A stretch of 46,877 nt of DNA from positions 1-46,877 of the forward strand of contig JAJEDY010000015.1 in the NCBI GenBank assembly GCA_022821275.1, in the 5' to 3' direction. The notes beneath the pieces are model-generated. The model searched no databases and was not told where the DNA came from. It saw only the letters and a program-made list of their open reading frames with translations. Positions 1-46,877 of this stretch are shown one piece after another (position 1 is the stretch's first letter; each line of letters opens with the position of its first letter). A program made the translations under genes and the position numbers. This DNA comes from Candidatus Latescibacterota bacterium (GTDB lineage Bacteria > Latescibacterota > UBA2968).

Positions 1-132
1 TCCTTGTTTCAGTGGATTGATGATAAAACTGGCATACAAAAAGCCTGTAAGGTGCGATCCTATAACGGGTTACTCGTCCATATCTTTGGACGAATAGCCG
101 CTGCTTGCTTCTTAATCGCTTTTTACTCTTGA
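1..132 (+). CDS. Possible 3' end of a gene cut by the window edge
   Basis: Frame 1 is open from the first base to a TGA at 130-132, giving 43 residues with no start codon inside the window. The peptide contains WIDDKTG near its start and FGRIAAACFLIAFYS at its end. That spacing loosely resembles the amphipathic start and first membrane helix of cytochrome b, but the reading frame stops where a cytochrome b would continue. It could be a truncated remnant, the true C-terminus of something else, or chance. A palindromic repeat (160-184) begins just downstream. Confidence 0.3.
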   Translation, partial: SLFQWIDDKTGIQKACKVRSYNGLLVHIFGRIAAACFLIAFYS

Positions 133-159
133 TTCGCGTTACCATTAAAAAGCATCTAC

Positions 160-233
160 GGGCGACCACGAGGATTGCCCCTACAACATCATGGCGCGAT
201 GACAAGCACGGGCGAGGCATGCCTCGCCCCTAC
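160..233. repeat. Two adjacent palindromic repeats of the GGGCGA...TCGCCCCTAC family
   Basis: Positions 160-184 and 210-233 each begin with GGGCGA and end with CGCCCCTAC or a close variant. The second has the perfect core GGGCGAGGCATGCCTCGCCC. Between them, around 186-206, lies a fragment matching the right half of the other repeat family seen at 963-995 (catcatg, gcgcgatgacaag). The CTA of the second unit supplies the TAG stop codon of the YceI-like gene at 230. Confidence 0.75.
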
Positions 234-898
234 ATTTCACCTCTTATCGTCGAACCAAAAAAATTTGTCTTCAAATCGATCTTCTTCCCAACCCGGTTAC
301 CCACCAGCCCGCGCGCACCTGCAATATCAAAATCCTTCAACGCAATCTCAAACTCGCCCTTCACCACAAAAAAATCCCCTAACGCGCGCTTCTTTGTCTG
401 CTCTGACGCCAGCAAATACGTCGCCTCAAAGGGAATCTCCATCTCCTTAGCCACACCGTGTAGTGAAAACGTCCCCATAGCCAAACCCTTAATCACAGCC
501 CTATCTTCTCCTGCCTCCACAGACACATCCTTCAACCCCGCAATCTCAAACCCAATCACCGGAAACTGTTTTTCATCCAACCAATCCGCGCTGTGCAAAT
601 GCTCATCGCGCTTCTCAATACCCGTTTCCATACTCGCAACCTGCACCTCAATCTTCCCGGTCAAACCCTCCAAATTTGCCGGATCCAGTTTCAACGCGCC
701 CGAAATCCCCGACGCTGTACCGTGGATCTCCTCCAGCGGTGCCGAACTCACAAACCGAATCTGATTCTTCCCCACCTCATTGCGCAACACAATCGTCTGC
801 ACCCCCTCAACCGGCAACCCCAATGCCGTCTCCGCCCAGACCTGTTGCACTGTAATACATCCGACAAAAAATAAACCAATGATCCATCGCATATTCAT
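230..898 (-). CDS. YceI-family secreted protein
   Basis: The product is a periplasmic YceI-like lipocalin-fold protein; the family binds isoprenoid or other amphipathic ligands, but the ligand here is unknown. The start at 898 (MNMRW) is preceded by AAGGAGA at good spacing, so a longer upstream frame to 940 is not needed. Residues 1 to about 22 form a signal peptide (charged start, hydrophobic core, VWA cleavage site). The rest carries YceI hallmarks: repeated amphipathic beta strands, the ...KRDEHLHSADWLDEKQFP... segment, and the closing pattern with DFDI. The length of about 222 residues fits the family. The stop codon TAG lies within a palindromic repeat, so the C-terminus may have been set by repeat insertion. 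It is monocistronic, with its back to the isocitrate dehydrogenase gene. Confidence 0.85.
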   Translation of the reverse strand: MNMRWIIGLFFVGCITVQQVWAETALGLPVEGVQTIVLRNEVGKNQIRFVSSAPLEEIHGTASGISGALKLDPANLEGLTGKIEVQVASMETGIEKRDEHLHSADWLDEKQFPVIGFEIAGLKDVSVEAGEDRAVIKGLAMGTFSLHGVAKEMEIPFEATYLLASEQTKKRALGDFFVVKGEFEIALKDFDIAGARGLVGNRVGKKIDLKTNFFGSTIRGEM

Positions 899-932
899 AC
901 TTTGTCTCCTTCTTGTGATAATACCCAAATGA

Positions 933-3377
<2,445 letters not shown>

Positions 3378-3413
3378 AAAAAGAGACTGGGTTTCCAGCC
3401 CCTAACCCCCTTC

Positions 3414-4298
3414 TTACGTCTTACCTTCTATCACGCGCAACAACACCTCGGTCGTCGTCAGCAGATCCAGCGTATTGTGGTACAAAATATCGCGCATTTG
3501 CACGGCATTTCCCGACTTGACAAACCGGTGATACGCATTGGGAATCTCAGCGCCCGGAATATCGCCTTGCCGGGTGCGGCGGCAAATATATTGTTCCAGA
3601 GTCTGCAACTTGCAATTGGGCAACTGCCTGCCCCAAATGCGACGTCCCACATGCAACATATCGATATGCGCCTGTCGCAGCCGAAACGGCACCCCCATAA
3701 ACAAACATCGGTCGCGGATATAGGGCAAATCATACGACTTGCCATTAAAACTCACAATCACCTTCGAAGCATCTAACAATGTGACAAAGTGCATCAACGA
3801 CGCAGCCTCTTCCGTATAATCTCGCGCCAGCAACTGCACAACGCGCAAATCGCCATCGAAATGCCCCAACACCCCAATCAAAAACAGCGGCGTCCCAGCC
3901 GTCAACCCCGTCGTCTCAATATCGACGTAAATCACATCTTCGGCGCATACATCAATCAAAGAATGAAATGTATCATACGGATCGTGCGGCACATTGCCCG
4001 CATGTAATGCGCCAATCGCGCGTTCGTATCGCGTGCCAAACGCGCGCCCGCCACCGCGCAGCACCTCCTGAACAGTCTGATCAATCAGCAAAAATGTGCC
4101 AGCGGGCGTATGAATCTCCTCGCCCTGCGTCACCTCGTCCAGTGCCAGATGCAATCGCGCATCGGACGCAGTAGCCATCACGCGCAACGCATCGGGATCG
4201 GGCGCACGTCTCTCTTCGGCTTCAGAGACCTCATCTGCGTGTTTCAAATCGCGGCGATTGAGCGCGGCGATGCGTCTTCTCATCTCATCAGAAATCAT
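3414..4298 (-). CDS. RNase H-fold exonuclease-like protein (YprB-like)
   Basis: The central part (residues about 120-290) matches the YprB/RNase H-like (DEDD exonuclease) fold. YVDIETTGL carries the first Asp-Glu pair, VSFNGKSYDLPYI the Exo II-like block, and HNTLDLLTT the final acidic motif. Members are putative 3'-5' exonucleases on RNA or DNA; the substrate is unknown. The N-terminal 110 residues (charged, with AEERRAPDPDA) are not recognised. No Shine-Dalgarno sequence precedes the ATG, and the promoter at 4305-4334 would start transcription at or next to the start codon. The gene diverges from the ABC operon. Confidence 0.8.
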   Translation of the reverse strand: MISDEMRRRIAALNRRDLKHADEVSEAEERRAPDPDALRVMATASDARLHLALDEVTQGEEIHTPAGTFLLIDQTVQEVLRGGGRAFGTRYERAIGALHAGNVPHDPYDTFHSLIDVCAEDVIYVDIETTGLTAGTPLFLIGVLGHFDGDLRVVQLLARDYTEEAASLMHFVTLLDASKVIVSFNGKSYDLPYIRDRCLFMGVPFRLRQAHIDMLHVGRRIWGRQLPNCKLQTLEQYICRRTRQGDIPGAEIPNAYHRFVKSGNAVQMRDILYHNTLDLLTTTEVLLRVIEGKT

Positions 4299-4304
4299 AA
4301 AAAC

Positions 4305-4334
4305 AATATACTCTCACAACAGCCGATCCGTCAA
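4305..4334 (-). promoter_or_regulatory. Promoter implying a leaderless transcript
   Basis: On the minus strand TTGACG (4334-4329) and TATATT (4310-4305) are 18 bp apart. The expected transcription start falls at about 4298, the A of the start codon of the RNase H-fold gene, and no ribosome binding site is visible. Confidence 0.4.
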
Positions 4335-4387
4335 GGTGATAGAAAATCCTCGCATGAAAGAACCAGTTTGATTAAGTTAGAACCCCT

Positions 4388-6295
4388 ATGAAACGAACCT
4401 ATCTCCTCATCCCCTTACTCCTCTGTGGTTGCCTCGCACCCGACCCGGGGCACCGTGCAAAAACAGGTGAAGCCGCACAATCCAACGCGGTGATTCACGA
4501 AACGCGCGCACCCGTACAAATCGACCCGAAAATCCTGATCAACCGCACCTTTGGGGAAGCCCCCATCCTCGCTGAAAAAGTCAAAAAAGGCGAACTCCCC
4601 CCCGTATCTGAACGCCTGCCCAAAAATCCACTCATCGTCGTCCCCATGGACACCATCGGACAATACGGCGGCGTCTTGCGGCGCGCACTCACCGGCGACA
4701 TCATCCAGACAGCGGGCGTCAATAAAACACTGAGCGAAAACCTCATGGGATTCTCGCGTCCCTTGCCCGACAGCATCGTACACAACCTCGCCGAAAGCTT
4801 TGAATTTCACGACGAAGGCCGGACCGCAATCTTCAAAATCCGCAAAGGCATCAAATGGTCAGACGGTGTACCATTTACCGTTGACGACATATTGTTCTGG
4901 TACTACGACATGACATTTGACGACAATGCCCGTCCCCACAACCAGCCCGTACCCCCCTCTGTATGGGTCGTTGATGGCAAACCCATCGACCTGAAAAAAA
5001 TCGACGACCACACCCTTGAAGTCTCATCGTCCAAACCCCTCGGTCGCGTATTACACGCCCTGTGTTTAGACGTCATAGCACAGCCCAAACACCACCTGTC
5101 GCACTTACACCCCCGCTACAATCCCGAAGCGACCTATGAAGAATTTCGAGAACAAGCCACCAATGCCATGGTCATCATGAAACCCGGCATGCCGCGCCTA
5201 TCCGCCTGGGTCCCCGTAGAATGGATTCGCGGTCAGCGCATCGTCTATGCGCGCAACCCCTACTACTGGAAAATCGACACAGCGGGCAATCAACTGCCCT
5301 ATGCGGACCGCATCGAATTTACCGTCATTCAAGACCCCCAGGTCATCCTGCTCAAATTTGTCAACGGCGAACTCGACCTGTTTGGCCGATACTCGCGCAT
5401 CAACATGTTTCCCACGCTGCGCACCGAAGAAAAAAAGGGCAAATTCAAATTGCGTATCACCGGTCCAGATCGCGGCCCCGCCTATTACCTCAACTGGGAC
5501 ACCCCAAAACCCGCCCTGCGAGAAGCCTTTCGCAACCGCGACGTGCGCATTGCCCTGTCTTATGCGATCAACCGCGAAGAAATCAACCAGATCGTCTATC
5601 ACGGCCTCCTCGACCCCGCGGGCTACTCCTTCGCCCCCTCTAACCCGCACTATTCAGAAGCGGCCTATCGCAAATACGCCAAATTCGACCCCGACAAATC
5701 CCGCGACCTCCTCGACAAAGCCGGATACCGCGACACAGACGGCGATGGTTGGCGCGAACTCAAAGATGGATCGCGTTTTGAACTCAACATCGACGTCGTT
5801 CCCGGCGTCGGCGTCGATGTCTCCGAACTCGTCTCCGAACACTGGCGCGACATCGGCATTAAAGCCAACCTGAACATATCCCTGCGCGACATCGTATGGC
5901 CCCGCCGCCTCAACGGCGAATACGACATACACCACTGGGGCCTCGAAGGACCCGCCGATCCTCTTGGCCGCCTCAACGACTGGGCAATTATGGCACCCAC
6001 CGTCCCCTTCTGGCACCGCAACGCCTCCAAAGAAGGTCCCGCGTGGTTGCACGAAGCCACAACGCGCATCAAAAAAGTATTGACAACCGTAGATCCCATA
6101 GCCGTACATGAACACATGACAAAAGTGCGCGACCTCCACACCGACAACGTACCCGTCATCGTCGTCGGCTCTGCCTACTCGATATGGGGCGCCAGCACGC
6201 GACTGGGCAATGCCCCTTTTCAGGGCAGCGCCGCCGACGTACACCGCGGCTGGGGTCGTCCCGTATTTCACGAACAGATATTTATAAAACAATAG
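4388..6295 (+). CDS. ABC transporter substrate-binding lipoprotein (peptide/nickel family 5)
   Basis: This is the extracytoplasmic solute receptor of the Dpp/Opp-type importer encoded just downstream. The N-terminus MKRTYLLIPLLLCGC is a lipoprotein signal with the acylated Cys at residue 15. SBP family 5 features include GGVLRRALTGD near the start of the mature domain, the FKIRKGIKWSDGVPFTVDDILF block, NRDVRIALSYAINREEI, and the C-terminal hinge. At 635 residues it is longer than the typical 500-550. The usual family ligands are peptides, but binding proteins of this class also take opines or oligosaccharides, so the substrate is open. The gene is 3 bp upstream of the first permease. Confidence 0.92.
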   Translation: MKRTYLLIPLLLCGCLAPDPGHRAKTGEAAQSNAVIHETRAPVQIDPKILINRTFGEAPILAEKVKKGELPPVSERLPKNPLIVVPMDTIGQYGGVLRRALTGDIIQTAGVNKTLSENLMGFSRPLPDSIVHNLAESFEFHDEGRTAIFKIRKGIKWSDGVPFTVDDILFWYYDMTFDDNARPHNQPVPPSVWVVDGKPIDLKKIDDHTLEVSSSKPLGRVLHALCLDVIAQPKHHLSHLHPRYNPEATYEEFREQATNAMVIMKPGMPRLSAWVPVEWIRGQRIVYARNPYYWKIDTAGNQLPYADRIEFTVIQDPQVILLKFVNGELDLFGRYSRINMFPTLRTEEKKGKFKLRITGPDRGPAYYLNWDTPKPALREAFRNRDVRIALSYAINREEINQIVYHGLLDPAGYSFAPSNPHYSEAAYRKYAKFDPDKSRDLLDKAGYRDTDGDGWRELKDGSRFELNIDVVPGVGVDVSELVSEHWRDIGIKANLNISLRDIVWPRRLNGEYDIHHWGLEGPADPLGRLNDWAIMAPTVPFWHRNASKEGPAWLHEATTRIKKVLTTVDPIAVHEHMTKVRDLHTDNVPVIVVGSAYSIWGASTRLGNAPFQGSAADVHRGWGRPVFHEQIFIKQ

Positions 6296-6298
6296 CCC

Positions 6299-7297
6299 AT
6301 GACCAACTACATCATCCGCCGTCTGTTGCACATGATCCCCACGCTGATCCTGATATCAATGGTCAGCTTTGTGGTCATTCAAGCGCCGCCGGGCGACATG
6401 CTCACCTCTCGCCTCGCCGAATTGGCCGAACAGGGCGAACTCGGATCTGAAAGCGCGATGGCGCAAATTGGAGCTTTGCGCGAACGCTATGGCCTCAACG
6501 ACCCCATCTATGTGCAATACATCCACTGGATCTGGAAAATCGTCAGCAAAGGCGACTTCGGGCAATCCTTCACGTACGAAATGGACGTCATGGAACTCCT
6601 GGCCGAACGCCTGGGACTCACACTCACACTCACACTCTCCACCTTGATCTTCACCTGGATCGTCGCCATACCCATCGGCATCTACTCTGCCACCCGACAG
6701 TATTCGATAGGCGATTACGGCTTTACCTTTCTCGGATTCATCGGCCTTGCCACCCCAAACTTCTTGCTGGCCCTGGTCATCATGTTCATACAGGTCGCCG
6801 TCTTTGAAGCCGAATCCGTAGGCGGCCTCCTCTCTCCCGAATACATCGGCGCTGCCTGGACGTGGGCAAAATTCATCGATCTCCTCAAACATATATGGGT
6901 ACCCATCATCGTCATCGGCACGGGCAGCACAGCGGGCATCATCCGCATCATGCGCGGCAACCTGCTCGACATACTGGGACAACAGCACATTCAAACCGGG
7001 CGCGCCAAGGGCCTCAAAGAAGGCAAAGTCATCGTCAAATACGGCGTGCGCATCGCCATCAACCCCCTCGTCAGTCGCCTGGGCCTCGAACTGCCCAACC
7101 TGCTCTCTGGCGCCGTCGTCACCGGCATCGTACTCGGCCTGCCAACCGCTGGCCCCATTTTTCTCACAGCACTCACATCTCAAGACATGTATCTGGCAGG
7201 TGCATTCCTGCTCCTTGCAGCCACATTCTTGCTCATCGGCAACTTATTAGCCGATATTCTCCTGGCATGGCTCGACCCGAGGATACGCTATGAGTAG
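6299..7297 (+). CDS. ABC transporter permease, DppB/OppB type
   Basis: This is an inner-membrane permease subunit of the peptide-type importer. It begins with the characteristic YIIRRLLHMIPTLILISMVSFVVI first helix. It has a periplasmic loop with the LRERYGLNDPIYVQYIHWI segment and five further hydrophobic segments. The cytoplasmic coupling (EAA-like) loop is around GRAKGLKEGKVIVKYGVR. The length of 332 residues is normal. It overlaps the next permease gene by 8 bp, so the two are probably translationally coupled. Confidence 0.93.
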   Translation: MTNYIIRRLLHMIPTLILISMVSFVVIQAPPGDMLTSRLAELAEQGELGSESAMAQIGALRERYGLNDPIYVQYIHWIWKIVSKGDFGQSFTYEMDVMELLAERLGLTLTLTLSTLIFTWIVAIPIGIYSATRQYSIGDYGFTFLGFIGLATPNFLLALVIMFIQVAVFEAESVGGLLSPEYIGAAWTWAKFIDLLKHIWVPIIVIGTGSTAGIIRIMRGNLLDILGQQHIQTGRAKGLKEGKVIVKYGVRIAINPLVSRLGLELPNLLSGAVVTGIVLGLPTAGPIFLTALTSQDMYLAGAFLLLAATFLLIGNLLADILLAWLDPRIRYE

Positions 7298-8432
7298 CAT
7301 CGTCGAAACACCTCCCGACGAGCGCGAGGAAACCCTCGTCGAGGAAAATACAACCACCGCCACCTATTCACAGCGTCAACTCATCTGGCGGCGTTTCAAA
7401 AAACACCGCGCCGGCGTCATCGGCGGATGTGTGGTCATCTTCCTCTACATCTGCGTCTTTCTGGGCGAATTCCTATCGCCACACGATCCGGCGCATCGCT
7501 ACTACGACTACGTACACCTGCCTGCCCAGCGCATCCACATATTCTCTCAAGACGGCATCCACTGGCCCTTTGTCTATGGCATCAAAAAATCTTTTGACCT
7601 GCAAACCGGCGTCAAAACCTATACAGAAGACGCCTCTGTGCGCTACCCCATATACCCCTTTGCGCGAGGTGCCCAATACACATTCTACGGCCTCTTCACC
7701 ACCGACATCCACCTGTTTGGCACCGGCAAAGACAATCCGATGTTCCTCCTCGGCACCGACCGTTTCGGACGCGACATGCTCTCGCGCATCATCGCAGGGG
7801 GCCGCATCTCCCTCACCATTGGCCTCCTCGCCGTATTCATCAGCCTCACCCTCGGCTCTACGCTCGGTGTGATCTCCGGCTATTACGGCGGCAATATCGA
7901 CAACATCATCCAGCGCATCATCGAACTCATCTTCGCATTTCCATCCATCCCCATCCTCATGGCCCTCAGCGCAATCTTGCCCCCCGAATGGCCCTCGCAC
8001 CTGGTCTTTATGGGCATTGTCACCGTACTCGCGCTCGTGGGTTGGGGCGGACTCGCCCGTGAAATACGCGGCAAAACCCTGTCCATCCGCGAATCCGACT
8101 TTGTACTGGCCGCCCGCGTGGCCGGCGCCAGAGATCGGCGCATCATCTTCCGGCACCTGCTCCCGTCCATGTTCAGCCACATCATCGTCATAGCAACCCT
8201 CGCCATTCCCGGATTCATCCTCGGCGAAAGCACATTGAGTTTTCTCGGCCTGGGCATCAAACCCCCCATGACCTCCTGGGGACTGCTCTTATCCGACGCC
8301 ATGAACATTCACTCACTCAGTCTCTATCCCTGGCTCCTCATCCCGGGCGTCTGCATCATCATCGCCGTCCTCGCCTTCAACTTCCTCGGCGACGGCCTGC
8401 GCGATGCAGCCGATCCGTATTCGAGCAGATAA
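7290..8432 (+). CDS. ABC transporter permease, DppC/OppC type with enlarged periplasmic loop
   Basis: This is the second permease subunit. The cytoplasmic N-terminus ends in the family pattern RRFKKHRAGVIGG before helix 1. The domain then carries FLLGTDRFGRDMLSR, the four or five core helices, and the EAA loop (LAARVAGARDRRIIFRHLLPS). It has 380 residues against about 300 for typical DppC. The extra length is an insertion of roughly 80 residues between helix 1 and the LGTDRFGRD segment, on the outer face where the binding protein docks. The long binding protein and this long loop may have co-evolved (inference). Confidence 0.93.
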   Translation: MSSIVETPPDEREETLVEENTTTATYSQRQLIWRRFKKHRAGVIGGCVVIFLYICVFLGEFLSPHDPAHRYYDYVHLPAQRIHIFSQDGIHWPFVYGIKKSFDLQTGVKTYTEDASVRYPIYPFARGAQYTFYGLFTTDIHLFGTGKDNPMFLLGTDRFGRDMLSRIIAGGRISLTIGLLAVFISLTLGSTLGVISGYYGGNIDNIIQRIIELIFAFPSIPILMALSAILPPEWPSHLVFMGIVTVLALVGWGGLAREIRGKTLSIRESDFVLAARVAGARDRRIIFRHLLPSMFSHIIVIATLAIPGFILGESTLSFLGLGIKPPMTSWGLLLSDAMNIHSLSLYPWLLIPGVCIIIAVLAFNFLGDGLRDAADPYSSR

Positions 8433-8435
8433 GAT

Positions 8436-9422
8436 ATGACCCAATCCCTCTTAGACATACGCGACCTCAAAACCTATTTCTACACCGACGATGGCATCGT
8501 GCGCGCGGTCGATGGCGTATCCCTATCCATCGCCCCCAAAAAAACACTCGGCGTGGTCGGCGAATCGGGCTGCGGAAAAAGTATCACCGCCTTTTCGACC
8601 ATGCGCCTCATCCCGAGTCCCCCGGGAAAAATCGAACACGGGCAGATCCTCTTTCACAAAGGTCCCGAAAGCGATCCCATTGACCTGACACAACTCAATC
8701 CCAAAGGCACGCAGATGCGCGATATTCGCGGGAATGACATCGCCATGATCTTTCAGGAGCCTATGACCTCTCTCAGCCCTGTACACACCGTGGGCAATCA
8801 AATTGCCGAGGCGATCAGGCTGCATCAAAACGCAGACAAAAAAGAAGCCCGCGAACGCGCCATCGATGCCCTCAACAAAGTGCGCCTACCGCGACCCGAC
8901 CGCCAGGTCGATGCGTATCCCCATGAACTCTCAGGCGGCATGCGCCAGCGCGCCATGATCGCAATGGCCCTCTCGTGCAATCCCAGCTTGCTCATCGCCG
9001 ACGAACCCACGACAGCCCTCGATGTCACGGTACAGGCTCAAATCCTGGACCTGATGCGCCATCTCCAATCCGACATCGGCATGGCGATCATGCTCATCAC
9101 CCACGACCTCGGCGTCGTCGCCAGCATGGCCGATTACGTCGCAGTCATGTACCTGGGCAAAATCGTCGAATACGCCGACACGTGCACCGTCTTCAAAAAT
9201 CCGCGCCATCCCTACACTATGGGCCTGCTGAACTCCATCCCACAGGTGGGCCAAAAACGCCGCCTGGTACCCATTGAAGGCACAATCCCCGATCCCTTTG
9301 AAATCCCGCAGGGTTGCGCCTTTGCCCCGCGATGCCCGCATGTAATGGATAAATGCCGAGAAGAACCACAACTCCTCGAAATTGAATCGGGCCATCGCGT
9401 CAGTTGCTGGCTGGAAAACTGA
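8436..9422 (+). CDS. ABC transporter ATP-binding protein, DppD/OppD type
   Basis: This is one of the two ATPases driving the importer. Walker A is GESGCGKS (about residues 42-49), the Q-loop is FQEPMTSL, the ABC signature is LSGGMRQR, Walker B is [12 protein letters not shown], and the switch His lies in LITHDLG. The C-terminal oligopeptide-transporter extension contains [14 protein letters not shown], the Cys-rich segment common in this subfamily. It follows the permease by 3 bp. Confidence 0.94.
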
Positions 9423-9433
9423 TCGCCTCACAA

Positions 9434-10453
<1,020 letters not shown>

Positions 10454-10461
10454 GAAAAAAA

Positions 10462-11259
10462 ATGTCCCTAACACAAAAACAACTCGACCGTTTCCGCTCC
10501 TCGGGTTACGCCATCGTACCCGACATGTTCACCCACCGCGAAATACGCGCCATGCGCGCTGAACTCGACCGCTTCAAACGCGAGGGCCTCCTCCGCAATG
10601 TCGCCACTGACGGGGATGGGCAGACCCATTCACAAACGCAAGTCAACCTGCAAATCTGTCCCATCACACCCAAAAGCACGCTTTATCGCGCCCTGCACTT
10701 TCACCCCAAAGTCCTCACATTGGTTGAGCAACTCATCGGCTCACCCTTTGTATTCTACCTCGACCAGATCTTTCTCAAACCCGGCAAACAGGGCATTGGC
10801 ACGGACTGGCACCAGGACAACGCGTATTTCAAAATCAGCGACCCCGCCAAAGGCGTTGGCATGTGGGTTGCCCTTCACGACGCCAACATCGCCAACGGCA
10901 CACTGCACATCGTACCCGACAGCCACCGCGAAATCTACGCCCATGACCGGGACCCCAACAGCGACCATCACATACACTGCACAGTACCTGAAGAAAGAGC
11001 CATCCCCATCGAATTGCCAGCCGGGGGTGTCGTCTTCTTCAACTTTGGCATTGCACATCGCACACTTGCAAATACCACAAACAGAGAACGCGCGGGCCTT
11101 GCCCTGCACTTTTTGAACACCGACTATATTCCCACAAACCTCAAATCGACCCGACGCTATACCCACCTCACAGGTCCCCTTGCCACAGGTGGAAAAAAAG
11201 AATACGGCCTTTGCGTTGCCAATACCTGGTCCAATGAAGTAGATCGCCTTATCGAATAA
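10462..11259 (+). CDS. Phytanoyl-CoA dioxygenase (PhyH) family protein
   Basis: It is predicted to be an Fe(II)/2-oxoglutarate-dependent oxygenase acting on an unknown small molecule. The double-stranded beta-helix metal site is visible as HQD in TDWHQDN and the distal His in FGIAHRTLANTT. The co-substrate Arg is probably in NRERAGLAL. Length 265 is typical. AGGA precedes the ATG, and the gene sits 8 bp after the last ABC gene, so it is almost certainly in the same operon. It may process the imported compound, but nothing in the sequence names that compound. A palindromic repeat follows the stop codon. Confidence 0.88.
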   Translation: MSLTQKQLDRFRSSGYAIVPDMFTHREIRAMRAELDRFKREGLLRNVATDGDGQTHSQTQVNLQICPITPKSTLYRALHFHPKVLTLVEQLIGSPFVFYLDQIFLKPGKQGIGTDWHQDNAYFKISDPAKGVGMWVALHDANIANGTLHIVPDSHREIYAHDRDPNSDHHIHCTVPEERAIPIELPAGGVVFFNFGIAHRTLANTTNRERAGLALHFLNTDYIPTNLKSTRRYTHLTGPLATGGKKEYGLCVANTWSNEVDRLIE

Positions 11260-11265
11260 AAAATG

Positions 11266-11289
11266 GGGCGAAAAATCTTTCGCCCCTAC
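11266..11289. repeat. Palindromic repeat of the GGGCGA...TCGCCCCTAC family
   Basis: Here the core arms are GGGCGAAA and TTTCGCCC. It lies between convergent genes. Its CTA (11286-11288) is the TAG stop codon of the small lipoprotein gene on the minus strand. Confidence 0.7.
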
Positions 11290-11573
11290 TCCTGCGCCTT
11301 TGCCCTCATAATGCGCTGCACTTTATGAACCTCGCGCCACAGTACCCGGGCCTTACCCTGTGTCTCTGTCGTCACCACAATCTCTTCTTCATCTGCCCGC
11401 AGCAAAATCCCCTGAAATGTTGAGCCATCTCTGGTCTCTATCAACAGAGAATCCCCCACCGCGATCTGCTCTGGGGAATGCACCATCTCGTAATAATTAT
11501 AAGACGAGGGCGATGTGGTCTCGCAACCACAAATCCACAGACTCAACATCACAACGCTTAGCAACCTGTTCAT
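11286..11573 (-). CDS. Small putative lipoprotein with SH3/Sm-like barrel
   Basis: Ninety-five residues from the ATG at 11573, which is preceded by GAGGTG. MNRLLSVVMLSLWICGCE is a lipoprotein signal with the Cys at residue 17. The mature part (GDSLLIETRDGSTFQGILLRA followed by EEEIVVTTE) has the strand-turn pattern of a small beta barrel like those in Sm/LSM-like or YgdI-type lipoproteins. It is the last gene of the minus-strand polyamine-synthase operon. Function unknown. Confidence 0.7.
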   Translation of the reverse strand: MNRLLSVVMLSLWICGCETTSPSSYNYYEMVHSPEQIAVGDSLLIETRDGSTFQGILLRADEEEIVVTTETQGKARVLWREVHKVQRIMRAKAQE

Positions 11574-11581
11574 AATACACC

Positions 11582-12460
11582 TCACAGGGGTTCTGCTAAA
11601 AAAACCCGCCACCGATCTACAGGTCGAAATTTCTGCTTGAACTGGCGCAAACCCGATAAACCCAGATCCCCTGCGTCATTTACGAGACGATAATCGGACA
11701 ACGCGCCATAGACCCGCCACCGCAAAAAATACGACAAATCGGGCAAATCGGGATTGGTCTTTGCAACAAAAAAATGCGCCAAATCGGGCTGCATCTTTCC
11801 GCTCAGGGCAAAAGCCTCAATCTGTCCCGCAACCTCCACACACCACCCCCACAACACATCTTCTGACCAAAAATGAAACTGATCGAGCGCTGCCCGCGTA
11901 TATCCCCAGTCCAGCAAAAAGGGATGCCGACGCCCCTGACGACGACGCCAGTGTTTCAACAGCGCGAAACAATCCGGCACATCCCACGCCGTCAAAGCGC
12001 GAAAACGGAACGCATGGGCGCGCTCAAATCGCCTCACGCGCTTGCGCACATCCTTAAAACGCCGTCCTCTGATCGCAGCAATCTGCGATGGATCATAGAC
12101 GTATTCCGCGTCTTTATCGCGCAACACGAACCGTTCGGTATCTACGTATTTGGCATCACGGGCATCAAGCCACAAAATTCTCGGCAGACGACCATCCTGA
12201 CGAGATGCGAGTTTGTCGATAACCCTCTTCAGTATATCAGCATCACAGGGAACGGGCGGCAGCAGCAAATCAACACCTTCTGGACGCTGTACTAACAGAC
12301 ACGTACTCCCCGCAATTTCATCGACGCACACAATCCGATTGGGTGCGAGACTAAAAGCAGAGAGAAAAGGCGGAAAATAACACCAGGCCCGTTTGTTTGC
12401 CCGCAAAAACACATCGCGCAAATACGCGCCATACGAGGGATCAATGGGATGCCCGATCAC
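11582..12460 (-). CDS. DUF2156 / LPG-synthase C-terminal domain protein
   Basis: The protein has a double GNAT-like fold as in the catalytic domain of phosphatidylglycerol lysyltransferase (MprF) and FemAB-like enzymes. Supporting features are a central KDVRKRVRRFERAH basic helix, the RRQGRRHPFLLDW stretch, and the C-terminal signature NDAGDLGLSGLRQFKQKF. It has 292 residues and no membrane domain, so it is the soluble catalytic module only. The family transfers aminoacyl or acyl groups to lipids or small amines, but the donor and acceptor here are unknown. Its start overlaps the 3' end of the BpsA gene by 20 bp, implying coupled translation and a shared pathway. Confidence 0.75.
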   Translation of the reverse strand: MIGHPIDPSYGAYLRDVFLRANKRAWCYFPPFLSAFSLAPNRIVCVDEIAGSTCLLVQRPEGVDLLLPPVPCDADILKRVIDKLASRQDGRLPRILWLDARDAKYVDTERFVLRDKDAEYVYDPSQIAAIRGRRFKDVRKRVRRFERAHAFRFRALTAWDVPDCFALLKHWRRRQGRRHPFLLDWGYTRAALDQFHFWSEDVLWGWCVEVAGQIEAFALSGKMQPDLAHFFVAKTNPDLPDLSYFLRWRVYGALSDYRLVNDAGDLGLSGLRQFKQKFRPVDRWRVFLAEPL

Positions 12461-13454
12461 CTTGTCGCCGCCTTTTGTAATCAGCCGTGTACAATGCCCC
12501 GCGATATGTGCCCGTCACAAGAGGCTGTGGCTTCCCGGTAGAAATAAGACGCATCATCTGACTGACCCCACCCAATACCTGGGCACCGACATATTCATTA
12601 AAATCCGGTATGATTTCCACAGGTGCAAAACCCATCTCGATCAATGAGCCAATCGCCCGCGCTGTCTCATCTGGCGAACGACGGCCAAAACTCACAAAAC
12701 CCTGCTTGCCCACCTCGGGCACCAGCGCAGAGGCCCCGCGCGAAACAAAAAGCGACAAACCGGACAACGTGTAGGGTGGATCGGTAAAAAACACATCCAT
12801 TTGTCCGCGCAGATCAGACGGAATACCTTCGCGCAAATCGCGTGCAATCACAGTGATGGGCAACTCTTCGCGCTCACTGATCACACCGAGAAAATCAACG
12901 AGCCGCTCATCGCACTCTATCACCACCACCTGCCCGAGAACAATCTCCAGATGCTGCGCCAGCAACCCCACTGCCACCGACGTCAGATCATCGTCCCCCA
13001 GAACGAGCAAATTGCGTCCTTCGAGAGCATCGTGTTCGTACAAATACACGGCACGCCTTAAAACGGTTTCTGGCGTTGCATGGGACTGATCCAGTTTGAC
13101 ATCGACCCCTGGCCGCCTCTCAACAATATCTGCAAGGCGTCTGCATACATCTTTCAAAACCACAGGTATAGGGGGCACGCCCGGGCGTACAAAGCGTTTG
13201 CGACACGAAATCCCCAACACCGATTGCACAACACGCAAGCCTTCACCAGTGAGCGAAACCCCACCTTTTCGCGTCAAAACACCTATCTTTTCCAATTCAC
13301 CCCGCACAGCAGCAACCACGGGAACGGGCAAACCCACCTCCTGAGCGACATTGCGAATGGGAATCTGCTCGGCCATAAAAACCGTTCGCAGAATACGACG
13401 CACGCCCTCGGCACCTTCGGCCAGTCGCGCCCGGGTTGCCACCTCGCGCAGCAA
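12441..13454 (-). CDS. bpsA: N4-bis(aminopropyl)spermidine synthase (branched-polyamine synthase, DUF43)
   Basis: Family members add two aminopropyl groups from decarboxylated S-adenosylmethionine to spermidine, giving quaternary branched polyamines. Residues about 15-80 form a winged-helix domain. The Rossmann-like catalytic domain has the family-defining GDDDLTS (residues 153-159) and TDPPYT (about 224-229), plus ATPET and a PDFNEYVGAQVLGG segment near the C-terminus. The frame begins with TTG at 13454 and no convincing ribosome site is seen; an internal start (for example Met27) would cut into the winged helix. It lies 19 bp after the membrane protein gene and overlaps the DUF2156 gene by 20 bp. 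Confidence 0.85.
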   Translation of the reverse strand: MLREVATRARLAEGAEGVRRILRTVFMAEQIPIRNVAQEVGLPVPVVAAVRGELEKIGVLTRKGGVSLTGEGLRVVQSVLGISCRKRFVRPGVPPIPVVLKDVCRRLADIVERRPGVDVKLDQSHATPETVLRRAVYLYEHDALEGRNLLVLGDDDLTSVAVGLLAQHLEIVLGQVVVIECDERLVDFLGVISEREELPITVIARDLREGIPSDLRGQMDVFFTDPPYTLSGLSLFVSRGASALVPEVGKQGFVSFGRRSPDETARAIGSLIEMGFAPVEIIPDFNEYVGAQVLGGVSQMMRLISTGKPQPLVTGTYRGALYTADYKRRRQGDRASH

Positions 13455-13473
13455 TTCAGCGGAAAAATTTGAC

Positions 13474-14562
13474 CTAGGCCGTCTCGGAATCCGTGTTATC
13501 GCTGGCCTCCTCGCTCACAACCTCGAGATCATCATCCCGATCAAGCAAATTTTCATCGTCCTTGCGATGTCTTAAAACCACATACATCAAACTCAGTCCC
13601 GACGCGTATGTCGCCTGGACATAAGCAACCACAACCCCCGTAATTACAATAAGCATCACCCCGAGAATACCACCACCCCAGACCTCTGATCCCGCCGGTG
13701 TCCCCGGCACGGGCAAACTCGCAAACAAATCATCCCATTTCTCTGGCACAAATAAGAGATAATGCGAAGCCACGTAAAAAAGATTGGCCAGTTTAACACC
13801 CATAAACCAACCACACGCCCAGGCAACCAGACCAATCGCAGCCATGGTTAGAGCACCCAGCACCATCAAACTAACCCACACCGCAAAAATCATCCACGCC
13901 GCATACAAAACCAATCGCCAGGGCTGTGACCACGTCAGTGAAAACGACTGTATCACAACATCTAAAATATCAACCCCCTCTGTACCCACAATAGCTGGCG
14001 ACATAATCACCGCAACGACAAATACCAAACCGATAAACACGGCCAACAATGCCGCAAAAAAGATGGGAATAAAACACAGCGCAAAAACGATCTCACCTGC
14101 TACTGGGATCCAGCTAACAACCCACCCAATAACAACGCCGCCAATCACAAAAAGGGCAAACAGAGCGAGCACGGCAACGGGGCCAAACAACACAGTTTTC
14201 CAGCACCCTCTTGCAAATCGGCAGGCATCGCCAACCGAATAAAAATCATCACCCCTAAGCTGCTGAAAAGTGATCTTGCACATCATACTGGTCGTCACAA
14301 ACACCACCGACAGGGCAAACACCATACCCAAAACGTGCAACCCCGTACCGAGCAGATCAAATTCACCGAGTGTTGCGCCGGGAAATAAACCATAGCGCTG
14401 CCACAGACCCGCACTGCCCGCACGCATATGCGCGACAAGTAAAAAAACCGAATACCCCGCCCAGGCCACAATCAATCCCAACAGCCCAGCCCAAATTTTT
14501 TTTCCAGACCAACCCAATCGCACACAGCGAAAAATATCTCGAATATCAAAATGCAGATTCAT
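13474..14562 (-). CDS. Polytopic membrane protein with acidic C-terminal tail
   Basis: I do not recognise a named family. The 362 residues contain about seven hydrophobic segments: near residues 24-45, 78-98, 125-150, 155-190, 220-265 and 300-325, some of them long enough for two helices. Between segments are amphipathic loops with FARGCWKTVLFG. The last 30 residues are cytosolic-looking and highly acidic (RKDDENLLDRDDDLEVV). Architecture and composition resemble uncharacterised multi-pass proteins of the DUF975/glycerophosphoryl-diester-phosphodiesterase membrane-domain kind. It starts 8 bp after the upstream secreted protein gene, in the same operon. Confidence 0.7.
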   Translation of the reverse strand: MNLHFDIRDIFRCVRLGWSGKKIWAGLLGLIVAWAGYSVFLLVAHMRAGSAGLWQRYGLFPGATLGEFDLLGTGLHVLGMVFALSVVFVTTSMMCKITFQQLRGDDFYSVGDACRFARGCWKTVLFGPVAVLALFALFVIGGVVIGWVVSWIPVAGEIVFALCFIPIFFAALLAVFIGLVFVVAVIMSPAIVGTEGVDILDVVIQSFSLTWSQPWRLVLYAAWMIFAVWVSLMVLGALTMAAIGLVAWACGWFMGVKLANLFYVASHYLLFVPEKWDDLFASLPVPGTPAGSEVWGGGILGVMLIVITGVVVAYVQATYASGLSLMYVVLRHRKDDENLLDRDDDLEVVSEEASDNTDSETA

Positions 14563-14570
14563 ATTACCCC

Positions 14571-15137
14571 TTACTGCTCAGATGGTTCTTCCCGCTCATT
14601 CACATTGAGCACCTCTCGAACCGCAGTCAAAAAATCGTCCAATGCCATGTGCGATTCTTGCGCTTGCGCGGGCTTGCTGCGCACACCCGGAGGCAAAGGC
14701 ACATGTCTGAGCCTGACCTGACGATTCTCACCTTCGCCCACCTGTACTGTATAACACCCCTGTCCCAATCCCATCGGCCATGGAGACCCATGATTGTCGC
14801 GCTTCGAAAGAAACAGCACGGTTTCTTGTCCCACCACAAACTGCGGCATACCTGGCACATACATCTGTTGCCCTTCCCATTTGCCGCCAGGCAAAGTCAG
14901 CACCATTTCCGAATTGGCCTGCCCTTTGACCACCGCCATCACTCTAAACCGCGTTTGGGTAAAAATACCCTCCCGATCGGCAAAAACTGCATTATCGCGC
15001 GCGAGACATTTAACGTGTACAATAGTCTGCGCGGTCTCGCACATCTCTTCAAAGACAAACGTCTTCACAGTTGTCGCCCAGGCAGGTGTCCACCCCATAG
15101 CCATCAGCATCAAACCTGCAAACAATCGTTTATACAT
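14571..15137 (-). CDS. Secreted protein of unknown function
   Basis: The ATG at 15137 is preceded by an excellent ribosome site, AGGAGGTGGGAGA; the longer frame to 15179 uses TTG and is unlikely. MYKRLFAGLMLMAMGWTPAWA is a signal peptide. The mature part of about 167 residues has a strand-rich first half (FRVMAVVKG...EMVLTLPGG...VLFLSKRD) and resembles secreted proteins with a 'V.G.....LP.G' beta-domain, but I assign no family. It is the first gene of the five-gene polyamine-synthase operon. Confidence 0.72.
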   Translation of the reverse strand: MYKRLFAGLMLMAMGWTPAWATTVKTFVFEEMCETAQTIVHVKCLARDNAVFADREGIFTQTRFRVMAVVKGQANSEMVLTLPGGKWEGQQMYVPGMPQFVVGQETVLFLSKRDNHGSPWPMGLGQGCYTVQVGEGENRQVRLRHVPLPPGVRSKPAQAQESHMALDDFLTAVREVLNVNEREEPSEQ

Positions 15138-15241
15138 TCTCCCACCTCCTGAAAAAACAGCAACCAGTAAACATCTCAAATATCATCTTCTTATACATCT
15201 CAACGGACAAACAGTTGCAGGATGAACTGCGGAGCGGTGTA

Positions 15242-15267
15242 AAACTGGCCGTCTCTCAGGCCAGTTT
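15242..15267 (-). terminator. Hairpin downstream of the CCA-adding enzyme gene
   Basis: AAACTGGCC (15242-15250) pairs perfectly with GGCCAGTTT (15259-15267) around an 8-base loop. On the minus strand only four T residues follow, so it may be a weak terminator or simply a palindromic element between the two minus-strand operons. Confidence 0.4.
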
Positions 15268-15317
15268 ATCAACGAATCTACGAACCCCACCCATCCTCAC
15301 AAAATCAGTGTGTATTG

Positions 15318-15349
15318 CTATTCGTCCATTCGTCTATTCGTCTATTCGT
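15318..15349. repeat. Four tandem 8-bp repeats across a stop codon
   Basis: Four units of CTATTCGT (one reads CCATTCGT) run through the 3' end of the CCA-adding enzyme gene. Its stop codon (15334-15336) lies in the third unit. A change in unit number would shift the frame and alter the C-terminus. Confidence 0.85.
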
Positions 15350-16659
15350 TCAAACACCTGCGCTGCCAATCTCAACGCCTCATCGCGGTGCGTCACGCGC
15401 CCTTCTAACTGGGCATCTTCAACAGCCCGCAACACCTTCTTAAACGCGGGACCGGGTTTGTGTCCCATCGCAATCAAATCGCGACCATTAATCAGCGGAT
15501 CGGGACGAATCTGTTCTGGCTCCAGCGTCTCGAGCGCAGCCTTGCAAAACGCATAATTGTCCAATGCGCCATGGCTCGACAAACAATCAATTCGGTGCAA
15601 TTCCAGATGATCTTCAAACCGATCCGTACGCAAAAAGCGCTTCAACTTGCTCGGACGCATCTCCTGTACATGCATAAATTTGTGGTGATCTGCCACCAAT
15701 GCCGCAATATGCTTTGTCTGTCCCGAAGAAAAACGCAGCCTTTTGCAAATCTCCTCGGCCATCTCGCGCCCGACTTTTGTGTGATTGTGAAACCGAATGC
15801 GGTCCCGCACCTCATAAGTAGGGGGTTTGCCCACATCGTGCAACAAAATACCCATCGCCAATTCCACGGAGGGATTCCGCATCAAACCCAGCATAATCAG
15901 CGTATGGGTCAACACATCGCCTTCGGGATGGAACTGCGGCGGTTGAGGCACGCCATCCATAGCCACAACCTCGGGCATAAAAACCGCCATCAATCCCAGA
16001 TCAATCAGCCAGCGCACCCCCAAAGGCGCGCCCCCCTCGGTCAAAATTTTGACAACTTCATCGCGAATACGCTCAAAACTTATGGACGCGATACTCGCGC
16101 TCAGTGTTCCAATAGCCTCTCGCGTATTCTCCTCAATGGGCCAGTGATACCGACACGCAAAGCGAATCGCGCGCAACATACGCAATCGATCTTCACAAAA
16201 TCGGGCACGCGGATCGCCAATCGTACAGATCACCTCTTTTTTTAAATCAGCCTGTCCCCCCACATAGTCGAACACAACATCGGCCACTGGATCGTAAAAC
16301 ATCCCATTAATGGTAAAATCGCGCCTCTTCGCGTCCTCTTTCTCATCCACAAACACCACACCATCGGGATGCCGACCATCGGAATACCCCAGATCGCGGC
16401 GAAAACGCGCCACCTCATAATGATAATCACCCAGCCGCACAATCACCACCCCAAAATGTGCCCCAACCACCTGTGCATGAGGAAAAATGCCGATCACCTG
16501 TTGGAGATCGGCATTTGTAGCAATATCGTAATCGCGGGGCACCTGCCCCATCAACATGTCTCGCACGCATCCACCGGCCCACAAAGCGCGAAAACCCCGC
16601 GCCTGCAAACGACGCACAATTTCCAAAGCACCCGTGCGTGCATCCTGGTCATTCGTCAC
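15334..16659 (-). CDS. CCA tRNA nucleotidyltransferase / poly(A) polymerase family with HD domain
   Basis: It is predicted to add or repair the 3' CCA end of tRNAs using CTP and ATP. The head domain begins with GGCVRDMLMG and contains the metal-binding DYDIATNA (Asp-x-Asp) and the RRDFTINGMFYDP motif. It is followed by the neck (RMLRAIRFACRY) and an HD phosphohydrolase domain with LLHDVGKP at about residues 265-275. Bacterial enzymes with an HD domain often have additional phosphatase activity. The start is GTG at 16659 with AGAGGTG upstream. It lies 20 bp after murA. The C-terminus runs into an 8-bp tandem repeat. Confidence 0.9.
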   Translation of the reverse strand: MTNDQDARTGALEIVRRLQARGFRALWAGGCVRDMLMGQVPRDYDIATNADLQQVIGIFPHAQVVGAHFGVVIVRLGDYHYEVARFRRDLGYSDGRHPDGVVFVDEKEDAKRRDFTINGMFYDPVADVVFDYVGGQADLKKEVICTIGDPRARFCEDRLRMLRAIRFACRYHWPIEENTREAIGTLSASIASISFERIRDEVVKILTEGGAPLGVRWLIDLGLMAVFMPEVVAMDGVPQPPQFHPEGDVLTHTLIMLGLMRNPSVELAMGILLHDVGKPPTYEVRDRIRFHNHTKVGREMAEEICKRLRFSSGQTKHIAALVADHHKFMHVQEMRPSKLKRFLRTDRFEDHLELHRIDCLSSHGALDNYAFCKAALETLEPEQIRPDPLINGRDLIAMGHKPGPAFKKVLRAVEDAQLEGRVTHRDEALRLAAQVFERIDE

Positions 16660-16679
16660 ATCAAATCACCTCTTTGCCA

Positions 16680-17969
16680 TTACTCTTCCATCGTCACGCG
16701 CTGAATACGCGCGCCCAAACTGCGCAAGCGCGTATCGATTTGTTCGTACCCGCGGTCAATCTGTTCGATATTTCTAATCACGCTTTGACCCTCGGCACAC
16801 AAAGCCGCAATAATCAGCGCCATACCCGCCCGAATATCGGGACTCGTCAAATGTTCGCCATAAAGTTTTGACGGCCCCACCACCACCGCGCGATGAGGAT
16901 CACAAATCACAATCTTCGCACCCATATCTATGAGACGGTCCAACCAGTACATGCGCTGTTCAAACATCTTCTCAAAAAACAGCACCGTACCCCGCGCCTG
17001 TGTCGCTAATACAATGGCGATACTCATCAAATCGGGAGGAAAACCCGGCCACGGATCATTGTCAATGCGCGGAATCGCATCGCCCACATCCGGCATAATT
17101 TCCAGCTTTTGAAAGGACGGCACCACAATATCCTGTCCATCGACCTCAACTTCCAGCCCCAACCGCCGAAACACCATCAAACTCTTGCGCATATTTTTGG
17201 GCGCAGCATTGACAATGCGAATCTCGCTATTGGTCGCTCCCGCCAACCCGATAAAACTGCCGACCTCCATATAATCTGGACCAATTGTATGCGTTGTTCC
17301 ACGTAGTCCCGGCACACCTTCAATAACCAGTTCGTTGGTCCCTATGCCCGAAATTTGAGCACCCATCCTGTTCAGCATCAAACACAATTCCTGCACATGA
17401 GGCTCTGAAGCCACATTGCACAAAATAGTCGTCCCCCGCGCAAGAACCGCTGCCATCACAGCATTTTCTGTACCGGTTACACTGCGCTCATCCAAAAAAA
17501 TATCCGCCCCCACAAGACCTCTGGGCGCCTTAAAATCGTAAATGTGATTGGTGTGGAACCGCACGCCGAGTTCTTCCAGCGCAATCAAGTGCGTATCGAC
17601 CCGCCGCCGACCAATGCGATCGCCCCCAGGTCGCGGAATAGTTGCCTTCCCAAATCGCCCCAACAAAGGACCGGCAAACATAAAACTACCGCGCACTTTT
17701 CGGCACAAATCGGCTCGCAATACAGATTTGTGAACACCCCGTGTACAAATAGTCAGTTCGTGATCATCCGAGTCGCGAACCTCTGCTCCCAGATCGCGCA
17801 AAATTTCGACAATAACGTCAATATCGCCAATATCAGGCACATTTTTTATCACCACGGGTTCTTCTGTCAACAAAGTCGCCGCCAAAAGAGGTTGCGCCGC
17901 ATTCTTATTGCCAGCGGGAACAACAGTTCCAGATAAAGGATGCCCGCCCTCGATAACAAATTGTTCCAT
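16680..17969 (-). CDS. murA: UDP-N-acetylglucosamine 1-carboxyvinyltransferase (Asp-type)
   Basis: It catalyses the first committed step of peptidoglycan synthesis, transferring enolpyruvate from PEP to UDP-GlcNAc. Visible family features: AGNKNAA with Lys22 and Asn23, the [13 protein letters not shown] block, the substrate loop [16 protein letters not shown], and FPPDLMS with the catalytic Asp. In the loop, the Cys of E. coli MurA (Cys115, which fosfomycin alkylates) is replaced by Asp at residue 117. Such Asp-type enzymes are active and insensitive to fosfomycin in other bacteria. The ATG at 17969 has GGAG 9 bases upstream; the frame extends to a TTG at 17984, which is less likely. Confidence 0.95.
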
Positions 17970-18083
17970 AAAAAACATCTCCAATCAATCAAACGGAGGA
18001 GAAAAAATAAGTGGCTTCGCGGTCATGCTAATCATAAACCAGATATGCAAATATTTCAAGACTAAAAAGGTAGAATCAGCCCC

Positions 18084-19139
18084 TCACTTCACACTTCTCT
18101 CCATCTCCCAATACAACTGCCCACACCCGGCCGCAATATCATCTCCCTTGCTATAGCGAACAGTTGCTGTCAACTTTGCCCGAGACAAAATATCGACAAA
18201 CCGATCAATTGCTCTCTGCGGAGGGCACTCATAATGTGCATCGTCAATGGGATTCCAGGGAATCACATTAACCTTACATGGAATATCGCATAAAAGGTCA
18301 ATCAACCTGTATGCATCTTCGGCTGTATCATTAAACCCGTGCAACAACACGTATTCAAATGTCACCCGCCGTCTAACCTGATCGTAATAGGCGCGTACTG
18401 CAGACAGGAGTTCTGCAATGGGCCACTTGCGATTAATCGGCATAATCTCTGACCGCTGCTCATCGGTCGTCGCATTGAGCGATACAGCCAATCCTATTTT
18501 GAGTTTTTCTCGCGCCAGTTTTGCAATACCCGGCACATGACCAACTGTTGACAACGTAATACGACGTATGCCCACAGCCGCCCCATAATCCAGATTAACC
18601 AGCCGAATAGCCCGAATCACCTGATCGAAATTCAGCAGTGGTTCTCCCATCCCCATCATCACCACATGCGTCAACTCATCGCCCTCCGCACGCAAAAATC
18701 GCTGTGCATACAACACCTGCTCAACGATCTCTGCTGCCGTCAAATTGCGGATTAACCCCATGCGCGCGGTCGCGCAGAACTGGCAATCGAGTGGACACCC
18801 CACTTGCGATGACACACACAGCGTTCGACGTTTGCCATCCCACATCAAAACACTTTCGACAAGCCGCTTATCGGGCAACTCAAACAAGAACTTTACCGTA
18901 TCTGTTGACGAAGACCTCAATTCACCAACGCAATTTAATCTCAAAAGCGTAAATTGCTCATCGAACCGCACCCGCATGGTCTTAGACAAATTCGTCATCG
19001 ACTCAAAATCCGTGACACCTTTATTGTAAAGCCAGTCAATCAACTGCCGGGTTCTGTACCGCTCCAGGCCCATATCGGACACATGCTGCGCCAATTCTTC
19101 GGGAAACAAACCTTTGAGTTCTATTTTTTTATCATTCAT
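18084..19139 (-). CDS. rlmN: Dual-specificity 23S rRNA/tRNA adenine C2-methyltransferase RlmN
   Basis: This radical-SAM enzyme methylates A2503 of 23S rRNA and A37 of certain tRNAs. The radical SAM cluster is CPLDCQFC (CxxxCxxC). The SAM-binding GMGEPLLNFD segment and the second catalytic Cys in GCGQLYWE near the C-terminus are present. The first catalytic Cys would be the one in CQFC's neighbourhood by family alignment. It has 351 residues, with AGG eight bases before the ATG. It sits between murA and the divergent M23 gene. Confidence 0.95.
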   Translation of the reverse strand: MNDKKIELKGLFPEELAQHVSDMGLERYRTRQLIDWLYNKGVTDFESMTNLSKTMRVRFDEQFTLLRLNCVGELRSSSTDTVKFLFELPDKRLVESVLMWDGKRRTLCVSSQVGCPLDCQFCATARMGLIRNLTAAEIVEQVLYAQRFLRAEGDELTHVVMMGMGEPLLNFDQVIRAIRLVNLDYGAAVGIRRITLSTVGHVPGIAKLAREKLKIGLAVSLNATTDEQRSEIMPINRKWPIAELLSAVRAYYDQVRRRVTFEYVLLHGFNDTAEDAYRLIDLLCDIPCKVNVIPWNPIDDAHYECPPQRAIDRFVDILSRAKLTATVRYSKGDDIAAGCGQLYWEMERSVK

Positions 19140-19154
19140 TGTATAACCTGAATT

Positions 19155-19234
19155 AGCAGCCAGCTAAAAACTTTCTGGATCGCGGCTCGGCCCTGTCCCT
19201 GCATGCTTTAAGCAGGGAATCATGCCGCGATGAC
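19155..19234. repeat. Composite intergenic repeat, second copy
   Basis: It starts with agcagccagctaaaaact, identical to 943-960. It continues with ctggatcgcggct (from 19175) and ends with catgccgcgatgac at 19234. A nested hairpin (CCCTG...CAGGG) lies between the arms. A pyrimidine-rich stretch of about 45 bases with ttcac/cttctc units follows, as it does after the copy near 1000. Confidence 0.7.
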
Positions 19235-19349
19235 GGTTGCTATCCTTTCCCTCTTCCCTCTTCCCACTTCACCCTTCTCACTTCACATTTCAATTTACCC
19301 AGCTATGCTGATCGCGTCAAGGTCACAGCGAGCGAATTACAACATATAG

Positions 19350-19411
19350 CAGACACAATTTTACGACCCCTATATAATGCGGTTGACGTACATAGCGAGA
19401 TGGTTTATTGT
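19350..19411 (+). promoter_or_regulatory. Two candidate promoters of the M23 endopeptidase gene
   Basis: One candidate has CAGACA at 19350-19355, 17 bp, and TATAAT at 19373-19378. A second, partly overlapping, has TTGACG at 19383-19388, 17 bp, and TATTGT at 19406-19411. Either would place the transcript start between about 19385 and 19420, upstream of the preferred ATG at 19467. Both would exclude the in-frame ATG at 19377 as the usual start. Confidence 0.4.
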
Positions 19412-19466
19412 TGTGGCGCACATTTTAGTCAGCAACACGAGAACGTTTACGAGGGTCCCTCCCCAC

Positions 19467-20849
19467 ATGCCAGTTCGCGCTTATAAAGGTCAGCCCAAAT
19501 CCCCCAAGTCACGCAAACGATGGGTCTTCTTCTGCTTACTGATATCCGTCAGTATGCTCTTCGGCCTTGGCAAAGAACCGGCAAAAGATGAACCCATCGC
19601 AAAAATGACTAAAGAAAGCTCCGCAGAACCCGTTTCCGTTGAAGCAGATCTCATTCTCCCACTTACCCCTCCTCCAGAATCCAAATCCACCAGAATTATG
19701 GGATATATCGCCAATAATGAAAATCTCACCGAAGCCTTCATGAGCGAAGATATCTCACGCGCCGATGCTCTCGAGCTTATCGATGTGCTACACAGAGATA
19801 TTAAACGCTCCTCATTCAATCCCAATATCGTTCGGCGCGGAGATCGCTATGAACTGGAACTCGACAGCCATTCAACCATTCAGTCCCTCAAATACACCAG
19901 GCAGAACGACCGTGAAACGCAATTTATTGTCGAACGTATAGATGGCCAACTCAAAGCCAGGCAAGAAAACCAGCCCTTGAAGCGAGAGGCCATCATCGTA
20001 TCTGGCCGCATAAAAGACAACATCTGGAACGCGCTTCGTGAAACCGGTGAAAATCCAGCCCTCCTGTGCGACAAACTCGAATACGTATTTGAATACTATA
20101 TCGACTTTTACAACGACTGCAGAACAGGCGACCAGTTTACGCTCGTCGTTGAAAAACTCTACGGCAAATCCGGTGCCTTTGTCCGTTATGGCGATATTCT
20201 CACAGCCCAATACGAAGGCGATAAAGAATCTTTTCAGGCATTTCTCTACACCGACTCCAAAGGAAACCGAAATTACTACGACGCTAAAGGCCACTCCCTC
20301 CAGGCACTTTTCTTACGCAAACCCCTGAACTTTACCCGCATCAGTTCCCCATTTACCACCCGTAGATTTCATCCCATACTAAAAAAATACACGCGCCATC
20401 ACGGCGTGGATTACGCCGCGCCATACGGCACAAAAGTCTGGGCCATTGCCAACGGCAAGGTTTCTTTTGTCGGACGCAAAGGACCCCTCGGCAACTATAT
20501 CGAAATCGAACACAACAACGGCTATAAAACCGGCTATGGCCATCTGAAGGGATTTGTGCGGGGGCTGAGAAAGGGACAGCGCGTCAACCAAAAACAAACC
20601 ATCGGTTATGTAGGTTCAACCGGACGCTCCACAGGCCCACACTTGCACTTCAACTTTTACGCCACAGTAAATGGGAAATACAAACTGATCAACCCAACGC
20701 GGAAAATCAATCGTCCCGCAGGTCAATCCATCCCCGAAAAATACATGGCGTATTTTCACCAGCAGCGCGACCAGTATCTCGCGCTTTTAGATCGCAAAAA
20801 CGGTTCGATTGTCACAACCGCATTGCCGACAGGGGTAGTAGCAGAGTAG
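19467..20849 (+). CDS. M23 family zinc metallopeptidase (MepM-like murein endopeptidase)
   Basis: It is predicted to cut peptide cross-links in peptidoglycan in the periplasm. From the ATG at 19467 the protein has 460 residues. A short basic N-terminus is followed by one membrane anchor (RKRWVFFCLLISVSMLFGLG). Next comes a region of about 230 residues with a LysM/OapA-like pattern (LIDVLHRDIKRSSFNPNIV, RRGDRYELELD). The C-terminal lysostaphin-type domain has HHGVDYAA (HxxxD), GYGHLK and GPHLHFNF (HxH), giving the complete zinc site. GAGGG lies 11 bases before this ATG. A strong terminator follows the gene. Confidence 0.9.
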   Translation: MPVRAYKGQPKSPKSRKRWVFFCLLISVSMLFGLGKEPAKDEPIAKMTKESSAEPVSVEADLILPLTPPPESKSTRIMGYIANNENLTEAFMSEDISRADALELIDVLHRDIKRSSFNPNIVRRGDRYELELDSHSTIQSLKYTRQNDRETQFIVERIDGQLKARQENQPLKREAIIVSGRIKDNIWNALRETGENPALLCDKLEYVFEYYIDFYNDCRTGDQFTLVVEKLYGKSGAFVRYGDILTAQYEGDKESFQAFLYTDSKGNRNYYDAKGHSLQALFLRKPLNFTRISSPFTTRRFHPILKKYTRHHGVDYAAPYGTKVWAIANGKVSFVGRKGPLGNYIEIEHNNGYKTGYGHLKGFVRGLRKGQRVNQKQTIGYVGSTGRSTGPHLHFNFYATVNGKYKLINPTRKINRPAGQSIPEKYMAYFHQQRDQYLALLDRKNGSIVTTALPTGVVAE

Positions 20850-20878
20850 AAACTTTTCTCGCCTCCCCGGATAAACAA

Positions 20879-20906
20879 ACCGTGAGCATTTCACGGTCTT
20901 TTTTTT
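20879..20906 (+). terminator. Rho-independent terminator after the M23 gene
   Basis: ACCGTGA (20879-20885) and TCACGGT (20891-20897) form a perfect 7-bp stem with a 5-base loop, followed by C and eight T residues. It ends 11 bases before the larC start codon and separates the two genes. Confidence 0.85.
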
Positions 20907-20917
20907 AGGGTTATCTC

Positions 20918-22069
20918 ATGAAAGTCGCCTACTTCGACTGCTTTGCTGGCATCAGCGGCGACATGACCCTCGGCGCACTCGTCGATGTGGGCCTGTCTTT
21001 TGCCGCCCTGAAATCCGAACTCGACAAACTCAGCGTACGCGAATTCACCCTCTCCAAGCGTCGTGTGGAAAAACACGGCATTGCCGGCACCAAAATAGAC
21101 GTCAACGCTCGGGAAGGCCATGTCCACCGGCACCTGAAAGACGTACTTGAAATCATCAACAGCAGTTCGATATCGGCCTCTGCAAAAGAAAAAGCCGGTC
21201 GCGTCTTTCAAAAACTCGCCGAAGCAGAAGCAAAAATCCACGGCACCACCATTGAAGCAGTACACTTCCACGAAGTGGGCGCAGTAGATGCCATCGTCGA
21301 TGTCGTCGGTGCCATCGTCGGCCTCGAACTCCTCGGAATTGAAGCCATCTATGCCTCCAAATTCCGATTTGGATCGGGCCACACGCGGGGCGCACACGGG
21401 GCAATGCCCGTCCCTGTTCCCGCAGTCGTAGAAATGACAAAAGGCTTTCCATCCGAACGCACAGATATCCCGTATGAACTCGTCACGCCCACCGGTGCAG
21501 CCCTCCTCACGGCACTCGCCTCTAATATTGGCGAAACCATTCAGCTACGCACAGAAAGCACGGGTTATGGCGCCGGTACGCGCGACGTCGAACAGGTACC
21601 CAACCTCCTCCGCGTTGAAATCGGCGAACTCGTCACCGATACCCAAACTGATACCCCCGTTCTGCTCGAAACAAATATCGATGACATGACCCCTGAAATT
21701 TACGGCTACCTCATCGACCGCCTGCTCGAAGCCGGTGCTCGCGATGCCTTCCTCACCCCCGTCATCATGAAAAAAGGCCGCCCAGGCATTCAACTCACCG
21801 TCCTGGCCGACCCCAACAAAGAAACCGAACTCACCGAACTCATCTTCTCAGAAACCACCACCCTCGGCATCCGCCGCCTGCCCGTTCAGCGCCACGTCCT
21901 CGAACGCCGCACAGACACCGTCCAGACCCCTTACGGTCCCGTCCGCGTCAAAATCGCCGACATCGGCGGCAAACAGCGCATCACCCCCGAATACGACGAC
22001 TGCGCCCGCATTGCACGCGAAAAACAGGTCCCAATCCTCGACGTTTACAAGGCTGTAGATAACCAATAA
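20918..22069 (+). CDS. larC: Nickel pincer cofactor biosynthesis protein LarC
   Basis: LarC inserts nickel into pyridinium-3,5-bisthiocarboxylate mononucleotide, the last step in making the nickel-pincer cofactor of lactate racemase and related enzymes. The start MKVAYFDCFAGISGDM is diagnostic. VHFHEVGAVDAIVDVVGA and a GSGHTRGAHG segment follow, and the C-terminal domain has NIDDMTPEIYGYL. In Lactiplantibacillus the two halves are joined by programmed frameshifting; here 383 residues are read in one frame. No larA, larB or larE is in the window. AGGG lies 7 bases before the ATG. Confidence 0.93.
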   Translation: MKVAYFDCFAGISGDMTLGALVDVGLSFAALKSELDKLSVREFTLSKRRVEKHGIAGTKIDVNAREGHVHRHLKDVLEIINSSSISASAKEKAGRVFQKLAEAEAKIHGTTIEAVHFHEVGAVDAIVDVVGAIVGLELLGIEAIYASKFRFGSGHTRGAHGAMPVPVPAVVEMTKGFPSERTDIPYELVTPTGAALLTALASNIGETIQLRTESTGYGAGTRDVEQVPNLLRVEIGELVTDTQTDTPVLLETNIDDMTPEIYGYLIDRLLEAGARDAFLTPVIMKKGRPGIQLTVLADPNKETELTELIFSETTTLGIRRLPVQRHVLERRTDTVQTPYGPVRVKIADIGGKQRITPEYDDCARIAREKQVPILDVYKAVDNQ

Positions 22070-22079
22070 CCCTCCCCCG

Positions 22080-22107
22080 GTCTCTCCCCGTACAGGGAAG
22101 GGGAGAC
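22080..22107. terminator. Hairpin between convergent genes
   Basis: GTCTCTCC (22080-22087) pairs with GGGGAGAC (22100-22107), with one G-T wobble. It lies between the larC stop and the 3' end of the convergent gene. There is no T run, so it may be a stem-loop spacer rather than a true terminator. Confidence 0.35.
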
Positions 22108-22127
22108 ATACTCTCCTCTTCCCCGTA

Positions 22128-23156
22128 CTACCCCTCCTGAAGATCTCTCCTCACAGCCCGTAGAACTTCATAGTGCCACTCATACATAGCGTCTTCATCA
22201 ATAGTACGAAATGCCTGGGGATCAAATATTAGTTGATCGTCCTCAAATTTAAAAATCGGATAGAATGGATCTCCTCCAGGAACGCCAGAACCCGTCCTCA
22301 CCTGCCATTCGTCTTTCGATATAGATCCCTCTTTCGCCAGCAATTTTAATTTCTCATAACTCGTCTTTTGCATCATATGAACAGGCAGGTGTGGATAGTA
22401 ATTTTCAACGATATACCTGTCTATCTCCTTCCACAAATTCGCGATTACAACTTGCCGAGACTTCAAACTCTCGATAGTCAAATCCCCCGTACTCATCGCA
22501 GCCTGTAGGCGATCCTCCCAATTCTCTGGCATCCACCGAAGACTGCGGCTCAAATGCAGCAACCACTTCTCATGTGGAACATACTCCCGGTTGGCTACAA
22601 ACAGTGCTTGAACCAGCGCCGTCACAGCCTGATTGAATACATGGTGCCCCTGTAGAACATCTCCACGATGAATCCAAATATCGCCCGCGAGCCGGAAATA
22701 CCACCAGCAACTCATCAGCAAATTCTCCGCCTTATCTGGCTCAGGACGCTCAGCCAGTTTCTCAGCAAAAAGCGAATGGAGAAGATCCTCAGGATCAAAC
22801 AGGATCTCCGCATACGATACATCCCACAGCTCAGTATCATCCCAATCGCGCGCTTCTTCAGCCGTAAAATCTACATACTTGACATCATAGAGTTGACCCG
22901 CCAATTTGGTAATTCCAACAGCAATCGGAGGCTTACCCAATTTCCAATCCCTGAAGGCTTCTGAAGTCAAATAGATGGTTATATCAATCTCTGAGAGATG
23001 ATCAGCATAACCCCTTGAAAGACCACCATTCAAAGTTAATCCTACGACACCGGGCAATGCTTCAAACTCCGGCAACATTTTTTCCAAATGATGTCGGAGC
23101 GTAGCGATTGTGTTCTCAGACTCAACTTGCACATAGGGACGACTCATTCTATTCAT
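22128..23156 (-). CDS. Nucleotidyltransferase-fold protein
   Basis: Residues about 35-70 carry a nucleotidyltransferase (DNA polymerase beta-like) signature: LNGGLSRGYADHLSEIDITIYL gives the Gly-Gly/Arg turn and the Ser...Asp strand. The second half is helical (LLMSCWWYFRLAGDIWIHRGD, then VFNQAVTALVQALF), as in DUF4037 or aminoglycoside-adenylyltransferase-like proteins. The substrate is not predictable. The start at 23156 has AAAGG very close to it; Met4 is an alternative with better spacing. It faces the first DUF433 gene back to back. Confidence 0.65.
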   Translation of the reverse strand: MNRMSRPYVQVESENTIATLRHHLEKMLPEFEALPGVVGLTLNGGLSRGYADHLSEIDITIYLTSEAFRDWKLGKPPIAVGITKLAGQLYDVKYVDFTAEEARDWDDTELWDVSYAEILFDPEDLLHSLFAEKLAERPEPDKAENLLMSCWWYFRLAGDIWIHRGDVLQGHHVFNQAVTALVQALFVANREYVPHEKWLLHLSRSLRWMPENWEDRLQAAMSTGDLTIESLKSRQVVIANLWKEIDRYIVENYYPHLPVHMMQKTSYEKLKLLAKEGSISKDEWQVRTGSGVPGGDPFYPIFKFEDDQLIFDPQAFRTIDEDAMYEWHYEVLRAVRRDLQEG

Positions 23157-23175
23157 AACCTTTGTTGAAATGCGG

Positions 23176-23202
23176 TTGACAAACTCTCATCGTTGCTACA
23201 CT
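23176..23202 (+). promoter_or_regulatory. Weak candidate promoter of the first DUF433/DUF5615 pair
   Basis: TTGACA at 23176-23181 is a perfect -35 box. The best -10, TACACT at 23197-23202, is only 15 bp away, which is short, so the assignment is tentative. It lies about 50 bases upstream of the GTG start. Confidence 0.25.
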
Positions 23203-23250
23203 TTTATTTTGGTAAATCGTTTTGATACCGGATATATAAGGAGATAGCGC

Positions 23251-23481
23251 GTGGAAAAGTTCACGAGAATTACTTTCGATCCCGCTGTCATGGGCGGCAA
23301 AGCGTGTATTCGGGGCCTGCGGGTGACGGTCGGAACTGTCGTGGGGCTACTGGCGGCTGGTCGCTCACATGAGGAAATCCTGAAAGCCTATCCTTATCTC
23401 GAGCGTGAAGATATTGATCATGCTCTGGCCTATGCAGCCTGGCGAGTCGAAGAACGGGAAGTCGCACTGGTCACTCCATGA
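23251..23481 (+). CDS. DUF433 antitoxin-like protein
   Basis: Seventy-six residues with the DUF433 (VapB-like helix-turn-helix) pattern: ITFDPAVMGGKACIRGLRVTV, then a helical DNA-binding part ending DIDHALAYAAW. The family is regularly found directly upstream of DUF5615 PIN-like proteins and is predicted to be the antitoxin. The start codon is GTG with AAGGAGA eight bases upstream. The stop overlaps the next start in an ATGA junction, so translation is coupled. Confidence 0.85.
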   Translation: MEKFTRITFDPAVMGGKACIRGLRVTVGTVVGLLAAGRSHEEILKAYPYLEREDIDHALAYAAWRVEEREVALVTP

Positions 23482-23846
23482 GTGTGAAGCTATTGATCGA
23501 CATGAATCTGTCACCCGATTGGGTGCCCGTTCTGAAGCGCCATGGATGGTCGGCAGTCCATTGGTCCACAATAGGGGACCCGCGAGAGAGTGACCGGGTA
23601 ATTATGGATTGGGCACTAAGGCATGAATACATCGTGTTTACCCACGATCTGGATTTCGGCACCATGCTGGCTCTGTCTCACGCTACCGGTCCAAGTGTGC
23701 TTCAGGTTCGCGCGCGAGATATATTGCCGGAGCATCTGGAAAATATCGTAATCACTGCTCTCAGACAGCACGATGATGATCTGGCTTCTGGATCCCTAAT
23801 TGTTGTAGATGAGAACAGAACGCGAGTCCGCATTTTACCAATATGA
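23478..23846 (+). CDS. DUF5615 PIN-like toxin candidate
   Basis: The 122 residues match the PIN-like (Mut7-C/DUF5615) fold. LLIDMNLSPDW holds the first acidic residue, RESDRVIMDWAL the second, and VFTHDLDFGTML the third Asp pair. Such proteins are predicted ribonucleases paired with DUF433 antitoxins; activity has rarely been tested, so the toxin role is inference. The gene overlaps the DUF433 gene by 4 bp. Confidence 0.85.
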   Translation: MSVKLLIDMNLSPDWVPVLKRHGWSAVHWSTIGDPRESDRVIMDWALRHEYIVFTHDLDFGTMLALSHATGPSVLQVRARDILPEHLENIVITALRQHDDDLASGSLIVVDENRTRVRILPI

Positions 23847-23858
23847 ATATGAGGTATT

Positions 23859-24029
23859 ACTATCGTCAGTTTGTGCCTGTCCCAATTCACCCGCAGTCAC
23901 AACATCATGCCCAAGGTCTTTGAGAAATTGCGCTGTAATCGAATAGGCATCGTGATCGGGAAATACCTCATCTCGCCTCGGAAAAATGAATTTGGGGATC
24001 AACCGCAATCCTCCCTCTATAATTTCCAT
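23859..24029 (-). pseudogene. Decayed DUF5615 toxin remnant
   Basis: On the minus strand a short frame contains SITAQFLKDLGHDVVTAGELGQ followed by AQTDDS, the N-terminal third typical of another DUF5615 subtype. Homology ends at about 23859, where the frame runs into antisense of the intact toxin gene. No proper start codon and no catalytic core remain. It lies between the two complete DUF433/DUF5615 pairs, in line with the minus-strand pair. Confidence 0.45.
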
Positions 24030-24113
24030 TGTCCATATCGCTTAGACTCCAATTTGCTTCTAAAACTGCTATTCAGCCCCCGATTCTTCCAAGCCCCTGT
24101 GAGTGGAACGGCT

Positions 24114-24452
24114 TCACTGATGTCGTATCTGAATCGTCCAGATTCCAGGTGGCAAGCTATCCCAGGCCATAACACTGCTGGCGACAAACTCAGCTTCCAC
24201 TGTGTCCGGCACATCGCTATGGATGCGGAACAAGATGACGCCATGAGGAGCGGACATACCATCACGATGCACAAGGTCTCCAAAGTCCTTATCATAAGTT
24301 ATCAGCGCACGTCTTTCCCGCGTTGCCAATTCCAGCAGGTTGGGGTCTGCTTCACCCCGGTCAGTTTCCATCGCCCATCGCACATCATGACCTGCAGCAC
24401 GTAGCCGGATGACAACCTGATCCAGTATGTTTTCATCAGCCAGTATTCTCAT
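24114..24452 (-). CDS. DUF5615 PIN-like toxin candidate, second pair
   Basis: The 112 residues begin MRILADENILDQVV, the classic DUF5615 start with the first acidic pair. They continue with LLELATRERRALITYDKDFGDLV, carrying the second acidic motif. Predicted PIN-like nuclease. Its ATG follows directly on the TAG stop of the DUF433 gene without a spacer. It is only distantly similar to the toxin at 23478, so the two pairs look independently acquired rather than duplicated. Confidence 0.87.
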   Translation of the reverse strand: MRILADENILDQVVIRLRAAGHDVRWAMETDRGEADPNLLELATRERRALITYDKDFGDLVHRDGMSAPHGVILFRIHSDVPDTVEAEFVASSVMAWDSLPPGIWTIQIRHQ

Positions 24453-24728
24453 CTATCGTTTGCCATCCATAATCGCGTCAATATCTTCCCAGGTCACATT
24501 GGATAGCTTTGCACCAGTGGCGGCGTACTCCCGACAAGCCTGGATATCTTTCAGTGTAATATGCGAATACCTGCGAATGATATCGGCTTCGCTGCGCCCC
24601 CCGTCCAGCAATTCCATGACCAGTTCCACTGAAATCCGAGTGCCTTTTATTGTTGGTTTTCCTGCCAGAATCAACGGATCAGTGACAATGCGATCTTGCC
24701 AGATTGGATTCTTTTCTGTTTCGGCCAT
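24453..24728 (-). CDS. DUF433 antitoxin-like protein, second pair
   Basis: From the ATG at 24728 (AAGGAG seven bases upstream; the longer frame to 24767 is unnecessary) the protein has 91 residues. WQDRIVTDPLILAGKPTIKGTRISVELV is the DUF433 hallmark, followed by the helix pair DIIRRYSHITLKDIQACREYAATG. It is predicted to bind the adjacent DUF5615 protein and to autoregulate. Confidence 0.87.
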   Translation of the reverse strand: MAETEKNPIWQDRIVTDPLILAGKPTIKGTRISVELVMELLDGGRSEADIIRRYSHITLKDIQACREYAATGAKLSNVTWEDIDAIMDGKR

Positions 24729-24957
24729 AGCATGTCTCCTTTGACCAATTTTTAAAACCTTACACACTGATACTTACTCTTGCCATAAACCTGCCGCGAT
24801 TCTCCACAATATATCCGAAAGCCAAAAGAGTGTCAACGAACCCTGAGTCATAAATATAAACAGCCTTTTTCCCACGATACAATAGACGGTTGCGAGAACC
24901 GAATTCACCTGCTATTTTACCAGAGCACTCTATGGAACTAAAACAACGGAGGACATA

Positions 24958-27240
24958 ATGAGACTCTGGTATAACGAACCAGCGGAAGATTGGAATCGCG
25001 CCTTACCCGTGGGTGGCGGAAAACTCGGCGCCATGGTATTTGGCGGGGTAAGCAATGAACGCATACAAATGAACGAAGACTCGATCTGGGCGGGACCACC
25101 CGTACCCAAATCACCACCGGGCGCGCCACAGGTCGTCGCACGCGCGCGTCAACTGCTCTTCGAGGGAAAATACACCGAAGCGCAGGACCTCGTGCAAGAA
25201 GGCGTCATGGGAGAACGCATTGCACCGCGCAGCTATCAAACATTAGGCGACTTATTCATCGAGCAAAGCGGCATGGAACAACACACCGATTACCGCCGCG
25301 AACTCTCGCTAAACTCTGCAATCGCCACAACGCGATGGGTCACAAATGGCGTCGCATATCATCGAGAAGTATTTGCCACCGCAATTGACCGGGCAATCAT
25401 CTGTCGCATCGCATCGGACAAAGCAGGCGCAATATCGTGTCGGATATCCTTTCACCGGGAAGAAAACGCACAGTGGTCGGGCATATCTGAAAACACACTC
25501 CTCATAACCGGACGCGCGGGACACGGGGAAACCCATCCCGGCGTAAAATTTTCTGCGGGCATCAAAGCAATTGCCGAAAACGGGCGCGTACAGTGTACCG
25601 ACGACACCCTCATCGTCGAAAATGCGGACGCAGTCACTATCGTCGTCTGCGCCGACACAGACTACAACTTTGACGACCCCTACACGCCCCTGACACACGA
25701 CCTGAAAGCCTCCGTAATATCCACAATCGATAGTGCGCGTCCATATCCCCGCGTAAAACGCGAACATACCCGCGACCACAGCACCTACTTTGACCGATGC
25801 GCCTTCTCCCTCGGAGAAGACAAAAATAACCACATCCCCACAGACCGCCGCCTCGCCGAATTCGAACACACATCGGACCCCGCGCTCGTCGCACTCTACT
25901 TCAATTTCGGACGCTACCTCACCATCTGTTGCTCGCGCCCGGGCAGTTTATGCGCCAACCTGCAGGGCATCTGGAACCAGGAATACGAAGCCCCGTGGAA
26001 CAGCGACTACCACATCAACATCAATATCCAGATGATATACTGGCTCTGTGAACTCGTAGGCTTGCCCGAATGCCATGAACCGTATTTGGAATTTTCAAAC
26101 GCCCTGCGCCAAACAGCGCGCCAAACAGCAAAAGAAGTCTATGGCTGTCGCGGAACCGCGGCGCATCACACAACAGATGCGTGGCGATTCACCGACCCAT
26201 TGGGAAAGGTACAATACGGCATGTGGCCCATGGGCTGTGGATGGAACAGCAGGCACTTTATGGAACATTGGGATTTTAACGGCTCAGAAACATTTCTGCG
26301 CGACTCAGCCTGGCCAGTTGTGCGAGATGCCGCCCTATTTTACCTCGACTGGTTGGTAGAAGATCCAAAAACCGGCAAACTCGTATCCGGTCCCTCCTCT
26401 TCACCAGAAAACCGCTTCCTCGCGCCGAACACACAGGACGTATGCAACCTCGTCATGGGACCGAGCATGGACCAGCAGATCATCTGGGAAACATTTACAA
26501 ATTGTCTGCGCTGTGCCGAGATCCTATCTCTCGACGACCCCATTATCGACGACATAAAAAGCGCACTATCCCGTCTCGCAGAACCGCAAATCGGCACTGA
26601 TGGACGCCTGATGGAATGGACGGAAGAATTTGAAGAACCAGAACCGGGGCACCGGCATATTTCACACATCTACGGCGTGTATCCCGGCTTCCAACTCGTC
26701 GATCAACCCGATTTTCTATCTGCCACGCGCAAAAGCATTGAACACCGCCTCGCGCATGGCGGCGGACACACGGGCTGGAGCAGAGCCTGGCTGATCAACG
26801 TGTGGGCGCGCCTCAAAGACGCGGATCGCGCCTGGGAAGACGTGCGACAACTACTCATACGCTCGACACTGCCCAACCTATTCGACAACCATCCCCCATT
26901 TCAGATGGACGGCAACATGGGTGGTGCCGCAGGCATAGTGGAAATGATATTGCAAAGCCATCATCAGGCTATTGAATTATTTCCCGCACTGCCAGACGCA
27001 TGGGCAGAAGGCAACGCAAAAGGACTGCGGGCAAGGGGTGGATTTGTCGTAGATTTACAGTGGAAAAACGGAGAAAAATCCGCGCACATAACATCCCTAT
27101 TGGGCAAACCCATCCGCATGCTATACAATGGATCTATGCGCGCCATCGATGATGACCGGACGGTCATCGCAGAAGGCCGGGGTGAAATCGCGTTCCAAAC
27201 CGAAAAAGACAAAAGCTACCATATTGCGCTCGGGTCATAG
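24958..27240 (+). CDS. Glycoside hydrolase family 95 protein (alpha-L-fucosidase-like)
   Basis: GH95 enzymes are inverting 1,2-alpha-L-fucosidases or alpha-galactosidases. The N-terminal domain starts [24 protein letters not shown] with [10 protein letters not shown]. The catalytic (alpha/alpha)6 barrel has [26 protein letters not shown], holding the paired Asn residues that activate water, and a conserved [10 protein letters not shown] segment. The tail is [18 protein letters not shown]. The 760 residues are full length, but no signal peptide is present, so it probably acts in the cytoplasm on imported oligosaccharides. GGAGG precedes the ATG. It stands alone and is not in an operon with the sulfatase/lyase locus. 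Confidence 0.92.
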
Positions 27241-27277
27241 CGCAGCCACAATACGACGACAGTAATGACAAAACCTT

Positions 27278-27330
27278 CTGGATTACTGGCGTTGTGCTGC
27301 GCGTGGCGGCTAACACCCTGCCGCAATGAC
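27278..27330. repeat. Diverged copy of the CTGGAT...GCCGC(G/A)ATGAC repeat
   Basis: It begins ctggattactggc and ends ctgccgcaatgac, matching the ends of the copies at 963, 19175 and 36921 with several changes. It lies between the GH95 gene and the convergent CoA-transferase genes. Confidence 0.45.
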
Positions 27331-27355
27331 GGCTTTGTTGATGAAATTGTTGGCA

Positions 27356-28117
27356 TCATCTCCCAATAATCAAACCATCGGGATCGACCTCATCGCGCAA
27401 AATGCACAACTCTTCTTCTGAGGGCGGCACAGTCTCTGCGACATTAGCCACCTGACCCAACTCAAACCCGGTATTTCTCTGCACCTCCTCAAACGTCTCG
27501 CCGGGGTGCAAACTCTCGACCTGCATGCGGCATGTATCTTCATCAAAACTCATCACAGCCAGATCCGTAATCACGCGATAAGGTCCCCCACCGCTGGGTA
27601 ACCCCGCAGCCTCGCGCGCCCCCGGTCCAGTCAGAAAACCGGGCGTCGTCAAAAAATCGACCTCTTCCACAAACCGACGGCGATCGTGTTGTGTAATAAT
27701 CAATGTGCGCCAGCAAAAACTCGCAAAATCATTGGCACCCCCGCTACCCGGAAAACGCACACGAGGTTCTTTGTAATCGCCAATAACCGTAGAATTTAAA
27801 TTTCCATACGCATCGATCTGAGCACCGCCCAAAAACGCGTAATCCATCACACCCCGCTGACACGCCTCCATAATATCACACATACTCGTCGCCATAAGTG
27901 CCCGATGTGTCGTGCGCGAATCACCCACAGAAATAGGCATCGCGGGCAACATCGGCGCCAACCCACCCGCTTCAAAAGCCACCAAAAGTCCCGGCGCATG
28001 CGTCTTTTGCGCCAGCATCGCCGCAGCACACGGCGCCCCCGTACCCACCCCAACGGTCGCCCCATCCTCCAGCAACCGGGACGCCACACAAATCATAAGT
28101 TCCATAGCATTGTACAT
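27356..28117 (-). CDS. CoA-transferase, beta subunit
   Basis: This is the second subunit of a two-subunit family I CoA-transferase-like enzyme. It shows GATVGVGTGAPCAAAMLA near the N-terminus, FEAGGLAP, GGAQIDAYGNLNSTVIGDY, and the GSGGANDFAS glycine loop that closes the CoA site. It resembles GctB/IpdB-type subunits; some of these are hydrolases acting on ring-opened CoA esters rather than true transferases. A Glu is present at FEAGG, compatible with either. AAGG lies 9 bases upstream of the ATG, and the gene follows the alpha-subunit gene by 11 bp. Confidence 0.85.
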   Translation of the reverse strand: MYNAMELMICVASRLLEDGATVGVGTGAPCAAAMLAQKTHAPGLLVAFEAGGLAPMLPAMPISVGDSRTTHRALMATSMCDIMEACQRGVMDYAFLGGAQIDAYGNLNSTVIGDYKEPRVRFPGSGGANDFASFCWRTLIITQHDRRRFVEEVDFLTTPGFLTGPGAREAAGLPSGGGPYRVITDLAVMSFDEDTCRMQVESLHPGETFEEVQRNTGFELGQVANVAETVPPSEEELCILRDEVDPDGLIIGR

Positions 28118-28128
28118 AGCGTCAACCT

Positions 28129-29121
28129 TCAGTTATTCTCCAACCTCCGCAACTCTGCCAACCGCTCTTCTCCGCCACAAATCTCCAGATAACTCTCAAA
28201 ACAATCGACACCATACAAATACTTATCCAGAAACACGCGATATGCCGCCACATCTTGCTCAGCGTCCAACCACGCCTTGAGATGCACCTCATCTGAAAAA
28301 TACTCCCCAGCCATATTGCCGGGATACGATCCATACGGCACATGACACACCGCATCAACACAAAAAGCCGGAATCGCGGTCGCATTTGGATCGCTGCGAA
28401 TCTCATCTGTACTCACAATGCGCTCCGCACTCACAATCACACGTTTGGATGCACGCGACAAATCCCAATCCGCCACCGTAATGCCCCGAATGCGACAATT
28501 CCCGAACAAATCACTCTCGTGCACATGAATAAGCGCCACATCGGGATACAGAGCGGGCACAACCGTCAGCGATTTGCCAGTAAAAGGACACGCGATCTTC
28601 TTAGCCGCACTCTCTCTAAACGTATCCGTCCCCAGCATACTGCGAACAGGCACAAAAGGCACCCCCGTCGCCGCTGCCCGAAACCGACATGCCAGCGCGT
28701 AATTTGTCCACTCACACACCTCGACCTCTCCGCTCTCCATCAACCGCCGCGCCTGCGCCGACAACCCGCGCGCTTCCAACCCTAAAATATATGCCGCATC
28801 CAACCGCGAAAAAATCAGCTTCCCCGTGCGCGTACCCGCCGCCAAAATCTGAAAATCGTGCGTCGTCGTATGACCGGCAAACCCCAGATCCGTCCGCTCC
28901 TGCCGCACAACCTCGTGCAAAAGCGCCGTCGCAATCCTGTTCCCACCAAAACCGCCAGAAGCCAAATAATCCCCATCGTGTACAAACCGGGCAACAGCAT
29001 CAGGCACAGACATCAGCTTATCTGTCAACGCACCCTTCTTCTCTCGAAAAAACGCCCGTGCAACATCTGGATCGGGATCTGTAAACAGCGGTCCACGGCC
29101 TGTATTTTCAGAACTCGTCAT
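28129..29121 (-). CDS. CoA-transferase, alpha subunit
   Basis: The 330-residue alpha subunit has DAVARFVHDGDYLASGGFGGNRIATALLHE, the typical CoA-binding start. It also has TDTFRESAAKKIACPFTGKSL and DVALIHVHESDLFGNCRI, followed by VIVSAERIVSTDEI. It pairs with the downstream beta subunit. The substrate is unknown. The neighbouring SDR gene, about 100 bp upstream on the same strand, may belong to the same pathway, but two palindromic repeats lie between them. Confidence 0.87.
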   Translation of the reverse strand: MTSSENTGRGPLFTDPDPDVARAFFREKKGALTDKLMSVPDAVARFVHDGDYLASGGFGGNRIATALLHEVVRQERTDLGFAGHTTTHDFQILAAGTRTGKLIFSRLDAAYILGLEARGLSAQARRLMESGEVEVCEWTNYALACRFRAAATGVPFVPVRSMLGTDTFRESAAKKIACPFTGKSLTVVPALYPDVALIHVHESDLFGNCRIRGITVADWDLSRASKRVIVSAERIVSTDEIRSDPNATAIPAFCVDAVCHVPYGSYPGNMAGEYFSDEVHLKAWLDAEQDVAAYRVFLDKYLYGVDCFESYLEICGGEERLAELRRLENN

Positions 29122-29144
29122 AGTAATTTGCCCTTAGCGATGAC

Positions 29145-29222
29145 GGGCGAGGCATGCCTCGCCCCTACACATCTGCGCCATCTGCGGATTCCAACGGCGG
29201 GCGAAAAATTTTTCGCCCCTAC
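29145..29222. repeat. Two palindromic repeats of the GGGCGA...TCGCCCCTAC family
   Basis: Units at 29145-29168 (identical to 210-233) and 29199-29222 (core GGGCGAAAAA / TTTTTCGCCC). The first is preceded by gcgatgac, again joined to the tail of the other repeat family. They lie between the SDR gene and the CoA-transferase operon. Confidence 0.75.
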
Positions 29223-29247
29223 CGTTTCATCCTTCACACTTCTCACT

Positions 29248-30018
29248 TCAAAGCGCTGTCCAGCCGCCATCCACCAGCAGCGTATGCCCCGTAATAAGAT
29301 CGGCAGCCGGACTCGCCAAAAACACCACCGCACCCACCACATCTTCGGGCTGTCCCACGCGCCCCAGAGGAATGCGAGAAAGCAAATCCTCGCGCAACGC
29401 CTCATTATCAAACGTCGATTGTGTCAACGGCGTCAAAATAAACGTCGGACCCACGGCATTCACCGTAATTTGATAAGGCGCCCACTCCACAGCCAACACA
29501 CGCGTCAAATTCACCACACCGGCCTTACTCGAACAATAAGCCGCCCGCTTGTAATAGCCCACCACCCCATTTTGCGACGCAATATTCACAATTTTGCCAC
29601 CACCCGTCTCAATCATCGACCGCGCCACGCGCTGCGACATAAAAAACAACCCCTTCAAATTCACATCCAGCACCCCATCCCAATCTGCCTCTGTCACCTC
29701 AAGTGCGTCCCGGGGAATATTCACACCCGCATTATTCACCAGAATATCGACCCGGCCATACATATCGATAACCCGGCTCACCGCCGCATCAATACTCTCC
29801 TGATCCGGCAATTCCAAAGCCACTGACAATGCCCGATGCCCCAAATCTTCAATCGCCTCGCACACCTCATCCAACATACCGATCTTCTTCGGCACCTCAC
29901 ACACCGCCACATCTGCACCCACCTCAGCCACCGCAATCGCAATCGCCCGTCCAATACCCGAACCCGCACCCGTCACCAGCACCACCTGATCATCCAATCG
30001 CATACTGGGCAAAACCAT
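29248..30018 (-). CDS. Short-chain dehydrogenase/reductase
   Basis: This is a classical SDR of about 256 residues. The NAD(P)-binding motif is TGAGSGIG, NNAG is present, the catalytic Ser lies in NIASQNG, and the Tyr-Lys pair is YCSSK. The C-terminal GHTLLVDGGW is also there. There is no basic residue right after the TGAGSGIG strand and CEVP follows, which slightly favours NAD over NADP. The ATG at 30018 has AAGGAG upstream; the extension to a GTG at 30036 would place the ribosome site inside the gene. Substrate unknown. Confidence 0.92.
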   Translation of the reverse strand: MVLPSMRLDDQVVLVTGAGSGIGRAIAIAVAEVGADVAVCEVPKKIGMLDEVCEAIEDLGHRALSVALELPDQESIDAAVSRVIDMYGRVDILVNNAGVNIPRDALEVTEADWDGVLDVNLKGLFFMSQRVARSMIETGGGKIVNIASQNGVVGYYKRAAYCSSKAGVVNLTRVLAVEWAPYQITVNAVGPTFILTPLTQSTFDNEALREDLLSRIPLGRVGQPEDVVGAVVFLASPAADLITGHTLLVDGGWTAL

Positions 30019-30032
30019 CGCGCCCTCTCCTT

Positions 30033-32936
30033 TCACGAAGAAAAAGAAATATCATTCTCCGTATGCCAGCAAGAAATATCATCATCCCCGCGAAAATTCT
30101 TACACCCCCAGAATGCACCATAGCGCCCCTTGCGCTGAACCATATCCGCGCCACACTTTGGACAAACAGGCATCCACGATTCACAATCGGGATCCAGACA
30201 TAATTTGAAGCGGCCAACGCGCTGCATCGGATTGCCACACGCTTGACATCCCCTCTCAGTATGATTGCACAACGGATAATTGCTACAACCGTAAAACGAC
30301 TTATCCTGTACGGCAACAAGCGTACCCGTCTTGCACTTCACACAGCGAATGCGCTCAAAAGACGCTTGTTCCAAACTGGTCTCAAAATCGTCCAGCGCCA
30401 ACGGATATTTATTCTTCAACAACTCGACCAAAAACTCAGAAGCATTCGTCATATCCCCAATCAAATACACCCGCTGTTTGGCGCGCGTCAGCGCGACATA
30501 AAACAAACGGCGCTCCTCCGAATATGGAAAAGGGTCTAACGCGGGCAAAAGCGCCTCGAGCAAAGAATGAGAAGTCTTCTGCGAAGGAAAACCGTACTGA
30601 CCGCGTTCAAGCCCCAACACCACCACATAATCCGCCTCCAAACCCTTCGCACCGTGAACGGTATTGCACGCAATAGACAAAGAGGGAAACCGCTTCCTCA
30701 ACATCATCATCTGCGTGTCATTGGGCAAGTTAAAACGAAACCTGCCCAACAAATAAACCGAACTACCCTCTTCTGCCCGCTCGGCGACATGTGCCAGCAC
30801 CTTATCCAGCCGATCATCAAAATCCGCCTCATCAGAAGATTGACGCTTCTTCTCGCGCAACAAAGAAACCGCGGGATGATTAACCATCGCATGTGTAGTC
30901 AACGACTTCTTAACCTGCGCCGGATTCTCAAGCACAAACAGAGATGCAACATCGCAAATACTATTATTAAACCGAAACGTCTTATCCAGGACCGTAATTT
31001 TAGTAGCCCCAAACCTCGCCTCAAAATCCGTCGTAAACCGAATATCACTACCCGTAAATCGATAAATCGACTGCCAATCATCCCCCACGCAAAACAGAGA
31101 ACACGCATCAACGGATTCTCTCAGCACCTTAACCAACCGCGCCCGTGGCTCGGAAATATCCTGAAACTCATCCACCAGAATGTACCGCCAGGGCGAAACA
31201 AAGCGACCACATTGCACATACGCGATTGCCTTGCCAATCATATCGTCAAAATCGATGTGCTCGTTCTCTTTCAAAAATGTTTCGTACCTCTCATAGATCG
31301 GCACCACAATTTTCAAAATCTGCTGCTGAACCAAACTCAGATCATCGCCCTGCACAATTTCCTCCCACGGTTGATCTGGACGGGGCAAATTGCTCTTATA
31401 CCGCCTCAACAAATCCGCGAGCAACGGCGTCAAATCCCTAATCGCACCAAACTCCCTCAGCGCGTCCAGCATCTCATCCGGCGAACGCGGATTAAATTGC
31501 ACCCCAGCCTCTGTTAATTTTTCCTGCAAGCCCGTCAACAAGCAACCTTCGGTATATTCGTAGTGAAAGGTCTCAATCAAGCGCGTCCCGTACTTCTCGT
31601 GAACCCCGCGCTTCCAGGACATCTCCTTGTGATATTTCGCGCGCGGGACATAAGGCGCCGTATTCCCATCGCGGTCTATACCCCAGTGCTCCAGATAAAT
31701 ACCGTAATCCGGAAGATAAAAATCGGGTTGGTATTGCCGATAATCCGGATCCCTCGTCTCATGCTCATAATCCGCTTCGTATTTATACACCACACCCAGC
31801 ATAAACAAACGATTGGCAATCCACAACTCGCCCAGACCCTTTACTGTCTCCCCCTGCAGCGAGCGAATCTCATTCGCAGAAATATATTCAAAGTACTCGC
31901 CCTGGGTTTTAAAATCAAAGGGATTGACCGCTTGATACCTGTAATACCCCAGATAATCCAGAACCCATTGTCTATAGCTCGGAATCTCAAGCAACGCCTC
32001 AAACCACCCATCGACATGCTTCTTCAGCAACGCGCCATCCTCTGCCAGAGATGAAATCGAAGGTTGCGCCTTTTCAACCGAAGCAATAATATCCTTACCC
32101 AACTTATGAAACGTACTCGCAACAACACCTCTTTCATCCACGCGCTCATTTAGTCGCTCCTGCATCTCTCTTGCCGCCTTATTCGCAAAAGCCAGCATGA
32201 GAATCTGATCGGGTCGCGCCTGCCCGCTCTCAACCAAAAACCCCGCGCGCCCCACCATCGCACTCGTCTTCCCAGTACCCGCGCCAGCCAGCACCAGATT
32301 ATTATCTTCATCTATCACACACGCATCGCGCTGACCCTCGGTCAGCGGATTATTCTCCACCCCATCAAAAAAGGTCGAAAACGCTTCTTTGAGACGACTC
32401 ACATATTGCGCGCGAAAATCTTCCACCTCTTGATCGCCCCAGTGCGCCATCTGCTGCACCAGCGTAAAATCAGCATCGCGATCCAAACTGCCGACCGCTG
32501 GCACCTTGCGAAATTGATCAATCATATCCCGCGCCATCGCTTTTATCTTCAACAAACGGGAACTACGCAAATAACCTTTATCCAGCAATCTATTAATCTC
32601 CCCGGCACACCGACGCACCTCCGACGCAAACTTCTGAGCCTCCTCCAACCAATACCAATAATCCTGCAACCAGTCGAAAAACCCATCCACCTCTGCCTTG
32701 CGCAACCCCTTCAACCGCTGCGCGCCGCGATCCGTCGGCAACACCAGCTCAAAAAACAGCCGCCCGCGACGCAATACATCTTCTCGTGTCAAATTTTCAG
32801 AGCTTATGGCAAAGCGTTCACCCCCAGCCCTCTCCAAAATCAGCCCATCGGATGAAATTAAAATCGTTGCCGTCCGCACGCCCAAAAGACGCATCATCCA
32901 ATGCGGGGTAATACTTCTGTTTTCAAGTATATCCAT
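30033..32936 (-). CDS. UvrD/HelD-like superfamily 1 helicase with inserted nuclease-like segment and C-terminal zinc ribbons
   Basis: It has 967 residues. A non-helicase N-terminal region (1-195) precedes the SF1 helicase core. Walker A is AGAGTGKT with Lys223, Walker B is ILVDEFQDIS, CVGDDWQSIYRFTGSD is motif III/IV-like, and VHGAKGLEADYVVVLGL is motif V. Between motifs I and II lies a segment with YQPDFYLPDYGIYLEHWGID, resembling the D-x(n)-E-x-(K) core of restriction-like nucleases but with Trp where Lys is expected. The C-terminus carries topoisomerase I-type zinc fingers (CVKCKTG...CSNYPLC, CQACG, CPKCG...CKNF). The closest named relative is DNA helicase IV (HelD), which is shorter. It is likely a repair or defence helicase. 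No ribosome site is visible. Confidence 0.88.
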   Translation of the reverse strand: MDILENRSITPHWMMRLLGVRTATILISSDGLILERAGGERFAISSENLTREDVLRRGRLFFELVLPTDRGAQRLKGLRKAEVDGFFDWLQDYWYWLEEAQKFASEVRRCAGEINRLLDKGYLRSSRLLKIKAMARDMIDQFRKVPAVGSLDRDADFTLVQQMAHWGDQEVEDFRAQYVSRLKEAFSTFFDGVENNPLTEGQRDACVIDEDNNLVLAGAGTGKTSAMVGRAGFLVESGQARPDQILMLAFANKAAREMQERLNERVDERGVVASTFHKLGKDIIASVEKAQPSISSLAEDGALLKKHVDGWFEALLEIPSYRQWVLDYLGYYRYQAVNPFDFKTQGEYFEYISANEIRSLQGETVKGLGELWIANRLFMLGVVYKYEADYEHETRDPDYRQYQPDFYLPDYGIYLEHWGIDRDGNTAPYVPRAKYHKEMSWKRGVHEKYGTRLIETFHYEYTEGCLLTGLQEKLTEAGVQFNPRSPDEMLDALREFGAIRDLTPLLADLLRRYKSNLPRPDQPWEEIVQGDDLSLVQQQILKIVVPIYERYETFLKENEHIDFDDMIGKAIAYVQCGRFVSPWRYILVDEFQDISEPRARLVKVLRESVDACSLFCVGDDWQSIYRFTGSDIRFTTDFEARFGATKITVLDKTFRFNNSICDVASLFVLENPAQVKKSLTTHAMVNHPAVSLLREKKRQSSDEADFDDRLDKVLAHVAERAEEGSSVYLLGRFRFNLPNDTQMMMLRKRFPSLSIACNTVHGAKGLEADYVVVLGLERGQYGFPSQKTSHSLLEALLPALDPFPYSEERRLFYVALTRAKQRVYLIGDMTNASEFLVELLKNKYPLALDDFETSLEQASFERIRCVKCKTGTLVAVQDKSFYGCSNYPLCNHTERGCQACGNPMQRVGRFKLCLDPDCESWMPVCPKCGADMVQRKGRYGAFWGCKNFRGDDDISCWHTENDISFSS

Positions 32937-32945
32937 TCAGCAATT

Positions 32946-32978
32946 CTCAAAAAAGAAAAGCCTCCTCAATCAGGAGAC
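32946..32978 (-). terminator. Terminator after the ClpP gene
   Basis: On the minus strand a GTCTCCTGATTGAGGAGGC stem-loop (one mismatch) is followed by TTTTCTTTTTT. It ends about 10 bases before the helicase start codon and should stop clpP transcripts. A T run on the other side could make it bidirectional. Confidence 0.6.
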
Positions 32979-32989
32979 TTTTTAAAAGC

Positions 32990-33015
32990 GGGCGACCACG
33001 GGGGGTCGCCCCTAC
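32990..33015. repeat. Palindromic repeat GGGCGACC...GGTCGCCCCTAC
   Basis: This unit has arms GGGCGACC and GGTCGCCC and lies between the helicase and ClpP genes. Confidence 0.65.
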
Positions 33016-33100
33016 AAATCGGATTCACAATATCACCGTAGGGAACAGGCCTTGTGCCATCCTGCACGCACAGCCCAACCAGTCCCCAGCCCCCATCCCC

Positions 33101-33712
33101 TCAAACGTCTATCTCATCAAACCCATTCACAACCCGGCTGATCAACCCGTATTCCACAGCCTCATCGGGACTCATCCAATAATCTCGATCCGTATCTTCC
33201 TCAATCTTTTCAATCGGCTGACCGGTCTCATCGGCATACATCTCGTTAATCTTCTTCTTAATCTTCACAACCTCCTCAGCCGTGCGCCGCACATCTTCTG
33301 CCACCCCTTGAAACCGCATCGAAGGCTGATGAATCATAAGACGCGAATTTGGCAACGCCAGCCGATCTTCCTTATCTGCCGCCATCATAATCACCGTCGC
33401 TGCACTGGCTGACAGCCCCGCACTGATTATCTTTACTCTGGGACGGATAAATCGGATCATATCGTAAATCGCAAACCCATCGTACACACTGCCGCCGGGC
33501 GAATTGATAAAAATTTTAATTGTTTTTTCCGAATCTTGATGATCCAAAAACAGCAACTGAGCCGTCACCTTAGCCGTCAACTTGTGATCCACGGGATCGG
33601 AAATCAAAATCGTACGCGCATCTATCAACCCCTTGTTCAAAATACCGTTTCTCGACGCGCTATCTTCCTCTTTTTCCTCATCTTCGAGGATCAAATCGTC
33701 CTCACAAATCAT
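33101..33712 (-). CDS. ClpP-family serine protease
   Basis: A self-compartmentalising protease subunit that would work with a Clp ATPase. The catalytic triad is recognisable: Ser in the GLSASAAT loop (where canonical ClpP has GxxASM), His in LMIHQPS, and Asp in EEDTDRDYWMSPDEAVEYGLI. FINSPGGSVYDG is conserved. It differs from housekeeping ClpP in its acidic N-terminus (about residues 3-18, EDDLILEDEEKEED), which replaces the usual axial loop, and in the SAGLSASAATVIMMAAD region. It may be a second, specialised ClpP. GGAGG precedes the ATG. Confidence 0.88.
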   Translation of the reverse strand: MICEDDLILEDEEKEEDSASRNGILNKGLIDARTILISDPVDHKLTAKVTAQLLFLDHQDSEKTIKIFINSPGGSVYDGFAIYDMIRFIRPRVKIISAGLSASAATVIMMAADKEDRLALPNSRLMIHQPSMRFQGVAEDVRRTAEEVVKIKKKINEMYADETGQPIEKIEEDTDRDYWMSPDEAVEYGLISRVVNGFDEIDV

Positions 33713-33764
33713 TCAGTCCTCCAAAAAATAAAGACACACAAAAAGTTAAAAACAACCCCCATTC

Positions 33765-33830
33765 TGGACGCCTGCTTAAGACATGCAGGCGTGACCCCGT
33801 ATAGAGTCACTACGGGGCCGCGATCCAATT
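33765..33830. repeat. Double hairpin element upstream of clpP
   Basis: CGCCTGC...GCAGGCG and CCCCGTA...TACGGGG form two adjacent stems, followed by gccgcgatcc. The latter is similar to the edge of the GGATCGCGGC repeats in inverse orientation. It may be another composite of the repeat families in this window. Confidence 0.5.
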
Positions 33831-33888
33831 TATCCCATATCCCCATTTGAGTCAAGAGCCTTGCCACTAATTTTTTATCTTCAAACGC

Positions 33889-36800
33889 CTAATCCACCCT
33901 CACCAACTTCACCTCCACGCCCTTGCCATCCTGACAGATAAACGCCACAACCGTCTGATCCTCCCGCTCCTCTACAACCTCTACCAGATCATAGGACTGG
34001 TCCAAACGCCATTTCCCGCGCACTGTCACCTCAACCTTACGAGGCATACTCGCCTGATTGACAACCAACGTACCATCCTGACGGTGCGGATCCTGAATCT
34101 CCCAGTTCCACCCATAATCCGGATCAGCCACCGAAACCAATAACCCGTTACCCGCTTCTCGAGTCATCACCAAACTCGGCAAAGACACAGCCTCAACAGG
34201 TCCATCCACTGGCCTCGCATCCGTATCAAACAGCGCGTAACCCGTCGTCTTCATCCCCCGATGATGCACAATATGTGCCTGACCATCTCGCTGCCACACA
34301 TCGTATTCCGGTGCATTGGCAAATGCACTTACTCTATCCGGAGATCTCTGAACCAGCACGGCATAGTGATATGACGCACCCTGGGGCATAGGACCGTGAT
34401 CCAGATACGCCAATTCAAAAGCTCCTGTACCACCGCTATCCCTGCCATAATTTTTAGAAACCTGCACCTGTCGCTGCACGCGCAACTCGCCCCCATCTGG
34501 AATCACATACCCATTACCCCGTGAATCCATCAGCCATGCCATCTGCCCCGTCGTCCCCGAAAACGCGTAGGGAATCCCACGCACACCCTCCCCATTCACC
34601 CCCGTCGGACGATCCTCAGAAATAGCCGCCTGAAACAGCGGCGTCACCGTCGCATGCCCACCATCATCATTCTCTATACCAGACCCCAGACAGACCAGCA
34701 CATCATCAAAACAAAACACCGTCTTAACCGCCCGAAAACTCGTATTGAACCTCGTATCGTGCAACTTCAGCGCGAACACACCGTCTCGTCCCTCTATATT
34801 CACCCCACCCACAAACGTCTCATCCGAAAAATTGCGATCGCGCCCCTCGTGTTTGAGTTGCTCATGACTCAGGCGAATCGCCGTCGTACCGGGCCACATA
34901 CTCCAGTCCCACCCATCTCGAACAATCCCACTCGCCTCACGGCCAACAGGATCACCACTCGCGTAAACCAACATCGAACCATAGCTCAAATAACGACCGA
35001 GCGGATTATTCCTCCCCGACGACTCGTAATCCCACACATATTTACCCCACCCCTTCATACTCACCATCCACTCCCCTCGCCGATGAATGGACAACGCGCC
35101 ATAAGGCAGCGTCCAGTGCCCCGAAGGTGGAGCAGCAGATGGGTGTCCCGCCCCTGCAAAATTCGCCATCATCTGCATCGCACCCGGCGTATGCAAATAC
35201 ATCAGCCGCACCGATACCCGCTCAAACAAATCCTCTATCAGCAACTGCGAATCCGGTTTCCAAAGCTGCATAAACGCACCCGACAATTCCGCATCCACCG
35301 GATCATAACCCAAAGCCACATACATATACGCCGGCAACAGCTTGGTCGCCACCGCAGTATTCCGCGGAAAACGACCATTAACAGCCATTGAAATATCATA
35401 CGTATTCGCCATAATCCTGGACGTCAACAGCGACCGCTTCAAATTATCGCGCTTATCATCTGCAACTGCAAAAGGCGTATCGTGCAACAAATACACCAGA
35501 ATAGAAGCCACATGGAACGCATTTGGCGCATACCCACTCGCATAAATACCCCGATGGTGAAAACCCACAAAATCCGGCTTAATCGTATCCAGCCATCCGG
35601 GCGCAATAGATAGCGCATTATTCAGCCATACAATATAGCGACGCATATTCGCCACCTTCTCAGGCGTATCCTCCATCATCAAAATGCACAACAACCGATA
35701 CATCGCCACCGAACGTATAAAATCCGCATTTGCCCCCGGCACCTGCGGATCCTCGTACAATTCGCCAAACATACTGAACCATTTCAGCGTCGCCAATTCT
35801 CGTTCCAACATCCCTCTGCTCTGCAAAACACCCCGCATCAAATACACCGCATGGGCATAGCCAGCAACCCGCAAAAACTCGTGATGCATCGCCCCAACAC
35901 CACTGCCATCTGCCCATCCCTGATCGTGCAAATAATCAAAAACATCTATCACCCGATCTTTCGCCGCCTCATTACCATTCAACCGATAATCCAGCACCAG
36001 ACGCAACAAAACTCCCTGAAAAACACTCTGAAAAAGGGGCGTATAGGGCGACAACTCGGCAAACAGAGGCCGTCCTAAAATGCGATCATCTTCGCGCCGA
36101 ATCTCGTAATCCGCCAGACTGCGATACCCGCGCCTTATGTAATCTTTAAGCGCATTGAGCCGAATCCTCACAGGCTCCCGCTGATCATCCTTCACCCCAT
36201 CGCCCAGAACCCACGCCTCATATCGCCGGGCAATCGTCTCAAAAGCCTCGCGTTCTTCATCCGTGATCTTTGGAGGAAGAGTCCCGGACAAAGTATTCAG
36301 ACGCCACCGGTATTCGCGGCTCCTATCTGCTCTATTCGCATTGACAAATGGAACCTGCGCATCGGGAGATCGCCTGGGATGAATCCTCTCCACCAACTCC
36401 ACCAGATCCAGATAAACAGCCCCACTATTCGACGCACGGACTTCAAACGCCGTCACACGCCCACTTCTCGCCCCCTCATAAGACCTGTTCCGCGCATCCT
36501 CCCGCAAATGGATCCACATCGCCCGCCAGCCCGTAAAATTCAAACCAAACTCAAATTGATAACGCGGATTATTTGCTGCCAACTCAGACTCTGTCCCAAA
36601 CCCAAACGTCAGCACCTCATCGAGAGCCTCCTCGTTGTACACCCACGCCCGAAAACCATTCAATCCCTTATTGCGTCCCGGCGCAGGATCCGTAAACAAA
36701 AGCCGTCCATGATTCTCCCATGACCACTTCAGAGATTGCTGTCCCCCTTTATAACGCCTCGTCGAAAGCGCAACCTCGCTGCCCGCATCTGCCCGATAGG

Positions 36801-36894
36801 TCTCACCCATCTCCTCAAAATCATAGCGCCAGGGCATATCCTGTGCCATCGCCGCACTGGACAGGCTAAGAGAAAAAATAACGATCCATTTCAT
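33889..36894 (-). CDS. Polysaccharide lyase family 8 protein (chondroitin sulfate ABC lyase-like)
   Basis: It is predicted to cleave chondroitin or dermatan sulfate, or a similar uronate polysaccharide, by beta-elimination outside the cytoplasm. The ATG at 36894 has GAGGAG upstream and gives a signal peptide (MKWIVIFSLSLSSAAMA); the longer frame to 37047 has no support. The remaining 983 residues follow the order of Proteus chondroitinase ABC: N-terminal jelly-roll (about 20-170), alpha/alpha toroid (about 210-570), beta-sandwich domains (about 590-1000). Proposed catalytic residues are His447 and Tyr455 in FHHRGIYASGY, Arg508 or Arg511 in NGRFPRN, and Glu624 in YESSGRNN. The H-to-Y spacing is one residue longer than in Proteus. 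It is about 100 bp downstream of the MFS gene, with a repeat between. Confidence 0.85.
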   Translation of the reverse strand: MKWIVIFSLSLSSAAMAQDMPWRYDFEEMGETYRADAGSEVALSTRRYKGGQQSLKWSWENHGRLLFTDPAPGRNKGLNGFRAWVYNEEALDEVLTFGFGTESELAANNPRYQFEFGLNFTGWRAMWIHLREDARNRSYEGARSGRVTAFEVRASNSGAVYLDLVELVERIHPRRSPDAQVPFVNANRADRSREYRWRLNTLSGTLPPKITDEEREAFETIARRYEAWVLGDGVKDDQREPVRIRLNALKDYIRRGYRSLADYEIRREDDRILGRPLFAELSPYTPLFQSVFQGVLLRLVLDYRLNGNEAAKDRVIDVFDYLHDQGWADGSGVGAMHHEFLRVAGYAHAVYLMRGVLQSRGMLERELATLKWFSMFGELYEDPQVPGANADFIRSVAMYRLLCILMMEDTPEKVANMRRYIVWLNNALSIAPGWLDTIKPDFVGFHHRGIYASGYAPNAFHVASILVYLLHDTPFAVADDKRDNLKRSLLTSRIMANTYDISMAVNGRFPRNTAVATKLLPAYMYVALGYDPVDAELSGAFMQLWKPDSQLLIEDLFERVSVRLMYLHTPGAMQMMANFAGAGHPSAAPPSGHWTLPYGALSIHRRGEWMVSMKGWGKYVWDYESSGRNNPLGRYLSYGSMLVYASGDPVGREASGIVRDGWDWSMWPGTTAIRLSHEQLKHEGRDRNFSDETFVGGVNIEGRDGVFALKLHDTRFNTSFRAVKTVFCFDDVLVCLGSGIENDDGGHATVTPLFQAAISEDRPTGVNGEGVRGIPYAFSGTTGQMAWLMDSRGNGYVIPDGGELRVQRQVQVSKNYGRDSGGTGAFELAYLDHGPMPQGASYHYAVLVQRSPDRVSAFANAPEYDVWQRDGQAHIVHHRGMKTTGYALFDTDARPVDGPVEAVSLPSLVMTREAGNGLLVSVADPDYGWNWEIQDPHRQDGTLVVNQASMPRKVEVTVRGKWRLDQSYDLVEVVEEREDQTVVAFICQDGKGVEVKLVRVD

Positions 36895-36920
36895 ACGCAC
36901 TCCTCTAATACTATTTGAGA

Positions 36921-36978
36921 CTGGATCGCGGCTAAAGCATGCCCCTATGTGGTTTAAGCAGGGACATGCCGCGATGAC
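36921..36978. repeat. CTGGATCGCGGC...GCCGCGATGAC repeat, third clear copy
   Basis: It starts ctggatcgcggct and ends catgccgcgatgac. Like the copy at 19175, it has a nested CCCCT...AGGG pair and the shared ttaagcaggga segment. It separates the lyase gene from the transporter gene upstream. Confidence 0.65.
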
Positions 36979-36995
36979 AACCAAAATCTTCTGAA

Positions 36996-38261
36996 TTATT
37001 GGCCTAATACCGGCGCATCCTCTGGCCTGGGGATATTCACAAACCATGCAAAAATAGCCACCAGCAACACCGCTGGCGCCAGCGCGTAAAACGCGGGTGT
37101 ATAAGACCCCGCAGAGCTAAAAATGGACTCAATAAACCACGGACCCGTCGCAGAAGCCAAAACCGCAAACACCTGTGCCGCCCCCTGAATCTTACCCAAA
37201 TGAAGACGGCCAAAAATATCTGCCCATGCCGTAAAAAAAATCACCGAAACCACACCGCCGGAAAAACCGAGCAACCCCGCATGTATCAGCGTTTGCCCCG
37301 GCGTCTTAAGCTGCGGAAACGCGAGCAAATAAACGCCAACCGCCAGCATCGCAACCGTCATCAGCCTGCCCAAAGACCATCGGCGCGCCGCCCAACCCGC
37401 TGTAAAATTTCCCAACAAACCCGTCGCCATAAACACCGCCATCGCATATTGAAACACCGTCTCATCAAACCCCAACTCCCCCAATATAGACTGATTGAAC
37501 AGCATCACCCCCGCAATAACCAGATTGTAGAGCGCACTACCAATAGCAAAAACATAAAAAGCCGGTGTCATCAACGCCTGTACGAGCGTAAACCCAATCA
37601 CCGGCTCTTGCGACTCATCATCTTTCACAACCTCGGTATCCAGCCCAACCGCCTCCGGATCGCGACGAACAAATAGCAGACACAAACCAGATAGAATCAT
37701 CAGAATCCACCCCAACCCCGACCACATAACCCGCCAACCCTGCGTGAGTACAACATCGCCAGCAACAACAATAGCGACCGCAAAACCCAGACTCATAAGC
37801 ACGGCAAAGATACCCATCGCAACACTCAACCGCCGCACAAACCACTTGCCAACCATCGTCAAACTAACCACAGACAACGCGCTCTGCCCCACACCCCGCA
37901 TCAAAACCAGCAAAAAAAGCAAAAAACCAGCACCTGTCATCTGGCTAAAACCCAGAACCACCGCACTCAGAACAAATAGCACCCCTGTCACAACAACGCG
38001 AACCCCAAAGCGATCAATCGCCAAACCGCAGACCAAATTGAACAACGCTCCCAAAATCGTCGCCCAAAAATTCTTCTCGGCAAAATCGAGCCGGGAAATA
38101 CCCAGATCCGCGATCAAAGGCTCTGTAATCAAACCAATACCAACACTCCTGCCCGGCAGCGTCGCCACCATCGCAACCGCCGCAAAAATCAGAACCACCC
38201 AGCCGTAATAAAACGGCACGCGCGCGGGCAGCGCATTGCCAAAAACAGTTTTGGAGTTCAT
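36996..38261 (-). CDS. MFS transporter
   Basis: This inner-membrane major facilitator protein has 12 predicted helices. It shows the cytoplasmic loop motif GLAIDRFGVRVVV (G..xDRxGxR, motif A) between helices 2 and 3 and a second-half counterpart GWAARRWSLGRLM. It resembles oxalate/formate antiporter-like (monocarboxylate porter) MFS members. The ATG at 38261 overlaps the stop of the isomerase gene (ATGA). In this locus it is the natural candidate for uptake of the sugar or uronate released by the lyase and sulfatase (inference). Confidence 0.88.
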   Translation of the reverse strand: MNSKTVFGNALPARVPFYYGWVVLIFAAVAMVATLPGRSVGIGLITEPLIADLGISRLDFAEKNFWATILGALFNLVCGLAIDRFGVRVVVTGVLFVLSAVVLGFSQMTGAGFLLFLLVLMRGVGQSALSVVSLTMVGKWFVRRLSVAMGIFAVLMSLGFAVAIVVAGDVVLTQGWRVMWSGLGWILMILSGLCLLFVRRDPEAVGLDTEVVKDDESQEPVIGFTLVQALMTPAFYVFAIGSALYNLVIAGVMLFNQSILGELGFDETVFQYAMAVFMATGLLGNFTAGWAARRWSLGRLMTVAMLAVGVYLLAFPQLKTPGQTLIHAGLLGFSGGVVSVIFFTAWADIFGRLHLGKIQGAAQVFAVLASATGPWFIESIFSSAGSYTPAFYALAPAVLLVAIFAWFVNIPRPEDAPVLGQ

Positions 38262-39079
38262 TCCACACACGCCTTGAGCTTTGCCAACCCCTCTTCTGCG
38301 ACCACAACAGAACCCTTTGCCCAATAACTCGGATTAAACAACTCCAGAGACAACATTCCCTCATACCCCACATTTTCAAACCCCGCCACAATCTCTGCCC
38401 AGGGCGCCAACCCATCCCCCGGATAAACCCGATCCGCATCTGTTATGGTATCCCTCTCAGGCGAAGCCGGATAATCATTCACATGCACCAACCCCAACTT
38501 GCCCGGACCCAGATGCTCCAGCCCGTGAAAATGTCCACTCCCTTTGTACATATGATACACATCCGCCAGCAGCACTGTATCGGGCTGCCCACATTCAGCC
38601 GCCACCAGCAAAGCCTCGCCCAGCGTACCCAGCGTCTGTGCAATACCCCAGAACTCCAGCAAAGGCTTCGCCCGAAACCCGGCAACCTCATCAACCAACT
38701 CACCGTAGCGACGCGCCACAGAAAACAAATCCACATCCCGGTCTCGAATCCCAAAAGGCGGAGCCGCGACATACGTGCAATTGAGCGCATCGGCCATCTC
38801 AAAACAGCGACGCGCTTCCTCAAGCCCCTTTGCCCGCTCCTCATCCTCAGGCACCGACCACTCAAAAAACGCGATCAAATTGACAATCTGAATCCCCCGA
38901 TCCGCTGCCTTATCGCGTATCTCAACCAGCGAACCACCCCCCGCAACCCACTCGTCAATTTCTGCCACCCACGGCTCAATCCCCTCATAACCCGCATCCG
39001 CCGCAATATCGATGGCATCGACCACAGAAACACCCTCATTGCGAATCGTGCTCGTATTCAAACAATACGAAAAACCCAT
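38258..39079 (-). CDS. Sugar phosphate isomerase/epimerase (xylose isomerase-like TIM barrel)
   Basis: About 273 residues in the AP endonuclease 2/xylose isomerase-like barrel. YEGIEPWVAEIDEW gives the first Glu, and LLEFWG, VLLADVYHMYKGSG and LGLVHVNDYPA give the metal-ligand strands with Glu, Asp, His and Asp. The family interconverts ketoses or inosose-type compounds. The frame opens at a TTG (39094), but AGGAG then lies just after it, so the ATG at 39079 is preferred. It sits 11 bp after the sulfatase gene and overlaps the MFS gene by 4 bp. Confidence 0.88.
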   Translation of the reverse strand: MGFSYCLNTSTIRNEGVSVVDAIDIAADAGYEGIEPWVAEIDEWVAGGGSLVEIRDKAADRGIQIVNLIAFFEWSVPEDEERAKGLEEARRCFEMADALNCTYVAAPPFGIRDRDVDLFSVARRYGELVDEVAGFRAKPLLEFWGIAQTLGTLGEALLVAAECGQPDTVLLADVYHMYKGSGHFHGLEHLGPGKLGLVHVNDYPASPERDTITDADRVYPGDGLAPWAEIVAGFENVGYEGMLSLELFNPSYWAKGSVVVAEEGLAKLKACVE

Positions 39080-39090
39080 TTTTATTCTCC

Positions 39091-40479
39091 TCAAATACTC
39101 GGCAAAGGTGCCGTATCACCCGTCTCGTGCTGCCACAAGCGAATCGACGCCGCCATACTGCGAACGCGGTCCCGGTGCTCGGGCGCATCGAACAAATTAT
39201 TCTCCTCAAAAGGATCGGTATTCAAATCGAACAACTCGCACTGATCGCCCGCACACAAATTCAACTTCCACCGGTCACCCGTGACAACACAACGCCACGG
39301 AAGCGTCGCCACCAAATTGATATCGGGATTCCCCAAATTGCGGTCACCAATCCCATTCCACTCCATAAATGCCATGTGCGCCTTCAAATCGCGCTCACCC
39401 GTCAACGCACCTGCCACACTCTCACCCTGACACTGGTCTGGAATCGGCAGCCCTGCCAGATCCAAAAGCGTCGGAACCAGATCCGCGTGACCAAACACCC
39501 CATCCACCCGCGTCTGCTCCGTACTCAACCACGGCACATGCATCAAAAACGGAACGCGCGCCGACTCCTCGTAAAACGCCCGCTTCTCCCACATGCGGTG
39601 ATCGCCCGCCATCTCGCCGTGATCACTCGTAAACACAAAAATCGTATTCTCCATCTGACCCGTCTCATCCAGCGCCTGCACCATCTGACCAATGGCATCA
39701 TCCACAATTTTCACATTGCCCAAATACTGCGCCCGCAACTTCCGCCAATTCTCATCCCGCGTCATATCCTCCGCCACAACCCGCGCATCTGTGGTATTGC
39801 GATAAAAATCCGAACGCACCCGGTTAAACAACGAATGCCCCTCTGGATGCTTCAAAAATGTCGGACCCAACGGAATCTCCTCGGGATCGTACAACCCGTC
39901 ATAAGGTCCCCGATAAGGTGGATGCGGCTCAAACGTACTGGCAACGAGCAGCCAGGGACGCCCCGTATGCTCGCGAATAAACCGCTCGGACTCCGCGCCC
40001 ACATAAGCCCCAATCTGCGCGGAAGCCGGCATCTCCGCGCGTTGTTGGGGCGTAAACCTATTGGGCACATCCGGCACAAAGCCCTGATCCAACACCCACT
40101 GGTGGTACCCACACCCATCCGCAATACTGCACCACTCGTCAAACCCGTGCTGACAGTTGCCATCATCTCCCAAATGCCACTTGCCCACATACCCCTTGCG
40201 GTACGTATCCGGCATCATCTCCGCGATGGACAACGTCTCCTCCCTCAGCGGGATCCCATTGACCACACACCCATGCGAATGCGGATAAAGCCCGGTAACC
40301 AGCGACCCCCGCGCCGGCGTACAAACCGCCTGCGTCACATAGGCATTCTCAAAAACAAAACTGCGCTCAGCCAGCGCGTCGTGATGCGGCGACTGAATCC
40401 ACCCATTGCCATAACACGCCATCGTATCCGTGCGTTGCTGATCCGTAATAATAACTACAATATTCGGTTGTTGGGACAC
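39091..40479 (-). CDS. Sulfatase (type I, formylglycine-dependent)
   Basis: It is predicted to hydrolyse a sulfate ester, probably on a sugar. TDQQ holds the first metal Asp. The activation motif CTPAR at residues 53-57 supplies the Cys converted to formylglycine by FGE or anSME. FTSDHGEMAGDH gives the second metal pair, and a C-terminal CELFDLNTDPFEENN segment closes the domain. No clear signal peptide is present, so it probably acts in the cytoplasm on imported sugars. The start is GTG with AAAGGAGG seven bases upstream. It is the first gene of the glycan operon. Confidence 0.92.
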   Translation of the reverse strand: MSQQPNIVVIITDQQRTDTMACYGNGWIQSPHHDALAERSFVFENAYVTQAVCTPARGSLVTGLYPHSHGCVVNGIPLREETLSIAEMMPDTYRKGYVGKWHLGDDGNCQHGFDEWCSIADGCGYHQWVLDQGFVPDVPNRFTPQQRAEMPASAQIGAYVGAESERFIREHTGRPWLLVASTFEPHPPYRGPYDGLYDPEEIPLGPTFLKHPEGHSLFNRVRSDFYRNTTDARVVAEDMTRDENWRKLRAQYLGNVKIVDDAIGQMVQALDETGQMENTIFVFTSDHGEMAGDHRMWEKRAFYEESARVPFLMHVPWLSTEQTRVDGVFGHADLVPTLLDLAGLPIPDQCQGESVAGALTGERDLKAHMAFMEWNGIGDRNLGNPDINLVATLPWRCVVTGDRWKLNLCAGDQCELFDLNTDPFEENNLFDAPEHRDRVRSMAASIRLWQHETGDTAPLPSI

Positions 40480-40495
40480 TGCGATTCCTCCTTTT

Positions 40496-40602
40496 GTCTG
40501 AATCAGGATTTACAGGATTTTAGGATGGGCAGGATGCCCCCTGCCACACACCACTAATGTCTGAATCAGGATTTTCAGGATTTTAGGATGAACAGGATAC
40601 CC
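40496..40602. repeat. Two direct copies of a CTGAATCAGGAT repeat
   Basis: Copies at 40496-40541 and 40559-40602 share gtctgaatcaggatt, acaggattttaggatg or a close variant, and caggat followed by accccc or gcccc. The same motif recurs near 43710 and, inverted, near 43764-43804. So the repeats lie on both sides of the RusA/GNAT-PIN cluster. Confidence 0.75.
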
Positions 40603-40653
40603 CCTACCACTTCCCGCCAAACATGCCAAACTCCATCCTGATGTTGTGTCTAT

Positions 40654-40690
40654 GTAAAAAAAGATCTCGCAAAAATCAGGCGAGATCTTT
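40654..40690 (-). terminator. Terminator of the REase-HEPN/RusA/ASCH operon
   Basis: AAAGATCTCGC (40660-40670) and GCGAGATCTTT (40680-40690) form a perfect 11-bp stem with a 9-base loop. On the minus strand seven T residues in all follow. It lies 24 bases after the stop of the last gene of that cluster. Confidence 0.85.
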
Positions 40691-40713
40691 ACGATAAGGC
40701 AATTCGACATGTA

Positions 40714-41391
40714 CTATTCCTCTGTCACATTATCCAATTCCTGTAACAACTCTCCATCAATCAAATCAATCAATTCCTGCACCGTCTCAACAGTGAGTTG
40801 TGACGACTTAAAACCATGGGCAATCGCATTTCGCGTTTGCTGTATATGTTTGAGAGCATGATATGTTTCTCGCGCAATGATCCCCTCAAAAGTCATTTGC
40901 TTAAACAGATAATCGGGCGTTGCAGTTTCACCCTCTATTCCCTCTTTCACCGCCAAGACTCTCAAAGTCGCTTCCACCAAAGACCACCCCATGAGAAATG
41001 CAGCCTCTAAATGCCCATTCTCCACCAAGAAAGCCACTTCCACAATTTTTAAGCGAATTTCTTCAATTGTAAATGGTGAAGCTCCAGCTACAGACAATGA
41101 ATTTTCTGGCCCCAATAAAACCAACTGGAATCTCCATTCAGCCTCGTTTTTGACAGCTTTTGCTAATTCATTCACTTGAGGAAAATCAGAAACCTGCCCA
41201 CGCGTTCTTACTTCGACCACAATATGCTCATCGCCTTTATGTACAGTCAAATCTGGCCGAAATGCCTGCAAAAAATCAGGCAATTGATCGCCCTGAGGTT
41301 CAATCAATACATCATAGCCTTTTTCGCGGTATGTTTGTGCAATTTCTTCAACACGCATTCTTTCGCTTTCACGAGCGGTTAAGTCAACCAT
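40714..41391 (-). CDS. REase-like/HEPN-like fusion protein
   Basis: From the ATG at 41391 (AGGAGG upstream) the protein has 225 residues. The first 90 show a restriction-endonuclease-like pattern: RPDLTVHKGDEHIVVEVRTRG provides the PD-x(n)-ExR form of the PD-(D/E)xK core, similar to the AHJR-type REases. The second half is helical and ends with TRNAIAHGF, the R-x4-6-H motif of HEPN ribonucleases. Such fusions suggest a nucleic-acid-targeting effector, but no activity is known. It overlaps the RusA gene by 8 bp. Confidence 0.6.
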   Translation of the reverse strand: MVDLTARESERMRVEEIAQTYREKGYDVLIEPQGDQLPDFLQAFRPDLTVHKGDEHIVVEVRTRGQVSDFPQVNELAKAVKNEAEWRFQLVLLGPENSLSVAGASPFTIEEIRLKIVEVAFLVENGHLEAAFLMGWSLVEATLRVLAVKEGIEGETATPDYLFKQMTFEGIIARETYHALKHIQQTRNAIAHGFKSSQLTVETVQELIDLIDGELLQELDNVTEE

Positions 41392-41788
41392 TGAACACCT
41401 CCTGATCAGGAGCATCCTGAACGACAATCAATAAAAATTCATTTTCTCGGATCAATAGTTTAAGTGAAATATCAGAGGGAATTTCGAATATTGTATCTCT
41501 CAAACTTCGCTTTCGACATAACAGATCCGTTACTTGAGAATCGTCTTTAAAAACCATGCCTTTCAAAGCATCTAAGATGGGTTTGCTTATGTTATCTACA
41601 TCTACGGGTGTATTTTCGTAGAAATACGTAATTTTTACCATAACCGAATCGTCAACTGGCAACTCATCCTCTGGCCAATGACTCTCCGCTTCATTTTTAA
41701 CTTTACTAATCCACTCTCGCAGTCTTGCTCTGCGCCTTGCTTGTTGAGAAACAGGAGGCCCATCAATCACAAATTCAAATGGCAACAC
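41384..41788 (-). CDS. RusA family crossover junction endodeoxyribonuclease
   Basis: RusA proteins cut Holliday junctions and are common in phages and mobile islands. The hallmark is complete: PVDVDNISKPILDAL, then KDDSQV, with the metal-binding Asp residues. The frame starts at a TTG at 41806 directly after the upstream stop. GGGGAGAGG then lies inside it, seven bases before a GTG at 41788, so I prefer 41788 (134 residues). It overlaps the REase-HEPN gene by 8 bp. Confidence 0.9.
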   Translation of the reverse strand: MLPFEFVIDGPPVSQQARRRARLREWISKVKNEAESHWPEDELPVDDSVMVKITYFYENTPVDVDNISKPILDALKGMVFKDDSQVTDLLCRKRSLRDTIFEIPSDISLKLLIRENEFLLIVVQDAPDQEVFNG

Positions 41789-41806
41789 GACTATGCCTCT
41801 CCCCAA

Positions 41807-42307
41807 TCACACCAGGCTAAAATATTCGCATTCCTTTTTTACCCGTCTCATCTTCTGGAAAGATCGATGTTCTTCAGGCTTAACAAATCGCCAGGACTGC
41901 GGAACTACAAAATTTGGGAATCGCTTCCTCAATTTATTCAGATCAGCCGGATTTTCATATTCCCAAACGTCCGTGATTTGCAGGGCATAAGCAATTTCAC
42001 ACCCTGCATAATAGGCGTCAAAACCTTGCTTATCGACACCAGCGAGTTCAGATACCTCATTCCAAACTTCCTCGGGCGAACCCTGCCAAACCTCTCCAAC
42101 GCGGAAGCCACCGCGAAGCTGTCTGACAGGGCTTGATACATAAATAAATACATTACGGCCCTCTATACCGGAAGCAATACGCCTTCGCAACTCGGCTTTT
42201 TTTAGCCCTTCAAAAACCAAGTTCGCATAACGAGGTTTCAAGGAAAAAAGTAAAGGTCTTGCTTGTAAATTACATCTATCTGCAGGCAGGTCTGTTGTCG
42301 TGCTCAT
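41807..42307 (-). CDS. ASCH/PUA-like domain protein
   Basis: The 166 residues show the ASCH pattern: LLFSLKPRYANLVFEGLKKAELRRR near the start (the typical Lys...GxKxxExR ridge), then NVFIYVSSPV and the GEVWQGSPEEVW segment. ASCH proteins are predicted RNA- or modified-base-binding modules. The ATG overlaps the preceding stop (ATGA), so it is co-translated with the PUA-like tail gene upstream. The ASCH and GNAT-PIN genes lie side by side, which suggests joint action on nucleic acid (inference). Confidence 0.75.
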   Translation of the reverse strand: MSTTTDLPADRCNLQARPLLFSLKPRYANLVFEGLKKAELRRRIASGIEGRNVFIYVSSPVRQLRGGFRVGEVWQGSPEEVWNEVSELAGVDKQGFDAYYAGCEIAYALQITDVWEYENPADLNKLRKRFPNFVVPQSWRFVKPEEHRSFQKMRRVKKECEYFSLV

Positions 42308-42639
42308 ATTTGGTTTGGATATCCAAGTTGAAAGAGTTTAGAGAATGTTTCTATGGGTATTTTTGATGGCGATTGCAGCCATAGCCCAACGTTATCCTCT
42401 TTGAAAACCGTTCTCATTGCCTCTAATGAAACCGGCTGTCGGAAAGGAAATGTGTGCGAAAATCTCAACGCCATAATTTCTTTTGATAGATCGCCGTCGC
42501 ACAATTCATAAATATTTTCCCACTCCAGTATTCCAAATCTTTTGAACTTCTTGAAAAGTTCTTGGGGAATATCTATCTCAACTTCGTCAAGATGGGATAC
42601 AGCTACAATTTGTTTTTCGGTTCTACTTACATACCACAA
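42304..42639 (-). CDS. PUA-like tail probably split off the GNAT-PIN protein by a frameshift
   Basis: The 111 residues begin at a TTG, and the sequence before it continues the fold in this frame (ILWYVSRTEKQ). The segment WYVS...SHLDEVEID..LFKKF..FGILEW...EIMALRFSHTF reads like the C-terminal PUA-like domain usually attached to GNAT or PIN proteins. It lacks its own ribosome site and overlaps the end of the upstream gene by 13 bp in another frame. It is most simply the third domain of one gene spanning 42304-43667, interrupted near 42640-42650. It could alternatively be a separate coupled gene. Confidence 0.6.
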   Translation of the reverse strand: MWYVSRTEKQIVAVSHLDEVEIDIPQELFKKFKRFGILEWENIYELCDGDLSKEIMALRFSHTFPFRQPVSLEAMRTVFKEDNVGLWLQSPSKIPIETFSKLFQLGYPNQI

Positions 42640-43667
42640 AATCCGATAAGGAACGAGTTAAACGGGAAATCTGCAAATTCATCAGAGTTTAGTCGGCGCC
42701 ATACAAGACTATGGCCCGAAACACGAGTGGGCATATAAGATTGCCTTTCGGAAAGTTCATGGAGTTGAATGATTAACTCAGTTGGGGATAACACCTGAAG
42801 TCTGGTCAGTTCGGAAATTCTCTTTGCCTTTTTTAAGAGAGCATCGTCTCGTGTAACAAAAATGCTTATATCAGAAGCAGCAGCCTTTGCTAATTGCCTG
42901 ATATCGGACTCTTTGTTTGGCCTGTTATCGGGTAAAATTTCATCAAAATTTTCGACTACGTGAGGATCGGGCTCTACCGGAAAAAAATTTCTGGCTATAT
43001 TTCGAGATTTTTCGCGCTGATTGGGATCGTTGTTCCGGTTGATTTCATTGAATAGTTCATCCGTGACCCGTGGGTTGACAGAATCTATCAAAAAGTCAGA
43101 GAGTAGAGCCTTAGAGGGTTTTGACTTATCACTATCTGGCTCATCAAAATCAAAGAAAATTTGTGCGTCAATAATGACATCAAGAGTATCATCTGATGTT
43201 TGCGCCTGAAATAGACTCAGTTGGTCATCTGCGGCCAGAGTAAGACACCAAAAAGTCAGAGGGTGTCCTTCTTTAGATCGCCCAGGCTTTTCACCTAAGG
43301 CCACAAACCCCAATTGAGGCCAAAGCTTATCCGCGGGAAAATCACGACGACAATGTAGTGTTATGACCTTTTGGGTAGTAGCAAAATTCTTTAGAGACTC
43401 AACAAGCCGCTTTGCGATGCCTTGGCCTCGGGAATTTTCTGACACACAAAGTTGGGCTATACGGAAATAGTTTGGATAAGCAGCAAAAAGAAGATAGCCC
43501 ACGAGTTGACCATCATCAGTCTTGGCACCTAATGCGCCTCCTTTTTTTATAAAACCTTCCAATAGAGCTTCTCGGGTAAGAAAGCCGAGCGTGCTACTGT
43601 TGTCTTTCATTAACTCATCCACCGCATCGATATCAGCAGATTTCAGTTGTGAGATAGTTGTCTTCAC
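42627..43667 (-). CDS. GNAT-PIN fusion protein, probably frameshifted at its 3' end
   Basis: Residues 1-145 are a GNAT N-acetyltransferase domain: QLCVSENSRGQGIAKRLVESL is the acetyl-CoA-binding motif A. Residues about 155-300 are a PIN ribonuclease domain with acidic residues in VIIDAQIFF, VTDELFNEI, and SDIRQLAKAA plus FVTRDDALLKKA. The C-terminus breaks off at FLIGFCGM, just where relatives would run on into WYVS... in the -1/+2 frame. The start is GTG with AAAGGGAAG upstream. Toxin-like composition beside ASCH, RusA and HsdS suggests a defence or addiction role (inference). Confidence 0.72.
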   Translation of the reverse strand: MKTTISQLKSADIDAVDELMKDNSSTLGFLTREALLEGFIKKGGALGAKTDDGQLVGYLLFAAYPNYFRIAQLCVSENSRGQGIAKRLVESLKNFATTQKVITLHCRRDFPADKLWPQLGFVALGEKPGRSKEGHPLTFWCLTLAADDQLSLFQAQTSDDTLDVIIDAQIFFDFDEPDSDKSKPSKALLSDFLIDSVNPRVTDELFNEINRNNDPNQREKSRNIARNFFPVEPDPHVVENFDEILPDNRPNKESDIRQLAKAAASDISIFVTRDDALLKKAKRISELTRLQVLSPTELIIQLHELSERQSYMPTRVSGHSLVWRRLNSDEFADFPFNSFLIGFCGM

Positions 43668-43709
43668 ATCTTCCCTTTCTGGTGTCCCATTATTGCAATC
43701 TCTTCTTTT

Positions 43710-43804
43710 GTCTGAATCAGAATATACAGAATTTTTGGATGATCAGGATTTCTTGTATTTCCCTCATCCTGTTCATCCTTCCATCCTGCCTATCCTGATT
43801 CAGA
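43710..43804. repeat. Inverted pair of CTGAATCAGGAT repeats
   Basis: A direct copy (tctgaatcagaat, from 43710) and an inverted copy ending atcctgattcaga (43804) flank a stretch with tcatcctgttcatcc. The pair could fold into a long imperfect hairpin. The inverted copy supplies the TGA stop of hsdS (43800-43802). It sits between the GNAT-PIN and hsdS genes. Confidence 0.7.
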
Positions 43805-45143
43805 TGGTGTTTGATGTAAACGCTTCTTGCAAAACTACCTGAAGGAGATTTTCGGCATGTGTACGGGAGTGCTTGATTTCAGTCTCAAGTTGACGGCATA
43901 AATCCATGAGTGCTTTGACTCTTTTGGTAATCGCGATTTGTTCTCCAAGTGGCGGAAGGGGGATAAGCGTGGCTATAACTGTAGTTTGACTCACCTTCGG
44001 CATATTACCAGCCGATCCTGACGCCTTGCTTTGGAAATAGTTCTTGGTGGTTTGAGACGAAAGCACATGGTGCAGGTAGTCTGTACTCTCCAAAAATACT
44101 GTTCGGCACTTCATCATCAAGTCAGGATAGATGAACTCAAAATCCCGACCACGATACACGGCCGTGGTGCCAACAAGTTCTAACGAGTTCGCACGTTGAA
44201 TCAAGATATCTCCATCTCTGAGCCATAGATATGAATCTGGCTCAACTTTAAGATCGAGATATTTACACTGACTGCCATCAAAAGTTCCAGATGAAGTAGC
44301 AGATAATTTTAGGGTCTTTGTGTCGGTCTTGTATTCGACTGGCTTAAGGGAAATACCATTTCGTGGCTTCTTTTCGATCAGTGTTCCCAATCGGCACCAT
44401 TCCCAGCTATCGGGAATTTTAAATGGAATTTCTTCGTGCGTGATGGGGAGTAGTGGTTTTTCTTTGCGTATCTTCTTCTCGACGATGAGACGTTGCTTTT
44501 CCTGCTGGATACGCTCCAAAAGTTGACCTGCGGGTTCAACATCGGGATTTTCTTTACGCCAATCGGCTGTTAGCCGGCCTTGAATCGCCTCTTGTAAGAT
44601 CGCCTGCTTGAGTTTGATAAGGAAGGTTTCTTGATAGACGATTTCGTAATCAAGTTTTGAATGGTGTGAGAGAAAGCGGTTCAACCCATTGGCAATCTTT
44701 ATTTGGTTCGAGAGCGTGGGAAACTTCACCCGGAGAGGCAGGATATGCTTTGGCTTGATCTCGGTTTTGATTCCGCCTGGAACTTGCTTATTCAGGAGAT
44801 CAGCAAACCTGGAACTCTTGAAAAACCATTTCAGAAATTCAATAGAAATTCGGTCTGAATGGAACTGATATGCGGAGTAATGGATTGTCGCCAACACATC
44901 CTCTTCACCCTCATAAATGGCGATTGCGCCTTTCGCTGCATTGATGCCGGAGATAACCAGATCACCTTGCTTTATGCGAATCATATCAGTCTTAGTCTCG
45001 GTTGCGGGATCAAGATGAAGATTGCCCGAGAAATCAATTTTTTTTATACGCTGCAAGCCCAGTTGGTTGGCGTGTGCGTGTTTAATTCTTTCTTTTCGCT
45101 CAACCAGGAAGTCCGAAAGTAGTCTTGATTGCCATTTCATCAT
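43800..45143 (-). CDS. hsdS: Type I restriction-modification specificity subunit HsdS
   Basis: HsdS recognises the two half-sites of a type I target. The 447 residues hold two target-recognition domains (about 10-150 and 240-400), each followed by a long helix. The central helix is LIKLKQAILQEAIQGRL (about 178-200). The second TRD begins IPDSWEWCRLGTLIEKKPRNG, and PLPPLGEQIAITKRVKALMDLCRQLE leads into the C-terminal helix. KISDs such as LRVKFPTLSNQIKIANGLNRFL are typical. No hsdM or hsdR is adjacent in either direction in this window, so it is an orphan here. The C-terminus is set by the repeat at 43804. Confidence 0.92.
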   Translation of the reverse strand: MMKWQSRLLSDFLVERKERIKHAHANQLGLQRIKKIDFSGNLHLDPATETKTDMIRIKQGDLVISGINAAKGAIAIYEGEEDVLATIHYSAYQFHSDRISIEFLKWFFKSSRFADLLNKQVPGGIKTEIKPKHILPLRVKFPTLSNQIKIANGLNRFLSHHSKLDYEIVYQETFLIKLKQAILQEAIQGRLTADWRKENPDVEPAGQLLERIQQEKQRLIVEKKIRKEKPLLPITHEEIPFKIPDSWEWCRLGTLIEKKPRNGISLKPVEYKTDTKTLKLSATSSGTFDGSQCKYLDLKVEPDSYLWLRDGDILIQRANSLELVGTTAVYRGRDFEFIYPDLMMKCRTVFLESTDYLHHVLSSQTTKNYFQSKASGSAGNMPKVSQTTVIATLIPLPPLGEQIAITKRVKALMDLCRQLETEIKHSRTHAENLLQVVLQEAFTSNTI

Positions 45144-45298
45144 GAGTTTAATCCACCGTAACTATTCAGGTCATTTGAATGATTAACCACGAGCAGAGTA
45201 CAAATGCCTGTCTGCGTGCAGGTTTTCCGCACAGGCAGGGCCGCCTCTCAAGCCAGTTCAAAATCACAAAAGGATGCTGTTTGAATTGATCACCACGA

Positions 45299-45363
45299 AA
45301 AACCGCTCACTGAATAAAAGCACTTCAGCACAGGCACTGAAGTTATGGCGAGCGGGTTTTTTT
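45299..45363. terminator. Nested palindrome, probable bidirectional terminator
   Basis: An outer stem (CCGCTC with GAGCGG) encloses an inner stem (ACTTCAG with CTGAAGT). T runs flank the structure on both strands (seven Ts on plus, five on minus). It lies between hsdS and the Rpn gene, which are both on the minus strand, so it should end the Rpn transcript. Confidence 0.6.
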
Positions 45364-45412
45364 CGTACAAATCTGAGGTGCGGATGCGTTGGTTATCTGA
45401 GGTTGGGCCGCG

Positions 45413-46336
45413 TCACGCATCGTCTAACAGGCGTTCAAATGCTTCGAGACTGGTGGCCTGAATTGCCGCACGAAGCAACTGCTTCAGACGTTGCAAATCT
45501 TCGATGGCGGCAATGCGGTCAGATAGGGGATGCGCTTCGCTCAGACCAAAGCGGATCTCCAATACGTCGAGGATGCCTGCGAGCGCGCTTTTTCTCTTTC
45601 CTTGCTCAATGCCTTGCTTAATCCATTGTTCCTTGTTTTCCTCAATCTCTTGCTCAATAAGGTATTGAGCAAATGAGGATTCGCGGATGAGATCCATCAG
45701 TCCCTCCTTTGAAAGAAGATTAGAAATCAGGTCCCGATCATGCACCAACCCACCTAAAACTGCCAGACCAGTCAGAAAATCGCTCTTGGCTGATTCATCC
45801 AGTGGCAGGGCTCGTACACGGTCAACACACGTCTGTATCCACGCCTCAGAACCCATCTCTTCTGGTGGCTTCATCAACAGTGCAAACGGGATCAAGCCCG
45901 AATGACCCGCATCAAGGACGCGCTGCCCTTCTACCTCTATCAGTCTGATCACCTTGTATTGGATAATGAACTGACAGCCAAAACGCGCCTGGATGTGGTA
46001 TCCCGGATCGCTCAGCCCTGCATCGGGACGCAAGTAAATGACAGCAGAATGGATGGGCAGATCATACTGCTCAATGGCGCGACCGATGTACCCGGCCATA
46101 CGACGCGGCATGGGCGGATTCGTGCTGTCGGCGGTTTGAAATTCGTATTGAATCAATACTTTTTCTTCGCCTATTCGCGCACTGATCAAGCTATCCGTTC
46201 GGTGTGCATCAACGGTGGGTTGTTCTGTGCTGAGATGTGCGAGAAACGCAACATCGTCCCGTTGGAGCGTGAAGCGTATGAAATCCTGCGGATAGGTCTG
46301 GATGAGACGTTTGGAGATGGTATCATACTTTCCCAT
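45413..46336 (-). CDS. Rpn family recombination-promoting nuclease / putative transposase
   Basis: Rpn (PD-(D/E)xK) proteins are DNA endonucleases with transposase-like N-terminal domains. The frame from ATG 46336 (AAGG eight bases upstream) gives 307 residues. It has a start like GKYDTISKRLIQTYPQDFIRF, then HRTDSLISARIGEEKVLIQYEFQT with Asp and Glu-x-Gln in the catalytic position. Its C-terminus is helical with EEIEENKEQWIKQGIEQGKR. That helical tail is typical of Rpn/PDDEXK-transposase proteins that vary in number along genomes. Near IS debris, so mobile-like. Confidence 0.82.
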   Translation of the reverse strand: MGKYDTISKRLIQTYPQDFIRFTLQRDDVAFLAHLSTEQPTVDAHRTDSLISARIGEEKVLIQYEFQTADSTNPPMPRRMAGYIGRAIEQYDLPIHSAVIYLRPDAGLSDPGYHIQARFGCQFIIQYKVIRLIEVEGQRVLDAGHSGLIPFALLMKPPEEMGSEAWIQTCVDRVRALPLDESAKSDFLTGLAVLGGLVHDRDLISNLLSKEGLMDLIRESSFAQYLIEQEIEENKEQWIKQGIEQGKRKSALAGILDVLEIRFGLSEAHPLSDRIAAIEDLQRLKQLLRAAIQATSLEAFERLLDDA

Positions 46337-46687
46337 ATTGGATGCCTTGGGTCTGAAGGTAGGTGTGTTTTGCAATACATCAACCCTTAGACCCTAAGCA
46401 AATACTGAGCCAGAAAAATACCATCACCCAGGAAATCGAGCAACAAATTGCGTTGGCAGACGCACAAGCACCCTCATTGTGCCTAAAATATGCTGTATTA
46501 CGCCCATGTTCACAACTTGAATATTAAGGATCACCCGTTAAAATAAATGCGGAGCAGAACAAATGTCGGATACAAAGGTGTACATTTTGATTCATGAACA
46601 GACGGTATTGTGAAAGATATGTACGCCTTTCCGCCATGCAACCCAACGCAGATGGACGCTAGTGCCTCGTGGCAAAAGTCATTGGTC
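46337..46687. other. Mostly non-coding spacer between the Rpn gene and IS end
   Basis: No complete gene is seen. On the plus strand a 45-codon open stretch from about 46383 to about 46530 reads like the end of a type I specificity subunit (ITQEIEQQIALADAQAPSL), then decays. It could be a remnant but is too short to name safely. The rest, up to the transposase stop at 46688, shows no recognisable element. Confidence 0.35.
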
Positions 46688-46877
46688 TTATAGATTAAGG
46701 GGTCTGCCGGTGTAGGTCCATTTAAAGGGTTTGGCCATGGTTTTGTTGAAAAAGGCAATGAAGTCCAAGAGCGATTGCTGGAGGTCTTGGACAGAAGTAA
46801 AACTCCCTCTTTTGAGTAGGCGTCGCACAAGAATAGAAAACCAGCATTCAATCTGATTGAGCCAAGAGGCGTGTTTA
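46688..46877 (-). CDS. IS630-family transposase, C-terminal end (cut by window edge)
   Basis: A minus-strand frame open to the window edge encodes about 62 residues and ends in TAA (46690-46688). It reads HASWLNQIECWFSILVRRLL, then GSFTSVQDLQ and MAKPFKWTYTGRPLNL. This is the DDE_3/IS630-type C-terminus. The Glu in LNQIE is the third catalytic acidic residue. The rest of the gene and the element's outer end lie beyond 46877; the inner inverted repeat was not identified. Confidence 0.8.
   Translation of the reverse strand, partial: KHASWLNQIECWFSILVRRLLKRGSFTSVQDLQQSLLDFIAFFNKTMAKPFKWTYTGRPLNL

Follow-up and report, generated by a model that had tools for sequence, protein, structure and literature searches.

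Conserved pairing of a BpsA-family protein with a stand-alone DUF2156 transferase in Latescibacterota genomes

We analysed a stretch of 46,877 nucleotides (the window), which is the entire contig C62 of a 5.66-Mb Candidatus Latescibacterota genome. It carries a run of five minus-strand genes, preceded on the same strand by rlmN, murA and a gene for a CCA-adding enzyme or poly(A) polymerase, with the following features:

14571-15137, minus strand: secreted-protein gene (ATG start; listed open reading frame from 15179; signal peptide-like N-terminus)
13474-14562, minus strand: membrane-protein gene (polytopic, 362 aa; no known family)
12441-13454, minus strand: bpsA-family gene (TTG start, 337 aa; aminopropyltransferase candidate)
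11582-12460, minus strand: DUF2156 / LPG_synthase_C gene (GTG start, 292 aa; predicted stand-alone tandem-GNAT transferase)
11286-11573, minus strand: small lipoprotein-like gene (ATG start; open reading frame from 11612; weak SH3/RimP-C-like similarity)
11265-11286, minus strand: GC-rich hairpin, then a T-run, closing the gene run at its 3' end
224-233, 11280-11289, 29159-29168, 29213-29222 and 33006-33015, minus strand: copies of GTAGGGGCGA

The open reading frame coordinates confirm the five-gene run described in the initial annotation and agree with its spacing of 19 bp or less or overlap, the successive gaps from the secreted-protein gene through the membrane-protein, bpsA and DUF2156 genes to the lipoprotein-like gene being 8, 19, -20 and about 8 bp. 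The 20-bp overlap between bpsA and the DUF2156 gene is also present in the window. In several sister genomes, however, bpsA ends 21 bp sooner, which leaves 1 bp between it and the DUF2156 gene, and for this reason we dropped the overlap as evidence of coupling. Purifying selection acts on BpsA, the DUF2156 protein and the membrane protein (dN/dS about 0.12-0.20), which indicates that these three genes are real. The hairpin at the end of the run has a counterpart in some of the sister genomes but not in others; it may act as a terminator or belong to an interspersed repeat. Scans for promoters and terminators gave results at or near chance level overall. The sequence GTAGGGGCGA is the start of a hairpin-forming interspersed repeat, with five copies in the window, all on the minus strand, against 0.05 expected; the repeat copy spanning 11265-11289 sits where the gene run ends and looks like a terminator. 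One close relative (L032) is filed under Gemmatimonadota and the other close relatives are Latescibacterota MAGs, apparently a difference in naming.

The association of bpsA with the DUF2156 gene was surveyed in 61 Latescibacterota genomes, 23 with a BpsA of the window type and 38 without. All 23 carriers have exactly one PF09924 gene, which always adjoins bpsA; of the 38 other genomes only two (G039 and G048) have any such gene. The Fisher p value for this contrast, 8e-15, ignores kinship and so overstates the case. Indeed, the carriers represent four families of one phylum, and because every linked DUF2156 case falls within that phylum they are not independent and amount to few independent observations. 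Co-occurrence in other genomes had been named in the initial annotation as a check on the proposed partnership; it is seen throughout the carriers, and a lack of co-occurrence did not arise. Moreover, G014, from the same family as the window genome, has neither gene. Twenty genomes of the same class keep the order membrane protein-bpsA-DUF2156, even where identity has fallen to 44-48% (in one of these, G001, a contig end falls inside the membrane gene). In G049 and G053, which belong to a different family of the phylum, bpsA and the DUF2156 gene have stayed together despite the loss of the membrane, secreted, cca and murA genes beside them; in family f7 the pair persists without these four neighbours. 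Since it outlasts the loss of its other neighbours, we consider the bpsA/DUF2156 pair to be the stable core of the locus. The secreted-protein gene lies upstream in most f1 and f2 genomes and is not seen in G011, G012, G021 or f7, and the lipoprotein-like gene is recognisable mainly within the genus; both are peripheral and form no stable part of the unit. The membrane gene is kept beside bpsA across the class, as judged from synteny and an alignment of seven homologues. Its product matches no Pfam or NCBIfam family even at an E-value of 0.5, and the secreted protein matches no Pfam family. The envelope destination previously proposed for the pathway product has this neighbouring membrane gene as its only basis.

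The product of the bpsA-family gene matches PF01861 (BpsA_C) at 1.4e-44, with 152.6 bits against a curated cut-off of 27, and its closest solved structures are 2qm3 (Pyrococcus), 5xnc (Thermococcus BpsA) and 6j27 (Thermus BpsA). An AlphaFold model of the protein (pLDDT 85) gives the same ranking of structural relatives; whole-chain TM-scores against them are 0.55-0.57, with large rmsd, an outcome that we ascribe to a different relative orientation of the two domains in the model. The following elements are recognised in the protein:

N-terminal part: winged-helix-like
residues 153-156: GDDD
residues 224-229: TDPPYT
residues 286-288: NEY
residues 321-325: LYTAD

In the Thermococcus enzyme, Asp225, Glu259, Tyr290 and Tyr316 are acceptor-site residues, with Glu259 and Tyr316 helping to activate spermidine, and an acidic C-terminal cluster carries the aminopropyl group (PMC12979288); in the T. 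kodakarensis (Tk) numbering this cluster comprises Glu339 and Asp342-Glu345. Among window-type sequences the GDDD motif (G153 D154 D155 D156, corresponding to Tk Asp158-160) is invariant, as are the equivalents of Asp225 (in TDPP) and Tyr290 (the NEY tyrosine). The other two acceptor-site residues are absent: the position of Glu259 is a variable Ser, Thr or Pro (S260 in the window protein), and a shorter segment takes the place of the one bearing Tyr316, a residue placed via canonical proxies. At the C-terminus, window-type proteins have LYTAD or LYTxE where a canonical relative has LYYDEE, and the single acid of LYTx[D/E] is constant among the window-type sequences listed. Taken with the published residue roles, the alignment suggests a conserved donor side of the active site, a carrier of which a single candidate residue is left, and an altered acceptor side.

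Compared with the characterised BpsA enzymes (EC 2.5.1.128; 5xnc and 5xnh from T. kodakarensis, 6j27 from Thermus thermophilus), the window protein therefore shares PF01861, the winged-helix and catalytic domains, GDDD, the Asp225 and Tyr290 equivalents and an acid near the C-terminus, but is only about 26% identical to them, lacks the Glu259 and Tyr316 equivalents, has TDPPY in place of TDPPE or TDP[VS], and has the one LYTx[D/E] acid instead of an acidic cluster. Its gene is also tied to DUF2156, and in relatives to speD, unlike that of canonical BpsA. In a phylogenetic tree that uses L084, L066, L068 and L069 as canonical proxies in place of experimentally characterised BpsA sequences, the window type groups neither with the canonical-type clade formed by L084 and family f8 (support 100/99) nor with a third clade, whose members have GDHD and are without the C-terminal acid. 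Judged by sequence, the window BpsA is not of the characterised thermophile type and is its own branch of the family. The bpsA/DUF2156 pairing is stronger than the initial annotation could know. The product named there, N4-bis(aminopropyl)spermidine, is doubtful, since the window protein sits on this separate branch, is missing two residues of the acceptor site and has kept little of the acidic cluster at its C-terminus. In the GDHD-type paralogues GDDD is without its middle Asp and the C-terminal acid has been lost as well, as would be expected if these two elements cooperate. Members of this third branch (L064, L065, L067 and L079 from Nonomuraea), with predicted proteins of 548-579 aa in open frames of up to 607 aa, have IYT[HQ]G at the domain end and an extra C-terminal part fused, and speD is not nearby. 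A C-terminal CxxC...CxxC extension resembling a zinc ribbon follows LYTx[D/E] in L041, L062 and L078 and is absent in the window's class.

The genomic context of relatives bears on the aminopropyl donor. In Pseudogracilibacillus auburnensis (L041) speD directly follows bpsA, and in G049 (L062), from another Latescibacterota family, the genes run bpsA-speD-DUF2156 with 4-bp overlaps at both junctions. Moreover, a human-gut contig (L078; MT839461.1, positions 1606-3273) encodes a BpsA-SpeD fusion in a single frame of 555 aa; the record is labelled as an unverified bacteriophage and may be bacterial. The arrangement recalls SpeD-SpeE modules, in which decarboxylase and aminopropyltransferase adjoin or are fused, except that in these relatives the aminopropyltransferase candidate comes from the BpsA family rather than SpeE and a third, transferase gene is added. 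Each of ten genomes tested has one SpeD, which is the bpsA-linked copy in G049 and in Pseudogracilibacillus (G060), and SpeE (PF01564) was found in neither of these two genomes. With the linked SpeD as sole copy and no SpeE, no enzyme other than the BpsA relative is visible as a user of decarboxylated SAM (dcSAM) in either. In the window's class, G021 has SpeD and only a marginal SpeE match. The window genome itself encodes SpeD on contig C95 and, on C97, a membrane-fused SpeE of the PRK03612 type that exceeds the curated cut-off for this type, so the operon is without its own donor supply. We consider the use of dcSAM as donor to be well supported by context. A search of the window genome for a PF02784-type ornithine/arginine decarboxylase gave one LysA-like protein as the sole match. 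In G014, the one member of the window's family without bpsA and the DUF2156 gene, SpeD and SpeE matches appear to lie in a single 446-aa open frame (C141:5908-6984), apparently a SpeD-SpeE fusion.

The DUF2156 protein, encoded by a single-copy gene in the window genome, matches PF09924 (LPG_synthase_C) at 4.4e-16, with 59.3 bits against a curated cut-off of 27.5. Its AlphaFold model (pLDDT 76) matches, in order, 2hqy, the synthase domains of MprF (4v36 and 4v34), FemX, and the tRNA-dependent ligases Sbb17 and Sba18, structures of which include an amine-bearing antibiotic precursor; CoA-dependent GNATs score more weakly, and apart from 2hqy the matches ahead of them are tRNA-dependent aminoacyl transferases. 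The protein shares the tandem-GNAT fold and PF09924 with 2hqy and the C-terminal domain of MprF/LPG synthase, but differs from MprF in being a soluble stand-alone protein of 292 aa that lacks the N-terminal multi-TM flippase part and is encoded next to an aminopropyltransferase candidate. FemX and the streptothricin-type ligases (Sbb17, 9wqx) belong to the same fold class at 12-14% identity, and show no operon similarity. Members of the DUF2156 family use aminoacyl-tRNA as the source of amino acids that they move onto glycerolipids or sterols (PMC9437257). Together, the fold neighbours and the family chemistry make transfer of an amino acid onto a polyamine by the DUF2156 protein a reasonable inference, with acyl transfer from CoA as an alternative that the protein may follow.

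These observations lead us to a reading in which an aminopropyltransferase, from a subfamily of its own within the BpsA family, produces a polyamine for the DUF2156 enzyme to aminoacylate or acylate, a proposal for which we judge the chances to be evenly balanced. It builds on computed results, namely family membership, motif conservation, the DUF2156 pairing, the speD linkage and the lack of any other detectable aminopropyltransferase in two relatives. What we infer is donor use in vivo, which residue serves as relay, which amine is accepted, what is made from it, what the DUF2156 enzyme acts on and what the membrane protein does. The core unit would be membrane protein-bpsA-DUF2156. The BpsA relative would take the aminopropyl group from dcSAM held by GDDD, probably relay it via the conserved acid of the C-terminal LYTx[D/E], and put it onto an amine acceptor, which may be spermidine or else a di- or polyamine of shorter chain. 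The BpsA product would next receive an amino acid, with aminoacyl-tRNA as its source, or an acyl group through the DUF2156 enzyme, and the membrane protein may place or move that product at the membrane. Several findings count against this reading: the Glu259 and Tyr316 equivalents are not conserved, the DDEE cluster is down to one acid, TDPPYT resembles the DPPY of SAM-dependent amino-methyltransferases, relatives show weak N6-adenine methylase similarity, the window operon has no donor supply of its own, the linked DUF2156 cases all belong to one phylum, DUF2156 genes also occur without bpsA, and the pair is not universal, the Pseudogracilibacillus relative having speD and no DUF2156 anywhere in its genome. 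A bolder version, which we put forward only tentatively, would make this BpsA branch of mesophiles the genome's only aminopropyltransferase, replacing SpeE, in Pseudogracilibacillus and G049, with the Latescibacterota product aminoacylated by a dedicated DUF2156 enzyme; if true, aminoacyl-polyamines would form a class that we did not find described in the literature searched.

The locus may instead represent the canonical function in an unusual host, with N4-aminopropyl- and N4-bis(aminopropyl)spermidine made from spermidine and the DUF2156 protein either modifying this product or unrelated to it. The common fold, GDDD and TDPP are consistent with this, and spermidine could be present in the window genome because of its SpeD and PRK03612-type SpeE. 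We nevertheless regard it as unlikely, because the window type branches apart from canonical-type enzymes, the Glu259 and Tyr316 positions have diverged, the carrier cluster is reduced, and relatives that are without SpeE would need to import spermidine. Less probable is that bpsA and the DUF2156 gene serve separate processes and are merely carried along together in a stable neighbourhood: murA, cca and rlmN are likewise conserved within the genus and order, but f7 and f3 have lost such neighbours and kept the pair, and the single-copy DUF2156 gene tracks bpsA across the 61 genomes, with G014 having neither. Lowest of all we place the idea that SAM-dependent amino-methyl transfer, or some other non-aminopropyl chemistry, is the activity of the BpsA relative, with DUF2156 acting in another pathway such as lipid aminoacylation. 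It is kept in consideration because TDPPYT looks DPPY-like, and it draws further on weak PF10237 (N6-adenine methylase) similarity in relatives and on the deposition of 2qm3 as a predicted methyltransferase. Methylation, however, leaves the linkage to SpeD unexplained, with its adjacency, its fusion and the absence of another detectable dcSAM user in two genomes, and GDDD and the C-terminal acid are retained.

The remark in the initial annotation that a BpsA-family enzyme resides in an apparently mesophilic bacterium is borne out in so far as the genomes do not look thermophilic: IVYWREL of the encoded proteins is 0.39-0.42 in genomes with the window type compared to 0.45 in canonical-BpsA genomes of the same phylum, a crude, composition-based estimate of growth temperature that serves as a contrast between genomes of this phylum only. 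Pseudogracilibacillus auburnensis is a mesophilic soil isolate. Three members of family f8 in the same phylum (L066, L068 and L069) have a canonical-type BpsA with a DEE C-terminus, which in L066 is encoded near speE and agmatinase genes. The composition of f8 suggests thermophiles, so both BpsA types would occur within one phylum. In Bacillales, only three of 299 genomes have a match above the cut-off. One match is L041, another is a canonical type beside speE, and the third (L136 in G137, at about 5000-5870) is a decayed window-type bpsA, frameshifted, with a zinc-ribbon end and no adjoining speD. A scan of a genome-contig collection recovered close relatives and Pseudogracilibacillus only. 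Viral contigs gave no relatives with the BpsA alignment, the DUF2156 alignment or L041, and only a SpeD-type match with L078. A plasmid scan found relatives in Nonomuraea, Agrobacterium and Microvirga, none with the bpsA/DUF2156 pair. Proteins of mesophiles have already been assigned to the BpsA family by automatic annotation, one of them on an Agrobacterium plasmid, although that protein is very distant (27%) and the motifs are absent. Its gene (L077; NZ_CP092894.1, 1931-7424) lies beside AAA ATPase, helicase and ATP-binding genes in a row that might be a defence-like cluster.

The pairing suggests that non-thermophiles have an unstudied pathway for modifying polyamines. A separate, SpeD-tied branch of BpsA in apparently non-thermophilic genomes would extend the known range of aminopropyl chemistry and of BpsA roles, and the poorly understood stand-alone DUF2156 proteins would gain a candidate class of substrates. 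Since Pseudogracilibacillus auburnensis DSM 28556 is an isolate, part of the proposal is directly testable.
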